Under the pieces are notes generated by a model. It was not told the origin of the DNA and ran no database searches. It saw only the letters and a list, made by a program, of their open reading frames with translations. DNA of 64,000 nt from Anaerostipes sp. Lineage in GTDB: Bacteria > Bacillota > Clostridia > Lachnospirales > Lachnospiraceae. Every line of letters begins with the position of its first letter. Position 1 is the first letter of the stretch. The position numbers were made by a program, and so were the translations under genes. Location: positions 1-64,000 of the forward strand of contig JAQVEG010000006.1 in NCBI GenBank assembly GCA_028697725.1. Reading direction: 5' to 3'. Shown piece by piece: positions 1 through 64,000 of the stretch.

Positions 1-122
1 ACTTTGCTATGCGCTTCCTTCATCTATGTCATTACTGACACCAACTTGCGCTCCGCTACACTTGGCGGTAAATACCCGTGATTAGACTTTCACTGACTAG
101 ATTAGTGCCATGCTTGGCACAC
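1..122 (-). mobile_element. probable 5' end of a group II intron (continues past left edge)
   Basis: Read on the minus strand, the stretch begins GTGTGCCAAGCATGGCAC, which fits the GUGYG 5' consensus of bacterial group II introns. It then shows structured RNA-like features: a GTCA-GTAA-TGAC hairpin with a GNRA loop and a CCGC..GCGG stem. It has no coding potential of its own. It begins a few bases after the T-run of the ilvH terminator, a position favoured by some bacterial group II introns. The intron-encoded reverse transcriptase would lie outside the window. The class cannot be told from 122 bases. It could instead be another structured or mobile RNA. Confidence 0.5.
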
Positions 123-126
123 TTAT

Positions 127-164
127 AAAAAGCCGTATATACATATTGTATACACAGCTTTTTT
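127..164 (-). terminator. terminator of the ilvBH unit
   Basis: On the minus strand an 11-bp stem with some G-U pairs, GCTGTGTATAC / GTATATACGGC, encloses an AATAT loop and is followed by TTTTT. It lies directly after the ilvH stop codon. Confidence 0.75.
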
Positions 165-165
165 G

Positions 166-663
166 TCATCGATCCTGCATACTGATGGAGTCAATTGCAA
201 CACTTCCACCACGTACAACTTCAATATTAGTAAAACGGCTTTTAAATACATTCAAAATTGAATTATTCTTTGCTTCTGTACGAATTGCTTCAATTAGAAC
301 GCTGTCCTTCCCCATATCTTTTACTAAGAATCGGAAAACTTCTGCCATTTGAAAAATTTCATTTTTATCTCGCTGAGTACAGCTTTTAACCTTGATGAAC
401 ATAATTTCTTTCATGCGAATTGACATGGTTGTATAATCAATTACTTTAATTACTTCTACGCTGCGGTTTAACTGCTTTTTAATCTGTTCAAAGGTTGCAT
501 CATCACTCTCAACTGCAATTGTCATTCTTGATACAGTCTCATCCTCTGTAGGCCCTACTGTTAAGCTTTGAAGATTGTATGATTTTCCTGAAAATAAACC
601 TGAAATTTTTGCTAATACACCAACTCGATTTTCTACATATAAAGATAACCATCTTTTTTCCAT
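166..663 (-). CDS. ilvH: acetolactate synthase small (regulatory) subunit
   Basis: This is the regulatory partner of IlvB in the first common step of valine, leucine and isoleucine synthesis. It activates the catalytic subunit and confers feedback control by valine. Residues ~3-80 form an N-terminal ACT domain (ENRVGVLAKISGLFSGK) and ~80-160 form the second, ACT-like C-terminal domain. At 165 aa it has the usual length. The start lies one base after the ilvB stop, with AGAAAGGAG inside the ilvB 3' end as ribosome site, so translation is probably coupled. A terminator follows at once. Confidence 0.95.
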   Translation of the reverse strand: MEKRWLSLYVENRVGVLAKISGLFSGKSYNLQSLTVGPTEDETVSRMTIAVESDDATFEQIKKQLNRSVEVIKVIDYTTMSIRMKEIMFIKVKSCTQRDKNEIFQMAEVFRFLVKDMGKDSVLIEAIRTEAKNNSILNVFKSRFTNIEVVRGGSVAIDSISMQDR

Positions 664-664
664 T

Positions 665-2419
665 TTATTTTCTCCTTTCTTCTCTGCTCATGATTAAATC
701 AGTAAGGGAACCGCCGCCTTTTACCATTGGCATAACAAGCTCTTCCCGGTCAATTATAAATTCAATTAATGTTGGACCATCTTTTTTTGCTTTTGCCTGG
801 TCAAATGCAGCCTTGATTTCTTCTTTCTTCGTTACTCGTATTCCCTGGGCTCCATAACTCTCTGCTAATTTTATAAAGTCAGGTGTATATGGTGGACAAG
901 TTATACGGTCTGCTTTCCCACAAAAATGTTCACATTCTTTTCTTCTCATCAAACAGGTTCCACCATATCTCTTTTGATAAAATAAATCCTGCCATTGACG
1001 AACCATTCCTAAATATCCATTATTCAAAACACACAAAACAACTGGCAATTCCTGAATGACTGCAGTTGCCATCTCCTGAATATTCATTTGCACTCCGCCA
1101 TCTCCACAGATTGCAACAACTTCGCGGTCAGGATTTCCTATTTGAGCTCCAAGTGCCGCTGGAAAACCATATCCCATGGTGCCTAGTCCCCCTGATGTTA
1201 AGAACTGGCTTTTCCCCCATAATTCAACGAACTGTGTTGCCCACATTTGATTTTGACCTACATCTGTCACAACAATTGATTCTTTGAAGTTCTCATTGAT
1301 AGCTTCGATAATTTCCTGTGGATTCAATTCATTTGTTTCTTCCATCTTGATTGGATGTTTTGCTTTCCAAGCATCCATCATGTCAAGCCATTTTGATGTA
1401 TCCACTGCTGGATGTTCTTCTGCCACTTTAATTAATTCAACAATCGCTTCCTTGGCATCTGCAACAATTGGAATATCAACCGTTACATTTTTAGAAATAG
1501 ATGCTGTATCAATATCAATATGTATAATCTTTGCATGAGGAGCAAAAGTTCCAAGTTTTCCAGTAATTCTGTCATTAAATCTTGTTCCAATTGAAAATAA
1601 TACATCACAATTTGTTACTGCTTCGTTGGCAGCGTAACTTCCATGCATCCCTATATTCCCATAGTATAAAGGATGATTTGTTGGAAGAACACCCCTTCCC
1701 ATAATCGTAGTAATCACTGGCACTCTTACAAGTTCCGCTAATTTTACCATCTCTTGATGTGCATTGGCAATCTTGGTACCACCACCGATTAAGAATAATG
1801 GTTTTTTTGCTTTTAATAGAGTCCGCATGGCTCTACGTACTTGCGGAATATGAACCTTAGTATTTGGTTTGTATCCTCGAATATTTACTTCTTCTGGATA
1901 AATATCACTTCCAAGCTCTCCCATTACATCTTTTGGAAGGTCAATTAATACAGGACCTGGACGTCCACTTTTCGCAATGTAAAAGGCTTCTTTTATAATA
2001 CGGTTTAAGTCGCTTCTCTTACGACAGACAATCACAAACTTGGCAATATTACGTGTTACACCAACAATATCAATCTCTTGAAAACTGTCATTTCCAATGG
2101 ATGTTAATGGTACTTGTCCTGTGAAACAAACAAGGGGAACACTATCATAATTTGCTGTTGCAATTCCTGTTACTAAATTTGTTGCTCCAGGACCACTTGT
2201 AGCAATACAAACACCCACTTTTCCCGTAGATCTGGCATACCCATCTGCTGCATGAACTAAAGCCTGTTCATGACGTGGTAATACTAACTCCATCTCTTCC
2301 TGTTTATATAATTCATCAAAAATATCAATAACACAAGCTCCAGGGTATCCAAAGATTTTCTCAACCCCTTCTTTCTGCAATGCTTTTACAAGCATTTGAT
2401 TTCCCGTAATTTTTCCCAT
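665..2419 (-). CDS. ilvB: acetolactate synthase large (catalytic) subunit
   Basis: This thiamine-diphosphate and FAD enzyme condenses two pyruvates to acetolactate, or pyruvate with 2-oxobutyrate, in branched-chain amino acid synthesis. The PYR domain (FGYPGACVIDIFDEL), the central domain and the ThDP-binding C-terminal domain (GDGGVQMN...LNN) are all visible. At 584 aa it is slightly long, partly because a short stretch with four cysteines (about C489, C496, C500, C508) follows the QWQDLFYQKRY segment. The ribosome site is AGAAAGGAAG. It starts 20 nt after scpB with no terminator or leader between them, so it is probably cotranscribed with scpAB. Confidence 0.96.
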   Translation of the reverse strand: MGKITGNQMLVKALQKEGVEKIFGYPGACVIDIFDELYKQEEMELVLPRHEQALVHAADGYARSTGKVGVCIATSGPGATNLVTGIATANYDSVPLVCFTGQVPLTSIGNDSFQEIDIVGVTRNIAKFVIVCRKRSDLNRIIKEAFYIAKSGRPGPVLIDLPKDVMGELGSDIYPEEVNIRGYKPNTKVHIPQVRRAMRTLLKAKKPLFLIGGGTKIANAHQEMVKLAELVRVPVITTIMGRGVLPTNHPLYYGNIGMHGSYAANEAVTNCDVLFSIGTRFNDRITGKLGTFAPHAKIIHIDIDTASISKNVTVDIPIVADAKEAIVELIKVAEEHPAVDTSKWLDMMDAWKAKHPIKMEETNELNPQEIIEAINENFKESIVVTDVGQNQMWATQFVELWGKSQFLTSGGLGTMGYGFPAALGAQIGNPDREVVAICGDGGVQMNIQEMATAVIQELPVVLCVLNNGYLGMVRQWQDLFYQKRYGGTCLMRRKECEHFCGKADRITCPPYTPDFIKLAESYGAQGIRVTKKEEIKAAFDQAKAKKDGPTLIEFIIDREELVMPMVKGGGSLTDLIMSREERRK

Positions 2420-2439
2420 ATAGTGCTTCCTTTCTATGT

Positions 2440-3012
2440 CTACTCTTCTTTTTCTTCCAAAGCGAATATAATTTCCTCCTGTGCCTCCTGTTTAAAATCT
2501 TCCACCTGTTCTTTTTCGATTTTAGGTAAATCTTTCATAGATTCCACCCCAAAGGATCGTAAAAATTCCTCTGTAGTTCGAAATAAAATTGGTCTTCCAA
2601 TTGCATCTAGACGCCCAGCCTCTCGGATTAAATTATAATCTAATAACTTATTAATTGCATGATCGCACTTCACTCCGCGAATCGCCTCTATCTCCTGCTT
2701 CGTTACTGGCTGCTTATACGCAATAATTGACAATGTCTCTAACATAACTTCTGTTAATTTTGGTTTTTGTGGATGATTCACAATGGAAATCAGATTCTCA
2801 TAACATGTTTCCTTTGTACATAATTGATAGGACCCATCCAGCTCTAACAACTTTATTCCACTATCTTTATTATTATATTTTATCTTCAATTGTTCTATTA
2901 AATAGAGAAACAGCTCTTCCGAAATATCAAGTGCCTCTATTAATTGCTTCTTTGATACACTTGTCCCCATAGAAAAGAGAATTCCCTCTATAATAGCCTG
3001 CTTTTCTTTCAT
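2440..3012 (-). CDS. scpB: segregation and condensation protein B
   Basis: ScpB is the winged-helix (kite) subunit that dimerises and, with ScpA, regulates the SMC condensin in chromosome segregation. The 190-aa length, the N-terminal IIEGILFSMG segment and the ITKQEIEAIRGV-like core (here VTKQEIEAIRGVKCDHAI) are characteristic of the family. The C-terminal tail is acidic, as is usual. The gene lies 8 bases downstream of scpA, the standard pairing. Confidence 0.95.
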   Translation of the reverse strand: MKEKQAIIEGILFSMGTSVSKKQLIEALDISEELFLYLIEQLKIKYNNKDSGIKLLELDGSYQLCTKETCYENLISIVNHPQKPKLTEVMLETLSIIAYKQPVTKQEIEAIRGVKCDHAINKLLDYNLIREAGRLDAIGRPILFRTTEEFLRSFGVESMKDLPKIEKEQVEDFKQEAQEEIIFALEEKEE

Positions 3013-3020
3013 ATTATTAA

Positions 3021-3767
3021 TTACTCCAATGCTTGAATTTGAATCTCCTGCCCGATTCCTTCTTGTATAACATTTACTTTTCCAACTTTAATTAACTCCA
3101 AAATAGATAAAAAAGTAACAACAACCATCTCTTTTGATTCTTGTCCCTCTAATAACTCCCTAAAAATCAATTGTCTTTTTTGGAAAATCAAATTCTCCAC
3201 TTCAACAAGCTTGTCCTCTAAACTAATTTCTTCTCTTTTAATTTCTCCAAATTTACTTCGGATAGGATCTAACTTATCCACACGCTTTCGCATAACAAAC
3301 TGAAATACTTTCTGAAGTTCAAGAAGTGTCAAATCTCCAATGACATCTTTGGGATTCACTTCTTCCCTATACATAAGAACCTCTTCTGGCAGTCTCTTTT
3401 GTTTAAAAAATACCTTTGCCGCCTCATATTCTCGGTCTTTTAACTGCATTGATGCATACTTATAAATCTTATATTCAATTAAACGACGAACCAATTCTTC
3501 TCTTGGATCATCTTCATCTTCCTCTTCTTCAAGTTTTGGAAGCAGCATCTTCGTCTTAATCTTAAGTAAGGTTGCAGCCATCACGAGGAATTCACTCATA
3601 ACATCTAAGTCTTCTTCCTCCATAGCCTTCACATATTCCAAATACTGCTCTGTAATCTGAGAAATCGGAATGTCATAAATATCTACTTTATTCTTCTCAA
3701 TCAAGTGGAGAAGCAAGTCCAAGGGACCTTCAAACGTATTTAACTTAACTTCAATCGCCATGTTCAT
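3021..3767 (-). CDS. scpA: segregation and condensation protein A (kleisin)
   Basis: ScpA is the kleisin that bridges the SMC heads in bacterial condensin. The N-terminal FEGPLDLLLHLIEKNKVDIYDIPI motif is diagnostic. An acidic linker (EEEEDEDDP) separates the SMC-binding N-terminal part from the C-terminal winged helix. The 248-aa length is normal. Its start overlaps the end of the upstream metallophosphoesterase gene by 17 nt, which implies one transcript. Confidence 0.95.
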   Translation of the reverse strand: MNMAIEVKLNTFEGPLDLLLHLIEKNKVDIYDIPISQITEQYLEYVKAMEEEDLDVMSEFLVMAATLLKIKTKMLLPKLEEEEDEDDPREELVRRLIEYKIYKYASMQLKDREYEAAKVFFKQKRLPEEVLMYREEVNPKDVIGDLTLLELQKVFQFVMRKRVDKLDPIRSKFGEIKREEISLEDKLVEVENLIFQKRQLIFRELLEGQESKEMVVVTFLSILELIKVGKVNVIQEGIGQEIQIQALE

Positions 3768-4635
3768 CCTCTGCTTTTCTTAATGTAATCAAAGAAACTT
3801 CTGGTTTATTCCATAAGCGAATCTTAATCGAATGATTTCCCAATCCACGACTTAATATCATCGTTGATTTTCCAATTGTATATTTACCGCTGTCATACTT
3901 TGGGAATAGTTGAAATTGTGGAGATATTACACCACCAATCTTAGGAATTCTTACCATTCCACCATGGTAATGTCCACTTAACACTAAATCAGCTCCCCAA
4001 TTGGCATATTGCTTAAATCCATTGGGATTGTGTGCCAATAGAATCTGAAAAAAGTCTTCTTCTGGAACCCCAATTTTATCAATAATCTGTCGCACCTGAA
4101 TCGGTGTTGTCTTAAACTTTTTGTACTGTTCAAACTCTAAATCCAATCCTGTAATACGAATTGCATCAATTCCATTGTCTAGGAATGCTCCTTCATCACT
4201 TAAATGAATCACTCCTGCTTCTTTTAATCTTGAGACGTATTCTTTATACTTCACTCCGTAAACCTCTTCCATACGGCTTAACCGAAGCTCATGATTCCCA
4301 TCTCCACAATAAATACGATATTTCTTTGATAGTTTACTCATAAATTCTAGAGTAATCTTTAAATCTTCTTCTGGTCTTCCAACAATCATATCTCCACCAA
4401 CAACAATAACGTCTGGATGTGCATCATCAATCAATTGATGAAGTCGTTCATTCTCAAAACCAAATTCATTGCTATGAAGATCTGTTAAAAATATAATCTT
4501 AAATCCATCAAATGCTTCTGGCAGCTTGCTGGAAACAACATCATATGACTCTAGTTCCAAACTTTGATTCTCTCGAATGCTTAAAATAACAACCGCCAAA
4601 AGAATCAGTAGTAGTATTATAATTATATAAATCAT
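3751..4635 (-). CDS. membrane-anchored metallophosphoesterase (YkuE/YaeI-like)
   Basis: Predicted calcineurin-like phosphoesterase. One N-terminal membrane segment (residues ~2-20, MIYIIIILLLILLAVVIL) would anchor a surface-facing catalytic domain. The metal-binding motifs occur in order: TDLHS (~51), GGDM (~80), GDGNHE and SGHYHGG. Relatives act on phosphodiester or lipid-linked phosphates such as UDP-diacylglucosamine, but the substrate here cannot be read from sequence. The gene is first in a unit with scpA, scpB, ilvB and ilvH. Its ribosome site (AAGCGAG) is weak. Confidence 0.85.
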   Translation of the reverse strand: MIYIIIILLLILLAVVILSIRENQSLELESYDVVSSKLPEAFDGFKIIFLTDLHSNEFGFENERLHQLIDDAHPDVIVVGGDMIVGRPEEDLKITLEFMSKLSKKYRIYCGDGNHELRLSRMEEVYGVKYKEYVSRLKEAGVIHLSDEGAFLDNGIDAIRITGLDLEFEQYKKFKTTPIQVRQIIDKIGVPEEDFFQILLAHNPNGFKQYANWGADLVLSGHYHGGMVRIPKIGGVISPQFQLFPKYDSGKYTIGKSTMILSRGLGNHSIKIRLWNKPEVSLITLRKAEDEHGD

Positions 4636-4686
4636 ATAAACTCGCTTTCTAATACATATATACTTATATATTCTACTAAAATTCTA

Positions 4687-4734
4687 TAAAAAAAGCAAGG
4701 ACTATGGTCTTACTTTGACCATGGTCCCTGCTTC
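4687..4734 (-). terminator. strong terminator of the sorbitol operon
   Basis: On the minus strand a ~16-bp stem, AGCAGGGACCATGGTC / GACCATAGTCCTTGCT, is followed by a run of Ts. It lies 23 nt after the srlB stop and before the metallophosphoesterase gene. Confidence 0.9.
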
Positions 4735-4756
4735 TAACTTGAAAGTAAAGAAAGAC

Positions 4757-5110
4757 TTATTCAACAATCTTGATTGTGCTTCCTACTTTAAGTTGTGGTA
4801 ATTCAGCTTTTTCTACACAAATTGATCCTGGCAGACATTCTCCACTTCCGTTGAAAGAATATGTAACATGTCCTAGATTATGTAGGTTTTCCTGTGCAAC
4901 GTCTCCAACTTGAACAATTTTATGTTCTTCTCCGTCGATTACAAGCTTGCATCCAGCCTTCAATTCTCCTTCTACTGGATTTAAATCTACAATGTAACAA
5001 AAATCCTTTAGTGTCTCTGGTGCTTGATTTCCAAATGATACAAAAATTCCTTCTCCAGCAAATGCATTGACATCTGCTCCCATTCCTTTTACTGTTGTTT
5101 GATAAATCAT
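4757..5110 (-). CDS. srlB: PTS glucitol/sorbitol transporter subunit IIA
   Basis: Cytoplasmic phosphocarrier of the glucitol (sorbitol) phosphotransferase system. It takes phosphate from HPr and passes it to the IIB domain of SrlE. The 117-aa length matches SrlB/GutB. The family segment NLGHVTYSFNG contains the likely phospho-histidine H81. It is the last gene of the srl operon, 25 nt after srlE, and is followed by a strong terminator. Confidence 0.93.
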   Translation of the reverse strand: MIYQTTVKGMGADVNAFAGEGIFVSFGNQAPETLKDFCYIVDLNPVEGELKAGCKLVIDGEEHKIVQVGDVAQENLHNLGHVTYSFNGSGECLPGSICVEKAELPQLKVGSTIKIVE

Positions 5111-5135
5111 GTCTTTCTTTCCTTTCTTTCTTTAA

Positions 5136-6152
5136 CTATTTGCTATATAATCCTGCACTAGCAGCAAATGCAACTAATACTCGAGGGATAGCAATAATGA
5201 ATCGTGAGTATAATACAGATGGTACACCAACTTCTACCGTTTCTGGTTCTGCGTCTGCAAGTCCAAGTCCAACTGGGATAAAGTCACATGCACATTGAGC
5301 ATTGATTGCAAATAATGCAGGTAATGCTAAAGATGGTGCAATGTTTCCTTTTCCAATTTCAACACCGATTAATGTACCGATAATTTGAGCAATAACAGCT
5401 CCTGGTCCTAATAAACAAGATAATACTGGAATCGCACAGATAAACGATAAAATAACAAGTCCAATAATATTTCCACAAAGTGGTTTTAATAATGCTGCAA
5501 ACCAGTTACCAAATCCAGATCCTTGGATAATACCAATTAATAATGCTACGAATCCCATGAATGGTAAAATTGTGTGCAATACTGTGTTTACTGATTCTTT
5601 TGCAGCTGCGTTAAATGTAGCTACAACTTTACCAGCTCCCATACCAAATTTTTGAATAAAGCTTGACTTTGATGTTTCTCCTAATGTTTCAGAAACTTTC
5701 TTATCTGAGCTATATTTAAATTCTCTTTCTGGTTTTGCCTCTTCTTTTGCCTCAGAAGCAATTGGTGCTGTACTTCCATCAGCTGCTTCAATTTGGTTCA
5801 TTCCAACACCAGATACATAAATATCTTCTGTGATGTATTTTGCCATTGGTCCAGATTTTCCTACTGGATTTACATTGATTGTAGGAATTCTCTTTTGTGG
5901 ATAAATTCCACATCGAAGAGTTCCACCACAGTCAATAATTACCAAGAAGATTTCTTCTTCAGGTACTGCTGTTTTAAATCCATTGACAGCACGACATCCT
6001 GTTAAATCAACAATCTTCTGAACAATATCTGGCTCAGCTCCACCGCCTGTTATAAATAATAATACATCTTTTCCATCTTTTGGGCAAACTGTTAATGGTC
6101 CACCAAATCCGCCACTACCTTTTTTTATTGTAATTGAATTATATTCTGCCAT
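5136..6152 (-). CDS. srlE: PTS glucitol/sorbitol transporter subunit IIB (with IIC2 half)
   Basis: The N-terminal ~170 residues are the IIB domain, with the likely phosphorylated cysteine C23 in [10 protein letters not shown] and the family's [12 protein letters not shown] signature. A linker rich in charged residues follows. The C-terminal half has several membrane segments (for example [24 protein letters not shown] and the [14 protein letters not shown] motif) that complement SrlA to form the sorbitol channel. At 338 aa it is normal for the family. It lies between srlA and srlB. Confidence 0.94.
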
Positions 6153-6171
6153 TTTTTAATCCTCCTAATTC

Positions 6172-6714
6172 TTAGTCCAACTCATTACTTAGTTCGATTC
6201 CTTGTTGTTTCATAACCATCTTCGTTGTAAAGTCTGTAACCCATCCTGCGAAGAAGTTCATAACTAAACCAACTAATAAATAACGCATGGCTAAGTCTGT
6301 CTGATCTAATCCTAATGTTTGAATTCCTGCTGCAATTCCCATGTAAATAAAGATTTCACCTGGGTTAATATGTGGAAAAATACCACTATTTGTATGGCAA
6401 TGGAATGATGCTGACGCATAATAACTTGGTTTCATTCTTTCTGGTAAGAATTTACCCATTGAAAGCGCCATTGGATTTCCTAGCATAAATGCTGAAAGGA
6501 ATGGCAATAATCCATATGCTAAAATCACGTTTCCTGAGCATACTTTTGCAAATTTATCAATTCTTTCTTGTCCCACAAGGGCAATAATTGTGTTCATTAA
6601 AATAAGTAATAATAATACTTTTGGTACAATACTAGTAACCCAACCTGTAAATGTTGAAGCACCTGTATCAAATAATCCCATAAATCCTGATGCGAATTTT
6701 ACTATAATCTTCAT
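6172..6714 (-). CDS. srlA: PTS glucitol/sorbitol transporter subunit IIC
   Basis: Membrane subunit of the sorbitol PTS that imports D-glucitol and, with SrlE, phosphorylates it to glucitol 6-phosphate. The 180-aa length and the motifs NPMALSMGKFLPERMKPSYYASASFHCHTNSGIFPHINPGE are typical of SrlA. There are about four membrane segments. It lies 15 nt downstream of gutM in the same operon. Confidence 0.95.
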   Translation of the reverse strand: MKIIVKFASGFMGLFDTGASTFTGWVTSIVPKVLLLLILMNTIIALVGQERIDKFAKVCSGNVILAYGLLPFLSAFMLGNPMALSMGKFLPERMKPSYYASASFHCHTNSGIFPHINPGEIFIYMGIAAGIQTLGLDQTDLAMRYLLVGLVMNFFAGWVTDFTTKMVMKQQGIELSNELD

Positions 6715-6729
6715 ATATGTTCTCCTTTT

Positions 6730-7191
6730 CTAACTGCAAGTTTTCTTTGTGTTTCCTTTTCCATAAACCACATTTGCAATACGGGTTAACAGTCCTGGTT
6801 TTTCCACAATCTCTCCACCACTCATGGCGGTGTTGTAATTAGAGGATGCATTAACAACAGCTCTTTGTTTTGGCACTCCAATTCCTGCACAATCTTCTTT
6901 TGTAAGAGAACCAACAAATCTTCCATTAAATTGGTCAAACTCTTTGAATTTTGCTAGAAATGTCACACCTTCCATACAGCTTCCTGTTATGATTATTCCA
7001 TTTTCATCAACTGCAAACATAGCAATGCATCCAGCATAAATAATACCTTTGCTTTTTCCAATGGCAACTCGTCCCATTTTTCTAAGTTTTGTGTAGAATG
7101 CATTGAAACTTCTCATTTGATACATTGAAAATACAAATTGCAATAGGAAAGCTGCTAATAATGTTCCTGCAATTAATAAATAATATGTCAT
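6730..7191 (-). CDS. gutM: glucitol operon activator GutM
   Basis: GutM is a small membrane-anchored accessory activator of sorbitol operons. It has one N-terminal membrane helix (YYLLIAGTLLAAFLLQFVFSMYQ) and a compact cytoplasmic domain (GRVAIGKSKG...ENGIIITGSCMEG). The 153-aa length is usual. It lies directly after the regulator gene gutR, as in other clostridial gut operons. Its mechanism is not clear from the sequence. Confidence 0.88.
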   Translation of the reverse strand: MTYYLLIAGTLLAAFLLQFVFSMYQMRSFNAFYTKLRKMGRVAIGKSKGIIYAGCIAMFAVDENGIIITGSCMEGVTFLAKFKEFDQFNGRFVGSLTKEDCAGIGVPKQRAVVNASSNYNTAMSGGEIVEKPGLLTRIANVVYGKGNTKKTCS

Positions 7192-7208
7192 AATTTCCTC
7201 CTTTATAT

Positions 7209-9128
7209 TTATCTAAAAATATTATTTTCCTCTGAAAAATAAATCAACAAGTCTCGGTAACTATCAATATCTCTAAGCTTTTCAACCACGTCTGGTCGAT
7301 TGGCAATAGAAAGCACATCATCATACAATTGTACTAATATAGAATCATCTTGTAAGGATTCTGGAATTCCTAAAATGATAATCAGCTTAACCCCTTCGCC
7401 ATTACTGTTTTCTGTCTTCTTATATATTCCAAGTCCAAGGCAGAGGTTTTGTTTGGTAGTTGTTGTGTGAGGAAATGCAATATTTTCATCAAATATCATC
7501 GTTGACTCTTCTTCTCTTTTGAGAAGTCGATTTGTAAAATCTTGATCTAAATATCCTTTTTCCACCATGTCATCTGACATTACAATCATGTTCTCCTCAT
7601 ATGAAAGTTCTGAATCTAAAATATAGAATCTGTCTTCATCAATCATATTTAAAAACAATGAATCAAGGCCTTGGCGAACAGGAATATTCATTTCCTTTAG
7701 ATATTTCACACTTAAAATCTTACTTTTCAATAATTGTTTATCAAAAACCTCATCTGTATAAATTACAGGAATTGAAGTTTGAATCTTTGACTTATTTGTT
7801 GTGATGATAAAGTCAAATCGTTCATCATCGGGTACTTTAAAATGCTCGTCATAGTAATACTTTACAATTGGCTCTATTTCAAATATGTTTTTCACTTGAT
7901 TTGCAATCAAGCGGCCAATGATTTTACCTGATCCACAGACAATTGCAATTTTACAAGGTCTTTGCTCTTTGGTTTGTTCGATTAAGAACACTCCAAAATA
8001 TGCTGCCAAAAATCCCATCTCGTCTTTTGAAACCTGAATTTCACATGTCTTTTCAATCACTTCTTTTGCAATTTGAGCCATCTTATAGGCTAAGGAATAT
8101 TCATCTTTTATATCATCCACAATTTCATTCCGTATATGAATTCCATAGTTCAAACGATTAATCATAAAAAATACATGATATACAAAATCATCGAACAATT
8201 CATTTACAATCACATCGACTCCTAGTTCATCTTTGATTCGATTTAATATTTCAATAATCAAATCCGCTGCATCCTCAGAAATCGTTATATAATTTTCAAT
8301 TCCCTTAATATTTGCCGGTGTTCTCATACCCACTAACGGCAGACATAAATATATTTTTTCATATTTAGGAACCAAAATTCCTGTGAGATTTTCAATGTCT
8401 AATGATAATTTATATACAATTTTATAGATTGGATTGCCTTCAAGTCTTAGATATTTTTCTCCTAATTCCTTGATGTAATGTTTATTTTGCAGGCGGTCAA
8501 TCATAATAACAAACGACCGATAAAATAATCCAAAACCTAAGGCATCCAATGAATATTCTTCTTGCATTTTATAAAGCACTCTTCGTAACTTTGCACCAAG
8601 TGGAAAGTTTAAATAAATTTGTTCGTAGACGTTCTCAAGAAGATAAAATCTTATATTCAATTCATCTCCATCTAATGTCAATCCCGTATTCGCTCTTCCT
8701 ACGATATCCAAATCATATTTTCTAATGGACTCACGAAGTTTTTTCAAGTCACTGTTTGTTGTAGTTCTTCCAACTTTCATCTCTTCCGCTAAATCATCAA
8801 TCAAGTACGGATGTTTTGCATCCATAAGCTGCCAAAATATATAAGCCATACGCGTCTGAGGTGAGTTAAAATACTCCTCTTGCTGGTAAATTCTATCTCG
8901 TATTTCTTCGTAACCTGTTTGGTTAAAGACAATTAGTTTATAATCACTTTTTTTGTTACTAATCACAGCATAGCCACCCATTAAACAATTTAATTCTTTA
9001 ACATCATTACGAATGGTCTTAGAGGAAACATTGATCCGTTCCGCAATTTTTTCAACATCACAAATTCGCTGATTCTCAAGACTCCGCAGTATCATTGCCA
9101 TTCTGTTCTCTTCACTAAAAAGCTTCAT
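7209..9128 (-). CDS. gutR: PRD-containing transcriptional activator of the sorbitol operon (GutR/MtlR type)
   Basis: Multi-domain PTS-controlled regulator of 639 aa. It has an N-terminal HTH (residues ~10-60, VEKIAERINVSSKTIRNDV) and a second HTH (~100-140). Two PTS-regulation domains follow (~190-390), then a IIB-like domain (IAIVCGSGKIIGRL) and a C-terminal IIA domain with the likely phospho-histidine in ENIAFPHTTTT. Phosphorylation by HPr and the sorbitol PTS should tie activity to sugar supply. The gene sits inside the operon it presumably controls, 5 nt after srlD, so it should be self-amplifying. Confidence 0.9.
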   Translation of the reverse strand: MKLFSEENRMAMILRSLENQRICDVEKIAERINVSSKTIRNDVKELNCLMGGYAVISNKKSDYKLIVFNQTGYEEIRDRIYQQEEYFNSPQTRMAYIFWQLMDAKHPYLIDDLAEEMKVGRTTTNSDLKKLRESIRKYDLDIVGRANTGLTLDGDELNIRFYLLENVYEQIYLNFPLGAKLRRVLYKMQEEYSLDALGFGLFYRSFVIMIDRLQNKHYIKELGEKYLRLEGNPIYKIVYKLSLDIENLTGILVPKYEKIYLCLPLVGMRTPANIKGIENYITISEDAADLIIEILNRIKDELGVDVIVNELFDDFVYHVFFMINRLNYGIHIRNEIVDDIKDEYSLAYKMAQIAKEVIEKTCEIQVSKDEMGFLAAYFGVFLIEQTKEQRPCKIAIVCGSGKIIGRLIANQVKNIFEIEPIVKYYYDEHFKVPDDERFDFIITTNKSKIQTSIPVIYTDEVFDKQLLKSKILSVKYLKEMNIPVRQGLDSLFLNMIDEDRFYILDSELSYEENMIVMSDDMVEKGYLDQDFTNRLLKREEESTMIFDENIAFPHTTTTKQNLCLGLGIYKKTENSNGEGVKLIIILGIPESLQDDSILVQLYDDVLSIANRPDVVEKLRDIDSYRDLLIYFSEENNIFR

Positions 9129-9133
9129 ATATT

Positions 9134-9949
9134 CTATCCTCTTGTTTTACCACCAGCTACATTCACTGTAATTCCATGTACATAAGATGCTCTCTTACTT
9201 CCAAGGAATACACACATGTCTCCTACTTCTGATAATTTACCAGATCTTCCAAGTGGTGTGGTTGAAGTCTTGCTGTATCCAGCTCTTAGATCATCCACTG
9301 TAATTCCTCTTGTGTATGCTAAGGCTGATTCATATGCTAATGTTCTAAGTCCTGTTGCTTCCATAATTCCTGGTGCAACTCCTACAACTCTGACTCCTTG
9401 TTTTCCTAGTTCCTTTGCCCATGATCTTGTCAATGAATTCACTGCATTCTTTGTTGCAGCATATACACTTTGACCTTCTGATCCTTCTAATCCACTTTCA
9501 GATGACATGTTAATAATAACACCTTCACCTTTTTCTACTAGGACTCTTCCTACTGCCTGAGCAGCGAAGAACACTCCTTTTAAGTTTACATTGCAAACCT
9601 TATCCCATACTTGTTCATCAAGTTCGTATTGACCCTTTGGATCTTTCTTATCTACAAGTAATCTTGGAATGTTAATCCCTGCATTATTTACTAGTACATC
9701 TACGGTTCCAAATGTTGCAACGGTTTCTTGTACCATTGCCTCAACTTGTGCTGCATTTGTAACATCTGTCTTTACATAGTGAAATTTTCCGCATTCTTCG
9801 TTCATCTCTGGTGCTTCTGGTGCCATATCTGAAACAACTACGTTTGCTCCAGCATCCAAATACCCTTGGGCAACTGCCTTCCCGATTCCAGATGCTCCAC
9901 CTGTTACAATTACTGTTTTTCCTTCAAGTTCTAGCCATGAATTACTCAT
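9134..9949 (-). CDS. srlD: sorbitol-6-phosphate dehydrogenase (SDR)
   Basis: Short-chain dehydrogenase that oxidises D-glucitol 6-phosphate to fructose 6-phosphate with NAD+. It has the Rossmann motif TGGASGIGKA (~16-25), NNAGIN, catalytic Ser in NMSSESG and YAATK with the catalytic Tyr and Lys. The 271-aa length fits. It is the first gene of the sorbitol operon, preceded by AAGGAGG, a TATAAT element and a palindrome. The neighbouring PTS genes support the substrate call over a generic SDR. Confidence 0.92.
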   Translation of the reverse strand: MSNSWLELEGKTVIVTGGASGIGKAVAQGYLDAGANVVVSDMAPEAPEMNEECGKFHYVKTDVTNAAQVEAMVQETVATFGTVDVLVNNAGINIPRLLVDKKDPKGQYELDEQVWDKVCNVNLKGVFFAAQAVGRVLVEKGEGVIINMSSESGLEGSEGQSVYAATKNAVNSLTRSWAKELGKQGVRVVGVAPGIMEATGLRTLAYESALAYTRGITVDDLRAGYSKTSTTPLGRSGKLSEVGDMCVFLGSKRASYVHGITVNVAGGKTRG

Positions 9950-9974
9950 CTTAATTCCTCCTTAAATTTGCTTT

Positions 9975-9998
9975 CATGTTTAACATGTTTTTATTATA
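9975..9998 (-). promoter_or_regulatory. srl operon -10 element with adjoining palindrome
   Basis: On the minus strand a TATAAT (9993-9998) is followed by the perfect 13-base palindrome CATGTTAAACATG (9975-9987), which would cover the transcription start. There is no good -35 at 17 bases (TTAAAT), consistent with an activator-dependent promoter. Operator function is inferred from position only. Confidence 0.45.
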
Positions 9999-10062
9999 AG
10001 GGGGAAGTTATAAAAATTTAATTCTTTCTTTTTCTTCTTTTTAGAAATTCAATGTTTTAATA

Positions 10063-10091
10063 CACTGTTTTTCTCTTCCTCGGAAAAACAG
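10063..10091 (-). terminator. hairpin after the carboxypeptidase gene, weak terminator candidate
   Basis: Inverted repeat CTGTTTTTC / GAAAAACAG with an ~9-base loop lies just downstream of the dac stop. The minus strand has no T-run after it, so termination is uncertain. It could also be a regulatory stem upstream of srlD. Confidence 0.35.
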
Positions 10092-10100
10092 CGAATGAAT

Positions 10101-11270
10101 TTAAATATATTGATTTATAATTTTCTTTAAATAATCTAGGTAATATGCCTTGTCAACAGACTGTATCGCAAGAATTTTTTGTGTATGTATTATCTTGTTT
10201 TTCTGTTTAAAAATAATATAACCTATAACATCTCCTTTTTTTACTGGTGCTATTAGTGTTTTCTTTTTTATTATTTTTTTTAGGTCATTTGAATTTTCAG
10301 AGTGAAAGACTACAAAGTTAGAAACTAATTCAGGTTTACTTTGTATGAAATCTTCATTTCCTTTTTCTACTTTAAAGTTTCCAATCTCATTTGATTTGGT
10401 AACCCTTTTTATTTTCTGACAAATAGAAAAACCATAATCTAATAACTTACTTGTATCTTTTATTCTCTCTTTGGAAGAATCACTTCCCATAACAACAGCA
10501 ATTAATGAAATACCATTTCTCTTTGCTGTAGCACTTAGGCAAAATTTTGCTTTTCCAGTGCTTCCAGTTTTCAATCCATTGCAACCATTATATTGTCGAA
10601 TCATTTTGTTGGTGTTACTTAATCCAAACTCTTTCTTTCCTTTACTTGTAATGTGGGTAATCGTATCCATCCATATTTTCGTGTAATTTAAAACCTCTGG
10701 ATACTTTTGAATTAACGCTCTAGACATAAGCGCTATGTCATAAGATGAAGTATAATGCTGGTCTGTATCCAATCCACAACAGTTTTTAAACCTTGTATGT
10801 TTCATACCAAGTTGTTTTGCTTTCTGGTTCATCCGCTTTACAAAAGCAGTTTCACTTCCAGCAACTTTTTCAGCCATGGCTACAGTAGCATCATTTGCAC
10901 TTGATATTATCATACATTTTAGTAAATCGTCTACCTTTTGTTTTTCTCCTGTTTCTAAGAATACTTGTGAACCGCCCATAGATGCTGCATGTTCACTGAC
11001 AGAAACTATATCTGTTTTTTTTATCTGCCCCTGATCTAGTGCTTCAAAAATTAATAAAAGAGACATTACTTTTGTAACACTTGCAGGTGGAAGTTCTTCA
11101 TTTTTCTTCTGTTCAAATAATACTCTCCCAGAACTTTCTTCCATGACGATAGCAGATTTTGCTGTTAAATTCATATCTTTTGTTTCAGACGCATAAATAG
11201 ATATTGGAGTATATCCTTGTGAAAAAATAAGTGAAATAAGAATCGTACATACCATAACATATTGTTTCAT
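10101..11270 (-). CDS. D-alanyl-D-alanine carboxypeptidase (DacF/PBP5 type)
   Basis: Secreted penicillin-binding protein that trims the terminal D-Ala from peptidoglycan stem peptides. It has a signal peptide (MKQYVMVCTILISLIF, probable cleavage near IYA-SE) and the S11 motifs ASVTK (SxxK), SSAND (SxN) and LKTGS (KTG). A beta-sandwich-like C-terminal domain follows. I start it at the internal Met of the track ORF (11270), which has AAGAGAG upstream; the earlier ATG has no ribosome site. That gives 389 aa. It lies downstream of the ftsW/pbp/nudix genes but probably has its own promoter. Confidence 0.92.
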   Translation of the reverse strand: MKQYVMVCTILISLIFSQGYTPISIYASETKDMNLTAKSAIVMEESSGRVLFEQKKNEELPPASVTKVMSLLLIFEALDQGQIKKTDIVSVSEHAASMGGSQVFLETGEKQKVDDLLKCMIISSANDATVAMAEKVAGSETAFVKRMNQKAKQLGMKHTRFKNCCGLDTDQHYTSSYDIALMSRALIQKYPEVLNYTKIWMDTITHITSKGKKEFGLSNTNKMIRQYNGCNGLKTGSTGKAKFCLSATAKRNGISLIAVVMGSDSSKERIKDTSKLLDYGFSICQKIKRVTKSNEIGNFKVEKGNEDFIQSKPELVSNFVVFHSENSNDLKKIIKKKTLIAPVKKGDVIGYIIFKQKNKIIHTQKILAIQSVDKAYYLDYLKKIINQYI

Positions 11271-11319
11271 ATGAACTCTCTTAACCATCTTTTTTATATT
11301 GTATTATGTTTTTAAAAGA

Positions 11320-11348
11320 ATTATGTATTGTCACATGCTGTATCACAA
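11320..11348 (-). promoter_or_regulatory. possible promoter for the carboxypeptidase gene
   Basis: Minus strand TTGTGA, 17-base spacer, CATAAT, about 50 nt upstream of the chosen dac start and after the nudix hairpin. Confidence 0.4.
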
Positions 11349-11366
11349 GGAGTTGTTTTACAAGAG

Positions 11367-11402
11367 CAAAGAAGAACCATGCCTTAACATGATTCTTCTT
11401 TG
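11367..11402 (-). terminator. long hairpin at the end of the nudix gene
   Basis: A 15-bp stem (CAAAGAAGAATCATG / CATGGTTCTTCTTTG) with a 6-base loop covers the last codons of the nudix gene and 17 nt beyond. There is no clear T-run in the minus direction, so it may terminate weakly or protect the mRNA 3' end. Confidence 0.5.
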
Positions 11403-11869
11403 TCTTTCTTTCCGTATTCTTTCCTTGAATGGTTTCCCCACTGATCCTTAGACTTTAATTGTTTATATTCATCATATGCCTTTTTTAAAATCTCTTTCTC
11501 ATTGGGAAACTTTAATAAGTGGTAAGCCTCGTGAAATTTGTAGTACCCAGAGTCGACGAAGAACTCTTCCTTTTGCGGTTTTGAATGATAACTATCAGAC
11601 TCCATCAAATACCAATGAACACTCTTTACAATCTGCTCATGAAATGAATAAAATGTATACTCGCTTTTCCCTACGTACTTGATAATTGTCCCATCAATAT
11701 CAGACTCTTCCTTTACCTCACGTAATGCTGTCTCTTCGTGAGTTTCACCTTCCTCTACTGTACCCTTTGGAAGCACCCATCCATCATATCGGTTCCTATA
11801 ACTCTTATATAATAGAAGAATCTTCCCTCTAAATATTACGACACCTCCACAGCTTGTTGCCTCCGTCAT
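11384..11869 (-). CDS. NUDIX hydrolase
   Basis: Predicted pyrophosphohydrolase of nucleotide-type substrates. The Nudix box GTVEEGETHEETALREVKEESD is complete except that its late Gly is Ser. I start it at the internal Met (MTEATSCGGVVIF, 11869), preceded by GGGAGG at good spacing. The upstream 52 residues of the track ORF overlap the pbp gene and do not look like protein of this family. That gives 161 aa. The specific substrate is unknown. It is the last gene of the ruv-ftsW-pbp run. Confidence 0.88.
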   Translation of the reverse strand: MTEATSCGGVVIFRGKILLLYKSYRNRYDGWVLPKGTVEEGETHEETALREVKEESDIDGTIIKYVGKSEYTFYSFHEQIVKSVHWYLMESDSYHSKPQKEEFFVDSGYYKFHEAYHLLKFPNEKEILKKAYDEYKQLKSKDQWGNHSRKEYGKKDKEESC

Positions 11870-11957
11870 ATAAGCCTCCCATCGTAGCTCCTTCGTGTCT
11901 TGTCGCTTCCTTGGTAATATTATAGCTCTATTAATATATGATTTCAAGAGAGGATTC

Positions 11958-13448
11958 TTATTGATTAAAATAAGCGTCAAAAATATCTTTTGCAATTGGT
12001 GCGGCAACTTTTCCTCCAGAGCCACCTCCTTCTACAATTACACTGACTACTAATTTTTTTCCATTATATTCTGCCCCTCCAATATACCACGCATGAGAAT
12101 CTTTATCTGAATTGTATTCTGCTGATCCTGTTTTCCCATAAGAATAGTATTTGGAAGAGTATGCTTTACTTCCAGTACCCTTAGTTACCACTTTTCGCAG
12201 CATTTTCTTTAATGCTGTACTCTCTGATTTTGTCATAGGACTACTCAGCTCTTTTGTTTTCGTTTCTTTGATAACACCATTATCTGAATTCTTCACCTGA
12301 GAAACAAGATATGGCTCCATCATAGTTCCTCCATTTGCAATGGCTGCAATCACCATGCAATTTTGCAATGGTGTTATTAATGTACTTCCCTGTCCAATTG
12401 CAATTTGAGGAATTGCACTATCCGCTGATTTTTTGTTAAATGAAAATCTGCTGGCATTTGCAGCAATATTAATTGGTATTTTTGAATCAAACATCAAGTC
12501 TGTTGCAAGGGATGCCAATTTCCCTTTATTTAATTGAGATGCCATATGAACAATTGCAGTGTTACAAGACTTCTCTATCGCTTCTTCCATATTGACAGTT
12601 CCATGGGCTTCTCCGCCATAGCAATGAATTTTAACGTTATTTATCTTGGTATACCCTGTACATTCGTATTTAAAATCATTATCTACTCCATACTCTCTCA
12701 TGTATTCTAACGCTGTAACCACCTTAAATGTAGAACCTGGTGGATATAATCCTTGTGTTGCACGATTTACAAGCATGGCATCACTGTCTGTATTCAATTC
12801 CTGCCAATTCTTTGCGACCTTACCAGGACGAAAATCTGGCTTTGAAACCATGGCAACCACTGCACCCGTTTGTGGATCCATAGCAACTACTGCACCCTTT
12901 TCTCCACTTAAGGCATTGTATGCCGCCTTTTGAACAGAAGTATCTAATGTAGTATAAACGTCATCTCCTAAATTCTTTCCTCCACTTAAATCTGTGGAAA
13001 TTTGTGTGAAAATATTAGAATTAGATGTTAATAGTTCAAAATTCCATTTGGATTCAATTCCAGACTTTCCTTTATCGTTATATCCAACTACATGTGCAAA
13101 CATTCTTCCATATGGATAATAACGTTCTTCATTTCCAGAATCATCTGACACCGTTTGAGCTAGCACTTTACCATCACTACTTATAATCTTTCCACGCACA
13201 ACATTTTTTTCTAATGCACTTAATCTTCGATTATGTGAATCTGTAATTACAGACCTGCTCTCCACTGCAACAAAATAAATTATATATCCCACAAGTGCCA
13301 AAAATAGAGCCACGAAAATATACGTAATCTGTAAGATTTGACGATTAGCGCGTTTTTTCTTCTTTAATGACTGGTTTTGTCCGAACTCTAGTGGTTGGTT
13401 GTTCTCCAGAGACTTCTTGTCCTTTTTTCTCTTGTTCCATACGCTCAT
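11958..13448 (-). CDS. class B penicillin-binding protein (transpeptidase)
   Basis: Peptidoglycan transpeptidase with one N-terminal membrane segment (~residues 40-62), a short N-terminal module and a transpeptidase domain. Active-site motifs are PGSTFK (SxxK), KSCN (SxN) and GKTGSAE (KTG). It lacks the long pedestal domain and PASTA repeats, like PbpA-type proteins that pair with an FtsW/RodA polymerase. I start at the internal ATG (13448) with AGGAAG eight bases upstream; the track start is a GTG five codons earlier. The start overlaps the end of ftsW/rodA by 104 nt, which suggests tight coupling with its partner. Confidence 0.92.
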   Translation of the reverse strand: MSVWNKRKKDKKSLENNQPLEFGQNQSLKKKKRANRQILQITYIFVALFLALVGYIIYFVAVESRSVITDSHNRRLSALEKNVVRGKIISSDGKVLAQTVSDDSGNEERYYPYGRMFAHVVGYNDKGKSGIESKWNFELLTSNSNIFTQISTDLSGGKNLGDDVYTTLDTSVQKAAYNALSGEKGAVVAMDPQTGAVVAMVSKPDFRPGKVAKNWQELNTDSDAMLVNRATQGLYPPGSTFKVVTALEYMREYGVDNDFKYECTGYTKINNVKIHCYGGEAHGTVNMEEAIEKSCNTAIVHMASQLNKGKLASLATDLMFDSKIPINIAANASRFSFNKKSADSAIPQIAIGQGSTLITPLQNCMVIAAIANGGTMMEPYLVSQVKNSDNGVIKETKTKELSSPMTKSESTALKKMLRKVVTKGTGSKAYSSKYYSYGKTGSAEYNSDKDSHAWYIGGAEYNGKKLVVSVIVEGGGSGGKVAAPIAKDIFDAYFNQ

Positions 13449-14757
13449 TTTCTTCTTCCTCACTATCTACTAACATATATAATCCTTGGATTACACTAAT
13501 AAGTATCATGGTACTTGCAACAGATGTTCCTCCATAACTCACAAAGGGAATGGTAACTCCTGTGGATGGAATAAATTTTGTAACGCCGCCAACACTTAGG
13601 AATACTTGAGACAAAAAGCACACACCAAATCCAACACACAAAAGCTTATTAAATAGTCCTCTGCTTCTTGTCGCTGTATCCATAAATAAAATAAAGCAGC
13701 TGATTAAAATAAAGATAATACAAATTCCAAATACAACGCCAAACTCTTCACTGATAGCTGAGAAGATAAAATCTGATTCGCTAACTGGAACATCATATGG
13801 TCTTCCTTGTCCTAGTCCTAGTCCAAACCATCCTCCAGTTCCAATGGCAAAGAGTGATTGACAAACCTGAAGTCCTCTTCCCTCAATCATTGAAAAAGGA
13901 TCCTTCCACGCTGCAACACGCACTTGCACATGGCTAAACACATGATATGCAACAACGGCTGCAACTGAACCTCCCCCCATTCCTCCAAAAAGGTATTTTA
14001 CTTTTCCAGTGGCAACATACAACATCATAAGATATGTCATGAAATATAGAAGTGCTCCTCCTAAATCCTTTTCTGCAACTAAGACAAGTACATATAACCC
14101 TGCAATAATGGTTATCTTAACCAAGTCCTTAAATTCTTTTGCTTTGCTGAGCATGGCCGCTATAAAAAATATAAAAACAATTTTTACGAATTCTGACGGC
14201 TGAAATGATACTGGTCCAATCTTAACCCAGTTATATGCCCCATTTTTTTGAACTCCCACAATAAAAACAGATGCTAATAGTCCAAGTCCACCAAAGGCAT
14301 ACAGCCAACCTAACTTGTGCCAAAACTTTAATTTATGCATCATAAGTGGAATCAATCCAGTTGCTACTACACTCACTGCCACAATTCCAAACTGTCTCAT
14401 AGCAAGTTCAAATGACAACCTTGTTAAAATAACAAATCCAACACCTAATAGAAAACACATATTATTAATTAACAACCTTGAACATCTCTTATATATTTTA
14501 GGATATAAAATCATAACAATTTCAAAAAACACTACTTGAGCTGCAAAGAAAATCAAAATTTTAAAATCTAATGTGTGTAAAAATAAAACAAAATTACAAA
14601 GAAACAAAAAGATAAACATATAAATTACTTGATTGTCTAATAATGCTTCTCGCTTTTGTTTATTTCTCTTACGAAACATATTAAAACATGAAAATGTATA
14701 GATTAAACACATAATCAATATTAAATATTTCGCAATAATCGAGGCTAATTGTATCAT
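13345..14757 (-). CDS. FtsW/RodA/SpoVE-family peptidoglycan polymerase
   Basis: Polytopic SEDS glycosyltransferase that polymerises lipid II. Family motifs include FQPSEFVK, EKDLGGALL, SESDFIFSAISEE and the late FVSYGGTS. There are about twelve membrane segments. At 470 aa it is longer than usual because of an N-terminal membrane extension and a charged C-terminal tail (EEEENERMEQEKKGQ...). The cognate class B PBP gene overlaps its end. Whether it serves division or elongation cannot be settled from sequence; association with zapA hints at division. Confidence 0.92.
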   Translation of the reverse strand: MIQLASIIAKYLILIMCLIYTFSCFNMFRKRNKQKREALLDNQVIYMFIFLFLCNFVLFLHTLDFKILIFFAAQVVFFEIVMILYPKIYKRCSRLLINNMCFLLGVGFVILTRLSFELAMRQFGIVAVSVVATGLIPLMMHKLKFWHKLGWLYAFGGLGLLASVFIVGVQKNGAYNWVKIGPVSFQPSEFVKIVFIFFIAAMLSKAKEFKDLVKITIIAGLYVLVLVAEKDLGGALLYFMTYLMMLYVATGKVKYLFGGMGGGSVAAVVAYHVFSHVQVRVAAWKDPFSMIEGRGLQVCQSLFAIGTGGWFGLGLGQGRPYDVPVSESDFIFSAISEEFGVVFGICIIFILISCFILFMDTATRSRGLFNKLLCVGFGVCFLSQVFLSVGGVTKFIPSTGVTIPFVSYGGTSVASTMILISVIQGLYMLVDSEEEENERMEQEKKGQEVSGEQPTTRVRTKPVIKEEKTR

Positions 14758-14765
14758 AATATCAC

Positions 14766-17138
14766 CTATAGTATTCCTCTCTTGAAATGTCCTTTCGTAT
14801 ATTCTCCCATGTCCACATGGTTTGTCTGTCCTGAAATAATTGCAGCGGTTTTATCAATGACTTCATTGATTTCCTCTACTGTTTCAATTGTAAAATGAAG
14901 TCTTACATACTCTGGATTTAGCTTCATAACATCCTGATTGTCATTCCCAAGCCATGTACAAACTCCGTTTAAGATTTCATTATAACAAAGTTTACAATGA
15001 TTTTTCACATAGAAATCTTGATTCTTTCTATCTTTTAACCTTAAGACCGTAGGTTTATGATCACATCCTAACATGTCCTTTTTTTGACACTGGACAGATA
15101 TCATCACTGGAAAATGTCCATAATAATAGATTTCTCCATTGTTAATTCCCAGATTCTCCATCTCCTCTAAGTTACATTCTGCTGGAAATGTAAAACTCAC
15201 TTGTTCTCCAAGAAGTTCTTGATAAAATCTTACACTTCTTTGATTATAATTATATACATTGTAATTGAGCATCATATGTTTGTCTATATGATGTCTCATG
15301 AGCCAGTGAATCTGATCCATACTTTGAACCAAAAATCCACGAACCCCATCTTGTTTCATAAGCTCTATATTTTCTTCAAACAACTTCAAAGTCTGTTCTC
15401 TTGTCACTTGTGGCAGTGTAAGAAAAACTTCTTTTGATACATGATCTAATTTCTTCCACATTTCTTTTCTTTGAATGAATTCTAAAAATGAAACATAAAT
15501 ACGAGAAACACTTTCCTTTTCCACAGCAAGATCAAAGTATTTCATTTCGTCTATGGCAACACTTATTTTCACTGCCGAATGCTCCTTGTTGCTTTTTTCA
15601 TCTTTCCCCTGAAATACATCCTGATATTCTCTGTGATACTTTTTAGCTGTAGCTTCTTCCAATGCATCAAATGCTTTTCGCCGTAAATCTTTTAACGCCT
15701 TTACTGGAAGAAAACCTGCCCCTTGAACTTCCACTTCTAAAGATTCAAAAACATAATCTGTTTCGCCTGTCTTCTTTAACTGCTTTGCAATCTGTGCTTT
15801 ATCCATAGGTCGGTTCTGTGCCACATCTACCATAGCACCTTCTACAAAAATATCTTCTTGTGTGGAGCATATCTCTAGGGTAACAGGTTTTCCAACTAAA
15901 AACTTGACTTTTCCCTTAAGTTTTTCTTTATTTTTAGTTTTCAAGTGTTCCTCTAGCTCACTGCGAAGCTTTTGATTTTTGGTACGATAAATAGGCATCC
16001 CAAGTTTCAGCTTGCGAAGCTTTTGACCATTTAAGGTAACCATATTCCCCTTTTTTTCTTCTAACGGAGAAGTTAATTCCACACAATCTGTATCATGAAT
16101 GGATATTTCAAGGATATCTCCCTTATGAAGATTCTCTTCTAGTTTAAAACTTAGAGTTCCACCTTTTAATTTTTCAATAACACCAATCTTAATCCCTTGA
16201 TGGTTGGGACGGTGCATTGCCATCATATCTTTCCCATTATGCTGCTTATAATAACCTTTGGTAAACCCACCACGATTAAATAATTCTAACAAAATTAATC
16301 GATCATTTTCATCCACCTTATAAGGCTTCTGACTCAAATATAAATCTGTATATTTCCGATAAATACGAGTAACTTCTCCCACATATTCTGGATTCTTCAT
16401 TCTTCCTTCAATTTTTAGAGAATCAACTCCTGCCTCTATGATCTCAGGTAAAATATCAATGGTGCATAAATCCTTCTGACTTAACAAATACTTCTGTCCT
16501 TGATTTTGAATTCTTTGATTCCCATCATAAATATCAAATGGTAATCTACAAGTTCCTGCACATCTTCCTCGGTTTCCACTTCTTCCACCAATCATACTAC
16601 TCATAAAACACTGGCCTGAATAACAGTAACAAAGGGCTCCATGTACAAAACACTCAACATCAAGATTCGTTTCATCTTTTATCTTTTTTATTTCATTCAA
16701 AGATAATTCTCTTGCTGGAACTACACGCTTCATTCCCAACTTTTTAAGTTCCATAGCACTTTCTACCGTAGTAACTGTCATCTGTGTACTTGCATGAAGT
16801 TCCAAATCTGGAAAATGCTCTTTCACTATCATCAACACACCTAAGTCTTGTATTAGTACCGCATCAAGTCCCGCTTCATAATAAGGTCTTAAATATGAAA
16901 CAACATCTTTTATTTCAGATTCTTTTACCAGTGTGTTTATAGTTAAATATATCTTCTTATGAAACTTGTGTGCATATTCAATTGCCTGAATTAATTCTTC
17001 TTGTGAAAAATTGTTGGCATAGGCTCTTGCTCCAAATAATTCTCCACCTAAGTATACCGCATCTGCTCCATTTAAAAAGGCTGCCTTTAAACTCTCCATA
17101 GATCCTGCAGGTGCTAATACTTCTATTTGTCTCGTCAT
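14766..17138 (-). CDS. U32-family protein with DUF3656 (RlhA-like)
   Basis: Large (790 aa) member of the U32 family. The N-terminal part has the TIM-barrel signature VLAPAGSMESLKAAFLNGADAVYLGG and the cysteine cluster CYCYSGQCFMSSMIGGRSGNRGRCAGTC that likely holds an Fe-S cluster. The middle region looks like DUF3656. A further barrel-like C-terminal part ends with CKLCYNEILNGVC. E. coli RlhA of this type hydroxylates C2501 of 23S rRNA using prephenate; that role is inferred here from family resemblance. It overlaps zapA by one base (TAATG). Confidence 0.85.
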   Translation of the reverse strand: MTRQIEVLAPAGSMESLKAAFLNGADAVYLGGELFGARAYANNFSQEELIQAIEYAHKFHKKIYLTINTLVKESEIKDVVSYLRPYYEAGLDAVLIQDLGVLMIVKEHFPDLELHASTQMTVTTVESAMELKKLGMKRVVPARELSLNEIKKIKDETNLDVECFVHGALCYCYSGQCFMSSMIGGRSGNRGRCAGTCRLPFDIYDGNQRIQNQGQKYLLSQKDLCTIDILPEIIEAGVDSLKIEGRMKNPEYVGEVTRIYRKYTDLYLSQKPYKVDENDRLILLELFNRGGFTKGYYKQHNGKDMMAMHRPNHQGIKIGVIEKLKGGTLSFKLEENLHKGDILEISIHDTDCVELTSPLEEKKGNMVTLNGQKLRKLKLGMPIYRTKNQKLRSELEEHLKTKNKEKLKGKVKFLVGKPVTLEICSTQEDIFVEGAMVDVAQNRPMDKAQIAKQLKKTGETDYVFESLEVEVQGAGFLPVKALKDLRRKAFDALEEATAKKYHREYQDVFQGKDEKSNKEHSAVKISVAIDEMKYFDLAVEKESVSRIYVSFLEFIQRKEMWKKLDHVSKEVFLTLPQVTREQTLKLFEENIELMKQDGVRGFLVQSMDQIHWLMRHHIDKHMMLNYNVYNYNQRSVRFYQELLGEQVSFTFPAECNLEEMENLGINNGEIYYYGHFPVMISVQCQKKDMLGCDHKPTVLRLKDRKNQDFYVKNHCKLCYNEILNGVCTWLGNDNQDVMKLNPEYVRLHFTIETVEEINEVIDKTAAIISGQTNHVDMGEYTKGHFKRGIL

Positions 17139-17509
17139 TAAATCTGATCCTTTTCTAATTCTTGTACTTTTTTACGATATTCATCCAACTGTTTTTCTAA
17201 AGATTCTCTTTTGATTTGAAGCTGCACCAATTGCTGTTTCATCTCATATAAAGAACTTTCTTTCTGTTCTAACTGCTGTTCTAATTCATCATTCTCTTGT
17301 GCCTGTCTCATGTAATCATCTGCAACACTAAGAGCCAAATGAAAACTCTGCATATCTGGCGGCAATTTACGATAATTGTCCGCAGATTTTAATTCTCTCG
17401 TTTTATGATTAAGATAGGAAGCAACTTTATGCATATATTCCTCAGATTCTTCTCCTCCAAGGTAAAATATCTTCCCATCTATAATCACTTCCACAATATC
17501 CCTTGCCAT
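17138..17509 (-). CDS. zapA: cell division protein ZapA
   Basis: Small FtsZ-ring stabilising protein. The N-terminal VEVIIDGKIFYLGGEESEEYMHKVASYLNHKTREL segment is the ZapA globular domain. The C-terminal half (~70-120) is a heptad-rich coiled coil. The 123-aa length suits the longer Firmicute ZapA forms. Its stop overlaps the next start by one base. The gene follows ruvB by 11 nt. Confidence 0.88.
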   Translation of the reverse strand: MARDIVEVIIDGKIFYLGGEESEEYMHKVASYLNHKTRELKSADNYRKLPPDMQSFHLALSVADDYMRQAQENDELEQQLEQKESSLYEMKQQLVQLQIKRESLEKQLDEYRKKVQELEKDQI

Positions 17510-17520
17510 ATAATGTCCTC

Positions 17521-18531
17521 CTATTCTGACTGTGTTAAGCCAAAATGCCTATACGCCGCCTCTGTTGCCATTCTTCCTCTTGGTGTCCTTTGAATTAAGC
17601 CATTTTGAATTAAGAATGGTTCATACACTTCTTCTATGGTTCCTGAATCTTCGCCAATTGCTGCAGCTAATGTATCTAGTCCAACTGGTTTTCCCTGAAA
17701 TGTTTCCATCATAGTTTTTAAAATAGTACGATCTACGTTATCTAATCCAAGGGTATCTACTTCCAAGTGATTCAGTGCGTTCATGGCAACTTCTTTTGTA
17801 ATCTTCCCATCAAATTGAACCTGAGCAAAATCTCTAACCCTCTTTAGCAAACGGTTTGCAAGCCTTGGGGTTCCTCTAGAACGTCGTCCAATCTCCAAGG
17901 CTCCATCCTCATCAATCTCAATATCCAGCACGACTGCAGACTTCTCTACAATGGTCTGAAGTTCCCCATTGGTATAGAAATTCAATCGATTGACAACTCC
18001 AAATCGGTCACGAAGAGGTGCGGTCAGCATTCCTGCTCTTGTTGTTGCACCAATCAAAGTAAACTGTGGAAGTTCCAAGCGTATGGATCTTGCTGCTTGT
18101 CCTTTCCCAACTAGGATGTCAATGGCAAAATCCTCCATAGCCGGATACAAGACTTCTTCTACCTGTCGATTCAATCTATGAATCTCATCAATAAATAACA
18201 CATCGCCTTCTTGAAGATTATTTAACAACGCTGCTATCTCTCCTGGCTTCTCAATGGCTGGACCACTTGTAATCTTTAAATTAACACCCATCTCATTGGC
18301 AACAATACCGGCTAAGGTTGTCTTTCCAAGTCCTGGAGGTCCATACAATAAAACATGGTCTAAAGATTCATTTCTTCCCTTTGCGGCTTCAATAAAAATC
18401 TCCAAATTCCGTTTTACCTTCTCTTGTCCAATATAATCATCTAAAGTCTGTGGCCGTAAATGGTTCTCAATGGTCACATCCTCATCTATTAATTCTGTTG
18501 AAATCATTCTATCTAACATATCTGTCCCCAT
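17521..18531 (-). CDS. ruvB: Holliday junction branch migration ATPase RuvB
   Basis: AAA+ motor that drives branch migration on RuvA-bound Holliday junctions. It has Walker [10 protein letters not shown] (~65), Walker B DEIHR and sensor GATTRAG, and a C-terminal winged helix ending IQRTPRGR. The 336-aa length is standard. Its start overlaps the ruvA stop by one base. Confidence 0.97.
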
Positions 18532-19127
18532 TATATTAACTTGCGTAATGCTTGTTTTAACAGTTCTTCTGGAGTATAAGTATCTGCATTCTCCACTTTG
18601 CGAATTGCCCCAATTGCCTCTGCCTTTGAATATCCTAAACTTGTAAGTCCTGATGCTGTAAGAGAAATCACATCATCTGAAACATCCGAAACATCTCCAA
18701 TCTCACCTTCTCCACCAAGCATATCATCAAAATCGAACTTATCCTTTAACTCTAAGATTAGCTTTTTGGCACCTTTTGGTCCAAGCCCTGGTGTTGTTGC
18801 TATTGTTTTTGCATCATCACTTAAAATAGCCATCTTTAAATCTACAACCGATAATGTTGCAAGTAGTGAAAGAGCTACTTTAGGTCCAATTCCATTCACT
18901 CCAATTAGTAGTTCAAATATCTCTTTTTCATCCTGTGATGAAAATCCAAATAAGCTAATATCATCTTCTCTCACGTGCATATGTGTAAATACCTGGCGTG
19001 TTGTTCCGACCCACCTTGCCCATGTATCAATTGCTGGAACCATGATTCCATAACCCATTCCTTGATTTTCAACTATGATATGATTATGATCAATCCCTGT
19101 TATTATTCCTTTTATATATGAAATCAC
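18531..19127 (-). CDS. ruvA: Holliday junction DNA helicase subunit RuvA
   Basis: Junction-binding tetrameric subunit. N-terminal OB fold ([13 protein letters not shown]), helix-hairpin-helix segments ([17 protein letters not shown] and [14 protein letters not shown]) and a C-terminal RuvB-binding domain. 198 aa. It starts with GTG, preceded by AGGAGG. It leads the ruvA-ruvB-zapA-U32 run and is divergent from the plus-strand exonuclease-like gene. Confidence 0.96.
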
Positions 19128-19155
19128 AATATCCTCCTAAAAATTATTTGGTACT

Positions 19156-19184
19156 AGTATATCATATAATCATTTTTCTTTAAA
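19156..19184 (-). promoter_or_regulatory. probable ruvA promoter
   Basis: Minus strand TTTAAA, 17-base spacer, TATACT, about 30 nt upstream of the ruvA GTG. Confidence 0.5.
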
Positions 19185-19189
19185 ATAGA

Positions 19190-19218
19190 TTGATTATATT
19201 TTTCATGGGAACTATAAT
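19190..19218 (+). promoter_or_regulatory. promoter for the plus-strand RNase H-like gene
   Basis: Plus strand TTGATT, 17-base spacer, TATAAT, 34 nt upstream of the start codon at 19253. Confidence 0.6.
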
Positions 19219-19252
19219 AAAATTGAAATTATGAAAAGGAAGAGAGGATGTT

Positions 19253-20197
19253 ATGAACTCAAATACTATTTTTATTGATATAGAAACTACAGGACTTTCT
19301 CCCGAAACATCTGCTCTTACTATCTTAGGAGCTAAAACACTTCACGGAGACGTGAGACAATGGTTCAATGAAACTGGAAGAGAACAAAAAGAAATTTTAT
19401 CTGAATTTCTCACTTTTATTTCTTCTTATGATGAGATTGTCACTTTTAATGGAACTACTTTTGACCTTCCATATTTAGCTCATAAATGCAGTGACTACAA
19501 TCTTTCTCCTGTTTGGAAAGAAAAGAAACATGTTGATTTGTATCAAAAACTTAAAAAAATAAAACACCTATTCCCATGGAAAAACTTAAAACAAAAAACA
19601 TTAGAATCCTATCTAAACATTTCACGAAAGGATAAACTTTCCAGCCGGGCAATGATAAAAACCTATCAGGATTTCCTTGACTCCAAAGATGATTTCATGA
19701 AAGAGAAACTGCTCCTTCATAATCAAGAAGATTTAATTGGATTGGAGGCTATCTATTCTTTGTTATCCTTTCAGGCTCTTCTGGATGGGAATTTTAAGAT
19801 TATCTCATCTTCTTTTGCTGACAGTCTGGATATACATTTTAAATTAGATACTTGTGTTCCAATCAATTTATCTGTTAGAAAAGACAATATGACTCTATGT
19901 ATTACACATGAAACTGGCATTTTTTCCTGTCCTGTATTAAATGGACAAGTATATCATTACTATCCTGACACAAAGGACTATTATTATTTAGACGATGGGA
20001 ATGTACTCCTTCCAAAAGCAATGGGACACACGATTCCAAGGTCACAGAGACATCATCCCACCCCAGATCAGTGCCGCACATACTTTTGCCCTACAACAGA
20101 ATTTTTATCCCAAACTCAACAGCTTTATACCCTTTGTGCTCATAATATTACATATATTTTGCGAAAGGATACAACGAAAGAAATAGAGATATTATAA
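19253..20197 (+). CDS. ribonuclease H-like domain protein (YprB-type exonuclease fold)
   Basis: The N-terminal ~175 residues match a DEDD-type exonuclease fold, with FIDIETTG (D9, E11), FNGTTFDLPYL (D71) and a late HNQEDLIGLEAI. B. subtilis YprB carries the same type of domain (RNase_H_2). The C-terminal ~140 residues are unfamiliar and have no obvious motif. The gene is alone on the plus strand, with a good promoter and GGAAGAGAGGAT ribosome site. Nuclease activity is inferred from fold only. Confidence 0.75.
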   Translation: MNSNTIFIDIETTGLSPETSALTILGAKTLHGDVRQWFNETGREQKEILSEFLTFISSYDEIVTFNGTTFDLPYLAHKCSDYNLSPVWKEKKHVDLYQKLKKIKHLFPWKNLKQKTLESYLNISRKDKLSSRAMIKTYQDFLDSKDDFMKEKLLLHNQEDLIGLEAIYSLLSFQALLDGNFKIISSSFADSLDIHFKLDTCVPINLSVRKDNMTLCITHETGIFSCPVLNGQVYHYYPDTKDYYYLDDGNVLLPKAMGHTIPRSQRHHPTPDQCRTYFCPTTEFLSQTQQLYTLCAHNITYILRKDTTKEIEIL

Positions 20198-20270
20198 AAG
20201 GACAAGCCATGACGGTGGATACGACAAAGATATAACTGTACTCAACTGAAATACATTTTCTCTATCCTTG

Positions 20271-20909
20271 TCAAAAGTTGGAATCATTAAAGTATAAAAA
20301 TCCACCACCTTTTGTAGTTGTCTGTAACCACAAAGAAAGATTGATTTTTTTAGCTTCTCCCTCATCACAGATATATGCCCAAGCTTCACTCTTATTTTCA
20401 TTATATTCCAATGAATAAATGGTTACCCAATGCCATCGTTCCAAATTCCATACCTCTCCATTACACAAATTTAAGAATGCAATTGGTTTGTCCTGTCCAA
20501 TCCCACTGACAATAAAATCTATAACTTCTGATATGTTTTTTCGTCGTTCTTTATTTTCACAAATATTAATACTAAAATACCGATAAACTCTATCCTGTTT
20601 TTTTGCATACACTTCCATTCCAGCTATAAACATATTTGTACTTGGAATCCCATCTTCTTTTGGTGTAACAAACCTCCAGATTTCTTCCATTAAAGACAAA
20701 AGGCATTTCTTATCACATTCCTCTCCACTCATATCCTGTTTTCTATTATCATAAAGCAGTAGATTAGCTGCTGTAGATGGTCCACAACCAGTTAATCTCT
20801 GCCTCCTGGCAGAATACCATTCCTGATCACTACCACAATAAATCATTCCTGATAAATGATCCTGTACCTTAAAAAGATTTATATTTGATAAAGAAACGCT
20901 ATGATCCAT
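20271..20909 (-). CDS. predicted C39-like cysteine peptidase-fold protein, function unknown
   Basis: 212 aa with no signal peptide. The segment RRQRLTGCGPSTAANLL places C42 in the GCGPxxxA context of C39/papain-like peptidases, followed by candidate His (ERWHWVTIY, H160) and Asp (YICDEGE, D182). I do not recognise a named family beyond that. It is the last gene of the run that begins with arsR, 75 nt after a 45-codon ORF, with its own GAGGAG ribosome site. Whether it acts on peptides is unknown; it may be an amidase- or transglutaminase-like relative. Confidence 0.6.
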   Translation of the reverse strand: MDHSVSLSNINLFKVQDHLSGMIYCGSDQEWYSARRQRLTGCGPSTAANLLLYDNRKQDMSGEECDKKCLLSLMEEIWRFVTPKEDGIPSTNMFIAGMEVYAKKQDRVYRYFSINICENKERRKNISEVIDFIVSGIGQDKPIAFLNLCNGEVWNLERWHWVTIYSLEYNENKSEAWAYICDEGEAKKINLSLWLQTTTKGGGFLYFNDSNF

Positions 20910-20984
20910 ATGAATATCTCCTCTTTTCCCATTTCATTTTAATGGGTTTTATTTTTCTTGTTTATCTCTGTGTTTTTCGCTATT

Positions 20985-21122
20985 TTATATACTCTCACAA
21001 ACCTTTGGAATACTATTTGCATCTTTTTCAAAGATTTTACAAATCTCCGGTGCAATTGCCAAAATAAAATACTCTTTTTCTTTATTACTGAGTGCAACAA
21101 ACTCATTAATCAAGTTTTCCAT
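20985..21122 (-). CDS. small 45-aa protein, unknown function
   Basis: Not in the ORF track. It reads MENLINEFVALSNKEKEYFI... and ends ...CKIFEKDANSIPKVCESI. Support comes from the AGGGGG ribosome site five bases before ATG, tight placement 10 nt after the cysteine desulfidase stop, and amphipathic, non-repetitive composition. It has no signal or membrane segment and two cysteines. Function unknown; position suggests joint expression with its neighbours. Confidence 0.6.
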   Translation of the reverse strand: MENLINEFVALSNKEKEYFILAIAPEICKIFEKDANSIPKVCESI

Positions 21123-21132
21123 CTTTTCCCCC

Positions 21133-22431
21133 TTAATCTACACAGGTCATGATACATAGAATTTCTTTATCTGTATCTCGCATCCCATTTTTTCCAAGAC
21201 GTCCAATATTTTTAATAGTATTCTCGACACTATCTGAAACAACACCTTCTCCACTATAAAATTGCTGACCTTGCAAATACATCTCATAACCAAATATTCC
21301 GGCATCAACTGCTGTCGCAATTTTAGCTGCACAGGATGCTTTTGCACCATCACAGATGATTCCTGAAGTAATGGCAAGTGCATTTATAATAGTGTGTGCT
21401 ATTTCCCCATATTCTCCACCTCTAAGATATGCAATTCCTGCTCCGGCTGCTGCACCTGCACTGACTGCTCCACAATAAGCAGACAGATAACCAATTCCTG
21501 TTTTCTGGTGAATCGCCGTCAAATTTGAAATAATTAAAGCTCTATAAAGTTTATCCTTCCCTATATCAAGTTCTTTCGCATATTCTATTACAGGTAATGA
21601 CACCGCCATCCCTTGATTTCCACTACCCGAATTTATGACAACTGGACATTCACATCCATTCATTCTGGCATCCGAACCAGCCGCCGCCTTAGCTTTTGCA
21701 CGTGTTCTCACTTCATTGTCATATACACTTAATATTACTGATCCTATGTTAGCTCCATAGTCTTCTTTCAACCCTTCTTCGGAGATTATTGAATTATATT
21801 GAATTTGCCTTTCTATTACATCGCTTATTTCATCTAGATTTACCATCTGTGCAAACTCATAGATTCCCATCACAGATAATAACTGATAATTAAGAAGCTC
21901 TGTCTGATTTTGTGTTTCAACTTCTTTATTTAAAATAACTTGCCCATTTTTTTCAATATATACAACATTTGCATGAGCATTGGCAATTCGAACAACTGCA
22001 CTCTCATCCTCACTATATACCCTCACAATAATGTCCAAAAGCAAATCACTTTCTGCCTGTTTTACATAAAATTCTGTGTTATCTAAATATTGCACAAATT
22101 CCTGCTTCTGCTTCTTTGTAACATTTTGTAAGACTTCTAAACCTAACTTTTCATTGCCTGCAACAATTCCAATGGCCGCTGCTGCTTCCATTCCTTTTTT
22201 TCCATTTGTATTTGGTACAATTACACTCTTGACATTTTTAATAATATTTCCGCTGGCTTCTATTTCAACTTTCTGGGGTAATTTTCCCAATACACTTCTT
22301 GCTGTAGCTGCACATAGTGCAAGGGATGTCGGCTCCGTACATCCCATTGATGGAACAAGTTCCTTTTTTAATATGTCTACATATGTTTGATACTGCTTAT
22401 CATGTCTTTTCAAATTTATCCACCTTTCCAT
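21133..22431 (-). CDS. L-cysteine desulfidase family protein (UPF0597, CyuA/YhaM-like)
   Basis: Member of the serine-dehydratase-alpha-like family whose studied members degrade L-cysteine to pyruvate, ammonia and sulfide using a [4Fe-4S] cluster. The MGCTEPTSLALCAA segment (C31), GANIGSV, NSGSGNQG and ICDGAKASCAAKIA segments are typical. 432 aa, normal. The start is ambiguous: the track ATG has a poor ribosome site, while a TTG at codon 7 has AAAGGTGG. It sits 53 nt after acr3, so it probably belongs to the arsenic operon. Sulfide release could matter for arsenite or Fe-S chemistry; that is inference. Confidence 0.85.
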   Translation of the reverse strand: MERWINLKRHDKQYQTYVDILKKELVPSMGCTEPTSLALCAATARSVLGKLPQKVEIEASGNIIKNVKSVIVPNTNGKKGMEAAAAIGIVAGNEKLGLEVLQNVTKKQKQEFVQYLDNTEFYVKQAESDLLLDIIVRVYSEDESAVVRIANAHANVVYIEKNGQVILNKEVETQNQTELLNYQLLSVMGIYEFAQMVNLDEISDVIERQIQYNSIISEEGLKEDYGANIGSVILSVYDNEVRTRAKAKAAAGSDARMNGCECPVVINSGSGNQGMAVSLPVIEYAKELDIGKDKLYRALIISNLTAIHQKTGIGYLSAYCGAVSAGAAAGAGIAYLRGGEYGEIAHTIINALAITSGIICDGAKASCAAKIATAVDAGIFGYEMYLQGQQFYSGEGVVSDSVENTIKNIGRLGKNGMRDTDKEILCIMTCVD

Positions 22432-22484
22432 ACACTTCTTTATTTAGGTGGCAAACAGTTAGATACCGCTTACCACCTTATTTC

Positions 22485-23567
22485 TTAGTCTAATATAATT
22501 TCATTTTTTTCACTGGTTGTCTCCTTTGGAAACCAATATGTTGTTTTATTTGCTATTTTCACCATAGTAAGCATTACAGGCACTTCAACCAATACTCCTA
22601 CCGTTACAGCAAGAACAACTGGAGAAGATGCTCCAAACAATGCAATCGCAACTGCAACCGCAAATTCAAAAAAGTTCGAAGCGCCAACTAACCCTGCAGG
22701 TGCCGCAATATTGTGTGACAACTTTAACATTTTTGCTGCAAAATACGAAACAAAAAATATGAAGAAAGATTGAAGAACCATAGGTATTGCCAAGAGCAGA
22801 ATATGTATTGGATTTTCAATAATCATATGACCTTGGTATGAAAAAATAATAACCAGCATCAGTAAAAGTCCAATAAAAATCAACTTATTAAATTTAGGAA
22901 CAAATTTTTCTTCAAAGTATTCCTTCCCTTTATTTTTAGTCATAAAAATTCTTGTTAAGATACCTGCAACAAGTGGAATAACCACAAACAAAACAATTGA
23001 AAGAATCAAGGTGTCCCAAGGGACAGAAAAACCGCCTGTACCAAGTAGAAATACCATGGTAGGTGCATACGCAACTAAAAGAATAAGATCATTACTTGCC
23101 ACCTGAACCAATGTATGCGCAGCATCACCCTTTGTTAAATGACTCCATACAAATACCATTGCTGTACAAGGTGCTCCTCCCAGCAATACTGCACCTGCGA
23201 GATAATTTTTTGCTAAATCAGCAGGAATAATTCCTTTAAATAAAACATAAAGGAAAAAAGCCATTATGCCATACATGGTGAATGGTTTAATTAACCAGTT
23301 TGCTACCCATGTAACAATCAATCCCTTAGGATGCTTTCCAACATTTTTTACACTGGCAAAGTCAATCTTAATCATCATGGGATAAACCATAACCCAAATC
23401 AGTATCGCTATGGGCAGAGATATCTGTGCATATTGCAGTTTGCCCAAAAATTCAGGTATTGCAGGCACATATTTCGAAATCAGAACACCTACTATCATAC
23501 AAAGGACAACCCAAACACTAAGATATTTTTCAAGGATTCCTAAGCTTTGTGTATTATTTTTTTCCAT
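22485..23567 (-). CDS. acr3: arsenite efflux transporter Acr3
   Basis: Ten-helix membrane protein of the bile/arsenite/riboflavin transporter family that exports As(III). The VLLGGAPCTAMVFVWSHLTKGD motif carries the conserved cysteine of ACR3, and NDLILLVAYAPTMVFLL follows. 360 aa. Its start overlaps the HesB-like gene by 14 nt, and it has a GGAG site. Downstream of arsA and arsD, it may couple to the ArsA ATPase, although ArsA classically pairs with ArsB. Confidence 0.93.
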   Translation of the reverse strand: MEKNNTQSLGILEKYLSVWVVLCMIVGVLISKYVPAIPEFLGKLQYAQISLPIAILIWVMVYPMMIKIDFASVKNVGKHPKGLIVTWVANWLIKPFTMYGIMAFFLYVLFKGIIPADLAKNYLAGAVLLGGAPCTAMVFVWSHLTKGDAAHTLVQVASNDLILLVAYAPTMVFLLGTGGFSVPWDTLILSIVLFVVIPLVAGILTRIFMTKNKGKEYFEEKFVPKFNKLIFIGLLLMLVIIFSYQGHMIIENPIHILLLAIPMVLQSFFIFFVSYFAAKMLKLSHNIAAPAGLVGASNFFEFAVAVAIALFGASSPVVLAVTVGVLVEVPVMLTMVKIANKTTYWFPKETTSEKNEIILD

Positions 23568-23835
23568 GTTTCATTACTCCATTCTTTTTAATCGTTAAGC
23601 GACCTCTTTCTACATCAAATATCTTATTTTTTGTCCATCTTTCTGCCTCTTTGTCCATAGATACTTGAATACCATCCACCATCATAGTCTGAATGCCATC
23701 TTTTACATTTACCATATCAATCTGTAATGCAGTGCCACAGCAGGATTTATGCAGAAACATTTTTAAAGTATCACACTTCTCTGAAACTAATGAATCTTGT
23801 ATTAACTTTTTTGCACTTTCTGTAAACTGTACCAT
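23554..23835 (-). CDS. HesB/IscA-like small protein with CC motif
   Basis: A 93-aa protein (MVQFTESAKKLIQDS...) with the HesB/IscA-like layout and a KSCCGTALQ motif (C32, C33) in place of the usual three-cysteine pattern. I start it at the internal Met (23835) because AAGGAG lies upstream; the track start runs back over the arsA end. It sits between arsA and acr3 in a tight operon, overlapping acr3. A role in Fe-S handling or thiol binding of arsenite is possible, but the sequence does not decide it. Confidence 0.7.
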   Translation of the reverse strand: MVQFTESAKKLIQDSLVSEKCDTLKMFLHKSCCGTALQIDMVNVKDGIQTMMVDGIQVSMDKEAERWTKNKIFDVERGRLTIKKNGVMKHGKK

Positions 23836-23851
23836 TTTGCAACTCCTTTCT

Positions 23852-25594
23852 TTAATCAATTAATTCCTTTAATTTTTCACCTTTAATCTCATCGGCTTGC
23901 CATTTAACCGCCACAAAATTTCCCTTGGAAATTTCGTCTACTTTATTAATCCACTCAACTTCGTGATTAGCTTTTGCTTTCAAAGTAGCATTTGATGGTT
24001 CGGTGGCATAAAGTGAAGAATTGATAATCCACCATTTTGTACGGATACCAGCACGCTTTAAATCCTGCTCTAATCTCATCGCTTCATAAACTGGAGTAGT
24101 TTCAGCAAGCGTAACTATAATAACTTCTGTTTCCTCACCATTATGTAGCCTTGGCAATAATTGTTTTACTGACTCTGGAATATCTCCCGCTGTATGTGCA
24201 ATTTCACGATGATAACTCTCAGATGAATCTAACAGTAATAGTGTATGTCCCGTCGGTGCAGTATCAATTACAACAACCTGTTCCTCTGCCTTTTCCACAA
24301 TATCTGCAAAGGCACGAAATACTGCGATTTCCTGCGTACATGGAGAACGCAGATCCTCTTCCACATATGCGATATCTTCCTTGGACATATTTTTTCTTGC
24401 TTTTGTCAGAACTTCCTCTTTGTACTTTTCTAGTTCTGCCTTTTCGTCAATGTGACTCATAGTGATCCGATCTGTATCCTGAATGACGTATTTCAAATGA
24501 GCAGCCGGATCAGTTGTAGTCAAATGTACTTTTTCCCCTTTTTCTGCAAGTCCCAATGCAATAGCTGCTGCCATAGTTGTCTTTCCTACTCCACCTTTGC
24601 CCATGGTGAAAATAACTTTCTTATTGCTTGTATACAACTCATCAATCATATTTTTCAAACTTGGCACTTCATTTGCATGAAGAATTGCCTTCTCATAGTT
24701 CTGATTGTCCGTCACTAAAAGATTTCTTACATTATCAAGACCTGTTACATTGTAAGAACGCAGTGGAATCATATACTGGTCAAAATCCTTCAAACTTTCT
24801 GGTGTATTTTCCAGTGCCTTCTGCTGTTTCTGGTACAGACTTTCTGAAATCTTATCATCATGACTTGTGAGAACACCATTAATAACTAATGCCTGATTTT
24901 TTAATCCCATTTCAGAAAGTTCTTTGGACGCCCTCTCTACTTCACGTAATGGTGCACCCTCTGGTCTTGAAACCAAAATTAAAGTGGTTTTACTTGCATC
25001 AGAAAGTGTATCTACCGCTTTCTGATAAATATCTTTTCTCGCCGCCATACCGGAAAGCTGCCCTACCTTTGCAGTTCCACCATCCTGCTCCTCAATAAAA
25101 TCATTCCAAGCTGATGGAAGTGAAAGAAATCGAAGCGTATGTCCCGTAGGTGCAGTGTCAAAGATAATATAGTCATATTCCTTTTCATCTTTTTCGTCCG
25201 TTAAAAAATTTGCAAACTGATTAAATGCTGCAATTTCTACAGTGCATGAACCAGAGAGTTGTTCCTCCATATTAGCAATCACTGTATCTGGAAGTTTCCC
25301 CCGATATGGTGCGATAATGCTCTCTTTATACTCTTCCATTGCCTGCATTGGATCAAGATTTGCCACTACAAGTCCAGGTACTTCCTCAATTGGAACCCCC
25401 TGATTCGTCAACTCTTTTTTAAACACATCCTGCAAATTTGATGCAGGATCTGTGCTTATCAGCAATACCGTTTTGCCCTGATCTGCTAAGGTAACTGCGG
25501 TAGCACATGCAGTTGATGTTTTTCCAACCCCTCCTTTTCCTGTAAAAAATAAATATTTTGTTAATTCAATTTCTCTTGGATTAAATGTTTGCAT
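23852..25594 (-). CDS. arsA: arsenite-stimulated ATPase ArsA (two-domain)
   Basis: Pump ATPase that energises arsenite export. Two homologous halves each carry a P-loop GKGGVGKT (residues ~19 and ~334) and a DTAPTGHT signature (~147 and ~444), so it is a full-length fused A1-A2 protein of 580 aa. Cysteines near SGSCTVEIAAFNQF and SPCTQEIAVFRAF are candidate As(III) ligands. It has an AGGAGG ribosome site 24 nt after arsD, its chaperone gene. Confidence 0.96.
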   Translation of the reverse strand: MQTFNPREIELTKYLFFTGKGGVGKTSTACATAVTLADQGKTVLLISTDPASNLQDVFKKELTNQGVPIEEVPGLVVANLDPMQAMEEYKESIIAPYRGKLPDTVIANMEEQLSGSCTVEIAAFNQFANFLTDEKDEKEYDYIIFDTAPTGHTLRFLSLPSAWNDFIEEQDGGTAKVGQLSGMAARKDIYQKAVDTLSDASKTTLILVSRPEGAPLREVERASKELSEMGLKNQALVINGVLTSHDDKISESLYQKQQKALENTPESLKDFDQYMIPLRSYNVTGLDNVRNLLVTDNQNYEKAILHANEVPSLKNMIDELYTSNKKVIFTMGKGGVGKTTMAAAIALGLAEKGEKVHLTTTDPAAHLKYVIQDTDRITMSHIDEKAELEKYKEEVLTKARKNMSKEDIAYVEEDLRSPCTQEIAVFRAFADIVEKAEEQVVVIDTAPTGHTLLLLDSSESYHREIAHTAGDIPESVKQLLPRLHNGEETEVIIVTLAETTPVYEAMRLEQDLKRAGIRTKWWIINSSLYATEPSNATLKAKANHEVEWINKVDEISKGNFVAVKWQADEIKGEKLKELID

Positions 25595-25618
25595 ATTGTT
25601 TTCCTCCTGTTTTTTTAA

Positions 25619-25975
25619 TTAGCTTTCAATTGATACACCCAAAATCTTTGGTTTTTCACCTAATGCTTCGATTGGTAATTCCAGATACTCCGCAATTTCC
25701 TCGTTGCTTGGATATCTACCTTCTAAAACGATTTTCCCATCCAATGTAGTAACTGGAAGTTTGTCTATTCCAACCGTATTTACATATTTGTTTACTTCTG
25801 CATTGTTGATAAATTCCTGTGGTTCTTTGGATAAATTAAACCGATCCAGTTTGACCTCTTTTTTTGCAAGTGCTTTTATTACTGCTGAGATACGAATTAA
25901 TTCTGTATCTACTCCCACACCACTAAATCCTGTGTTGCAACACATAGCAGGTTCAAAAATCTGTAATTTTTTCAT
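25619..25975 (-). CDS. arsD: arsenite metallochaperone ArsD (third metalloid cysteine absent)
   Basis: ArsD delivers As(III) to ArsA and has weak repressor activity. The N-terminal FEPAMCCNTGFSGVGVD matches the family, with C12 and C13 present. The canonical third ligand C18 is serine here, and the C-terminal Cys pairs of the plasmid R773 protein are missing. The rest (RFNLSKEPQEF, GIDKLPVTTLDGKIVLEGRYPS) is well conserved. 118 aa. It starts with ATG after AAGGAGG, 69 nt downstream of a Cys-rich mini-ORF and hairpin. Confidence 0.93.
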   Translation of the reverse strand: MKKLQIFEPAMCCNTGFSGVGVDTELIRISAVIKALAKKEVKLDRFNLSKEPQEFINNAEVNKYVNTVGIDKLPVTTLDGKIVLEGRYPSNEEIAEYLELPIEALGEKPKILGVSIES

Positions 25976-26032
25976 TGTCCAATAGCCTCCTTGTATTTTT
26001 CTACGTTCTTGTTTGTCTTACTTCTATAGCCT

Positions 26033-26063
26033 ATCATTGCCGCTTATACAGAACGACAATGAT
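26033..26063 (-). promoter_or_regulatory. hairpin in the arsD leader
   Basis: 10-bp stem ATCATTGTCG / CGGCAATGAT (one G-T pair) with an 11-base loop on the minus strand. It spans the last six codons and stop of the 13-codon leader ORF and ends 57 nt before the arsD start. There is no T-run after it. Confidence 0.5.
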
Positions 26064-26085
26064 ACATTCTCTTGCAAAAACACAT
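26044..26085 (-). CDS. possible Cys-rich 13-aa leader peptide of arsD
   Basis: A mini-ORF, MCFCKRMYHCRSV, too short for the ORF track. It has an excellent ribosome site (AGGGAGG, seven bases before ATG) and three Cys codons (positions 2, 4, 10). It lies just downstream of the second ArsR-type operator, and its 3' half forms one arm and the loop of a hairpin. Such placement is typical of leader peptides that control the next gene. No homologue is known to me, and chance cannot be excluded for 13 codons. Confidence 0.45.
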   Translation of the reverse strand: MCFCKRMYHCRSV

Positions 26086-26105
26086 ACCTGTTCCTCCCTA
26101 TCTAT

Positions 26106-26135
26106 TACATAGAAATATAGAAATATTTCTATGTA
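26106..26135 (-). promoter_or_regulatory. second ArsR-type operator, upstream of arsD
   Basis: The 30-base perfect outer palindrome TACATAGAAATA...TATTTCTATGTA contains an inner palindrome ATAGAAATATTTCTAT. The half-site ATAGAAA/TTTCTAT also occurs around the arsR -10 box. It lies between arsR and the leader of arsD. A clear promoter was not found beside it. Confidence 0.6.
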
Positions 26136-26149
26136 AACTTTATTTTTTT

Positions 26150-26170
26150 ACCGATGCTCTTCACATCGGT
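26150..26170. terminator. hairpin after arsR
   Basis: 7-bp stem ACCGATG / CATCGGT with 7-base loop, just after the arsR stop. In the arsR direction it is followed by As, not Ts; a T-run (TATTTTTAT) follows only on the plus strand. It may only partly stop transcription, leaving arsDA read-through. Confidence 0.35.
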
Positions 26171-26174
26171 ATTT

Positions 26175-26462
26175 TTATCTACTCTGTCCTGTTAGAATTC
26201 TTCCTATCTCCGCATTAAAACTCAATAACATTTCTTGATTTGCAGAATAATAACTCCACTTTCCTTCTTTTCTAACATTTACAATCCCTATATCACATAA
26301 TAATTTCATGTCATGGGAAAGTGTTGGTTGTGTTATTTTGAACTCCTCTAGGATGTCACAAGCACATAATTCTTTATCCGCCAGCATGGCAACTATTTTA
26401 AGTCTCTTTGAGTCAGCAAGCACTTTTAAAACTTTAGCATATCTGATATAGTCTTCTTCCAT
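26175..26462 (-). CDS. arsR: ArsR-family metalloregulator
   Basis: Winged-helix repressor released from DNA by As(III) or Sb(III). 95 aa, with the metal-site motif ELCACDIL (C33, C35) at the start of the DNA-binding region and recognition helix QPTLSHDMKLLCDIGIV. It is divergent from nothing and leads the ars genes. Its own promoter is flanked by matched half-sites, indicating autoregulation. Confidence 0.93.
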   Translation of the reverse strand: MEEDYIRYAKVLKVLADSKRLKIVAMLADKELCACDILEEFKITQPTLSHDMKLLCDIGIVNVRKEGKWSYYSANQEMLLSFNAEIGRILTGQSR

Positions 26463-26484
26463 CTTCTTACCTCACATTGATTTA

Positions 26485-26525
26485 TTTCTATGTGTTATTA
26501 TATTCCTTACATAGAAAAAAGTCAA
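26485..26525 (-). promoter_or_regulatory. arsR promoter with overlapping ArsR operator
   Basis: Minus strand TTGACT, 17-base spacer, TATAAT (26497-26525). The -10 box is bracketed by TTTCTATGT and ACATAGAAA (26485-26517), an inverted repeat whose half-site recurs upstream of arsD. Binding there would block RNA polymerase. Confidence 0.75.
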
Positions 26526-26583
26526 TGTGTATTTAAAAATTTTTTCAAAAAATAATATACAGATTTATATGAATCCAGTAAGA

Positions 26584-26606
26584 GGCTAATCATTCGTTGA
26601 TTAGCC
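26584..26606 (-). terminator. hairpin at the end of the phosphatase cluster
   Basis: Perfect 9-bp stem GGCTAATCA / TGATTAGCC with 5-base loop, 6 nt after the PHP gene stop. No T-run follows, so it is a weak terminator candidate. Confidence 0.45.
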
Positions 26607-26611
26607 CACCT

Positions 26612-27337
26612 CTATTCTCCACGAATTTCTTTTAATTGTTTTAAGAAAACATGGGTGGAACGATTTGCAACCAGTTCCATTGGAAAACTCATTTCTTTTA
26701 ATATTTGCGCAACCTGATCAAATTTTCCAACAGCACTTGGATCATGAGCATCGGACCCTGCTATTATCATAACTTCATATTCTTTGCAAAGTTTTAACAT
26801 TTTAATATAGTTTTCTCTTGGATTCACTCGGCTATTCTCAGGGCTAAAGGATGAATTGTTTATCTCCAGCATAGTTCCTGTTTCCTTTGCGGCTTTTACA
26901 ATTGGCTCATAATGTACAGGAATTCTACCATCATCTGGGTGTGTAATAATATCTACAAGAGGATTATGAATCGCATTCACATATGCCCTTGTATTTTCAT
27001 CTGCAGAACCTATTTTATAACATAAATCATGGATTCCGGCTAATCGTATATCAAAACAACTTTTTATAATGTGTTCTTTTTCGCTCAAGGTACCCTTATA
27101 ATCAACAATGTTCATCTCACATCCAAGCATTAACCGTAGTCCATTCCAATCTCTTGGCACTACAGACATGTTACGAAAATAAATCTCATTACAAGTTCCC
27201 GGTATTCCCTTTCCATGTTCTGTAATTCCTAAGATTTCCAGTCCCTGATTCTGGGCTGCTTCTACAGATTCACGAATACTTCCATATGCATGTCCACTAG
27301 CCAATGTATGGGTGTGCATATCTAATAAATAACTCAT
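26612..27337 (-). CDS. PHP-domain phosphatase (YcdX-like)
   Basis: Metal-dependent phosphoesterase of the PHP superfamily, 241 aa. Metal ligands are visible in DMHTHT (~6-11), ITEHGKG, LGCEMN, AGIHD, THPDDG and AGSDAHD. This set matches the trinuclear YcdX subgroup rather than histidinol phosphatase. The substrate is unknown. It is the last gene of a five-gene minus-strand run of HAD and PHP phosphatases. Confidence 0.85.
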   Translation of the reverse strand: MSYLLDMHTHTLASGHAYGSIRESVEAAQNQGLEILGITEHGKGIPGTCNEIYFRNMSVVPRDWNGLRLMLGCEMNIVDYKGTLSEKEHIIKSCFDIRLAGIHDLCYKIGSADENTRAYVNAIHNPLVDIITHPDDGRIPVHYEPIVKAAKETGTMLEINNSSFSPENSRVNPRENYIKMLKLCKEYEVMIIAGSDAHDPSAVGKFDQVAQILKEMSFPMELVANRSTHVFLKQLKEIRGE

Positions 27338-27354
27338 CTCATATCCTCTTTCCT

Positions 27355-27858
27355 TTATACAAACTTTCTCAAACGATATCTAAGTGGCAATGGTTGATTT
27401 AAAATATCAACAGCCTTTTTTATATGCTCCTTTAACAAACCACCTTTTTGAAAATCTGTTTTTACAACATAACTTTCTAAATGCTTTTTCTTCCATTCAA
27501 ATGGACCATCATCTAATATAACAATTCCATCAATTGGTTCTTGGCATTTTTTAATCCACTGAAATATCTCCATCTCTCTTCGACATGTTTCATCACATCC
27601 AGTACGTGAAAATACTTCTAAATCAAACTTATGAAACACAAGAAGCATTTCCTGCATCTCATCGGTACAATCTTCAAACTTAGGTCTCCATCCACGTCTC
27701 CATGACGACGTCAACACAATCTTTGCATTTGTCTGATTTACAATTTCTTTTAAAACTTTTAGATTGTCTGCATCTATTAAATCTGTGTATCTTTGAGTAT
27801 TCTCATAATAATCATATGAATTTAAAACACCATCAATATCTAAAAATATAACTTTCAA
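27355..27858 (-). CDS. small HAD-fold protein (HAD of RNA-repair 'Swiss army knife' type)
   Basis: 167 aa. HAD motif I is FLDIDGVLNS (~5-13) and motif II is LTSSWRRGW; a late VILDD resembles motif IV. The spacing and TSSWR motif match the stand-alone HAD_SAK group. Phosphatase activity is likely but the substrate is unknown. It lies 17 nt before the PHP gene. Confidence 0.75.
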   Translation of the reverse strand: MKVIFLDIDGVLNSYDYYENTQRYTDLIDADNLKVLKEIVNQTNAKIVLTSSWRRGWRPKFEDCTDEMQEMLLVFHKFDLEVFSRTGCDETCRREMEIFQWIKKCQEPIDGIVILDDGPFEWKKKHLESYVVKTDFQKGGLLKEHIKKAVDILNQPLPLRYRLRKFV

Positions 27859-27879
27859 TTGGACTCCTTTAACTTTTTT

Positions 27880-29145
27880 CTAACACTGGATTTTGTAGTG
27901 ATTTAAGAGGATTTTTTCTGCCTCCGGATTCCAAAACCCTTTATGACTATCGCAACTGTCTGCAAGCTTTTGAAACAGTGGCTTCTTTTTACCCAGATTC
28001 CGAAATTCTTTAATCTCAATCAACGGAAAATCAAGCTGATTATATATAATCTTCTTTTCTCCCTGCATTTTTTTTAAATCTAAGATTCCATCTACAGTAG
28101 CTGACAGTCCTCCAATATGTGTAATATTCAACGCTGGATTTATCTGCCCTCTTGCTATTAATTTTAAGGCTTCCTTCATATCACTATACAAGCCGCCAGA
28201 AGATCCAATTAACTTTGTTTTTAAATAATGACTTCCGTATATGTTCATTCCTGCTTCGTATTTTTTATCTGCTGTGGATGCATATATATTCATACATCCG
28301 TCCATAGCCATAATCCGATTGCCAATCTCTGCAACATTTTTAGGAGGTGCATATACAAATACGTCATCATATCCTTTTTCCTCTGTCAATGCCATTAATG
28401 CTGGAACTGGATCTGTAAGCATTCCAGGATTGATATAGTAAAGTTCAATTCCATTTCTTCTAGCTTCTTCCATAGAAATCAACTTTCTAGCTTTCTCAAG
28501 TCGTTCTCGATTGGTATCTGTCACTACAAGCCGCCTTGGTTTTGTATCCATCTGCATTACATAATGAATGGCAAGCACTCCCATAGGTCCACATCCACCT
28601 AAAATAATTGTGTTTCCACCTGGCTTAATTCCAGAAATATGTTGATGGGTTCCTGGAACACTATGATAGTTGGAATAAAAACTACTTACAATACTATATA
28701 AGGCTTGTGCCATGGCTCCTTCATAAAAACTTTTTGTCTGGCATTGTATTAAACAGCCTTTGTCAATAACATGTCCTGGAACAATACAATATGTACAAGC
28801 CCCTCCAAAGTATGGATAAGAATAACCTGGGGATTCAATCTGTCCTGGAATCTCAGGAATCACTACAACTCGTTCTCCTATATAGTATTCTGATTTCCAC
28901 TTCCCACCGATGTCTTCAATCACTCCAGTAAATTCATGTCCTATAATAATTGGATTCTTCCTTATATCCTTTGGAACTCTTAGATGCCGCTGTGCCAAGG
29001 TGACTTCCTTTAGCGTAGACATTGCAAGCCCACTACATATAATCTTAACAAGAACTTCGTCCTCTTCTAGCTTTGGAAGTTCAAATTCTTCTAATTTCAT
29101 ATTCTTTGAACTGTATAATCTCACACCTTTTGCCTTCATACGCAT
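27880..29145 (-). CDS. YggP-like zinc-dehydrogenase homologue lacking catalytic residues
   Basis: Medium-chain dehydrogenase fold of ~421 aa, clearly paralogous along its length to the gene at 39087. Shared segments include GHEF(T/A)G, GYSYxYxGG, GGCGPMG/GCAGPMG and THIGG. The position of the catalytic-zinc cysteine (NSVCLST in the paralogue) is alanine here (SGLAMST, A41), and the AEP motif is AQA. It may have another activity or a non-catalytic role. The start is set at the second Met (29145), with GGAG five bases upstream; the track starts at a GTG two codons earlier. It sits among phosphatase genes. Confidence 0.8.
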   Translation of the reverse strand: MRMKAKGVRLYSSKNMKLEEFELPKLEEDEVLVKIICSGLAMSTLKEVTLAQRHLRVPKDIRKNPIIIGHEFTGVIEDIGGKWKSEYYIGERVVVIPEIPGQIESPGYSYPYFGGACTYCIVPGHVIDKGCLIQCQTKSFYEGAMAQALYSIVSSFYSNYHSVPGTHQHISGIKPGGNTIILGGCGPMGVLAIHYVMQMDTKPRRLVVTDTNRERLEKARKLISMEEARRNGIELYYINPGMLTDPVPALMALTEEKGYDDVFVYAPPKNVAEIGNRIMAMDGCMNIYASTADKKYEAGMNIYGSHYLKTKLIGSSGGLYSDMKEALKLIARGQINPALNITHIGGLSATVDGILDLKKMQGEKKIIYNQLDFPLIEIKEFRNLGKKKPLFQKLADSCDSHKGFWNPEAEKILLNHYKIQC

Positions 29146-29155
29146 CCACACTCCT

Positions 29156-29806
29156 TTACATATCCAAGCACAACTCCGTAGTTATTTTGTGAATCGAATT
29201 CACTTCTATGTCTGCTTCTGGAAGACTTGGTAGACCAAATTCCGGATTGCAATATCCAATGGCCTTCATCCCTGCTTTCTTCGCCGCAATCACTCCATTT
29301 CTGGAATCCTCTATTACAAGACACTCTTTAGGATTCTTCTTTAATCCTTTCGCCGTATATAAAAATATATCAGGATGTGGTTTAGATTCAACACAATCTT
29401 CTCCACTCATAAGCATATCAAAATACGGTTCAATCTCAAATAATTTTACAACTCTCTTGATTTCATCCTTAGGAGAAGATGATGCCACTGCCAGAGGAAC
29501 TTTATTTGCATGAAGTTTTTGAATCAACTCTATGGTTCCATCAATTGGATGAAGTCCTTCTTCTTCAATCATCTGCTCTCTAAATCTCCACATCTCATCC
29601 ATACAGTCTTCAATTGTTGTATTGATTTGAAAATGATTAATTACTGATGTCCACATTCTATTATTACTCACGCCAATAAATTTGTTATTTAATTCCTTTG
29701 ATATGCTCTTTCCATGTAATCCAAGCACATGGTTGATACATCGAAAATATCCTGGTTCTGTATCAACAATAACTCCATCCATATCAAATATTACTGCCTT
29801 TGCCAT
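29156..29806 (-). CDS. HAD-family phosphatase (beta-phosphoglucomutase-like)
   Basis: 216 aa, subfamily IA HAD hydrolase. Motif I FDMDGVIVDTEP (~6-17), a helical cap, motif II VASSSP, motif III with KPHPDIF and motif IV VIEDSRNG. Similar proteins are phosphatases of small sugar phosphates or beta-phosphoglucomutases; the sequence does not separate these. It lies between the Cof-type HAD and the dehydrogenase homologue, with gaps of 14 and about 10 nt. Confidence 0.88.
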   Translation of the reverse strand: MAKAVIFDMDGVIVDTEPGYFRCINHVLGLHGKSISKELNNKFIGVSNNRMWTSVINHFQINTTIEDCMDEMWRFREQMIEEEGLHPIDGTIELIQKLHANKVPLAVASSSPKDEIKRVVKLFEIEPYFDMLMSGEDCVESKPHPDIFLYTAKGLKKNPKECLVIEDSRNGVIAAKKAGMKAIGYCNPEFGLPSLPEADIEVNSIHKITTELCLDM

Positions 29807-29820
29807 ATCCTAATCTCCTT

Positions 29821-30630
29821 TTATTCTTTCTTGCACCAATACAGCTCTCCATCAAGCACTGCCTTTAACACTTTTAACACGCCATCTTCTTTGTTGGAAT
29901 CTGTGATAAAATTCGCAGCTTCTTTTACTTCTTCTCTTGCATTGGCTACTGCAAAGCTATGTGTTGCTCTTTTTAACATTTCAATGTCGTTATTATTATC
30001 ACCAAATGCCAACGTTTCATCTTTTGAAATATTGTATGCCTCCTGAAATCTCTTTACAGAAGTTCCCTTATTTACGCCAGTATTCATACAGTCAAGCCAT
30101 AACTCTCCTGCACTTGCAAGATAAATCGATGCTCCCCACTTTTTGAAGAATTCATCCCCTACTACTTTTTCTGGTCCATCTTGATGAAAAATAGAAACTT
30201 TACAAATATCCGCCTTTACTTTCATGATATCATGTACAAGTACAATCTCGTATCCATATTCATTTTTCATATATTCATATAAGCCCTTATTATCTGTATA
30301 ACTTTCATGAGCTGCACACAAAAGTGCATGGCATCTATTATGAGCTTCTGCATCTTCAATAATACTTTTCACAATAAAGGGATCCATCACATCCCTATGT
30401 TTAAATTCCTTTGATGTAATTACAGCACCATTTTCAGAAAGCATAATAATATCATCTTTAATTGGTTCAAAAACCGTTTCAATACTTTTCCTTTGTCGTC
30501 CACTTGCCGCAATAAATAACACACCTCTGCTTTGAAGTTCTCGAATCACGTCAAAATACTCTGGATTAAGCTCAAGTGTTCCATCCTCTAATAAAGTTCC
30601 ATCAATATCTGTTGCGATTAATTTAATCAT
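29821..30630 (-). CDS. Cof-type HAD-IIB phosphatase
   Basis: 269 aa. Motif I ATDIDGTLLEDG (~6-17), GRQRKSIE, a C2B cap and motif IV AFGDNNNDIEMLKRATHSFAVANA typical of the Cof/YidA group. These act on sugar phosphates, FMN-type or pyridoxal phosphates. It is the first gene of the five-gene cluster and has a near-consensus promoter upstream. Confidence 0.9.
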   Translation of the reverse strand: MIKLIATDIDGTLLEDGTLELNPEYFDVIRELQSRGVLFIAASGRQRKSIETVFEPIKDDIIMLSENGAVITSKEFKHRDVMDPFIVKSIIEDAEAHNRCHALLCAAHESYTDNKGLYEYMKNEYGYEIVLVHDIMKVKADICKVSIFHQDGPEKVVGDEFFKKWGASIYLASAGELWLDCMNTGVNKGTSVKRFQEAYNISKDETLAFGDNNNDIEMLKRATHSFAVANAREEVKEAANFITDSNKEDGVLKVLKAVLDGELYWCKKE

Positions 30631-30680
30631 CGTTATCTTCCTTTCTACTGGTCAGAGTTTATCTCAATTTCCATAGTTTC

Positions 30681-30709
30681 ATTATACTTGATTCCTCTGT
30701 TAATGACAA
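30681..30709 (-). promoter_or_regulatory. promoter of the phosphatase cluster
   Basis: Minus strand TTGTCA, 17-base spacer, TATAAT, 51 nt upstream of the Cof-type HAD start. Confidence 0.7.
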
Positions 30710-30820
30710 ACTCATTTATTTATAGTAAATTTCAAAAATCCATAATATCAATACTTAGGTATTTTGTATGTGTACCTTGCATCCTTTAAAATATAAGAAA
30801 CATTGAAAAGGAGGTCTTCC

Positions 30821-31111
30821 ATGTTTGGACATCAATTAAAATTTCTACGAGAATCCCACAATTTAAGCCAAGTTGATTTAGCCAAAGCTCTATCTGTCAG
30901 CAAACAAACAGTAAGTAATTGGGAACATAATAATATTATGCCATCCGTAGATAAGCTTTGTTCTATTGCTCGTTATTTTTCATGCAGCACTGATTATCTC
31001 CTTGAAATGAACAATCGCCAATATTTAATAGAAACATCTAATATGACACCTAGACAGATCTCCCACATTCAACAACTTGTGAAAGATTTTCAGGAACTAA
31101 ACCATAAATAA
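30821..31111 (+). CDS. XRE-family helix-turn-helix regulator
   Basis: 96-aa regulator. The N-terminal HTH (LKFLRESHNLSQVDLAKALSVSKQTVSNWEHNN) is complete; the C-terminal ~35 residues are short and polar. The track start at 30803 is a TTG inside the ribosome site; AAAGGAGG points to ATG at 30821. It is divergent from the phosphatase cluster and shares a 190-nt intergenic region that contains AATACTTAGGTATT, a possible operator. Its targets are unknown. Confidence 0.88.
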   Translation: MFGHQLKFLRESHNLSQVDLAKALSVSKQTVSNWEHNNIMPSVDKLCSIARYFSCSTDYLLEMNNRQYLIETSNMTPRQISHIQQLVKDFQELNHK

Positions 31112-31112
31112 C

Positions 31113-31155
31113 AAAAAATCCAAAGACTCGCTATATATAGTCTTTGGATTTTTGT
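31113..31155. terminator. two-way terminator between xre gene and metA
   Basis: Stem AAAAATCCAAAGACT / AGTCTTTGGATTTTT with A-run and T-run on both sides lies between convergent genes, so it can serve both strands. Confidence 0.9.
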
Positions 31156-31156
31156 T

Positions 31157-32080
31157 TTATTTATTCTCATCATCAGCCCAGTGATATGGTGTATTCTGAT
31201 ATACGTAATAATTAAGCCAATTATTATAAAGAGTATTTGCATGGCATCTCCATGATTTTACTGGTCCCTTTTCTGGATTATCATCTAAATAATAATTCTT
31301 TGGAACCTCTGGGTTCAATCCCTTCTTTACATCTCTTTGATATTCTGTATCAAGGGTCATCACATCATATTCTGGATGTCCTGTCACGAAAATCTGACTT
31401 CCTGTTTTATTTACAATTGCATAAGGACCAGTTTCTTCTGATTCAGCAACAATCATTAAGTCTTTATTTTTACGAACTGCCTCACCATCCACTGCTGTAT
31501 TTCTAGAATGTGGTGCATAAAAATAATCATCAAATCCACGAACTAATGGTGTCTTTTTATGTATTGTGTGGTGTCGATACACGCCTGATATCTTCTGATC
31601 TAAGGCTTCTTTTTTAATTCCATAATGATAATAAAGTCCCGCTTGTGCTGCCCAGCAAATATGAAGTGTAGACGTTACATTGGTCTTGCTCCATTCCATA
31701 ATTGCAGCAACTTCATCCCAGTAGTCCACTTCCTCAAATTCCTTTAACTCTACAGGGGCTCCTGTAATAATCATTCCATCAAACTTCTTTTCTTTGATTT
31801 TAGAAAATACAGTATAAAACTTCTCCATATGTGCTTCCGGCACATGGGTTGGTGTATATGATTCTGTCTGTAAAAATGTAATATCTAACTGTAATGGTGT
31901 ATTGGATAAACTGCGAAGTAAGTGCAATTCTGTCTCTAACTTTGTTGGCATTAGATTCAAAATAACAATCTTTAGAGGTCTAATATCCTGCGTACCCGCA
32001 CGATCCATGTCCATAACGAATACATTTTCTTTTTCTAGTATAGCCTTTGCTGGCAATGCTGCGTCGATTCTAATTGGCAT
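31157..32080 (-). CDS. metA: homoserine O-acetyltransferase (MetA type)
   Basis: First committed step of methionine synthesis: acylation of homoserine. The 307-aa protein has the catalytic cysteine in LHICWAAQAG (C142), the FYAPHSR region and VTGHPEYD. Residue 111 is Glu (GAPVELKEFEEVDYW); in studied MetA enzymes Glu here goes with acetyl-CoA and Gly with succinyl-CoA, so acetyltransferase is favoured. It lies 33 nt after ligA and ends at a strong terminator. Confidence 0.94.
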   Translation of the reverse strand: MPIRIDAALPAKAILEKENVFVMDMDRAGTQDIRPLKIVILNLMPTKLETELHLLRSLSNTPLQLDITFLQTESYTPTHVPEAHMEKFYTVFSKIKEKKFDGMIITGAPVELKEFEEVDYWDEVAAIMEWSKTNVTSTLHICWAAQAGLYYHYGIKKEALDQKISGVYRHHTIHKKTPLVRGFDDYFYAPHSRNTAVDGEAVRKNKDLMIVAESEETGPYAIVNKTGSQIFVTGHPEYDVMTLDTEYQRDVKKGLNPEVPKNYYLDDNPEKGPVKSWRCHANTLYNNWLNYYVYQNTPYHWADDENK

Positions 32081-32113
32081 TTATGTCACTCCCTTTTTAT
32101 TTTTTGATGATTT

Positions 32114-34072
32114 TTATGCCTTAATCATCTCTATAAAATCTTTTTCACTAATAATTGGAACACTTAAATCTTTTGCTTTTTTATTCTTAGAAGATGTTGA
32201 TGTGGTATCATTGTTAATCAAGTAATCTGTCTTTCCCGTCACACTTCCTGTTGCTTTTCCACCAAGTTCTTCTATATGCTCTTTCAATGCTTTTCGATTT
32301 GTATATTCATTTAAAGAGCCTGTAATTACAAATACTTTTCCCTCTAATATCTTTTCTGCACTAGATTTCTCTCTCTTTTGAATATCTAAATATTCTAACA
32401 ATTTATCTACTGTGTTTTGATTGTTTGGCAATGCAAAATATCCTTTCATTGCCTGTCCAATCATAGGACCAATTCCATCAATGGCTATAAAATCATCTAC
32501 ATCCGCTTTTCGGATCGCATCAAAATCATCTTCAAAATGACTGCAGATTAACTTTGCATTAGACAAGCCGACATTTGCAATTCCAAGACTATAAATAAAG
32601 TTTGGAAGAAGCACTGTCTTTGCCCCATGGATTGCTGAGATTAAATTTTCATAAGATTTTTCTCCAAAGCCCTCCATATGAATAATGGTATCTTTATATT
32701 GCTCTAGTGTAAAAATGTCATAAAGCTCCTCTAAGATTCCACCTTGAATCATCTTGTCTAACGTTGCTTCTGAAAGTCCATCCACATTTAATGCATCTCT
32801 GGAAACAAAATGTGAAAATAATTTTAGCTTCTTGGCACTGCAAAATTCATTGGTACACACAAGAGTTTTAATTCCATTTTCACTTTCTACCTTGGTCTGT
32901 CCACCACAGGCTGGACAAGTTTTTGGAATATCAATATGATTTGATTTTGTAAAATTCTCTGCCAGTTGAGGAATAATCATATTTGCCTTGTAAACTGTAA
33001 TATCATCCCCAATTCCAAGTTCTAACTCTTCCATAACACTAAGATTGTGAAGACTCGCCCGACTTACTGTTGTTCCTTCTAATTCCACTGGATCAAAGAT
33101 TGCCACTGGATTAATCAGTCCAGTTCTTGAAGGACTCCACTCAATCTCAGTTAGCTTTGTCTTTGCTGTCTCATCTGCCCATTTAAATGCAATGGAATCT
33201 CTGGGAAACTTTGCCGTTCTTCCTAAACTTCTTCCATATGCAATATCGTCATACAATAGCACAAGTCCATCTGATGGTGCATCATGTTTCGGCATTTTGT
33301 CAGCGAAATCCTGTACTGCATCAGATATGGTATCACTTGTTACTGCCTTGTAATCCACCATGTCAAATCCAAGTTCTCTCGCCCAAGCAATCTTTTTTTC
33401 CATGGAATTATGAAAATCAACATCTCCCACATCCCCCACAGAAAATCCGTAAAAATGTACTTTTCTCTGTGCTGTAATCTCATTGTTTAACTGTCGTACA
33501 GAACCACTACATAGATTTCTTGGATTCTTATACTGGCTTTCTACATCTGGCATTTCCTCATTCATTTTCTTAAAATCAGAATATAAAATAACTGCTTCCC
33601 CACGAATCACCAATGTATTCTCATAGGCAATCTTTCTTGGAAGATTCACAAACACCTTTGCATTATTTGTGATAACTTCTCCTATCTCACCATTTCCACG
33701 AGTAACAGCCTTTGATAGTTCCCCGTTTTCATAGGTTAGCACAACTGTAAGCCCATCTAATTTCCAAGACAGAAGCCCTTTTTGATTTCCTAGCCATGAT
33801 GCTAAAGCATCTACTTCCTTTGTCTTGTCCAATGAAAGCATAGGTGATGGATGTGCCTCCTTTTCAAGGTTTGTTAAAAGCTCATATCCAACATGAACAG
33901 TAGGACTATTTGACAATACTGTCTTTGTATCCTTTTCAAGTTCACCTAGTTCATCATACAATTTATCATATTCAAAATTCGACATAATTTCTTGATTCTT
34001 CTGATAGTAAGCTTCACTTGCTTCATTTAAAATCTGAATCAATTCCTTCATTCGCTGAATTTTATTCACCAT
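32114..34072 (-). CDS. ligA: NAD-dependent DNA ligase, divergent
   Basis: Seals DNA nicks using NAD+. Domains in order: Ia, adenylation domain with nucleophile K104 (SWKLDGLTVV), OB fold, zinc finger (CPACGG...CTNEFC), helix-hairpin-helix array and C-terminal BRCT (FVITGSLNEYTNRKALKEHIEELGGK). 652 aa. Core motifs deviate from the usual forms: KLDGLTVV rather than KIDGLAIS, and TRGNGEIGEVITNNA rather than TRGDGxxGEDVTxN. It may be a second, diverged ligase. It overlaps the rluF stop by 11 nt. Confidence 0.88.
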   Translation of the reverse strand: MVNKIQRMKELIQILNEASEAYYQKNQEIMSNFEYDKLYDELGELEKDTKTVLSNSPTVHVGYELLTNLEKEAHPSPMLSLDKTKEVDALASWLGNQKGLLSWKLDGLTVVLTYENGELSKAVTRGNGEIGEVITNNAKVFVNLPRKIAYENTLVIRGEAVILYSDFKKMNEEMPDVESQYKNPRNLCSGSVRQLNNEITAQRKVHFYGFSVGDVGDVDFHNSMEKKIAWARELGFDMVDYKAVTSDTISDAVQDFADKMPKHDAPSDGLVLLYDDIAYGRSLGRTAKFPRDSIAFKWADETAKTKLTEIEWSPSRTGLINPVAIFDPVELEGTTVSRASLHNLSVMEELELGIGDDITVYKANMIIPQLAENFTKSNHIDIPKTCPACGGQTKVESENGIKTLVCTNEFCSAKKLKLFSHFVSRDALNVDGLSEATLDKMIQGGILEELYDIFTLEQYKDTIIHMEGFGEKSYENLISAIHGAKTVLLPNFIYSLGIANVGLSNAKLICSHFEDDFDAIRKADVDDFIAIDGIGPMIGQAMKGYFALPNNQNTVDKLLEYLDIQKREKSSAEKILEGKVFVITGSLNEYTNRKALKEHIEELGGKATGSVTGKTDYLINNDTTSTSSKNKKAKDLSVPIISEKDFIEMIKA

Positions 34073-34793
34073 CTAACTCCTTCTTCAAACGTTCCCACTC
34101 ATCAGGACGCAGCTTTCGATAAGTTCCTTCTTTCAAGTGTCCAAGTTGAATACTCATCAAACGGACTCTCTTTAGTTTTACCACTCTATAACCAAAATAC
34201 TCGCACATTCGACGAATTTGGCGATTCAATCCCTGAGTCAAAACAATACGAAATGTATGTGCATTCTCCTTGATTACTTCACACTCTCTCGTTACAACAT
34301 CTAATTCTTCTAAGGGAACACCTTGTCGCATTCCCTGAATAAATGTACTTGTAATCTTTTTATCTACTGTGACTTCATATTCCTTCTCATGGTAATTCCT
34401 TGCTTTCATAATCTCATTGGCCATCTCACCATCATTGGTAAGCAAAATAAGCCCTTGAGAATCCTTATCAAGTCTTCCCACTGGATAAATTCTCGTTGGA
34501 TAATTGATAAAATCTATAATATTGTTCTTTTCTTTTTTACTTGAGGTACATACAACCCCAACAGGCTTATGAAATACCAGACAGACCAAATCATTCTCAA
34601 TTTCCACTGGTTTTCCATTAAACACAACCCTCTGACCCCTGGACACCTTTGTTCCCTTGGTCGCAGTTTCCCCGTCAACAAGAACCTTTCCCTGCTCCAC
34701 AAACACATCTGCCTGTCTTCTAGAACAGACTCCTGCCTGACTCAAATATTTATTAATTCGTACTGATTCTTCTATCTCACGCTTTTGCTTCAT
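34062..34793 (-). CDS. rluF: 23S rRNA pseudouridine synthase (RluF-like)
   Basis: 243 aa. N-terminal S4 domain (INKYLSQAGVCSRRQADVFVEQGKV) and RsuA/RluB/E/F catalytic core with GRLDKDSQGL (catalytic D109). The combination VGRLDKDSQGLILLTNDG, HEKEYEVTVDK and LTQGLNRQIRRMCEYFGYRVVKLKRVRLM is closest to RluF, which modifies U2604 and tRNA-Tyr U35 in E. coli. RluB-like specificity cannot be ruled out. Confidence 0.86.
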   Translation of the reverse strand: MKQKREIEESVRINKYLSQAGVCSRRQADVFVEQGKVLVDGETATKGTKVSRGQRVVFNGKPVEIENDLVCLVFHKPVGVVCTSSKKEKNNIIDFINYPTRIYPVGRLDKDSQGLILLTNDGEMANEIMKARNYHEKEYEVTVDKKITSTFIQGMRQGVPLEELDVVTRECEVIKENAHTFRIVLTQGLNRQIRRMCEYFGYRVVKLKRVRLMSIQLGHLKEGTYRKLRPDEWERLKKELDGE

Positions 34794-34861
34794 AATACAT
34801 CCTTTTTTTATTAGTGTTATTCATTTTCATACAGAGTCTATTGTAACATATAATTCGCAAT

Positions 34862-36466
34862 TTAGATTTTCTTTTCCCATTTATCGCACAATGCATTGAT
34901 TTGATCTGCAAACTTAGCCAAATCTTTATTTGCACCACCTTGGTTTCTTGCAATCACTTCAAGAAGTCTGTTTCCACAAGACTCTAGCCTTGTATAGACT
35001 GGAGATTCTCCTTGTCTCTTCTTGTACTCTGGAACTTTTTCTTTTCTTCCTTCACAAATCCACTCTCCCGTTCCCAAGTCAAACTCAGCACCACTAAAAG
35101 GAGCTTCCGCATCTAATTTATGTTCTAATTTTAAGGTTTCACAGTATTTGTCACACACTGAATCCTCTCCATGAACTACAAATACTTTTTTTGGTTTTTC
35201 CTTAAATTCCTCAATCCAACGAATCAATCCATTCTTATCTGCATGGCCACTGAGTCCTTCCAGCATAATAACTTTTGCCGCTACATGAATCTCCTCACCA
35301 AATAATTTAATATCCTTGCATCCTTCTACCAAAGAACGTCCCAAAGTACCATTTGCCTGATATCCTACAAATACAACGGTACACTCTGGACGCCATAAAT
35401 TATATTTTAAATGATGACGAACTCGCCCTGCCTCACACATCCCAGAAGCAGAAATAATTACCTTTGGTTCTTTGTCAAAGTTAATAGCTTTGGAATCTGC
35501 CGTAGAAATGGATAGCTTTAGGTTGCTGAAGGAAATTGGGTTAATTCCATTTTTAAGAAGTTCCATTGCCTCTTCATCAAAGGTTTCTGCTGTGTCTTTA
35601 TTAAAAATATTGGTTGCCTCAACTGCAAGAGGACTATCTACATATACAACAAAGTCTCCATGATTCTTCACCATACCCTCATCTTTAATCTGTCGAATAT
35701 AATAGAGAAGTTCCTGAGTTCTTCCAACTGCGAAAGACGGAATAATCACATTTCCACCTTTATCAAAAGTCTTTTGAATTACTTCAGCTAATTTTCCAAC
35801 ATAATCTGGCCGTTCCCCATGAAACCTGTCTCCATAGGTTGCCTCTGTCAAAGCATAATCTGCAGACTCAATATATCTGGGATCTTTGATTAATGGCTGA
35901 TCATAATTTCCAATATCACCTGAGAAAGCCAGCTTCTTTGAAATTCCATCCTCATCTAGCCATACTTCAACGCTTGATGAACCAAGCAAATGTCCCACAT
36001 CTGTAAATCTAACATGAATTCCATTTGTTACTGATATTTTTTGGTTATACTGACATGGTACAAACTGCTCCATTACACCAACTGCATCATCCATGGTATA
36101 AATAGGTTCTACTTCTGGTTTCCCAGATCTTCTTGCTTTCCGACTTTTCCATTCTGCCTCAAACTCTTGGATATGGGCACTGTCACGAAGCATAATATCA
36201 CACAAATCTCTCGTTGCCTGTGTTGTAAACACACTTCCACGAAATCCATTTGAATAAAGAAGAGGTATTAAACCTGAATGATCAATATGTGCATGGGTCA
36301 AAAATACATAATCAATTTGTGATGCTTTCACTGGCAGTGGTACATTGACATAGACATTCTGTCCCTGTTCCATTCCATAATCAACTAAAATATGTTTTCC
36401 ACATGCCTCAATATAATGACAGCTTCCTGTCACTTCATGGTCCGCTCCGATAAACATTAATTTCAT
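34862..36466 (-). CDS. MBL-fold beta-CASP hydrolase (RNA-specificity domain)
   Basis: Predicted metallo-beta-lactamase nuclease of the beta-CASP group. Zinc ligands HAHIDHSG (H58, H60, D62, H63), later GHLLGSSSVEV and the C-terminal Zn-dependent RNA-specificity segment (SGHADKNGLIRW...VHGE). Relatives process RNA or DNA. The start is moved to the internal Met (36466) because GAGGAGG lies upstream; that gives 534 aa and leaves a four-base gap after the GNAT gene. The last ~80 residues form a lysine-rich tail. Confidence 0.88.
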   Translation of the reverse strand: MKLMFIGADHEVTGSCHYIEACGKHILVDYGMEQGQNVYVNVPLPVKASQIDYVFLTHAHIDHSGLIPLLYSNGFRGSVFTTQATRDLCDIMLRDSAHIQEFEAEWKSRKARRSGKPEVEPIYTMDDAVGVMEQFVPCQYNQKISVTNGIHVRFTDVGHLLGSSSVEVWLDEDGISKKLAFSGDIGNYDQPLIKDPRYIESADYALTEATYGDRFHGERPDYVGKLAEVIQKTFDKGGNVIIPSFAVGRTQELLYYIRQIKDEGMVKNHGDFVVYVDSPLAVEATNIFNKDTAETFDEEAMELLKNGINPISFSNLKLSISTADSKAINFDKEPKVIISASGMCEAGRVRHHLKYNLWRPECTVVFVGYQANGTLGRSLVEGCKDIKLFGEEIHVAAKVIMLEGLSGHADKNGLIRWIEEFKEKPKKVFVVHGEDSVCDKYCETLKLEHKLDAEAPFSGAEFDLGTGEWICEGRKEKVPEYKKRQGESPVYTRLESCGNRLLEVIARNQGGANKDLAKFADQINALCDKWEKKI

Positions 36467-36470
36467 AGTA

Positions 36471-37520
36471 TCAAACCTCCTCTGTAATATATATACGCTC
36501 AAATGGTATTAAATCTTGAAATTCCCTTCTTGTCTGTATGCCAAATAGAATCTCTGTCAATTCCTTTATTGTGAGCTTCAGTTGTGGCTGCTTTTGTGTC
36601 CTCTTAATATGCCCTCCCTGTTTTGTAATATTTATTTGAAATGTTCCATTATTCTCTAAAATAATGGAATCTTTTATTTCTATATTCACACAGATAGACT
36701 TCTTTGCTTTTGCAAAACTCATCATTTCGCAAAGATTTGTTATTCTTACCATAATTGACGGAATCTGTTTGGATACACTTTTATCATTCCCAACAATTTC
36801 AATCACATATTCTGAAAAATAACCTTTTAACATCTCATAAAATTTGTCTTTCTTCTCACAAAATGCCTCTCTAATAAACACTGTATCTTCTTCTATTCCA
36901 TATACAAAGACTGCAGATAAATTCTCCTGCTCCCATAAAAGAATATCTCCCCCCTGACTCTTTGCTTCTTTCTGAATTCTGGCTAAATAATCTTTTGTTA
37001 CCTTTGTATGAATATCATATGACCTTAACTGGCTTTCTATGAAAAGAATTACCTTGTCTGCATCTTTCTTACATTCAAAACCTCGAAGAATTCCAGAAAA
37101 TTCTGTTTTATCTCCCTGAATTTTATCTTTACTCCAATCCATGGCAAACATAAAATCAAAAGGCTCGTAATAAGCTGGATTGGCTGGTTCTAGATAGGTG
37201 AATGCCTCTTTTGCTTCTGCCATATCATTTAAAACTTTGTGAAGCATTTCTCTCATAATTCCCTGTCTTCTACATTCTGCCTTAGTTGCAACTGCAACAA
37301 TGTAATGCATTGGGACTTCTTTTCCTCTAATATCTAATAAATATGGATTCAAGTGAATGGTTCCCACCAATTCTTCTTTTTTCTTTGCCATCAAAACTTG
37401 ATTCTTAGAATATACTTCCTCAAAATAATAATCTGCAAATTCTTTAGGATCTTCAAATATCTCCTGATATAAATTGTAAATTTCCTGTTTTTTTGTTTTA
37501 TCATCGTAGATAAAATCCAT
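36471..37520 (-). CDS. GNAT acetyltransferase (Eis-like, two-domain)
   Basis: 349 aa. The N-terminal GNAT domain (~1-130) has the acetyl-CoA loop CRRQGIMREMLH and the YLEPANPAYYEPFDF segment seen in Eis-like proteins. A second domain follows, with an SCP-like C-terminal end (FQINITKQGG...LTIKELTEILFG). Substrate unknown. The ispF stop and its start are adjacent, so the two are probably cotranscribed. Confidence 0.82.
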   Translation of the reverse strand: MDFIYDDKTKKQEIYNLYQEIFEDPKEFADYYFEEVYSKNQVLMAKKKEELVGTIHLNPYLLDIRGKEVPMHYIVAVATKAECRRQGIMREMLHKVLNDMAEAKEAFTYLEPANPAYYEPFDFMFAMDWSKDKIQGDKTEFSGILRGFECKKDADKVILFIESQLRSYDIHTKVTKDYLARIQKEAKSQGGDILLWEQENLSAVFVYGIEEDTVFIREAFCEKKDKFYEMLKGYFSEYVIEIVGNDKSVSKQIPSIMVRITNLCEMMSFAKAKKSICVNIEIKDSIILENNGTFQINITKQGGHIKRTQKQPQLKLTIKELTEILFGIQTRREFQDLIPFERIYITEEV

Positions 37521-38087
37521 CTAGTCTTCTCCTTTTTTGCACCCTTTACAATTGGCACAACCAGTTCCTCTTGCTGTCTCTGGTTCTTTTAAAATATCTT
37601 GATAAATATAATTGTCAACGCCAGTTAGTAAGCACACCGCCTGAGAACTAATTCCCTCGCCTACGCCTGTAAATCCAAGCCCTTCTTCGGTGGTTGCCTT
37701 TACATTCACCTGATTCTTTTCAATCTTAAGTGCTTTTGCTATATTTTCTCTCATATCCTCAATATAGCCTGCAAGCTTTGGTCTTTGTGCAATTACAGTA
37801 CAGTCAATATTCTCAATGATATAGCACTCCTGATCTACAAGTTCTCCAACACGCTCTAACAATACAAGACTGTCTGCTCCTTTGTATTCAGGATCTGTAT
37901 CTGGAAAATGCTTCCCAATATCCCCTAATGCTGCAGCTCCTAACAATGCATCACAAACTGCATGAAGCAGTACATCCGCATCTGAATGTCCTAACAATCC
38001 TTTCTCATATGGAACCTTGACTCCACCTAAAATCAAATCTCTTCCTTCTACTAATTTATGCACATCATAGCCCATTCCAACTCGCAT
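37521..38087 (-). CDS. ispF: 2-C-methyl-D-erythritol 2,4-cyclodiphosphate synthase with Cys-rich tail
   Basis: MEP-pathway enzyme making the cyclodiphosphate intermediate of isoprenoid synthesis. Metal ligands D8, H10 (GYDVH) and H42 (LLHAV), the [11 protein letters not shown] segment and [11 protein letters not shown] are all present. The family usually ends near residue 155-160; here ~30 extra residues end in [15 protein letters not shown], a CxxCxxC motif not part of IspF. It has its own promoter. Confidence 0.95.
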
Positions 38088-38126
38088 GTTTATGGTCTCC
38101 TTTTTTCTTATTTTTTATATACTCTT

Positions 38127-38155
38127 ATTATATTACAATTCCATAAGAAATACAA
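38127..38155 (-). promoter_or_regulatory. ispF promoter
   Basis: Minus strand TTGTAT, 17-base spacer, TATAAT, 40 nt before ispF. The -35 box lies in the T-run of the preceding aldolase terminator. Confidence 0.6.
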
Positions 38156-38183
38156 AAAATGCTGCCAGTTATGACAGCATTTC
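38153..38183 (-). terminator. terminator of the cmt/ygg-like PTS operon
   Basis: Minus strand stem AAATGCTGTCA / TGGCAGCATTT with TAAC loop, then Ts, 24 nt after the aldolase stop. Confidence 0.85.
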
Positions 38184-38206
38184 TAACAATCCCCTTTTCG
38201 TGCTTT

Positions 38207-39070
38207 CTACGCTTTCCCTTGAGAGCCAAAAAGTTTTATCTTTTCAATTACTTTCTCCTTTATTGCCTCTGTTCCATACGACAATAATTTTCTTGGATCA
38301 AATCCTTTCCCTTCTAGATCTTTTCCTTCTTCAATATATTCCCTAGTTCCTTCCGCAAATACAAGCTGACACTCTGTATTTACATTAATTTTTGCAACTC
38401 CAAGTGTAATTGCTTTTTGCACCATCTCATCTGGAATTCCTGTCCCACCATGAAGAACAAGTGGCATATCACCTGTCTGCTTTTGAATCTGATCCAATGT
38501 ATCAAAGCTTAAGCCTTCCCAGTTTTCTGGATATTTTCCATGAATATTTCCAATTCCTGCTGCCAGCATGGTAATTCCCAAGTCAGCTATCTGCTTACAT
38601 TCAGTTGGGTCGGCACACTCACCTCGCCCAATGACCCCGTCTTCTTCTCCACCAATGGAACCAACTTCAGCCTCTAATGAAATCCCCTTTTTCTTTGTAA
38701 TCTCTACAAGTTCTTTTGTTTTCCTAATATTATCTTCTAGTGCCTCATGGGAACCATCGTACATAATAGATGAAAAACCTGCGTCAATACACTTTTGGCA
38801 TGCTTCATATGAGCCATGGTCTAAATGAAGTGCAACTGGTACTGAAATATTCAACTCCTCCATCATTCCTTCTACCATATCAACGATTGTCTTATATCCA
38901 CACATATACTTGGCCGCTCCCTCAGATACCCCTAAAATAACAGGTGCTTTCATTTCCTGAGATGCTAATAAAATTGCTTTGATCCACTCTAAATTATTTA
39001 TGTTAAATTGTCCTACTGCATAATGTTCACTTTTTGCTTTTTTAAGCATTTTTTCTGCTGATACTAACAT
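38207..39070 (-). CDS. class II ketose-bisphosphate aldolase (GatY/KbaY/Fba type)
   Basis: Zinc-dependent aldolase that splits a ketose 1,6-bisphosphate-type substrate into two trioses. Motifs: VALHLDHGSYEAC with zinc and catalytic residues, EAEVGSIGGEEDGV, GIGNIHGKY, LHGGTGIP and KINVNTE. 287 aa. It is last in an operon with a PTS, a dehydrogenase and a kinase, so the substrate is probably the ketose bisphosphate produced by that route rather than only glycolytic fructose bisphosphate. Confidence 0.9.
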   Translation of the reverse strand: MLVSAEKMLKKAKSEHYAVGQFNINNLEWIKAILLASQEMKAPVILGVSEGAAKYMCGYKTIVDMVEGMMEELNISVPVALHLDHGSYEACQKCIDAGFSSIMYDGSHEALEDNIRKTKELVEITKKKGISLEAEVGSIGGEEDGVIGRGECADPTECKQIADLGITMLAAGIGNIHGKYPENWEGLSFDTLDQIQKQTGDMPLVLHGGTGIPDEMVQKAITLGVAKINVNTECQLVFAEGTREYIEEGKDLEGKGFDPRKLLSYGTEAIKEKVIEKIKLFGSQGKA

Positions 39071-39086
39071 GTTCTTCCTCCATAAA

Positions 39087-40349
39087 TTATTTCATCATTT
39101 TTGCTTCTAACAATGCATCTTCTGCTTCCTTACACCATACATTTTGGTTTGCTTCACAAATATCAGCTAACTTTTTAAACAATGGGTCCGTTTTTCCAAG
39201 TTCTTTGAAATCTTCAATTGCTGTCAATTCCATTTCAATATGTGGGTAGATTAATTTTTTTCCTCCAGGTATATTTGGCAGATTTACAATCGTCTCTGGT
39301 GCCGCATTAATTCCTCCAATATGTGTAATCATATAAGATGGATTAATTTTATTTTCAAATGATAATTTTAATGACTCTAACATATCCCCAGTAGAACCTC
39401 CAGAAGTTCCACAGATATGAGTTCCCTCATAATGCACATTGTAAAAATTAAATGGAACTTTAAATCCATTATCAGTTGGTCCTGCAAAGAAATTTAGACA
39501 TCCATCATTTCCAAGAAGGTCATCTCCCATTTCAATCAATTGATTTACCGCTGCAAAGACAAATACTTCATCAAATCCTTTTCCGTCTGTTAATTTCTTT
39601 ATTTCACTTTTAGGATTTTCATAATTTGAAGGATTTAGGTATATTAATTCTTTTCCCACTTTTGCTGCATCTTCTGGCGTGATAAGACTCTTGGCTCTTT
39701 GAAGCCTATCTTCATCAATATCGGCAACTACAATTCTCTTTGATTTATATGGTCCATTCACTGCGTAATCAATGGCACCCATTCCCATTGGTCCTGCACA
39801 TCCTAATAATGCAAGGTTTCCATTTTCTTTTAACCCCATCTTGTGTTCATACACATAAGGAGTTGTGTGATAAGTTGCATGAAATGCCCCAATAATACAT
39901 GACATTGGCTCAGCTAAAGATGCATTTGCAAAATAATCCCCCTCATATGGTAAAACACACCCAAGATCGATGGATACTTTTGGAATGATGCAGTAAGTTG
40001 CATTTCCTCCATAGTATTCATAGCTGTATCCTGCAGAATAACCACTTTCAAGCCCCATTGCTGGCTGAAGAACAAACTTCTCACCTTCTGAGAATTGATT
40101 TTTCAACTTTTCTCCTACTTGGACAATATACCCTGCAAATTCATGTCCTGTAATCGTTGGATGATCAGCACTTACGTCATCTGGAACTCTTTTATGGTCC
40201 CCTCCTCTGATTGCAGCCTTATAAGTTGATAGACACACACTATTTGAAATAACTTTGACTAATAATTCCTCTTCCCCAATTTCAGGAAGCTCATACTCTT
40301 TTACAAATACATTTTTCTTTCCTGCTAATACTGCCGCCTTTGTCTGCAT
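39087..40349 (-). CDS. YggP-like zinc-dependent sugar/alditol phosphate dehydrogenase
   Basis: 420-aa medium-chain dehydrogenase with catalytic-zinc candidates C39 (NSVCLST), H69/E70 (GHEFAG) and the AEP motif. The Rossmann segment is LLGCAGPMGMGA. There is no structural-zinc Cys cluster. Overall it resembles E. coli YggP and L-sorbose-1-phosphate reductases. It lies between the PTS IICB and an aldolase, as expected for an enzyme converting the PTS product to a ketose phosphate. Exact substrate unknown. Confidence 0.82.
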   Translation of the reverse strand: MQTKAAVLAGKKNVFVKEYELPEIGEEELLVKVISNSVCLSTYKAAIRGGDHKRVPDDVSADHPTITGHEFAGYIVQVGEKLKNQFSEGEKFVLQPAMGLESGYSAGYSYEYYGGNATYCIIPKVSIDLGCVLPYEGDYFANASLAEPMSCIIGAFHATYHTTPYVYEHKMGLKENGNLALLGCAGPMGMGAIDYAVNGPYKSKRIVVADIDEDRLQRAKSLITPEDAAKVGKELIYLNPSNYENPKSEIKKLTDGKGFDEVFVFAAVNQLIEMGDDLLGNDGCLNFFAGPTDNGFKVPFNFYNVHYEGTHICGTSGGSTGDMLESLKLSFENKINPSYMITHIGGINAAPETIVNLPNIPGGKKLIYPHIEMELTAIEDFKELGKTDPLFKKLADICEANQNVWCKEAEDALLEAKMMK

Positions 40350-40360
40350 AATTTTTCTCC

Positions 40361-41764
40361 TTACTTTTGATTCTTTACTAGTTCTTCGAATAATTCTTCG
40401 ATATTTGGATCTTTCAAGAAATTCTTAATGGTTACAATCTGAATTCCTGGTTTTGCTGTTTTTGCCCGATCAAATAAGTTCTCATGTACCACCATAATAT
40501 CTGTATCTGCTGGAACTTTTTCAATGGCATAATTCTCAACGGTAATGTCCAGTCCTTCCTTTTGTATTCGTTTTCTAAAATTAGATGCTCCCATGGCACT
40601 GCTTCCAAGACCTGCATCACATGCAAATACAACAGATTTCACTTCTTTTATTGCAGTTTTTTCAGCCCCTTCTAAGATGTCTTTTCCTTCTTGTTTCATA
40701 GCTTTTGAACTTTCCATTGCCTCTTCTAGCTGCTCATCATCTGTTGCCTTTGATGTTTTTAGTAAGAATGAATTTACAAGGAAACTAACTCCCGTTGCAA
40801 CTAACACTCCTGCAATCACTCCAACAAAATTTCCTTTTGGTGTCAATGCAAGATAAGAGAAAATAGATCCTGGACTTGGTCCTGCAACTAACCCTGCATT
40901 AAACAATGAAAATGTAACGATTCCTGATGCTGAACCTGCAATCATTCCCAAAATAGTAATTGGCTTCATTAGTACATAAGGGAAATAAATCTCATGAATT
41001 CCACCTAGGAAATGGATAATAATTGCACCAGGTGCAGTTCTCTTTGCCTGACCTTTTCCAAAAAAGGAATATGCTAATAATAATCCTAATCCAGCTCCTG
41101 GATTTGATGCAAGCATAAAATAAACTGATTTCCCTGCACTTAATGCCTGCTGCATTCCTAATGGATAATAAATTCCCTGATCAATTACGTTATTTAAAAA
41201 TAATACTTTTGCTGGTTCATTTAAAACTGCTACCAATGGCAATGCTCCTGTTTTAACAATGGCCTGAATCACTACAGTTAAAAAGTGATTTGCCTGTAGA
41301 ATTGCTGGACCAATAAATGAATAAGAACACAAACATAAAAGCAATCCAATAATTCCTAATGAAAAATTACTTATAATCATCTCAAACCCAGTTGGAACTT
41401 TATCATCAATAAACCCATCAAACTTTTTAATTACCCATGCACTTAATGGTCCCATGACCATTGCTCCTAAGAACATAGGAATTTCTGCTCCAATAATAAG
41501 TCCAATAGTACCAATAGCTCCTGCCACTCCACCACGATCTCCATGGACTAGCTTTCCACCCATAAAGGCGATTAATAACGGCAGCATATAGGTTGACATT
41601 GGTCCTACTAGCTGGCTAAAATTCTTATTTGGCATCCACCCTGTATCAATAAATAATGCTGTAATAAATCCCCATGCAATAAATGCACCCATATTAGGGA
41701 TTACCATTGCTGTTAAAAAACCTCCAAACGCCTGCATTCTGGCGCGAAAACTCTTCTTCTCCAT
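40361..41764 (-). CDS. PTS mannitol-type transporter subunit IICB (CmtA-like)
   Basis: 467 aa. N-terminal ~330 residues form the mannitol-type IIC channel (QAFGGFLTAMVIPNMGAFIAWGFITALF; FFLGGIHEIYFPYVL-like segment). A linker leads to IIB with phospho-cysteine C382 (VFACDAGLGSSAMG). No IIA is fused; that is a separate gene here, as with E. coli CmtA/CmtB. The sugar is a hexitol or pentitol by family, not certainly mannitol. Confidence 0.9.
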   Translation of the reverse strand: MEKKSFRARMQAFGGFLTAMVIPNMGAFIAWGFITALFIDTGWMPNKNFSQLVGPMSTYMLPLLIAFMGGKLVHGDRGGVAGAIGTIGLIIGAEIPMFLGAMVMGPLSAWVIKKFDGFIDDKVPTGFEMIISNFSLGIIGLLLCLCSYSFIGPAILQANHFLTVVIQAIVKTGALPLVAVLNEPAKVLFLNNVIDQGIYYPLGMQQALSAGKSVYFMLASNPGAGLGLLLAYSFFGKGQAKRTAPGAIIIHFLGGIHEIYFPYVLMKPITILGMIAGSASGIVTFSLFNAGLVAGPSPGSIFSYLALTPKGNFVGVIAGVLVATGVSFLVNSFLLKTSKATDDEQLEEAMESSKAMKQEGKDILEGAEKTAIKEVKSVVFACDAGLGSSAMGASNFRKRIQKEGLDITVENYAIEKVPADTDIMVVHENLFDRAKTAKPGIQIVTIKNFLKDPNIEELFEELVKNQK

Positions 41765-41776
41765 ACTAAAATCCTC

Positions 41777-42517
41777 CTATTTGTAGTCATTATCTTCTGT
41801 CATAAATAATTCTAAATCTGCTGGTAAAGAATGAGAAAGTGCACGTTTCACATTCAAACAATCACTTGTTTCATAAAACTTTACTGCTTCCTGCCTAGAA
41901 AGTCCGCCTTGTATCTTTCGTTGAATCAAACGATCTTTCAGTACATGTTCTTCTCCTCGAATGAAAATAGAATAATCACATACTTTTTTTAAATCTTTCC
42001 ATTTTCCTTCATTAAGAAGCAGCCAGTTACCTTCAATTAAAACAATCTCTCCAGTCACATTCTCTGCGTCTTCCATGACATCATGAATATTCCTGTCATA
42101 TACTGGCCATGTAACATCTTCGTTTTTCATCGCTGCAAGTTTCACTGTTAATTTATCTATATCAAAGGTTTCCGGACAACCTTTAACATCTTTCATAGGG
42201 ACTTCTTTTCCATTAACTACTGCCGTATGCTCTGCAATATAATCAGCATGATAATGAAAGCCGTCTAATCCAATGGCTTGTATTTGAGTCACTCCATCTA
42301 TTTGTGTTGATAGATATTCTAAAAACTTACTTAATGTGGTTTTCCCAACAGCTGGTGCTGCCGCTATAAACACAATAATTCTATTCTTCTTTTTTCTTTG
42401 AATTTCTGATAGGGTATTTAAAAGTGGCAAAAATATAGTTTCAATTGCTTCCTTGCTGTACTCACATTCAATTTCAAATCCATTTACATCAAATTTATAC
42501 TTTTTCCATTCTTTCAT
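41777..42517 (-). CDS. P-loop kinase of uridine kinase-like family (YggC-like)
   Basis: 246 aa. Walker A in a divergent form AAAPAVGKTTLSKF (~51-64). GLDGFHYHADYI and EGNWLLLNEGKW match the nucleoside/nucleotide kinase group that includes YggC and FrcK-type sugar kinases. Placed between IIA and IICB in a sugar operon with an aldolase, it probably phosphorylates a ketose phosphate or sugar. It overlaps the IIA gene by four bases (ATGA). Confidence 0.8.
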   Translation of the reverse strand: MKEWKKYKFDVNGFEIECEYSKEAIETIFLPLLNTLSEIQRKKKNRIIVFIAAAPAVGKTTLSKFLEYLSTQIDGVTQIQAIGLDGFHYHADYIAEHTAVVNGKEVPMKDVKGCPETFDIDKLTVKLAAMKNEDVTWPVYDRNIHDVMEDAENVTGEIVLIEGNWLLLNEGKWKDLKKVCDYSIFIRGEEHVLKDRLIQRKIQGGLSRQEAVKFYETSDCLNVKRALSHSLPADLELFMTEDNDYK

Positions 42518-42942
42518 TTTAAAATCTCCAATATTTCTTCTATGGTTTCGCTGTGAAATAATTGTTCCATTTTATCATCATCCATAACAATGTCCGTAAG
42601 TTCAGACAATGCTGCCAAATGTGCATTGGAATCATTCGCTGCCAACGATAAAATCAATTGCACTTCCATATCATCTGGAAAGACAACTGGTTCATTTAAT
42701 TTTAGAAAAGACATCCCTGTCTGTAATGCCCCACACTCAGGACGGGCATGTGGCATTGCAAATCCTGGAACTATAACAATATAAGGACCATTTTTCTTCA
42801 CATTTGAAATCATGGCGTCCACATATCCTTCTGTAATCCAATTCTTTTTTAACAATGGTTCTGCTGAAATTTGAATTGCTTCTTCCCAGCTTTGCACTTT
42901 ATCTTTGATTATAATATTTCCCTTGATTGTATCTAATAACAT
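42514..42942 (-). CDS. PTS mannitol/fructose-type subunit IIA (CmtB-like)
   Basis: 142-aa stand-alone EIIA-2 domain with the phospho-histidine H65 in PGFAMPHARPECG. It passes phosphate from HPr to the IIB domain encoded two genes downstream. Its end overlaps the kinase gene by 4 nt and it follows the regulator by 18 nt. Confidence 0.92.
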   Translation of the reverse strand: MLLDTIKGNIIIKDKVQSWEEAIQISAEPLLKKNWITEGYVDAMISNVKKNGPYIVIVPGFAMPHARPECGALQTGMSFLKLNEPVVFPDDMEVQLILSLAANDSNAHLAALSELTDIVMDDDKMEQLFHSETIEEILEILK

Positions 42943-42960
42943 TGGTTTCCTCCTTAAATA

Positions 42961-44955
42961 CTAATTGTTTACCTTTCCATAAGCGTCAATTAAAAATTGA
43001 TTAAAATAACTCTCCAGAGTCTCTTTCATTATCTCAAATACACCTTCGTCTCCCTTTTGAATCTTCTCCAAAAATTCATCATCATCAAACATTTTCCGGC
43101 TGATACTTGAAACCGCCAGCTTATCTCTCATATCATGTGCTGAAATCAGCATTACAATAATCGCCTTTACATTCTTAAAATACGGATTTCTAAAACAGCC
43201 TTCTTCTGGAAGCACTACAATAAATTTAGAACTTTCTACTGCTGTTGTTTTTGTATGTAAAAATGCAATTTCATACTCTTCAATTACTTGTGTGGACAGT
43301 GCTTCTCTCTCAAGAATTCCCTGTTCAATTTTCTCAGCCTCTTTCTGGTTTTCTGAACATATCTGTCCAATTTGAAAGACTGCCTCATGAAATGTAATGT
43401 TTGGATCTACACGATAAAATCCAAAATTCTTTATAATAGAATTAATCTCATTGGTAATTAATGTTGCTTCTTGAACATTTGTATTATGCTTCACTGCCTT
43501 TTTTTCCTGATACTCATATTTTTCTATCATATGCTCAATTCGCTCTAAGTCATCTTCTGTCAATAATAAATTTACCAGAACTTGTTCTTGCACTGATTGA
43601 ATTGGATATGTGGATACGATAAAGTCTAAATCACTAAACTTCCTAGAACTCAATCGGTCTCCTGCAATTGATTCCACTTTCACACGTTCTTCAAAATGGT
43701 GATATATTTCGGAAGAAAGAAGACTGGAAATACCAATTCCACTGCTGCACACAACCCCAATGTAAACAGTTCTTCTTAGTCTATGCCTTTGTTCTATTCT
43801 TAACATTGCACCTCCAAAATGCATTGCCAAAAATGCGATTTCATCCTCTGGCATATGAATATTTAACTTCTTTTCCAATACTCTTGATGCCTGAGTCGCT
43901 CTCTCATAAGCATCCTTATATGTACTCTTAATCTGTTCCAACATAGGATTTTTAATTGGAATCCCATGGGATAATCTTGTTATGGTTGGCTCTAAATGTG
44001 CAATAAGCCCTTCTACAAATTCGTCATCTGATTTTAATTCAAAGGACAGTTCTGTACTAAAGCTATTTGCCATTTCATAAACCATCTCTTTCATTGGTAT
44101 TAATTGATCTTCAACCTGAACGCTCTCTCCATCTCTTTGAACATGTTGAAGCTTACATCCCTTTAAAAAGAAGGTATAGTTCACTCGTTCCATTTTTGAG
44201 ATATGAAGTTCAAATATTCTGCCAAGTTCCTCCGCTAATAAATCAATCTGTTCCTCAATTTTTGCTTCTTTTTCTTTTTTATATATTCCCTTCCCCTGAA
44301 ATATCCTTTGAATGGATATGGTGAGATATAAAATAAAATTCTTATATGACTCATTTGTTAAATTGCTAATCTTTCCACTCTTTTGCTGGTCAACAACTCT
44401 TTTTATCTTTTCTCTAATCTCTGGTTTAATAAAAGAATCATCTTGATATTTTGTAATATATGCAACCATCACTCTTCGATAATCTGCCTCTTCATATGAA
44501 AGTCCAATTCCAAATCCACTTTTTCTTTGAATCTTAATTCTATACTTTTGAAACCACTGTTCTAATTGCTCTAAATCATGGCTTACTGTTGGCTCACTTA
44601 CCTGAAGCATATCTGAAAAGTAAAACAACTTTTGTAGTTCATCTTCCTTTAATAATGCCGAAATTAAAAGCTGATGTCTCTTCTCTTTGTTCCTTGGATC
44701 AAAATCATCACTTTTCTTTAAAAGCTCTACAAATGATTCTTTCTCCTTTGTATCCCCCACAATTTCTAGTCCTCGTTTTGTTTTTCTTTTTAAAGTCAGA
44801 TTAAATTTCATCAAGTCTCGTTCAAGGTCATCTAGTTCTCTGTAAATGGTCCTTTTACTAATATTTAATTTTTCTGCCAATTCACTTGTCTTAATTGGTT
44901 CTTTTGCCTTCAGCAACAAGAATAGTATCTGAACACTTCTTGGACTAAATTCCAT
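42961..44955 (-). CDS. PRD-containing transcription antiterminator/activator, MtlR family
   Basis: About 664 aa. N-terminal HTH (IKTSELAEKLNISKRTIYRELDDL), a second HTH, two PRDs (~190-400), a IIB-like domain (GVVCSSGIGISSLLSSEIY) and a C-terminal IIA-like domain (YEIAFLHTKTTA). First gene of the PTS operon it should activate, with activity set by PTS phosphorylation. The track start is a GTG inside the ribosome site; AAGGAGG points to ATG at 44955. Confidence 0.9.
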   Translation of the reverse strand: MEFSPRSVQILFLLLKAKEPIKTSELAEKLNISKRTIYRELDDLERDLMKFNLTLKRKTKRGLEIVGDTKEKESFVELLKKSDDFDPRNKEKRHQLLISALLKEDELQKLFYFSDMLQVSEPTVSHDLEQLEQWFQKYRIKIQRKSGFGIGLSYEEADYRRVMVAYITKYQDDSFIKPEIREKIKRVVDQQKSGKISNLTNESYKNFILYLTISIQRIFQGKGIYKKEKEAKIEEQIDLLAEELGRIFELHISKMERVNYTFFLKGCKLQHVQRDGESVQVEDQLIPMKEMVYEMANSFSTELSFELKSDDEFVEGLIAHLEPTITRLSHGIPIKNPMLEQIKSTYKDAYERATQASRVLEKKLNIHMPEDEIAFLAMHFGGAMLRIEQRHRLRRTVYIGVVCSSGIGISSLLSSEIYHHFEERVKVESIAGDRLSSRKFSDLDFIVSTYPIQSVQEQVLVNLLLTEDDLERIEHMIEKYEYQEKKAVKHNTNVQEATLITNEINSIIKNFGFYRVDPNITFHEAVFQIGQICSENQKEAEKIEQGILEREALSTQVIEEYEIAFLHTKTTAVESSKFIVVLPEEGCFRNPYFKNVKAIIVMLISAHDMRDKLAVSSISRKMFDDDEFLEKIQKGDEGVFEIMKETLESYFNQFLIDAYGKVNN

Positions 44956-44981
44956 GATTGACACCTCCTTAACTTATGTTT

Positions 44982-45011
44982 ATTATACGTCAGCATATAA
45001 TGGAAACTCAA
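44982..45011 (-). promoter_or_regulatory. promoter of the mtlR-like PTS operon
   Basis: Minus strand TTGAGT, 18-base spacer, TATAAT, 27 nt before the chosen start. Confidence 0.55.
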
Positions 45012-45036
45012 GACAATGAGATTTAATTTTGTCCAT

Positions 45037-45066
45037 AAAAAAAAGTGACAACTCTTCGTTATCACT
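45037..45066 (-). terminator. second terminator after the tRNA genes
   Basis: Minus strand stem GTGATAAC / GTTGTCAC with GAAGA loop, then eight Ts. It backs up the terminator at 45115. Confidence 0.75.
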
Positions 45067-45114
45067 TTCTTTTGACATCATTTATCTCTGACACTTTTTA
45101 AATTTAAAAACAAG

Positions 45115-45147
45115 AAAAAACCTTGTAAATATAATATCTACAAGGTT
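45115..45147 (-). terminator. terminator of the tRNA-Val/tRNA-Met unit
   Basis: Minus strand stem AACCTTGTA / TACAAGGTT followed by Ts, just after tRNA-Met. Confidence 0.85.
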
Positions 45148-45157
45148 TTCTTTCAAG

Positions 45158-45231
45158 TAGCGATGAGCAGATTCGAACTGCTGACACTACGGGTATGAAC
45201 CGTATGCTCTAGCCAACTGAGCTACATCGCC
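45158..45231 (-). tRNA. tRNA-Met (CAT), elongator type
   Basis: 74-nt cloverleaf: acceptor GGCGATG / CATCGCT with G-T at the first pair, D arm AGCTCAGTTGGCTAGAGC, anticodon CAT in GGTTCATACCC, T arm GCAGTTCGAATCTGC, discriminator A. A paired first base argues against initiator tRNA. tRNA-Ile2 (modified CAT) is less likely given the sequence. CCA is not encoded. Confidence 0.93.
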
Positions 45232-45263
45232 ATATGTAATTATTCAGATGAAAATCATCCGAG

Positions 45264-45336
45264 TGGGACCAACAGGGCTCGAACCTGTGACCCCCTGCTT
45301 GTAAGGCAGGTGCTCTCCCAGCTGAGCTATGATCCC
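45264..45336 (-). tRNA. tRNA-Val (TAC)
   Basis: 73-nt cloverleaf: acceptor GGGATCA / TGGTCCC, D arm AGCTCAGCTGGGAGAGC, anticodon TAC in CCTTACAAG, T arm ACAGGTTCGAGCCCTGT, discriminator A. CCA is not encoded. It is upstream of tRNA-Met in one unit. Confidence 0.95.
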
Positions 45337-45373
45337 ATGGTTGTTGTCTGTCTTATTCGCGACAACATAGACA

Positions 45374-45402
45374 ATTATATTATTTTGAGCATCAAAAGTC
45401 AA
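45374..45402 (-). promoter_or_regulatory. tRNA unit promoter
   Basis: Minus strand TTGACT, 17-base spacer, TATAAT, 38 nt upstream of tRNA-Val. The rest of this gap holds only the terminator of the C39 gene. Confidence 0.8.
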
Positions 45403-45439
45403 GCACATTTTTTATTTTTTTGAAATTTTTTTTGACATT

Positions 45440-45467
45440 AAAAAAACCGCATAAATATGCGGTTTTT
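45440..45467 (-). terminator. terminator of the C39-type gene
   Basis: Stem AAAAACCGCATA / TATGCGGTTTTT with T-run, 6 nt after the stop codon. Confidence 0.9.
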
Positions 45468-45473
45468 CATAGT

Positions 45474-46772
45474 TTATTTCATAAGAAAATCTGACATTGT
45501 AGGTTTTTTATTCTGATGTAATGGATGCACCATCTCCCAGAATGTTCCCTTTATTGCTTTTTGATTCAATTCCTTGGCAACAGTGACTAATGAAGCCTTT
45601 TCATCTTGTCCCTGAATACTTACTTTATCATCTCCATCAATTCCTGTTAAAGTTACGAACCTTTGTGTATTGCTAATGGTTCCCTTTTTCATTGGAACTG
45701 CAAGTTCATATCCATACTGCAAAACAGACTTTAAGTCTTTACAACGATATTCTAACCGCTTATCAGCCTTAATTTCCTTCTTAATCTTTGCTTCTTTCTT
45801 CTGTTCTACTTTTGTCTTAGAAGAAATCTCCCAGAAAGGTCCTCCTGCAGATGCACTCTTAGATTGAGCAATCACATCCTTCAAGGTGTACTTATATGCA
45901 CTTCTCTCTCGGCTTGCTACGTCTGCAACTGTTACCTGGTCTTTGTCATCAATTCCTACTAATACAATAAAATGTCCACCCTTGGTAAAGTATCCTGGTC
46001 CCATCAATGCAACAACTGGATTCCCTGCTTTTAAAGCAGCTTTAATACTTGCATAATCAGTTCCAAGTCCATTACAATTCAAATCATATTGCTTTGCAAG
46101 TGCAGGAATCATAGCATGAGACGATCCAGCATTGGTATAATATCCATTGTTATATGCCCAGATTGTAGTATCAAGTGGTGTAACCCACTTTCCTGTCAAA
46201 GAACTAATACATACCGCCATAGCAGTTGGTCCACATCCTGAACTATGTATACAATAACCATTCTGATTCCATGCAGAATCTACTTGATTAAAGTAAATAA
46301 ACTTTCCAATGTATTCTTTTTGATTCTTCATGTTAAGTCTAGTATCGTTATATACCTTAGGAATAATATTATTAACTACTTTTTCTTCCTTAAGGTTCTC
46401 ATCTTTCTCTAGCTTCTTAACCTCGTCTTTTGTTTTAATCTTATTGCTTTTTTTATCTTTTTTATCTTTTTTCTTTTTTGTCGTATTTTTATGTTTAGTA
46501 GAGTTACTCGCTGTTGTCGATGTTTTCTCTGTCGTAGAAGTCTCTGGCTTAGCTGCTGTTGTTCCTTGTGTTGTTTCCTCTGTTGTACTTACTGTGTTTG
46601 TCGATGCTTCCGTCGTCTGTTTTATTCCTTCTGACGCTGTGGACACCGTCTTTGCTCCTTCCGTCGTTTGAGCATACACCGTATAATTACTATTCCCTAT
46701 TATGCCAGACATACTTGTTACTGTACAAATACTTAATGCACCTGCTAAAAACAATGCAGAATATTTTTTCAT
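45474..46772 (-). CDS. secreted C39-family cysteine peptidase-like protein
   Basis: 432 aa from the internal Met (46772, GGGAG upstream). Signal peptide MKKYSALFLAGALSICTV; a Thr/Ser-rich stretch (~35-95), then a Lys-rich stretch (KKKKDKKDKKSNK) that may bind the anionic wall. The C39_2-like domain has Q163, C180 (SSGCGPTAMAV), H267 (GGHFIVLVGID) and D284. After it, residues ~345-413 repeat the distal half of the domain with the His replaced by Arg. It probably acts outside the cell on peptides or wall. It has its own promoter and terminator. Confidence 0.82.
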   Translation of the reverse strand: MKKYSALFLAGALSICTVTSMSGIIGNSNYTVYAQTTEGAKTVSTASEGIKQTTEASTNTVSTTEETTQGTTAAKPETSTTEKTSTTASNSTKHKNTTKKKKDKKDKKSNKIKTKDEVKKLEKDENLKEEKVVNNIIPKVYNDTRLNMKNQKEYIGKFIYFNQVDSAWNQNGYCIHSSGCGPTAMAVCISSLTGKWVTPLDTTIWAYNNGYYTNAGSSHAMIPALAKQYDLNCNGLGTDYASIKAALKAGNPVVALMGPGYFTKGGHFIVLVGIDDKDQVTVADVASRERSAYKYTLKDVIAQSKSASAGGPFWEISSKTKVEQKKEAKIKKEIKADKRLEYRCKDLKSVLQYGYELAVPMKKGTISNTQRFVTLTGIDGDDKVSIQGQDEKASLVTVAKELNQKAIKGTFWEMVHPLHQNKKPTMSDFLMK

Positions 46773-46804
46773 GAACTCACTCCCATCCATTTCTTCAATA
46801 ATTA

Positions 46805-46833
46805 ATTATAACTCTTTTTTTACAATTCTTCAA
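46805..46833 (-). promoter_or_regulatory. promoter of the C39-type gene
   Basis: Minus strand TTGAAG, 17-base spacer, TATAAT, 33 nt before the chosen start; the -35 box is within the end of sbcC. Confidence 0.6.
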
Positions 46834-49312
46834 CTTTACTTCCTTTATTTTTTTTATTTATTTGAATTTGCTGGTCAATTCGGCTTTTTAATTCTGTTAC
46901 ATGAGAAATAATCCCTATTAACCTTTTTCCATCTGCAAGTTCCATTAAGACTTCAACTGCCTGGTCTAAAGATTCTTGATCCAAAGAACCAAATCCCTCG
47001 TCTACAAAAAGCACATCAATCTCAATACCTCCTACATTATTTTGAACAATATCAGATAATCCCAGTGCCAGACACAATGCTGCTTTAAAACTTTCTCCAC
47101 CTGATAATGTCTTTACTGGCCGTTTCTTGCCAGTATAATAATCAAGGACTTCAATCTCTAGATTATCTTTTCTTCTTCCATCCAGGATATTTTCCTGACG
47201 GTACATCTCATATCTTCCATTGGTCATCTTTAAAAGTCTCGTATTCGCAGCTTTTAATATGTCATTGAAATATGTAATTAATACATACTGCTCAAAAGTA
47301 AGTCTTAGACCATTATCTCCATTTAATAGTTTCTCTACGTCTCCCACAATTCCATATTTCTTTTCCAGCTCTTCTTTTCTTATTTCCTTTTCTTTCAGAG
47401 AACTAAGGGCTGTTTTCACTTCATGGAATTCTATTTGATTTTGTTCCTTCTTGCCTTCTAATACAGAGATTTTTTCTTTTCCAAGGTCAATTTGAATCTC
47501 CTTTTGATGGATTTCTTCTTCACTGATCTCATTGATTTGAATCTCTGATTTCTTCTTTTTCACTTCCTTCATTTGAACTTCTACATTAGAAAGTTGTATT
47601 TCATGTTCTTTTAGTGTCTTTTGATTTTCTTTTTGCTCGCTGTCAAACTTCTCAACAAAAGCAACTAATTCCTGATACTGGTGTTCCATTTCATTGATAT
47701 CTGGAATATCCTTTAATTGCTCTTTTACAGCATCTAGTTTTCCACCCATTGCCTGAAGTTCATTTTGAATTTTTTGAAGGCACTCCGTTTCTTCTGAAAC
47801 GCTTTTCGTCTTATACTGCACTGCTTCTTCAGGGGAAATTAAAGTAACTTCTGGCTTTTCGTCCATCTGCTCTTCTAACATTTGATCCCTTTGCATCCAC
47901 TCTAACAATTGATGATAGCATTCCTGATACTGTTGCTCTGCTTTTAGGGATTTATCTTCTTGAATCTTCACATCCTCTTTGGTAACTGTACTATTTTCAC
48001 TTTTTGCCTTATTTGGATGCTCTATGGAACCACAGACTGGACAAGGCTTTCCCTCTTCCAGACTATCTGCAATCATTCCAATATTAGCTGCAAAAAATTC
48101 TGACTGAAGCTTCATCCAAAGATTCTTTTCTTGTTTCCATACTATTTCTTTTCTTTGGTATTCTTCTTTTTTTCTTTCTGTCTGCTTTTTTTGTTGAATT
48201 CTTTGATTCTCTTCTTCCTTCCATTTTTGTAACTGTGCTGCTTGAATCCGAACTTCCTGTTGTAATTGGTCTTCTTTTCGCTCTTTTATTTCATTTTGCA
48301 ACTTTTTATATTGAAATACCAGTTTTTGAAGTTCTTCAAATCGAAGTCTTTGCTCATACTTTTCTTCTCTTTTCTCTGCCAGACTCTCTAGCTCCTGTTG
48401 TTTTTTTTGATCAAGAAGATACGCTGCCTTTAATTTTATATTTTTTTCTTCTAACTGATTTTCTTCCAACAGTAACTTTTCATAAACATCTTTCCCATTC
48501 TTTAATGTTTGAAGATAATTTATCTGTTCCATCTGCCTTTGACGCATTCCGACTAAGTTATCATTTATGATCTTATTTTCTTCTGCTAAAGTTTTTTGAT
48601 TCTTCTCCAAAATCTCTATCATTTTGTGAAAATCACCACGTTCCTTTGCGTCCATATACTCCTGTGAAGAAAGAGAAATATTCCCTGTCTCTTCCATTGT
48701 TGTCACTAATTCTTTCAAAGAAAGATATAACTGCCTTCCTTTTTCTCTCGCTATTTTTTGAATTTTTTGATATATCTGTGTTTGAAAAATAGAACGAAAG
48801 ATTTCCACTCTTTCACTGGATTTTGCAACTAGGAGCTGCTGGAATTCACCTTGTGCCAACATGGAAAGTCTTTTAAACTGATCATAATCAATGCCAAGAA
48901 TCCCTTGTATTTCTTGATTTACCTGAGAAAATCCCGTAACAATATCTCCATTTGGAAGATGCAGGGTCGCTTCTTCCTTTGTCACAGTCATTCCTTCCCC
49001 TCGCATTTTAGGACGTTCATAACGTGGTGTTCTTTCCACCATATACTCTTTCCCACGATGAGAAAAAGATAGTGTAATATATGTCTTTTTCTCTGGCACT
49101 GCAAAATCGCTTCTTAAATTTTCTTTGCTTCGCTCTTCCCCACTTACCTCTCCAAACAAACTGTAAGAAATGGCATCAAAAATTGTTGTTTTCCCTGATC
49201 CTGTTGGCCCACTAATTAAGAAAAGTCCTTCTTTTGCAAGCTTCTCAAAATCAATTTTATTTTCTGTTGGAAAAGGACCCAATCCACAGAATTCTAACAT
49301 CAATGGTCTCAT
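46820..49312 (-). CDS. sbcC: exonuclease subunit SbcC (Rad50-like)
   Basis: ATPase subunit of the SbcCD nuclease that opens hairpins and DNA ends. N-terminal Walker A SGPTGSGKTTIFDAISY (~34-50), long coiled coils, a central zinc hook CPVCGS and the C-terminal signature KTLSGGESFKAALCLALGL plus Walker B DVLFVDEGFGSLD. 830 aa is short for SbcC (often 1000 or more), through reduced coiled coils. It overlaps sbcD by four bases. Confidence 0.95.
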   Translation of the reverse strand: MRPLMLEFCGLGPFPTENKIDFEKLAKEGLFLISGPTGSGKTTIFDAISYSLFGEVSGEERSKENLRSDFAVPEKKTYITLSFSHRGKEYMVERTPRYERPKMRGEGMTVTKEEATLHLPNGDIVTGFSQVNQEIQGILGIDYDQFKRLSMLAQGEFQQLLVAKSSERVEIFRSIFQTQIYQKIQKIAREKGRQLYLSLKELVTTMEETGNISLSSQEYMDAKERGDFHKMIEILEKNQKTLAEENKIINDNLVGMRQRQMEQINYLQTLKNGKDVYEKLLLEENQLEEKNIKLKAAYLLDQKKQQELESLAEKREEKYEQRLRFEELQKLVFQYKKLQNEIKERKEDQLQQEVRIQAAQLQKWKEEENQRIQQKKQTERKKEEYQRKEIVWKQEKNLWMKLQSEFFAANIGMIADSLEEGKPCPVCGSIEHPNKAKSENSTVTKEDVKIQEDKSLKAEQQYQECYHQLLEWMQRDQMLEEQMDEKPEVTLISPEEAVQYKTKSVSEETECLQKIQNELQAMGGKLDAVKEQLKDIPDINEMEHQYQELVAFVEKFDSEQKENQKTLKEHEIQLSNVEVQMKEVKKKKSEIQINEISEEEIHQKEIQIDLGKEKISVLEGKKEQNQIEFHEVKTALSSLKEKEIRKEELEKKYGIVGDVEKLLNGDNGLRLTFEQYVLITYFNDILKAANTRLLKMTNGRYEMYRQENILDGRRKDNLEIEVLDYYTGKKRPVKTLSGGESFKAALCLALGLSDIVQNNVGGIEIDVLFVDEGFGSLDQESLDQAVEVLMELADGKRLIGIISHVTELKSRIDQQIQINKKNKGSKVEEL

Positions 49313-50433
49313 GACTTTTCCACCTCTTCTCCCAGCATCTCTTTCATATAATTGTGACGCTGTTCTTCTATCTCTCCTGTGGCAACCATAAGAAAATCAT
49401 CAAATAATTCCATAGGTGTTTTCTCTTTTATTTTGGAAACAGATAGTTCTCCCTGGTTCCCTCGCTGATTTTTCTCAAGGGATAATTCCATAATATTTGG
49501 ATAATAAGAACGAAGAGTCCCAATAGGGTCTAACAATTCTTCTTTATCTGTCAATGTAACTTTAAGGTAATCTTCTGCATTGGCACTTTCAACGATTTCC
49601 TTTTGAATTAAATCTTTTAATCTGCCTTTGATACATCTCATATCCCTTTGAGCTTTCATCTCTATTGTTTTCACTTCAATCTTCTTATCAATATCCAGCA
49701 TTGTTACAGATTTGTGATGAAACTCTTCTGAAAATGAATATTTCATCAACGATCCACTGTATCGAACGGTATCTCTCCCCACTCTCTGTGGTCCATGAAT
49801 ATGCCCAAGTGCCACATAATCGTAGTCCTCAAACACTTTATAGGAAATGGCATCTGTTCCTCCAATACTAAGTATCTGCTCAGAATCCGACTGTTCTACT
49901 GGATTGGTTCCAGTTACAAATTGATGTGTCACTAGAATATTCTTTTTCTTTTGATCCACAACGTGATGTGCTAAAACAACTTTCATCCCATCCTCAAAAG
50001 TTTCGATTTTCTCTTCTGGATATAATGCTCTTACATGTGCAGGTTTGAAAAATGGAAGAAGATGAATTACCACTTCCTCTCCTATCTCTATTGTTGTAAT
50101 CTCTTCTTTTAGTATTCCTTCTATATAAACACCTTGTTTTGCCAAAATTTCACCGCCAAAGGCTACTCTTTCTCCAGAATCATGATTTCCTGCTACCGCA
50201 TAAACCTTAATCCCCATTCTCGTTATTTCATTTAAAAAATCATCAAATAAAACAACAGCATCCTTTGTTGGAATACTTCGATCATAGATATCTCCTGCAA
50301 GGATGACTCCCTGTATCTTATGTTCCTCGACTACAGAAACTATTTTTTCAAGAAGTATCCTTTGGTCTTCTATTAAATTCATTTCATTCACAGTTTTACC
50401 TAAATGTAAATCTGCCATATGTAATAATCTCAT
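49309..50433 (-). CDS. sbcD: exonuclease subunit SbcD (Mre11-like)
   Basis: Mn-dependent nuclease subunit. Phosphoesterase motifs HMADLHLGK, LAGDIYDR, VAGNHDSGER, LVTHQFV and LGHIHGPQ occur in order within the first ~220 residues, followed by the C-terminal capping region. 374 aa. It sits between recJ and sbcC, giving a three-gene exonuclease unit. Confidence 0.95.
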   Translation of the reverse strand: MRLLHMADLHLGKTVNEMNLIEDQRILLEKIVSVVEEHKIQGVILAGDIYDRSIPTKDAVVLFDDFLNEITRMGIKVYAVAGNHDSGERVAFGGEILAKQGVYIEGILKEEITTIEIGEEVVIHLLPFFKPAHVRALYPEEKIETFEDGMKVVLAHHVVDQKKKNILVTHQFVTGTNPVEQSDSEQILSIGGTDAISYKVFEDYDYVALGHIHGPQRVGRDTVRYSGSLMKYSFSEEFHHKSVTMLDIDKKIEVKTIEMKAQRDMRCIKGRLKDLIQKEIVESANAEDYLKVTLTDKEELLDPIGTLRSYYPNIMELSLEKNQRGNQGELSVSKIKEKTPMELFDDFLMVATGEIEEQRHNYMKEMLGEEVEKS

Positions 50434-50453
50434 GGATTTCCTTTCTTGTACGT

Positions 50454-52175
50454 TTAGTTAAAGAAATAATTTTGTATGGTAATTTGTAAATTTTGATATC
50501 CTTGATATTCATTAATTGTAGGATAATAGGTACATGTCATATATTGATGTGTCCCTTTTTTCTCATTAAATATCTCTTGGGATTCAAATAGAATTCCCTG
50601 AATTTTATTTCCCTTTTCATTTAAAAAATCAATTCGGATTACATTTCTTTCTTTTCCAAAAACACGTATTTGATTTATGAATAATTTCCTCTGTGCAAAA
50701 ACGGGCTTTCGGTTCCCCATTCCAAATGGCTCAAGGAGTGACAATTGCTCCACAAGCTGAAATGTAACATAATCTACTGGCATATCTGCATCAATTACTA
50801 CTTTTCTTGTAAAATCATCTTCCGTCAACCTGCAGTTGTCGTTAATTCTTCTGCGAAATTCATCTAATCTATCCTCCGTTAAAGAACATCCTGCTGCCAT
50901 GGCGTGTCCTCCAAACTTGGTAAATACATCCTCAATCTTTATCATCTCTTCAAACATATGATATCCTTCTATGGATCTTCCAGAACCTTTTATTCCGTCT
51001 TTTCCCCGGGTCAACACAAATGTAGGCTTGTGATATGTATCTTTTATCCGTCCTGCAATGATTCCTGCAATACTTTCATGACAGTCTGGTATATAAATAA
51101 CAAGCACTGAATCTTCCGTGCAACCTTCTTTTTCTACAAGATTCAAAGCTTCCTCTACACCTTCACCTGTCATTTCCTTTCGAGTTTCATTTAATTCTTT
51201 TAAAACCTGTGCTTTTTCCTTTGCAACCTCATAGTCTTTTTCCGTAAATAACTCCATAACCATTTTCGCAGATTCAAGACGCCCACTGGCATTCATACAA
51301 GGTCCAATCACAAACCCAAAGTGATATGATGCAATTTCTTTGTCTAATAATTGATATACATCTAATAAGGCTCTAAGTCCAAGATTCTTTGTACTCTTTA
51401 TTGACTTTAAAGCTTCTTTGACAAAAATCCGATTCTCTTTTGTCAGTTCTACCACATCACAAACTGTTGCAATTCCTAAAAAGGGAATTAAATTCTTTAT
51501 AACTTCTATATCTCCATTCATTAAGTCATACAAAGCCCGCATCAACTGAAATGCCACCCCTGCTCCACACAAATGAGGATAAGAATATAGACAACCTTCC
51601 TGCTTTGGATTTACAATGACATCTGCTTTGGGAAGTTTTTCTACTCTCTCTCCTTCTATGATTTCAAAGGGTACTTCATGGTGATCTGTTACTATAATCT
51701 CCATTCCCAATTCTTTCCCATAGGCAATGGCATCGCTTGCAGCAATTCCATTGTCACAAGTTAGAATGCAATCTACCCCATCTTGTTTTGCTTTCATAAT
51801 AATATCTTCATTAATTCCATATCCATCTTTCATACGGTCTGGAATCTGATAATCTACTTTTGCACCTAGTTCTTTTAAAGATTTCCACAAAATATAATTA
51901 GAACTTACCCCATCCACATCATAGTCAGATACAATCCGAATATGCTGCTCTCCTTGTATCTTCCTCTTTAATAGTTCACTAGCTTCTTTCACTCCCTTCA
52001 TTGTAATTGGATTTGAAACTAAACTAATATTTCCATATAAATATTCTTCAATATTCTTATCCCCTACAATTTCACGATTGCGAAGAATTCTTGCTACCAC
52101 TTGATCTATCTTATATTTCTCACCAATCTCTTTGAAATCTGCTTTCTTCTTTAAAATAACCCATTTTTCTTTCAT
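50454..52175 (-). CDS. recJ: single-stranded-DNA-specific exonuclease RecJ
   Basis: 5'-3' ssDNA exonuclease of the DHH family used in recombination and mismatch repair. Motifs: DYDVDGVSSNYI, CDNGI, TDHHE, HLCGAGVAFQL, PCMNASGRL (DHHA1 side) and GGHAMAAGCS. The start is set at the third Met (52175) with AAGGA seven bases upstream; earlier starts in the track, including a GTG, have weak sites. That gives 573 aa, close to family length. Confidence 0.94.
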   Translation of the reverse strand: MKEKWVILKKKADFKEIGEKYKIDQVVARILRNREIVGDKNIEEYLYGNISLVSNPITMKGVKEASELLKRKIQGEQHIRIVSDYDVDGVSSNYILWKSLKELGAKVDYQIPDRMKDGYGINEDIIMKAKQDGVDCILTCDNGIAASDAIAYGKELGMEIIVTDHHEVPFEIIEGERVEKLPKADVIVNPKQEGCLYSYPHLCGAGVAFQLMRALYDLMNGDIEVIKNLIPFLGIATVCDVVELTKENRIFVKEALKSIKSTKNLGLRALLDVYQLLDKEIASYHFGFVIGPCMNASGRLESAKMVMELFTEKDYEVAKEKAQVLKELNETRKEMTGEGVEEALNLVEKEGCTEDSVLVIYIPDCHESIAGIIAGRIKDTYHKPTFVLTRGKDGIKGSGRSIEGYHMFEEMIKIEDVFTKFGGHAMAAGCSLTEDRLDEFRRRINDNCRLTEDDFTRKVVIDADMPVDYVTFQLVEQLSLLEPFGMGNRKPVFAQRKLFINQIRVFGKERNVIRIDFLNEKGNKIQGILFESQEIFNEKKGTHQYMTCTYYPTINEYQGYQNLQITIQNYFFN

Positions 52176-52232
52176 TGCAATTTCCTTTTCCAACATATTT
52201 CTTTGTTTTTTCACATCTAATGCTATTATACT

Positions 52233-52272
52233 AGAAAAAAGAACGAGAATATAGAAATATTCCCGTTCTTTT
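52233..52272 (-). terminator. terminator of the scfA-scfB-secDF unit
   Basis: Minus strand stem AAAGAACGGGAATAT / ATATTCTCGTTCTTT with TTCT loop, then Ts, after the secDF stop. Confidence 0.9.
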
Positions 52273-52282
52273 ATTTAGAATC

Positions 52283-54568
52283 TTATCGGATTCCTTTTTT
52301 CTTTTTCTTTCTTTTTTTCTTATTACTTGGCCCAATCTTCGCAGATGCATCTTCATATACTACACTTGACTCAGCTCCTGCTGCCTCAATTTTTGCTTCT
52401 TTTGCCAAGAATCTTTGATACTCTTCTTTTCCTTTTCCAATTCGAGTTCTCATAAAGAACCAAAGTGGCCCTGTTAAAAAGACAGAAGAGAATGCTCCAC
52501 CAACAACACCAACCATCAATGTTAATGCAAATTCACGAAGAGATGATGATCCCATAAGGAATAACACAAACACCATGACAAAGGTTGTAAATGATGAGTT
52601 AATGGTTCTAGTAAATGTCTGGGTAATACTAGCATTTACAATATGCTTTAAGTTCCTTCCATCCGATTCTTTGATATTCTCACGAATTCGGTCAAAAATA
52701 ACAATGGTCGAGTTGATGGAATAACCAAGAATCGTAAGCATACATGCAATAAATGTACCACCTACAGACAACTTAAGGATAGAATATGCAGCAAATACAA
52801 CTAATAAGTCATTTAACAATGCAACAATTGCACTTGCACCAAACTTCACGTCCTTAAATCTAAATGCAATGTATACTAACATAAATGCAGAAGCTATCAC
52901 TACGGCAATTACTGCATCTTGCTGCATTTCATTACTAATAGTCGAACTAATATTCTCGGTTGCAACAGTTTTTACACCGTAACTTTTCTTTAATGATTTT
53001 TCAATGGCTTCTCTTTGCTTTAAGCTCAATTCTACAGACTTAATGACCATCTGATTGTTTGCCTGTACTTTTTGACTCTGTACAGAAGTAGATTTACTGA
53101 TTTTCTCATATGCTTTGACTACTTTCTTTTCTAAATCTGCATTAAGCTTTTTATTATCCTTAAAGGTAATTGTAGAAGCAGTACCTCCGGAAAACTCTAA
53201 ATCAAAATTTAAAACGGAACCTGTTGCGTTTTTGTTGACACCTAAGAAAGCTAATCCAGCCACAATAATAATTCCTGCAACTGCCACATATTTTTTACCT
53301 GTCTTTACAAAATCAAATTCCTTAATTGTTCTTGCTTTTCCATATAACTTAGGACTCTTCAATCCAAGATGATATGCTGCATAAACTAGGAATCTACTAA
53401 CTACAAGTGCTGTGAACATAGAAATCAGTACACTAATCCCCAACGTCTGAGCAAATCCTTTGACTGTTCCTGTTCCTCTCCACATCAAAACAGCAACTGC
53501 AATCAATGTTGTAACATTTCCATCAATAATGGCTGATGCTGCCTTTGAAAATCCAGACTTCAATGCAGTTCCAACACTCTTTCCTGCTGATATTTCTTCT
53601 TTGATACGAGAATAGATAATAACATTGGCATCGACTGCCATACCAATACCTAAAATAATACCCGCAAGTCCTGGTAGTGTTAATGTAATATTAAATCCAT
53701 TTAACGCAAGTACCATCATCAAAATATAAATGGCTAAAGCTAAGGATGCAACAACACCTGGCAACAAGTACAATGCAATCATAAACACTGCGATAATCCC
53801 AACTCCAACAATTCCTGCTTTGACCGTTGTATTAATAGCACCGTCTCCAAGCTTTGCAGAAACTACATTTGAGCGAAGCTCCTTAAGTTCTACCGGCAAG
53901 GCACCAATACGAATTGAAGATGCAAGATTTTCAGCTTCTTCATAGTTTGCCATTCCATCAATGCTACATTCACCCTTTGTGATTGCCTCTTTTACAGTTG
54001 GTGCACTTACAATCTGCTTGTCATAAACAATATAGATGGATTTTCCAACATTTGCTTTGGTTGCTTTTGCAAATGCTTTGGTTCCCTTTGCATCAAAGTT
54101 AAGGGCAACTACATATTCTTTTGTTCCATTATTGTCTATTGTCTTTGCTTCTGCAGACTTTACATTAGAACCTGTAAGTGCTGTTTTTCCATCTTGTGTC
54201 ATGAAAGATAACGTACCTGGCTGTCCAAGTTCATCTAAAATCTTATTGGCATCTGTAACACCTGGAATCTCAATGTTAATTCTATTGTCACCTTCACGAT
54301 ATACTTCTGCTTCTGTACTGTATGTCTCTACACGCTTTTGAAGCTTATAAACAGTATCTTTCATATCACTGTCTGAAATATTCTTTCCTTGTACTTCATA
54401 TGTGATACTGACTCCCCCGGCTAAATCAAGTCCCAAGTCAATATTGCTTGCACGTCCAATCTTTTGCTTTGTAATTCCATTACTTAAAATGTACCCACCA
54501 AATCCGCACAATCCAATAATCAAGATAAGACCAAGGACATATCGCCAGACTTTTTTCTTACTCTTCAT
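52283..54568 (-). CDS. secDF: fused protein translocase subunits SecDF
   Basis: Proton-driven helper of SecYEG export. The SecD half (~1-430) has a first TM, periplasmic P1 domain and GIGMAVDANVIIYSRIKEE. The SecF half (~430-735) has a TM, a smaller loop domain and TILGYSINSTIVIFDRIRE. 761 aa. The basic C-terminal tail is KKKRKKKKKGIR. Its start overlaps the scfB end by 11 nt, so it is translationally coupled to the SCIFF maturase gene. Confidence 0.96.
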   Translation of the reverse strand: MKSKKKVWRYVLGLILIIGLCGFGGYILSNGITKQKIGRASNIDLGLDLAGGVSITYEVQGKNISDSDMKDTVYKLQKRVETYSTEAEVYREGDNRINIEIPGVTDANKILDELGQPGTLSFMTQDGKTALTGSNVKSAEAKTIDNNGTKEYVVALNFDAKGTKAFAKATKANVGKSIYIVYDKQIVSAPTVKEAITKGECSIDGMANYEEAENLASSIRIGALPVELKELRSNVVSAKLGDGAINTTVKAGIVGVGIIAVFMIALYLLPGVVASLALAIYILMMVLALNGFNITLTLPGLAGIILGIGMAVDANVIIYSRIKEEISAGKSVGTALKSGFSKAASAIIDGNVTTLIAVAVLMWRGTGTVKGFAQTLGISVLISMFTALVVSRFLVYAAYHLGLKSPKLYGKARTIKEFDFVKTGKKYVAVAGIIIVAGLAFLGVNKNATGSVLNFDLEFSGGTASTITFKDNKKLNADLEKKVVKAYEKISKSTSVQSQKVQANNQMVIKSVELSLKQREAIEKSLKKSYGVKTVATENISSTISNEMQQDAVIAVVIASAFMLVYIAFRFKDVKFGASAIVALLNDLLVVFAAYSILKLSVGGTFIACMLTILGYSINSTIVIFDRIRENIKESDGRNLKHIVNASITQTFTRTINSSFTTFVMVFVLFLMGSSSLREFALTLMVGVVGGAFSSVFLTGPLWFFMRTRIGKGKEEYQRFLAKEAKIEAAGAESSVVYEDASAKIGPSNKKKRKKKKKGIR

Positions 54569-55931
54569 TACTGCTCTCCTTTTCTGTCATCTGTGCAGCT
54601 TTAATCATTAGCGCACACTCTACTCGTTTTCTTTCTAGCTGACATCCAATATCATAAGTTCCATTGATTGTTCCGTTCAACTTGTATGAGTTGGCACTAC
54701 ATCCACCACTACAATAAAATCTTGCAAAACAATCTCTGCAGGCTTCTCTTGAATAGACACTGGTTGCTTTAAATTCTGAAACTATATCTTCTTTCTTGAT
54801 TCCATCATTCACATTCCCCATTAGAAATTCGTCTTCTCCTACAAACTGGTGGCATGGATATAAATCACCCCAAGGAGTTACTGCAAGATATTCTGTTCCT
54901 GAACCACATCCAGATAAACGCTTCGCCACACAAGGTCCGCCAGTTAAATCAATCATAAAATGGAAAAATGTAAATCCTTTTCCTTCTTTATTACGCTTTA
55001 CCATCTCACTTGCAAGCTTATCATATTCTTTCATTACTTGAGGAAGGTCTGCTTCCTTAATTGTATATTCTTCTGTATCTGGTCCTACTACTGGTTCCAC
55101 TGAAATCTGTTTAAATCCCTCATCTGCAAGATGAAATACATCTTGAGAAAAGTCAAGATTATGATGTGTAAAGGTTCCTCTTACGTAGTATTTTTCTTGA
55201 TGTCTTTGTTCTGCAAACTTCTTAAACTTATCAATAATAATATCGTAGCTTCCCTTTCCATTAGGAGTTGGGCGCATATAATCATGAACTTCCTTACGTC
55301 CATCCACGCTTAAAACTACATTATCCATCTCTTTATTCGCAAAATCCATAATATCATCATTTAACAACATTCCATTGGTTGTAAGTGTAAATCTGAAATT
55401 CTTATTATGTTCTTCTTCCAAACTTCTTCCATAAGCAACAATCTCTTTGACAACATCAAAGTTCATCAAAGGCTCCCCGCCAAAGAAATCCACTTCAAGA
55501 TTACGTCTGTTTCCTGAATTGGCAACTAAAAAGTCTAACGCTTTCTTACCAATTTCAGCACTCATTAAGGAACGATCTCCCTGATATTCTCCTTCTTCTG
55601 CAAAACAGTAACGGCAGGCAAGGTTACAATCATGGGCAATATGTAAACACAACGCTTTTACCACCGTTGGTCTTTTCTTAAATTCACAGATATAATCTTC
55701 ATAATCATCCTCTGAAAATAGAACTCCCATATCCTTTAATTCTGCTACTTCTTCATATGCCTCTTTGACATCTTTTGATTCATATTGACCCAGCTGGGAC
55801 TGAACTTCTTCAAGAGAATTTTTCTCAAAAAGAGCAATCACATCGTAAGTCAAATCATCTACAACATGGACAGATCCACTTTCTACATCTAATACCATAT
55901 TATATCCATTGTTTTTATATTGATGAACCAC
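54558..55931 (-). CDS. scfB: SCIFF peptide maturase, radical SAM/SPASM thioether-forming enzyme
   Basis: Radical SAM enzyme that installs Cys-thioether crosslinks in the SCIFF precursor. N-terminal RiPP-recognition-like region (~1-85), CxxxCxxC motif C102/C106/C109 (DCNLACRYCFAEEGEY), FFGGEPL, and C-terminal SPASM-type cysteines (GGPCVAKRLSGCGSG; EACRDCFARFYCSGGC; GCQLERK) for auxiliary Fe-S clusters. 457 aa. It starts with GTG after AAGGAG, downstream of scfA. This pair is a hallmark of Clostridia. Confidence 0.96.
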   Translation of the reverse strand: MVHQYKNNGYNMVLDVESGSVHVVDDLTYDVIALFEKNSLEEVQSQLGQYESKDVKEAYEEVAELKDMGVLFSEDDYEDYICEFKKRPTVVKALCLHIAHDCNLACRYCFAEEGEYQGDRSLMSAEIGKKALDFLVANSGNRRNLEVDFFGGEPLMNFDVVKEIVAYGRSLEEEHNKNFRFTLTTNGMLLNDDIMDFANKEMDNVVLSVDGRKEVHDYMRPTPNGKGSYDIIIDKFKKFAEQRHQEKYYVRGTFTHHNLDFSQDVFHLADEGFKQISVEPVVGPDTEEYTIKEADLPQVMKEYDKLASEMVKRNKEGKGFTFFHFMIDLTGGPCVAKRLSGCGSGTEYLAVTPWGDLYPCHQFVGEDEFLMGNVNDGIKKEDIVSEFKATSVYSREACRDCFARFYCSGGCSANSYKLNGTINGTYDIGCQLERKRVECALMIKAAQMTEKESSNEE

Positions 55932-55970
55932 TGGTTAATCTCCTTTTATTTTTATTTCTCAATCACTAAG

Positions 55971-55998
55971 AGAGGCGTGCCAAGATTGGTACGCCTCT
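55971..55998 (-). promoter_or_regulatory. hairpin between scfA and scfB
   Basis: Stem AGAGGCGTACC / GGCACGCCTCT (one internal mismatch) with six-base loop, 15 nt after the scfA stop. There is no T-run. A role as RNA-stability or partial-termination element that favours precursor over enzyme is inferred. Confidence 0.6.
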
Positions 55999-56013
55999 GA
56001 ATCTTAACTCTTC

Positions 56014-56157
56014 TTATTTGTTGTTTTCACAAACTTGATTTCCTACTGTACAAGATGTCTTACATGCTGATTGGCAAGAAGTTTGACATTCTCCACATCC
56101 ACCTTTTTTTACAGTGCTCTTTAAAGTCTTGTTTGTAAGAGTCTTAATATGCTTCAT
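56014..56157 (-). CDS. scfA: six-cysteine peptide SCIFF (precursor peptide)
   Basis: 47-aa ORF missing from the track. It reads MKHIKTLTNKTLKSTVKKGG then CGECQTSCQSACKTSC and TVGNQVCENNK. The six cysteines and KHIKTL start match the SCIFF (ranthipeptide) family. AAGGAGG lies upstream of the ATG, with a -35/-10 pair ahead. The maturase gene follows 82 nt downstream. The biological role of SCIFF is still poorly known; quorum-like roles have been proposed in some clostridia. Confidence 0.96.
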   Translation of the reverse strand: MKHIKTLTNKTLKSTVKKGGCGECQTSCQSACKTSCTVGNQVCENNK

Positions 56158-56207
56158 TATAAGTTCCTCCTTAAAAGTATTCGTACTACTCTTTTTTTAA
56201 CTTCCTT

Positions 56208-56236
56208 ATTGTACCATATTCAATTTTCAAATACAA
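56208..56236 (-). promoter_or_regulatory. scfA promoter
   Basis: Minus strand TTGTAT, 17-base spacer, TACAAT, ~50 nt before scfA. The -35 box overlaps the end of the PHP gene. Confidence 0.65.
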
Positions 56237-57063
56237 CGGTTTTTCAGCACATCATACAGACTGTCGGGTACTTTCAAACCGCCATAACCAATCCCCATCT
56301 GAATTTGAGGTTTATTTGTACCATGATAATCAGATCCCCCAGTAGACATCAGGGCATATTTACAGCACCATTCTTTTAACCTGCTGCTTTGCCCAATATG
56401 ATGCGATGAATGATATACTTCAATCCCTTCTAGTCCATATTCCTTCCATTCACAAATTAAATCCTCCAATTGTTTATTAGAAAAGTTGTATTGGAACGGA
56501 TGTGCCAACACAGCCACCCCTCCTGCAGATTGAATCATAGAAATTGCTTCTTTTGGGTCGAAAAAAGGCTTTTTCAAATAATATTTGCAATCATCTCCCA
56601 GATATTTTTGGAAGGCTTCATCTTTGCTTTTACATATGCCTTCCTCTACAAGTACCCTTGCAAAATGAGCTCTTGTAATTACAGTATCTCCATTGCCATG
56701 TTTGAGTTTTTCCAGAGTAATTGGAAATCCATCTTTCTGAAACATATGAATCATATCTTCATTTCGATGACTTCTTCCCTCCCGAATATATTCTAATTTT
56801 TGATTAAATGCATCTTGATTTTCATCAATTCCATAACCTAGAATATGAATTTCTTTTTTTAGGGCTTCACAAGACATCTCAATTCCTGAGATAAAATGTA
56901 TCTTCTCAATATCTTTTGATTTTTTAATTTGTTTTACTCCATCTAATGTATCATGATCCGTTAGGGATATGGCATAAAGTTCTCTCTTTACAGCCTCATG
57001 TACAATCTCATCTGGAGACATAGTTCCATCGGAACAATCTGAATGTAGATGTAAATCTATCAT
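56227..57063 (-). CDS. PHP-domain phosphoesterase (RNase AM/YciV-like)
   Basis: 278 aa from the internal Met (57063, AAGGG upstream); the track ORF runs 28 residues further without a ribosome site. Metal motifs IDLHLHSDCSDG, SLTDHDTLDG, GIEMSCE, LAHPF and GGSDYHG match the nucleoside 3',5'-bisphosphate phosphatase/oligoribonuclease group. It has an SSHHIGQ segment. It is divergent from the small membrane protein gene at 57122. Confidence 0.87.
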   Translation of the reverse strand: MIDLHLHSDCSDGTMSPDEIVHEAVKRELYAISLTDHDTLDGVKQIKKSKDIEKIHFISGIEMSCEALKKEIHILGYGIDENQDAFNQKLEYIREGRSHRNEDMIHMFQKDGFPITLEKLKHGNGDTVITRAHFARVLVEEGICKSKDEAFQKYLGDDCKYYLKKPFFDPKEAISMIQSAGGVAVLAHPFQYNFSNKQLEDLICEWKEYGLEGIEVYHSSHHIGQSSRLKEWCCKYALMSTGGSDYHGTNKPQIQMGIGYGGLKVPDSLYDVLKNRCI

Positions 57064-57121
57064 AATTTTTTCCCTTTCTACATATATATTATTATCAGAT
57101 GAAAGTTCGGAGGTCATCCCA

Positions 57122-57484
57122 TTGAAACAAAAACACATTGGAATCACAATTATAGAAACCCTTACCCTTTCCTATCTACTTACCGGTATTTTGCTCTGTA
57201 CCTTAGCACTTCTAATGTATCGAACAGATATCAACCAATCTGCTGCAAATCTAGGGGTAACACTAATATATATTATTGCATCCTTACTTTGTGGTATCTT
57301 TGTTGGAAAGAAAATGAAGCATCGAAAATTCCTTTGGGGATTTCTTCTTGGGCTTCTCTATTTTTTAATTCTTTTTTGTATCTCTTGTCTTCTAAAACAA
57401 GATGCACAGCTTATCACAAAAGAACGTATTACTACCATGTTCCTCTGCATAGGAGGCGGCACTTTGGGAGGTATGTTAAGCTAA
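57122..57484 (+). CDS. small integral membrane protein, TIGR04086-like
   Basis: 120 aa with about four membrane segments (TLSYLLTGILLCTLALLMY; LGVTLIYIIASLLCGIFVGKKM; FLWGFLLGLLYFLILFCIS; MFLCIGGGTLGGML) and the glycine-rich end typical of a clostridial membrane family. The start is TTG, nine bases after GGAGG. Function unknown. It converges with yajC at a shared terminator. Confidence 0.75.
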   Translation: MKQKHIGITIIETLTLSYLLTGILLCTLALLMYRTDINQSAANLGVTLIYIIASLLCGIFVGKKMKHRKFLWGFLLGLLYFLILFCISCLLKQDAQLITKERITTMFLCIGGGTLGGMLS

Positions 57485-57500
57485 AACTGTCATAGTTTCA

Positions 57501-57534
57501 AAAACGGTCCCATATCAATATATGAGACCGTTTT
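57501..57534. terminator. two-way terminator between 57.1-kb membrane gene and yajC
   Basis: Stem AAAACGGTCCCATAT / ATATGAGACCGTTTT with flanking A and T runs between convergent genes. Confidence 0.88.
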
Positions 57535-57545
57535 ATCATACCCTT

Positions 57546-57842
57546 TTATGCTTCTTTTGGTTGATTTGCTTTTTCCACCTTAGAAATGGCTGCCTTCTCC
57601 ATAGGGATTCGACAATGCTTATCATTCCCAAATTCTACGATAACTGTTGTTTCATCTACAACATCAACAATAACTCCATAGAATCCACTTGATGTTAAAA
57701 TGCTGTCCCCTGCTTCTATAGCACTTGTCATCGCTTTTTGTTCTTTGTCTCTTTTTTGTTGTGGACGAATCATAAGAATATACATTCCCCCAACGATGAT
57801 AATAAACCATAAAATTGTCATAATTAAACTATTGCTCTGCAT
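57546..57842 (-). CDS. yajC: preprotein translocase subunit YajC
   Basis: 98 aa. One N-terminal membrane segment (MTILWFIIIVGGMYILMIRPQQKRDKEQ) and a small cytoplasmic domain (SILTSSGFYGVIVDVVDETTVIVEF). It partners with SecDF, which here lies about 3 kb downstream in another unit. It is last in the aroC-tgt-yajC run. Confidence 0.95.
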   Translation of the reverse strand: MQSNSLIMTILWFIIIVGGMYILMIRPQQKRDKEQKAMTSAIEAGDSILTSSGFYGVIVDVVDETTVIVEFGNDKHCRIPMEKAAISKVEKANQPKEA

Positions 57843-57867
57843 GTTCTTCCTCCATTATCCTTTCACT

Positions 57868-58995
57868 TTATCGATTCTCCATACCTGATAACTTCTTTGC
57901 TTTATACTCTGCAAATCTGCCTTCATCAATGGCATCTCGAATCTCTTCCATCATTGTATTATAAAAATATAAGTTATGCAAGACACATAAACGCATTCCA
58001 AGCATCTCCTTCGCCTTTAGCAAATGTCTTATATAGGCTCTGCTATAACTGCGACATGCTGGACATTGACAACCTTCTTCAATTGGTCTGTCATCTAATT
58101 CAAACTTCTTATTGAACAAATTTAATTTCCCAAAATTGGTGTAAACATGTCCATGTCTTCCATTTCTTGTTGGGTACACACAGTCAAAGAAATCAACACC
58201 TCGGTCAACACTCTCTAAAATATTAGCCGGTGTTCCAACTCCCATTAAGTAAGTTGGCTTATTCTCTGGTAAATATGGTACCGTCTCATCTAATATGCGA
58301 TACATCTCTTCATGGGATTCTCCCACTGCAAGACCACCAAGTGCATAACCATCTAAATTCATCTTTGAGATTGTCTTTGCATGCTCAACTCTAATATCTT
58401 CAAACGTACCACCTTGATTGATTCCAAACAGCATCTGCTTTGGATTTACTGTATCCTCTAAGGAATTTAGTCGATCCATCTCAACTCTACAACGTTCCAA
58501 CCATCTTGTCGTCCGATCCACAGAATCCTGCATATATTCTCTTGTTGCCGGATGTGGCGGACATTCGTCAAAAGCCATAGCAATCGTTGAACCTAGATTA
58601 GATTGAATCTGCATACTCTCCTCAGGACCCATAAATATCTTGTGTCCATCAATATGAGATGCAAAGGAAACTCCCTCTTCCTTAATTTTCCGAAGTTTTG
58701 CTAATGAAAACACCTGAAATCCTCCAGAATCGGTTAAAATCGGTTTATCCCAATGCATAAACTTATGAAGTCCTCCAAATTGTTTAATTAGCTTATCTCC
58801 TGTTCGCACATGTAGATGGTAGGTATTCGATAATTCTACCTGTGTTTTAATCTCACGAAGATCGTCTGTACTTACGGCACCTTTAATTGCTGCCACCGTT
58901 CCCACATTCATAAAGACTGGAGTTTCTATGGTTCCATGAACCGTATGTAATCTCCCTCTTTTTGCTCTTCCGTCTTTCTTTAATAACTCATACAT
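57868..58995 (-). CDS. tgt: tRNA-guanine transglycosylase
   Basis: Inserts a queuosine precursor at position 34 of GUN tRNAs. Substrate motif DSGGFQVFSLAKLRKI, GGLAVGE, YLMGVGTP and the zinc site CQCPACRSYSRAYIRHL...LHNLYFY (three Cys, one His). 375 aa, normal. It is 26 nt upstream of yajC, a common pairing. Confidence 0.97.
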   Translation of the reverse strand: MYELLKKDGRAKRGRLHTVHGTIETPVFMNVGTVAAIKGAVSTDDLREIKTQVELSNTYHLHVRTGDKLIKQFGGLHKFMHWDKPILTDSGGFQVFSLAKLRKIKEEGVSFASHIDGHKIFMGPEESMQIQSNLGSTIAMAFDECPPHPATREYMQDSVDRTTRWLERCRVEMDRLNSLEDTVNPKQMLFGINQGGTFEDIRVEHAKTISKMNLDGYALGGLAVGESHEEMYRILDETVPYLPENKPTYLMGVGTPANILESVDRGVDFFDCVYPTRNGRHGHVYTNFGKLNLFNKKFELDDRPIEEGCQCPACRSYSRAYIRHLLKAKEMLGMRLCVLHNLYFYNTMMEEIRDAIDEGRFAEYKAKKLSGMENR

Positions 58996-59010
58996 TAATT
59001 CTATCCACCA

Positions 59011-60102
59011 TTATTCGTATATTTTTTTGATTTTATCCACCGTTGAACTTAAATCCTTTAGAATTCCATCCAAAATTGTAATTGCTGCCATAGATTCTAC
59101 CACAACAACGGCTCTTGGAACAATCATAGGATCATGTCGTCCATGAATTGATAAATCTATTGGATTACCCTCTTGATCCACTGTCTTTTGAATCTTTGCG
59201 ATAGACGGTGTAGGTTTTACCGCTGCTCTAAAAACAATAGGGCTTCCATCACTCATTCCGCCTAATACTCCACCAGAATGATTCGTAGCCTTTTGAATCT
59301 TCCCATCACAACATGTAAAAACATCATTATTGGCAGATCCCTTGGCCCTTGCAGCTTCAAATCCATCACCTATTTCAAATCCTTTGACTGCACCAATGGA
59401 TAAAATCGCCTTTCCAAGACTGGCGCTTAGCTTATCAAATACTGGATCTCCAACCCCTGGTTTTACACCAGTTGCCACACACTCAATAATACCACCTAAA
59501 GAATCCTGCTCTTTTATCATCTGGTTTGCGATTTCTTCTACCTGCTTTGCCGCAGCTGCATCTGGCATATAAAAAGGATTCTCATTGATTGCATCCTTGT
59601 TATATTCGCTAATCTCTATCCCAGCAATCTCTTTTGAATAGGCTTCGACTGTGACTCCAAGCTCTAATAACAACTTGCTTGCAATGGCTCCAGCCGCTAC
59701 TCTGCCAATGGTCTCTCTCCCTGAAGATCTTCCACCTCCACGATAATCCCTGAATCCATACTTGGCATCAAAAGTAAAATCTGCATGTCCCGGACGGAAA
59801 ATATCCTTAATCTTTCCATAGTCCTTGGAGCGCTGATTGTTGTTATGTACCACTAAAGAAATAGAAGTTCCTGTGGTCTTTCCTTCAAATACCCCAGACA
59901 TGATTTCTACCTTGTCACCTTCTTTTCTTTGTGTTGTATACTTGGATTGTCCTGGCTTTCTTCGATCCAAAAACACTTGAATATCTTCTTCACAAAGCGA
60001 TAATCCTGCTGGACACCCGTCTACAACAACCCCGACTCCTGCACCATGAGTTTCCCCCCATGTAGTAATCCGAAATAATGTTCCAAAACTTGAACCTGCC
60101 AT
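59011..60102 (-). CDS. aroC: chorismate synthase
   Basis: FMN-dependent last step of the shikimate pathway (EPSP to chorismate). Motifs GETHGAGVGVVVDGCP, RRKPGQSKYTTQRKE, GHADFTFDAKYGFRDYRGGGRSSGRET and DPMIVPRAVVVVE. 363 aa. It lies between the S1-domain gene and tgt. Confidence 0.97.
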   Translation of the reverse strand: MAGSSFGTLFRITTWGETHGAGVGVVVDGCPAGLSLCEEDIQVFLDRRKPGQSKYTTQRKEGDKVEIMSGVFEGKTTGTSISLVVHNNNQRSKDYGKIKDIFRPGHADFTFDAKYGFRDYRGGGRSSGRETIGRVAAGAIASKLLLELGVTVEAYSKEIAGIEISEYNKDAINENPFYMPDAAAAKQVEEIANQMIKEQDSLGGIIECVATGVKPGVGDPVFDKLSASLGKAILSIGAVKGFEIGDGFEAARAKGSANNDVFTCCDGKIQKATNHSGGVLGGMSDGSPIVFRAAVKPTPSIAKIQKTVDQEGNPIDLSIHGRHDPMIVPRAVVVVESMAAITILDGILKDLSSTVDKIKKIYE

Positions 60103-60111
60103 TCCATTCTC

Positions 60112-60810
60112 CTATAACTGAATCTTAGATAGTAAATCTCCTAAACTAGTTTCTGCCTTTTCTTCTTCTTTGTATTCTACGCCTCTTCCAAAAGATTCGT
60201 CTTCTTCAGATGGTTCTTCCAAAGCTTTCATACTCAAACTAATCTTTCCATCTGCAACCTTAATTACTTTTACTTGAACTTCTTGTCCTTGTTCTACAAC
60301 TTCATTTGGTGATTTAATTCTCTTTTGACTAAATTGAGAAATATGAATTAATCCACTAATTCCATCTTCCAATTGCACAAATGCACCATATGGCATAATG
60401 TTCTCAACTTTACCAGTTAAAACAGCACCAGTTTTGATGGATTCCACTTTTTCCTTTTGAGCTTCTCTTTGTTTTGCCTGCTCTACTGCCTTTGCTGATA
60501 AAACAAGACGATTATCTGCTGGCTCAACTGTAATAATCTTAGCTTCTACTTCTTTTTCAAGCCAAGTATTCAAATCTTCTACATACTGTGTTGACAATAA
60601 AGATGCTGGAATAAATCCTCGAATTCCTTCCACATAAACAATAACTCCACCATTGACAACTCCACCAATTACCAATGACAAAACAGTTCCTGCCTCTTTC
60701 ATCTCGTTTACTTTATTCCAAGCAAGTGCTTCTGTTGAATCCGCTTTTTCTAAAGACGCTTCAATCTCAGCATTGTATTGTTCCATTGTTTCTTTTACTT
60801 CTTCTGACAT
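60112..60810 (-). CDS. S1 RNA-binding domain protein
   Basis: 232 aa with two S1 domains (~41-115 and ~125-195; the second is a close match, GAVLTGKVENIMPYGAFVQLEDGISGLIHISQFS). The ends are acidic. It is shorter than ribosomal S1, resembling YpfD-type proteins. A role in translation or RNA turnover is inferred from the domains. It starts after AAAGGAG. Confidence 0.85.
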   Translation of the reverse strand: MSEEVKETMEQYNAEIEASLEKADSTEALAWNKVNEMKEAGTVLSLVIGGVVNGGVIVYVEGIRGFIPASLLSTQYVEDLNTWLEKEVEAKIITVEPADNRLVLSAKAVEQAKQREAQKEKVESIKTGAVLTGKVENIMPYGAFVQLEDGISGLIHISQFSQKRIKSPNEVVEQGQEVQVKVIKVADGKISLSMKALEEPSEEDESFGRGVEYKEEEKAETSLGDLLSKIQL

Positions 60811-60843
60811 AATAATTCTCCTTTACTTTTATACATAAGGTTT

Positions 60844-60872
60844 ATTATATCATATAATCGTTTCTTTTTTAA
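60844..60872 (-). promoter_or_regulatory. possible promoter for the S1-aroC-tgt-yajC run
   Basis: Minus strand TTAAAA, 17-base spacer, TATAAT, 33 nt before the S1 gene. Confidence 0.45.
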
Positions 60873-60873
60873 C

Positions 60874-62982
60874 TTATTTCTTTCGTTGTTCCTTGACAAA
60901 TACAAACAGAGTTCCTAAGACACTAAGAATAATCAAAGACAAAATGAAAAATGACGTTCTTTTTGTCCCATCTTTTATTTCCTTTGGTATGATTTGCATT
61001 TTTTTCATTTGTTCCTCTACCGATGAGAATACATTTTTTTCAATAATTTCAAATGAGATTTCTTTTGATGCCACATTCCCCACTTGATCTTCTCCTTCTA
61101 CCTTTATTCGATACTTTCCTTTTTTAAACATCATTTTCTGATGATTGCTATGATCCTTTTCTTCTTTTCCATTTACAAAAATACGAGTAATTTTATCATC
61201 ATCGCGCTGAGTTTTAATTTGTATCTTTCTTTTCCCTTCATACACTTTTCCATCCTTGACTCCAAGAATCAAAATCTCTGGCGGTGTTCCATCATAATAA
61301 AATTCATTTTCCTTGTTATATTCATCCTTATTTCCAGACATATCCTTTACAGCAAATCTAATTTTATAGTTTCCATCTTCCTTCAATGGTTCTGTCATTG
61401 TAACGATATTCTTTTTTTGAACATAATCTACTTCTTTATCATTTAGCTGAAACTTTTCTACTAAATAAGGATCAATATTATCCACCTGAAATTGCAGCTG
61501 TATTCTCCTTTGATTGATTTTTTTACCAATTAAATTTTTCGTAAGCAGCCGAATGGAAGAACCTTTCTGATTCACAGTAAATGCTATCTTACTCTTTACT
61601 GTATTTCCTGCATAATCTTCAGCAAAAGCCTCTAATATATGATGTCCATCCTTCTTAATTTCTATTTTTAACTTGTGGTCACTGGTTATATTTTCATGAA
61701 TTCCTTTCCCATCTATCCATGCAGTACACTTTTTAGTGTCAAGATTTATATCATTCCATGAAATAACAGGAGCCACTTTTGTTCGATATGAATGAAATGC
61801 ATCTACCTGTGCAATCTGAATATTAGGAGCTGACTTGTCTAATACAAACTCTGAAATCTTTTCTGTCACTTGATTTCCAGCTTGATCTACTGCTGTAATT
61901 TCACAGCTTTGTCTCCCATCTTCTTCAAACAAGACTTGAATCTTGTCCCCCATCTTTCCTTGTTTTCCAGTTGTCTTTATATCTGATTTTTCTATATCTA
62001 TATATTTATCCAGCATTTGAATTTGAAGGTTCTGTTTCTTATTTCGATATTTACTTCCCTGCACATCTCCAAAAACTTTAATCTCAGGTTTTGTCTGATC
62101 AATACAAATGCCCTCTTTTACTTCTTTTTTTGATTTATGTCCTAACTCATCTTGTGTCCACCAAGTCAGCGTGTATTTTCCATCTTTAGAGAACTCCGGA
62201 ATTTGATTTTTATAAACTTTTGTTTCCTTCTCTTCTTCTGAAAACACTTCATAGTTTGCTGTTATTTCTGGTCCCTTTGAATCTTTTTCTAATTCTATGG
62301 TTATTTTAGGTGGCTTAGTATACCATCCATTTTGATTTTCCTGATTTATTTTTAATGTAATATTTTTAGGATTTTCTTTCCATAGCTTTATATCATATAT
62401 TACATTCTCGCTTTTTAATCCTGCATTGGATACACTGCGAATTTGAATCTTTCCAACATAGCTTTTTGATAAGATAACATGGTTTTCTTTCATTTTCTTC
62501 CACTGTGATTCTTCTGTTCTATATTCATATTCTAAAATATCTGAAACCGCTGTGGAACCACTTGCTCTGATTTTAATATCATTCTTGCTCCACTCCCCAG
62601 GTGTATAGGAGTCAAATGTCACTTCTGGCTTTGTTGGTCTGCTTTTATCAATACAGAATTCAGGAAACACAATTTCCTCTTCATGATAGGTAAGTTTTAC
62701 CTTATACCACCCATCTTCTTCAAATACAATTTTCCCTTTTTCCTCATCCTCCCAGTCAATAAAAACTTCCTCTCCATTTACATTACATATTACATCTTCA
62801 CTTATTTCTCCCTCCATAAGGGTAATGTCTAACTGTCTTGAATTAGTGAAATACATTTCTTCTGAATGATCTTGAAATGTAGCTGAAATGATATGCTCCT
62901 CTCCCTGCACCTGAAACATCCAACCCATAAAAAGAAATAAGACAAGACTTAAACATCCTAAGATCCATTTAACTCGGTTCAT
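60874..62982 (-). CDS. membrane-anchored Ig-like repeat surface protein
   Basis: 702 aa. Signal or membrane segment at the N-terminus (WILGCLSLVLFLFMGWMF). Then about six to seven beta-rich repeats with the Ig-like pattern D(K/Q)(T/S)xP...AGN (for example VDQAGNQVTEKI, AEDYAGNTVKSK, VKDMSGNKDEY, GEDQVGNVASKE). A C-terminal TM (SFFILSLIILSVLGTLFVFV) and a basic tail close it. Probably a displayed extracellular module. Its start overlaps the TPR gene end by 14 nt. No catalytic motif seen. Confidence 0.75.
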   Translation of the reverse strand: MNRVKWILGCLSLVLFLFMGWMFQVQGEEHIISATFQDHSEEMYFTNSRQLDITLMEGEISEDVICNVNGEEVFIDWEDEEKGKIVFEEDGWYKVKLTYHEEEIVFPEFCIDKSRPTKPEVTFDSYTPGEWSKNDIKIRASGSTAVSDILEYEYRTEESQWKKMKENHVILSKSYVGKIQIRSVSNAGLKSENVIYDIKLWKENPKNITLKINQENQNGWYTKPPKITIELEKDSKGPEITANYEVFSEEEKETKVYKNQIPEFSKDGKYTLTWWTQDELGHKSKKEVKEGICIDQTKPEIKVFGDVQGSKYRNKKQNLQIQMLDKYIDIEKSDIKTTGKQGKMGDKIQVLFEEDGRQSCEITAVDQAGNQVTEKISEFVLDKSAPNIQIAQVDAFHSYRTKVAPVISWNDINLDTKKCTAWIDGKGIHENITSDHKLKIEIKKDGHHILEAFAEDYAGNTVKSKIAFTVNQKGSSIRLLTKNLIGKKINQRRIQLQFQVDNIDPYLVEKFQLNDKEVDYVQKKNIVTMTEPLKEDGNYKIRFAVKDMSGNKDEYNKENEFYYDGTPPEILILGVKDGKVYEGKRKIQIKTQRDDDKITRIFVNGKEEKDHSNHQKMMFKKGKYRIKVEGEDQVGNVASKEISFEIIEKNVFSSVEEQMKKMQIIPKEIKDGTKRTSFFILSLIILSVLGTLFVFVKEQRKK

Positions 62983-64000
62983 AGATACCTCCTAGCTTTT
63001 GCTCAAGTATTTTATAATCATACTGCTGATTTCCTCCTAGTTTTTTTACTTTTTGATACATGGTTCTTGCTCCTTTAATGTCCCCTTCCTGATATAAAAA
63101 CAGACCATAATAGATATACCCATCCTTCTCTTTTGGATATGCTTCAATTAACATATGATAGATTCGCTTGGCATCTTTTAATTTCTCTTTCTCCTCATAA
63201 TACTGAGCAGCCTTTAGCCACACTTCTTGTTTCTTTGTGTTAGTATCCAACACTTTTACATACTCTTTTATATAGTCTTCCCATTTTGGACGTCCTTGAT
63301 AAATCTGCATTTTTTGTTTTTTTATTATGATTTCTTGATAGATTCTTTCATGAATATTTAGACTTTGGTATTGCTCCATATGTTGAATCAGTTTTTCTTT
63401 GATTCCATCTGATATTTGATATGATTTTAGATTGTCTTCTTGTATCTCATACACTTTAAGTACCGCAAGGAGCGTATGAAAATCCTTTGATATTTTCTCT
63501 AATTGATTTAGTATCTTTGAGACACTTGCCCAATCAATCTGATTTGTTTCCTTGGTTAATTCTTCCACTAATTCACAACACAACTTTCCTTCCTTATTAG
63601 GGTTCTTCTGCATAGAAAAATACTTCTTTGCCAATATATAATCTGACTGAAAAGAATCCTCCTGAACATCCCCCTGTAAATACAACTGTCCCACTCGATA
63701 CAACACTTCATCACACTGTGCTGCCCCATATTGATCTGACTCCACATATTGAACTAAAGCACTTAACCCCTCTTTGGTTCGATTCATATTCTGATAATAA
63801 TCCATCAAATGAAGATAAGCTAAAGCCTTAGAACTGTTACTTTCAATTGCTTTTTCATAAGCTCTTACCACTTTGGATTGAAATTTATGTTCATTCCTAA
63901 ATTCTGCTTCTAATCGAATTCCCTGTTTTAAATATGTATCATAAGATTTGTTAATACTTTCTTTTTTCCAGTGGATACTCATGGCAATCATCAAACCTGT
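62969..64000 (-). CDS. TPR-repeat protein, N-terminal part beyond the window
   Basis: The frame stays open to the right edge (…TGLMIAMSIHW), so the track start at 63994 (a TTG) is probably internal and the gene is partial. The first visible residues look like the end of a membrane helix. Then follow TPR-like units (for example ALAYLHLMDYYQNMNRTKEGLSALVQYV; AAQYYEEKEKLKDAKRIYHMLIEAYP; YIYYGLFLYQEGDIKGARTMYQKV). It is coupled to the Ig-like gene by overlap. A membrane protein with an unseen N-terminal domain, possibly a kinase or receptor, is a guess. Confidence 0.65.
   Translation of the reverse strand, partial: TGLMIAMSIHWKKESINKSYDTYLKQGIRLEAEFRNEHKFQSKVVRAYEKAIESNSSKALAYLHLMDYYQNMNRTKEGLSALVQYVESDQYGAAQCDEVLYRVGQLYLQGDVQEDSFQSDYILAKKYFSMQKNPNKEGKLCCELVEELTKETNQIDWASVSKILNQLEKISKDFHTLLAVLKVYEIQEDNLKSYQISDGIKEKLIQHMEQYQSLNIHERIYQEIIIKKQKMQIYQGRPKWEDYIKEYVKVLDTNTKKQEVWLKAAQYYEEKEKLKDAKRIYHMLIEAYPKEKDGYIYYGLFLYQEGDIKGARTMYQKVKKLGGNQQYDYKILEQKLGGIYEPS

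Follow-up and report, generated by a model that had tools for sequence, protein, structure and literature searches.

A constrained 13-codon cysteine-rich ORF between arsR and arsD in a Lachnospiraceae ars operon

Among arsenic-operon sensors, AfArsR has its type 2 site in the C-terminal region, at Cys95, Cys96 and Cys102 (PMC11868830). The locus analysed here recalls such a sensor thiol cluster, in that the pattern [DN]CxC[KH]-x(n)-C found in many of the Clostridia ArsRs that we collected resembles the peptide encoded by a short ORF next to arsR; here, however, the cysteines lie in a separate 13-codon ORF behind an operator-like site, and the ArsR itself is tailless. The metallochaperone ArsD, whose Cys12, Cys13 and Cys18 are reported to be essential to its function, is likewise a small three-thiol arsenite carrier encoded beside arsA (PMC4562236), a carrier role that is putative for the mini-peptide. 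Unlike ArsD, the mini-peptide has only 13 residues, no fold and the arrangement CxC...C in place of CCx4C, and the third cysteine is missing from the ArsD encoded beside it. Cysteine-responsive attenuators with polycysteine uORFs (Canestrari et al. 2020, as described in PMC9031893) also place a short ORF with Cys codons 5' of operon genes. As far as that description goes, these uORFs are leaderless and their Cys codons contiguous, whereas the mini-ORF is led by a Shine-Dalgarno (SD) sequence, has spaced Cys codons and yielded no attenuating structure. CutF, a copper-sensing nascent protein (PMC9973294), shares with the mini-ORF a peptide with metal-binding residues (putative for the mini-ORF) encoded 5' of a metal-related gene, together with a stem-loop, but CutF is exported, carries a C-terminal stalling-like motif and has a stem-loop that hides the cutO ribosome site, all three of which the mini-ORF lacks. 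An attenuating hairpin between arsC and arsD is known from ars1 of Bacillus sp. CDB3 (PMC4562236), again a hairpin 5' of arsD in a Gram-positive ars operon; that hairpin is terminator-like with a U-tract and has no described uORF, whereas the one analysed here lacks a U-tract. With related cases described in PMC9031893, PMC9973294 and PMC4562236, the statement in a preliminary description of this DNA that no described counterpart was known is too strong.

The ars genes lie on the minus strand of the window, the whole 64-kb stretch of DNA that was analysed, in the order arsR, hairpin, palindrome, GGGAGG, 13-codon mini-ORF, spacer of ~70 nt, arsD, arsA, a 101-aa ORF, acr3 and an SDH_alpha-family gene. 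The arsR gene (26175..26462) encodes 95 aa with the alpha-3 CAC present and the C-terminal CxC tail absent; its promoter (TTGACT-17-TATAAT, 26473..26529) lies within an inverted repeat (CACATTGA...TTTCTATGT / ACATAGAAA...TCAATGTG), and its start codon (26462) varies by haplotype between ATG, GTG and TTG. As the preliminary description had it, the gene that follows the mini-ORF is arsD (25619..25975; matches to NF033727 and PF06953), followed by arsA (23852..25594; TIGR04291, 829.6 bits). Further downstream lies acr3 (22485..23567; TIGR00832, 359 bits), which encodes an arsenite efflux transporter. The 101-aa ORF in the arsA-acr3 gap (23859-23554) has a TTG start and an SCCG motif and gave zero Pfam and NCBIfam matches.

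The mini-ORF (ATGTGTTTTTGCAAGAGAATGTATCATTGTCGTTCTGTATAA, 26085-26044) encodes the peptide MCFCKRMYHCRSV, with Cys at residues 2, 4 and 10 (C-x-C-K-x5-C) and no contiguous run of Cys codons. Its SD, GGGAGG (26098-26093), lies 7 nt upstream and is a strong ribosome site, which bears out the earlier account of a well-initiated 13-codon ORF with three Cys codons. Within the window, no other SD-preceded ORF 8-20 codons long contains three or more Cys; 20 shuffles gave four such ORFs in total. It begins 89-90 nt past the arsR stop with its own SD and ATG and is not part of the ArsR polypeptide; neither a signal peptide nor a C-terminal Pro-rich stalling motif was found in MCFCKRMYHCRSV. Four distinct haplotypes of the mini-ORF differ at six variable sites through at least seven changes, all of them synonymous (7/7, TAA to TGA included), an outcome with P between 2e-6 and 2e-5 under random change; this sample of four haplotypes apparently comes from one sampling site. 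Third positions differ at up to 5 of 14, and the same peptide is encoded throughout. The SD reads TGGAGG in the other haplotypes, with the SD core and the ATG invariant and GGAGGAAC unchanged in the alignment. Since ArsR differs at 5-8 of 95 residues and ArsD at 4-7 of 118 between the same haplotype pairs, the peptide is constrained at least about as strongly as a functional protein. Judged by this pattern of substitution, the mini-ORF is very probably a real 13-residue gene and likely translated.

Besides the window, four named assemblies carry the mini-ORF: Anaerostipes sp., Hespellia sp. (two) and a Lachnospiraceae bacterium, all four with 'Sandtown' in their titles; the pairs L002/L014, L003/L017 and L015/L035 each represent one locus found by two tools. 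Its known range is one clade, apparently of a single sampling site. When 392 genomes of the order and IMG/VR were searched for the peptide pattern, the window was the sole match, and no comparable Cys-rich mini-ORF was seen in ~55 other arsD upstream regions. Close ArsD relatives were also sought in plasmids and phages, where none exceeded 60%. Two other ArsD matches (L075 and L076, from two genomes of one genus, G1087 and G846) contain one in-frame TAA each.

The second half of the mini-ORF had been described as forming a 10-bp stem-loop. The hairpin itself was recovered, covering the 3' half and the stop codon (26064-26032), with a longer stem of 13 pairs and -14.2 kcal/mol by itself. Comparison of the leaders of relatives, proposed at the time as a check, showed an identical peptide wherever the ORF is present and a strong hairpin in each of the four haplotypes (-13.8 to -20.6 kcal/mol); with the peptide conserved, the refuting condition set at the time (neither ORF nor hairpin kept in close relatives) does not apply. 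When each haplotype's leader was shuffled 200 times, an equally strong local hairpin arose 0-2 times, although the leader folded as a whole is ordinary (z -0.62). Of the 14 pairs, four contain a mismatch in one or more sequences and none has undergone a two-sided change; the 5' arm is part of the coding sequence and thereby fixed. Neither a U-tract after the hairpin nor a terminator on this strand was found, and lacking the U-tract it is not an intrinsic terminator. It stops ~40 nt 5' of the arsD SD (25990-25986), leaving the arsD ribosome site outside the hairpin, and a search against Rfam gave no matches at gathering scores. In the free state, accessibility modelling shows a mostly open arsD start for three of four haplotypes, and a ribosome modelled at Cys2, Cys4, Cys10 or the stop codon shifted arsD-start accessibility in opposite directions between haplotypes. 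With no terminator and no consistent shift at the arsD start, the proposed attenuator would have no output, and on this modelling an attenuator reading is unsupported; the earlier suggestion that a change of fold controls arsDA expression is thus not borne out. The 5' arm can also form 8 bp with the arsD start (-9.4 kcal/mol); since the two sequences are coding, conservation of this pairing is uninformative. A switch between the local hairpin and this pairing was rejected, as there is no plausible state with the 5' arm free and the 3' arm blocked.

Three features of the locus were absent from the preliminary description: a likeness of the mini-peptide to ArsR tails, a cysteine loss in ArsD and an operator-like palindrome just upstream. 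Our ArsR comparison set comprised 40 distinct other ArsRs (45-63% identity), of which 27 carry CxC after residue 85, 33 carry at least two Cys in this region and three carry no Cys there. The tail motif is often [DN]CxC[KH], as in the gapless-group examples ITTQKENCICHAAK (L033) and ITTEQEDCICKNYKGSKCDS (L060). The window ArsR ends in ILTGQSR-stop, precisely where its gapless-tail relatives continue into CxC, and the mini-ORF gives M-CFCKRMYHCRSV, where CFCKRMYHC fits the CxC-[KH]-x(n)-C tail motif. When joined gaplessly to the window ArsR, the peptide gained 11.5 bits on a profile built from 17 [DN]CxC-tailed ArsRs, a subset picked after the motif was seen; 13 of 3000 same-residue shuffles and 1 of 3000 random tails gained as much, and the best spacing was zero offset. 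Against a profile of all 40 ArsRs the gain was only 4 bits, equalled by 777 of 3000 shuffles and not significant. At the level of sequence, the resemblance of the mini-peptide to an ArsR tail is therefore moderately supported. In the tree, the window ArsR stands beside ArsRs with longer-linker tails (L044-L047) and the tailless ArsR of L048 and adjoins the [DN]CIC group (support values 98/86 and 95/87), and from this placement its tail loss is probably derived; no mini-ORF was seen at L048. The DNA of the mini-ORF and spacer is similar to arsR 3' ends only within chance (14 of 100 shuffles), so descent of the mini-ORF from an ArsR tail is not demonstrated, and the likeness possibly arose by convergence.

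The cysteine loss in ArsD has the same distribution as the mini-ORF. CCx4C is present in 53 of 57 distinct ArsDs, and the four without it, which read CCNTGFSG, are exactly those of the mini-ORF clade. One clade thus combines a three-thiol mini-ORF, a tailless ArsR and an ArsD without the third Cys; with both losses in one clade, this is a single evolutionary case, beyond statistical testing.

The 14-bp palindrome (26136-26105) and the repeat that surrounds the arsR -10 (26529-26473) have ACATAGAAAT half-sites in common. L033, L050 and L055 have a comparable element ahead of arsD or of whichever gene comes next, and because such an element is kept beside ArsRs only 57-61% identical, a second operator for ArsR is the most likely identity of the palindrome. 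Between haplotypes, three of its pairs show two-sided change with G-U intermediates, and 20-77 of 500 shuffles match these measures of two-sided change; it may act as an ArsR operator, an RNA hairpin or both. A promoter scan near the palindrome returned no good promoter. The hairpin ACCGATG...CATCGGT 3' of arsR (26149..26171) is common to the window, L033 and L050, and is followed by an A-tract here and by a T-tract (terminator-like) in L033 and L050. L033 has the order arsR (tail present), hairpin, operator, SD and arsD with no mini-ORF, which identifies the mini-ORF and spacer as an added element. In L045, the arsR 3' region is matched by the hairpin-operator segment, and 0 of 100 shuffles do as well. 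Two origins were considered and rejected: a split of arsR by insertion of this segment, since the same segment lies 3' of arsR in tail-bearing relatives, and a mobile repeat, since the genome has no second copy.

Starting from the observed ORF and its coding constraint, the motif likeness, the two cysteine losses and the operator-like palindrome, the best single reading, held tentatively and at somewhat less than even chances, is that the mini-ORF product is an arsenite-thiol peptide acting in trans. A translated micro-gene between an ArsR-type operator and arsD would be transcribed from or past the palindrome; arsenite would relieve ArsR, and the mini-peptide would then be made along with ArsD and ArsA, bind As(III) by its three thiols and supply a ligand or hand-over function no longer carried by ArsR and/or ArsD. 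Free 13-residue peptides are usually degraded, which counts against this reading, as does the tail loss at L048 with no mini-ORF seen there. The more specific version, in which the sensor's arsenite-binding tail has been kept as a separate trans-acting 13-residue peptide that offsets the Cys losses of both ArsR and ArsD, we regard as doubtful. The chief rival of a trans-acting peptide is a cis-acting cysteine leader, somewhat unlikely in our estimate, in which ribosomes would slow at the Cys codons, owing to scarce Cys-tRNA or to arsenite on the nascent thiols, and so alter how the arsDA mRNA is translated or how stable it is. The Cys content (three codons of 13), the position directly 5' of arsD and the strong hairpin that spans the stop codon in each of the four haplotypes speak for such a leader, as do the precedents of mycobacterial Cys-codon uORF attenuators, as far as described in PMC9031893, and metal-sensing CutF nascent chains (PMC9973294). 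It is weakened by the missing terminator, the mostly open arsD start and its inconsistent response to ribosome position, the mismatched and uncompensated hairpin pairs and the spacing of the Cys codons, and the 8-bp pairing with the arsD start should not form alongside the stronger local hairpin.

If the sensor gene were in effect split, the peptide would dock on the ArsR dimer as a ligand-bearing subunit. The zero-offset fit between the end of ArsR and the M-CxC opening of the mini-ORF favours this, but DNA similarity to arsR 3' ends stays within chance, the alpha-3 CxC by itself may be enough for sensing, and arsR was not split by insertion of the hairpin-operator segment, given that this segment is ancestral to the 3' region of arsR; we consider a docking subunit improbable. 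About as improbable is that translation as such matters, with the mini-ORF loading ribosomes onto the arsR-arsD gap and shielding the mRNA from Rho or RNase: the strong SD and the gap of ~200 nt suit this account, which leaves the conservation of every residue, all three Cys included, unexplained. That a chance ORF was retained through shared ancestry or through the hairpin is very unlikely, for even with only four haplotypes from apparently one site and a hairpin over its 3' half, its third positions diverge while its residues are unchanged and its stop stays in place as TAA or TGA. Translational bypassing that links ArsR to the tail over the gap, as in T4 gene 60, is barely conceivable: a stop codon and hairpin do lie right behind the last ArsR codon, and an SD-like site 5' of the point of resumption, but the good SD and ATG already account for initiation, the take-off codon AGA does not match the codon before TGT (ATG), and hairpin and operator also occur where no tail follows.

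Should the peptide bind arsenite and act in trans, few genes with a role in metalloid handling would be as short as the mini-ORF, and a sensor ligand would have moved between proteins within one operon; as a detached tail, the peptide would rank among the smallest of arsenite carriers or of sensor subunits. We know of no earlier leader ORF of an ars operon, and the mini-ORF would be the first if it acts in cis. ORFs this short are normally passed over by annotation pipelines.

The ars cassette as a whole (26542-20991) is 90-93% identical between the Anaerostipes-like genome and the Hespellia MAGs. The match begins just 5' of the arsR promoter and ends near 20991 in L103, which, with this identity, suggests that the cassette moved by horizontal transfer. 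At the end of the shared cassette lies the SDH_alpha-family gene (PF03313, 22431-21133), perhaps, by resemblance, an L-cysteine desulfidase; through this gene, a tie of sulfide or cysteine to arsenic is possible.
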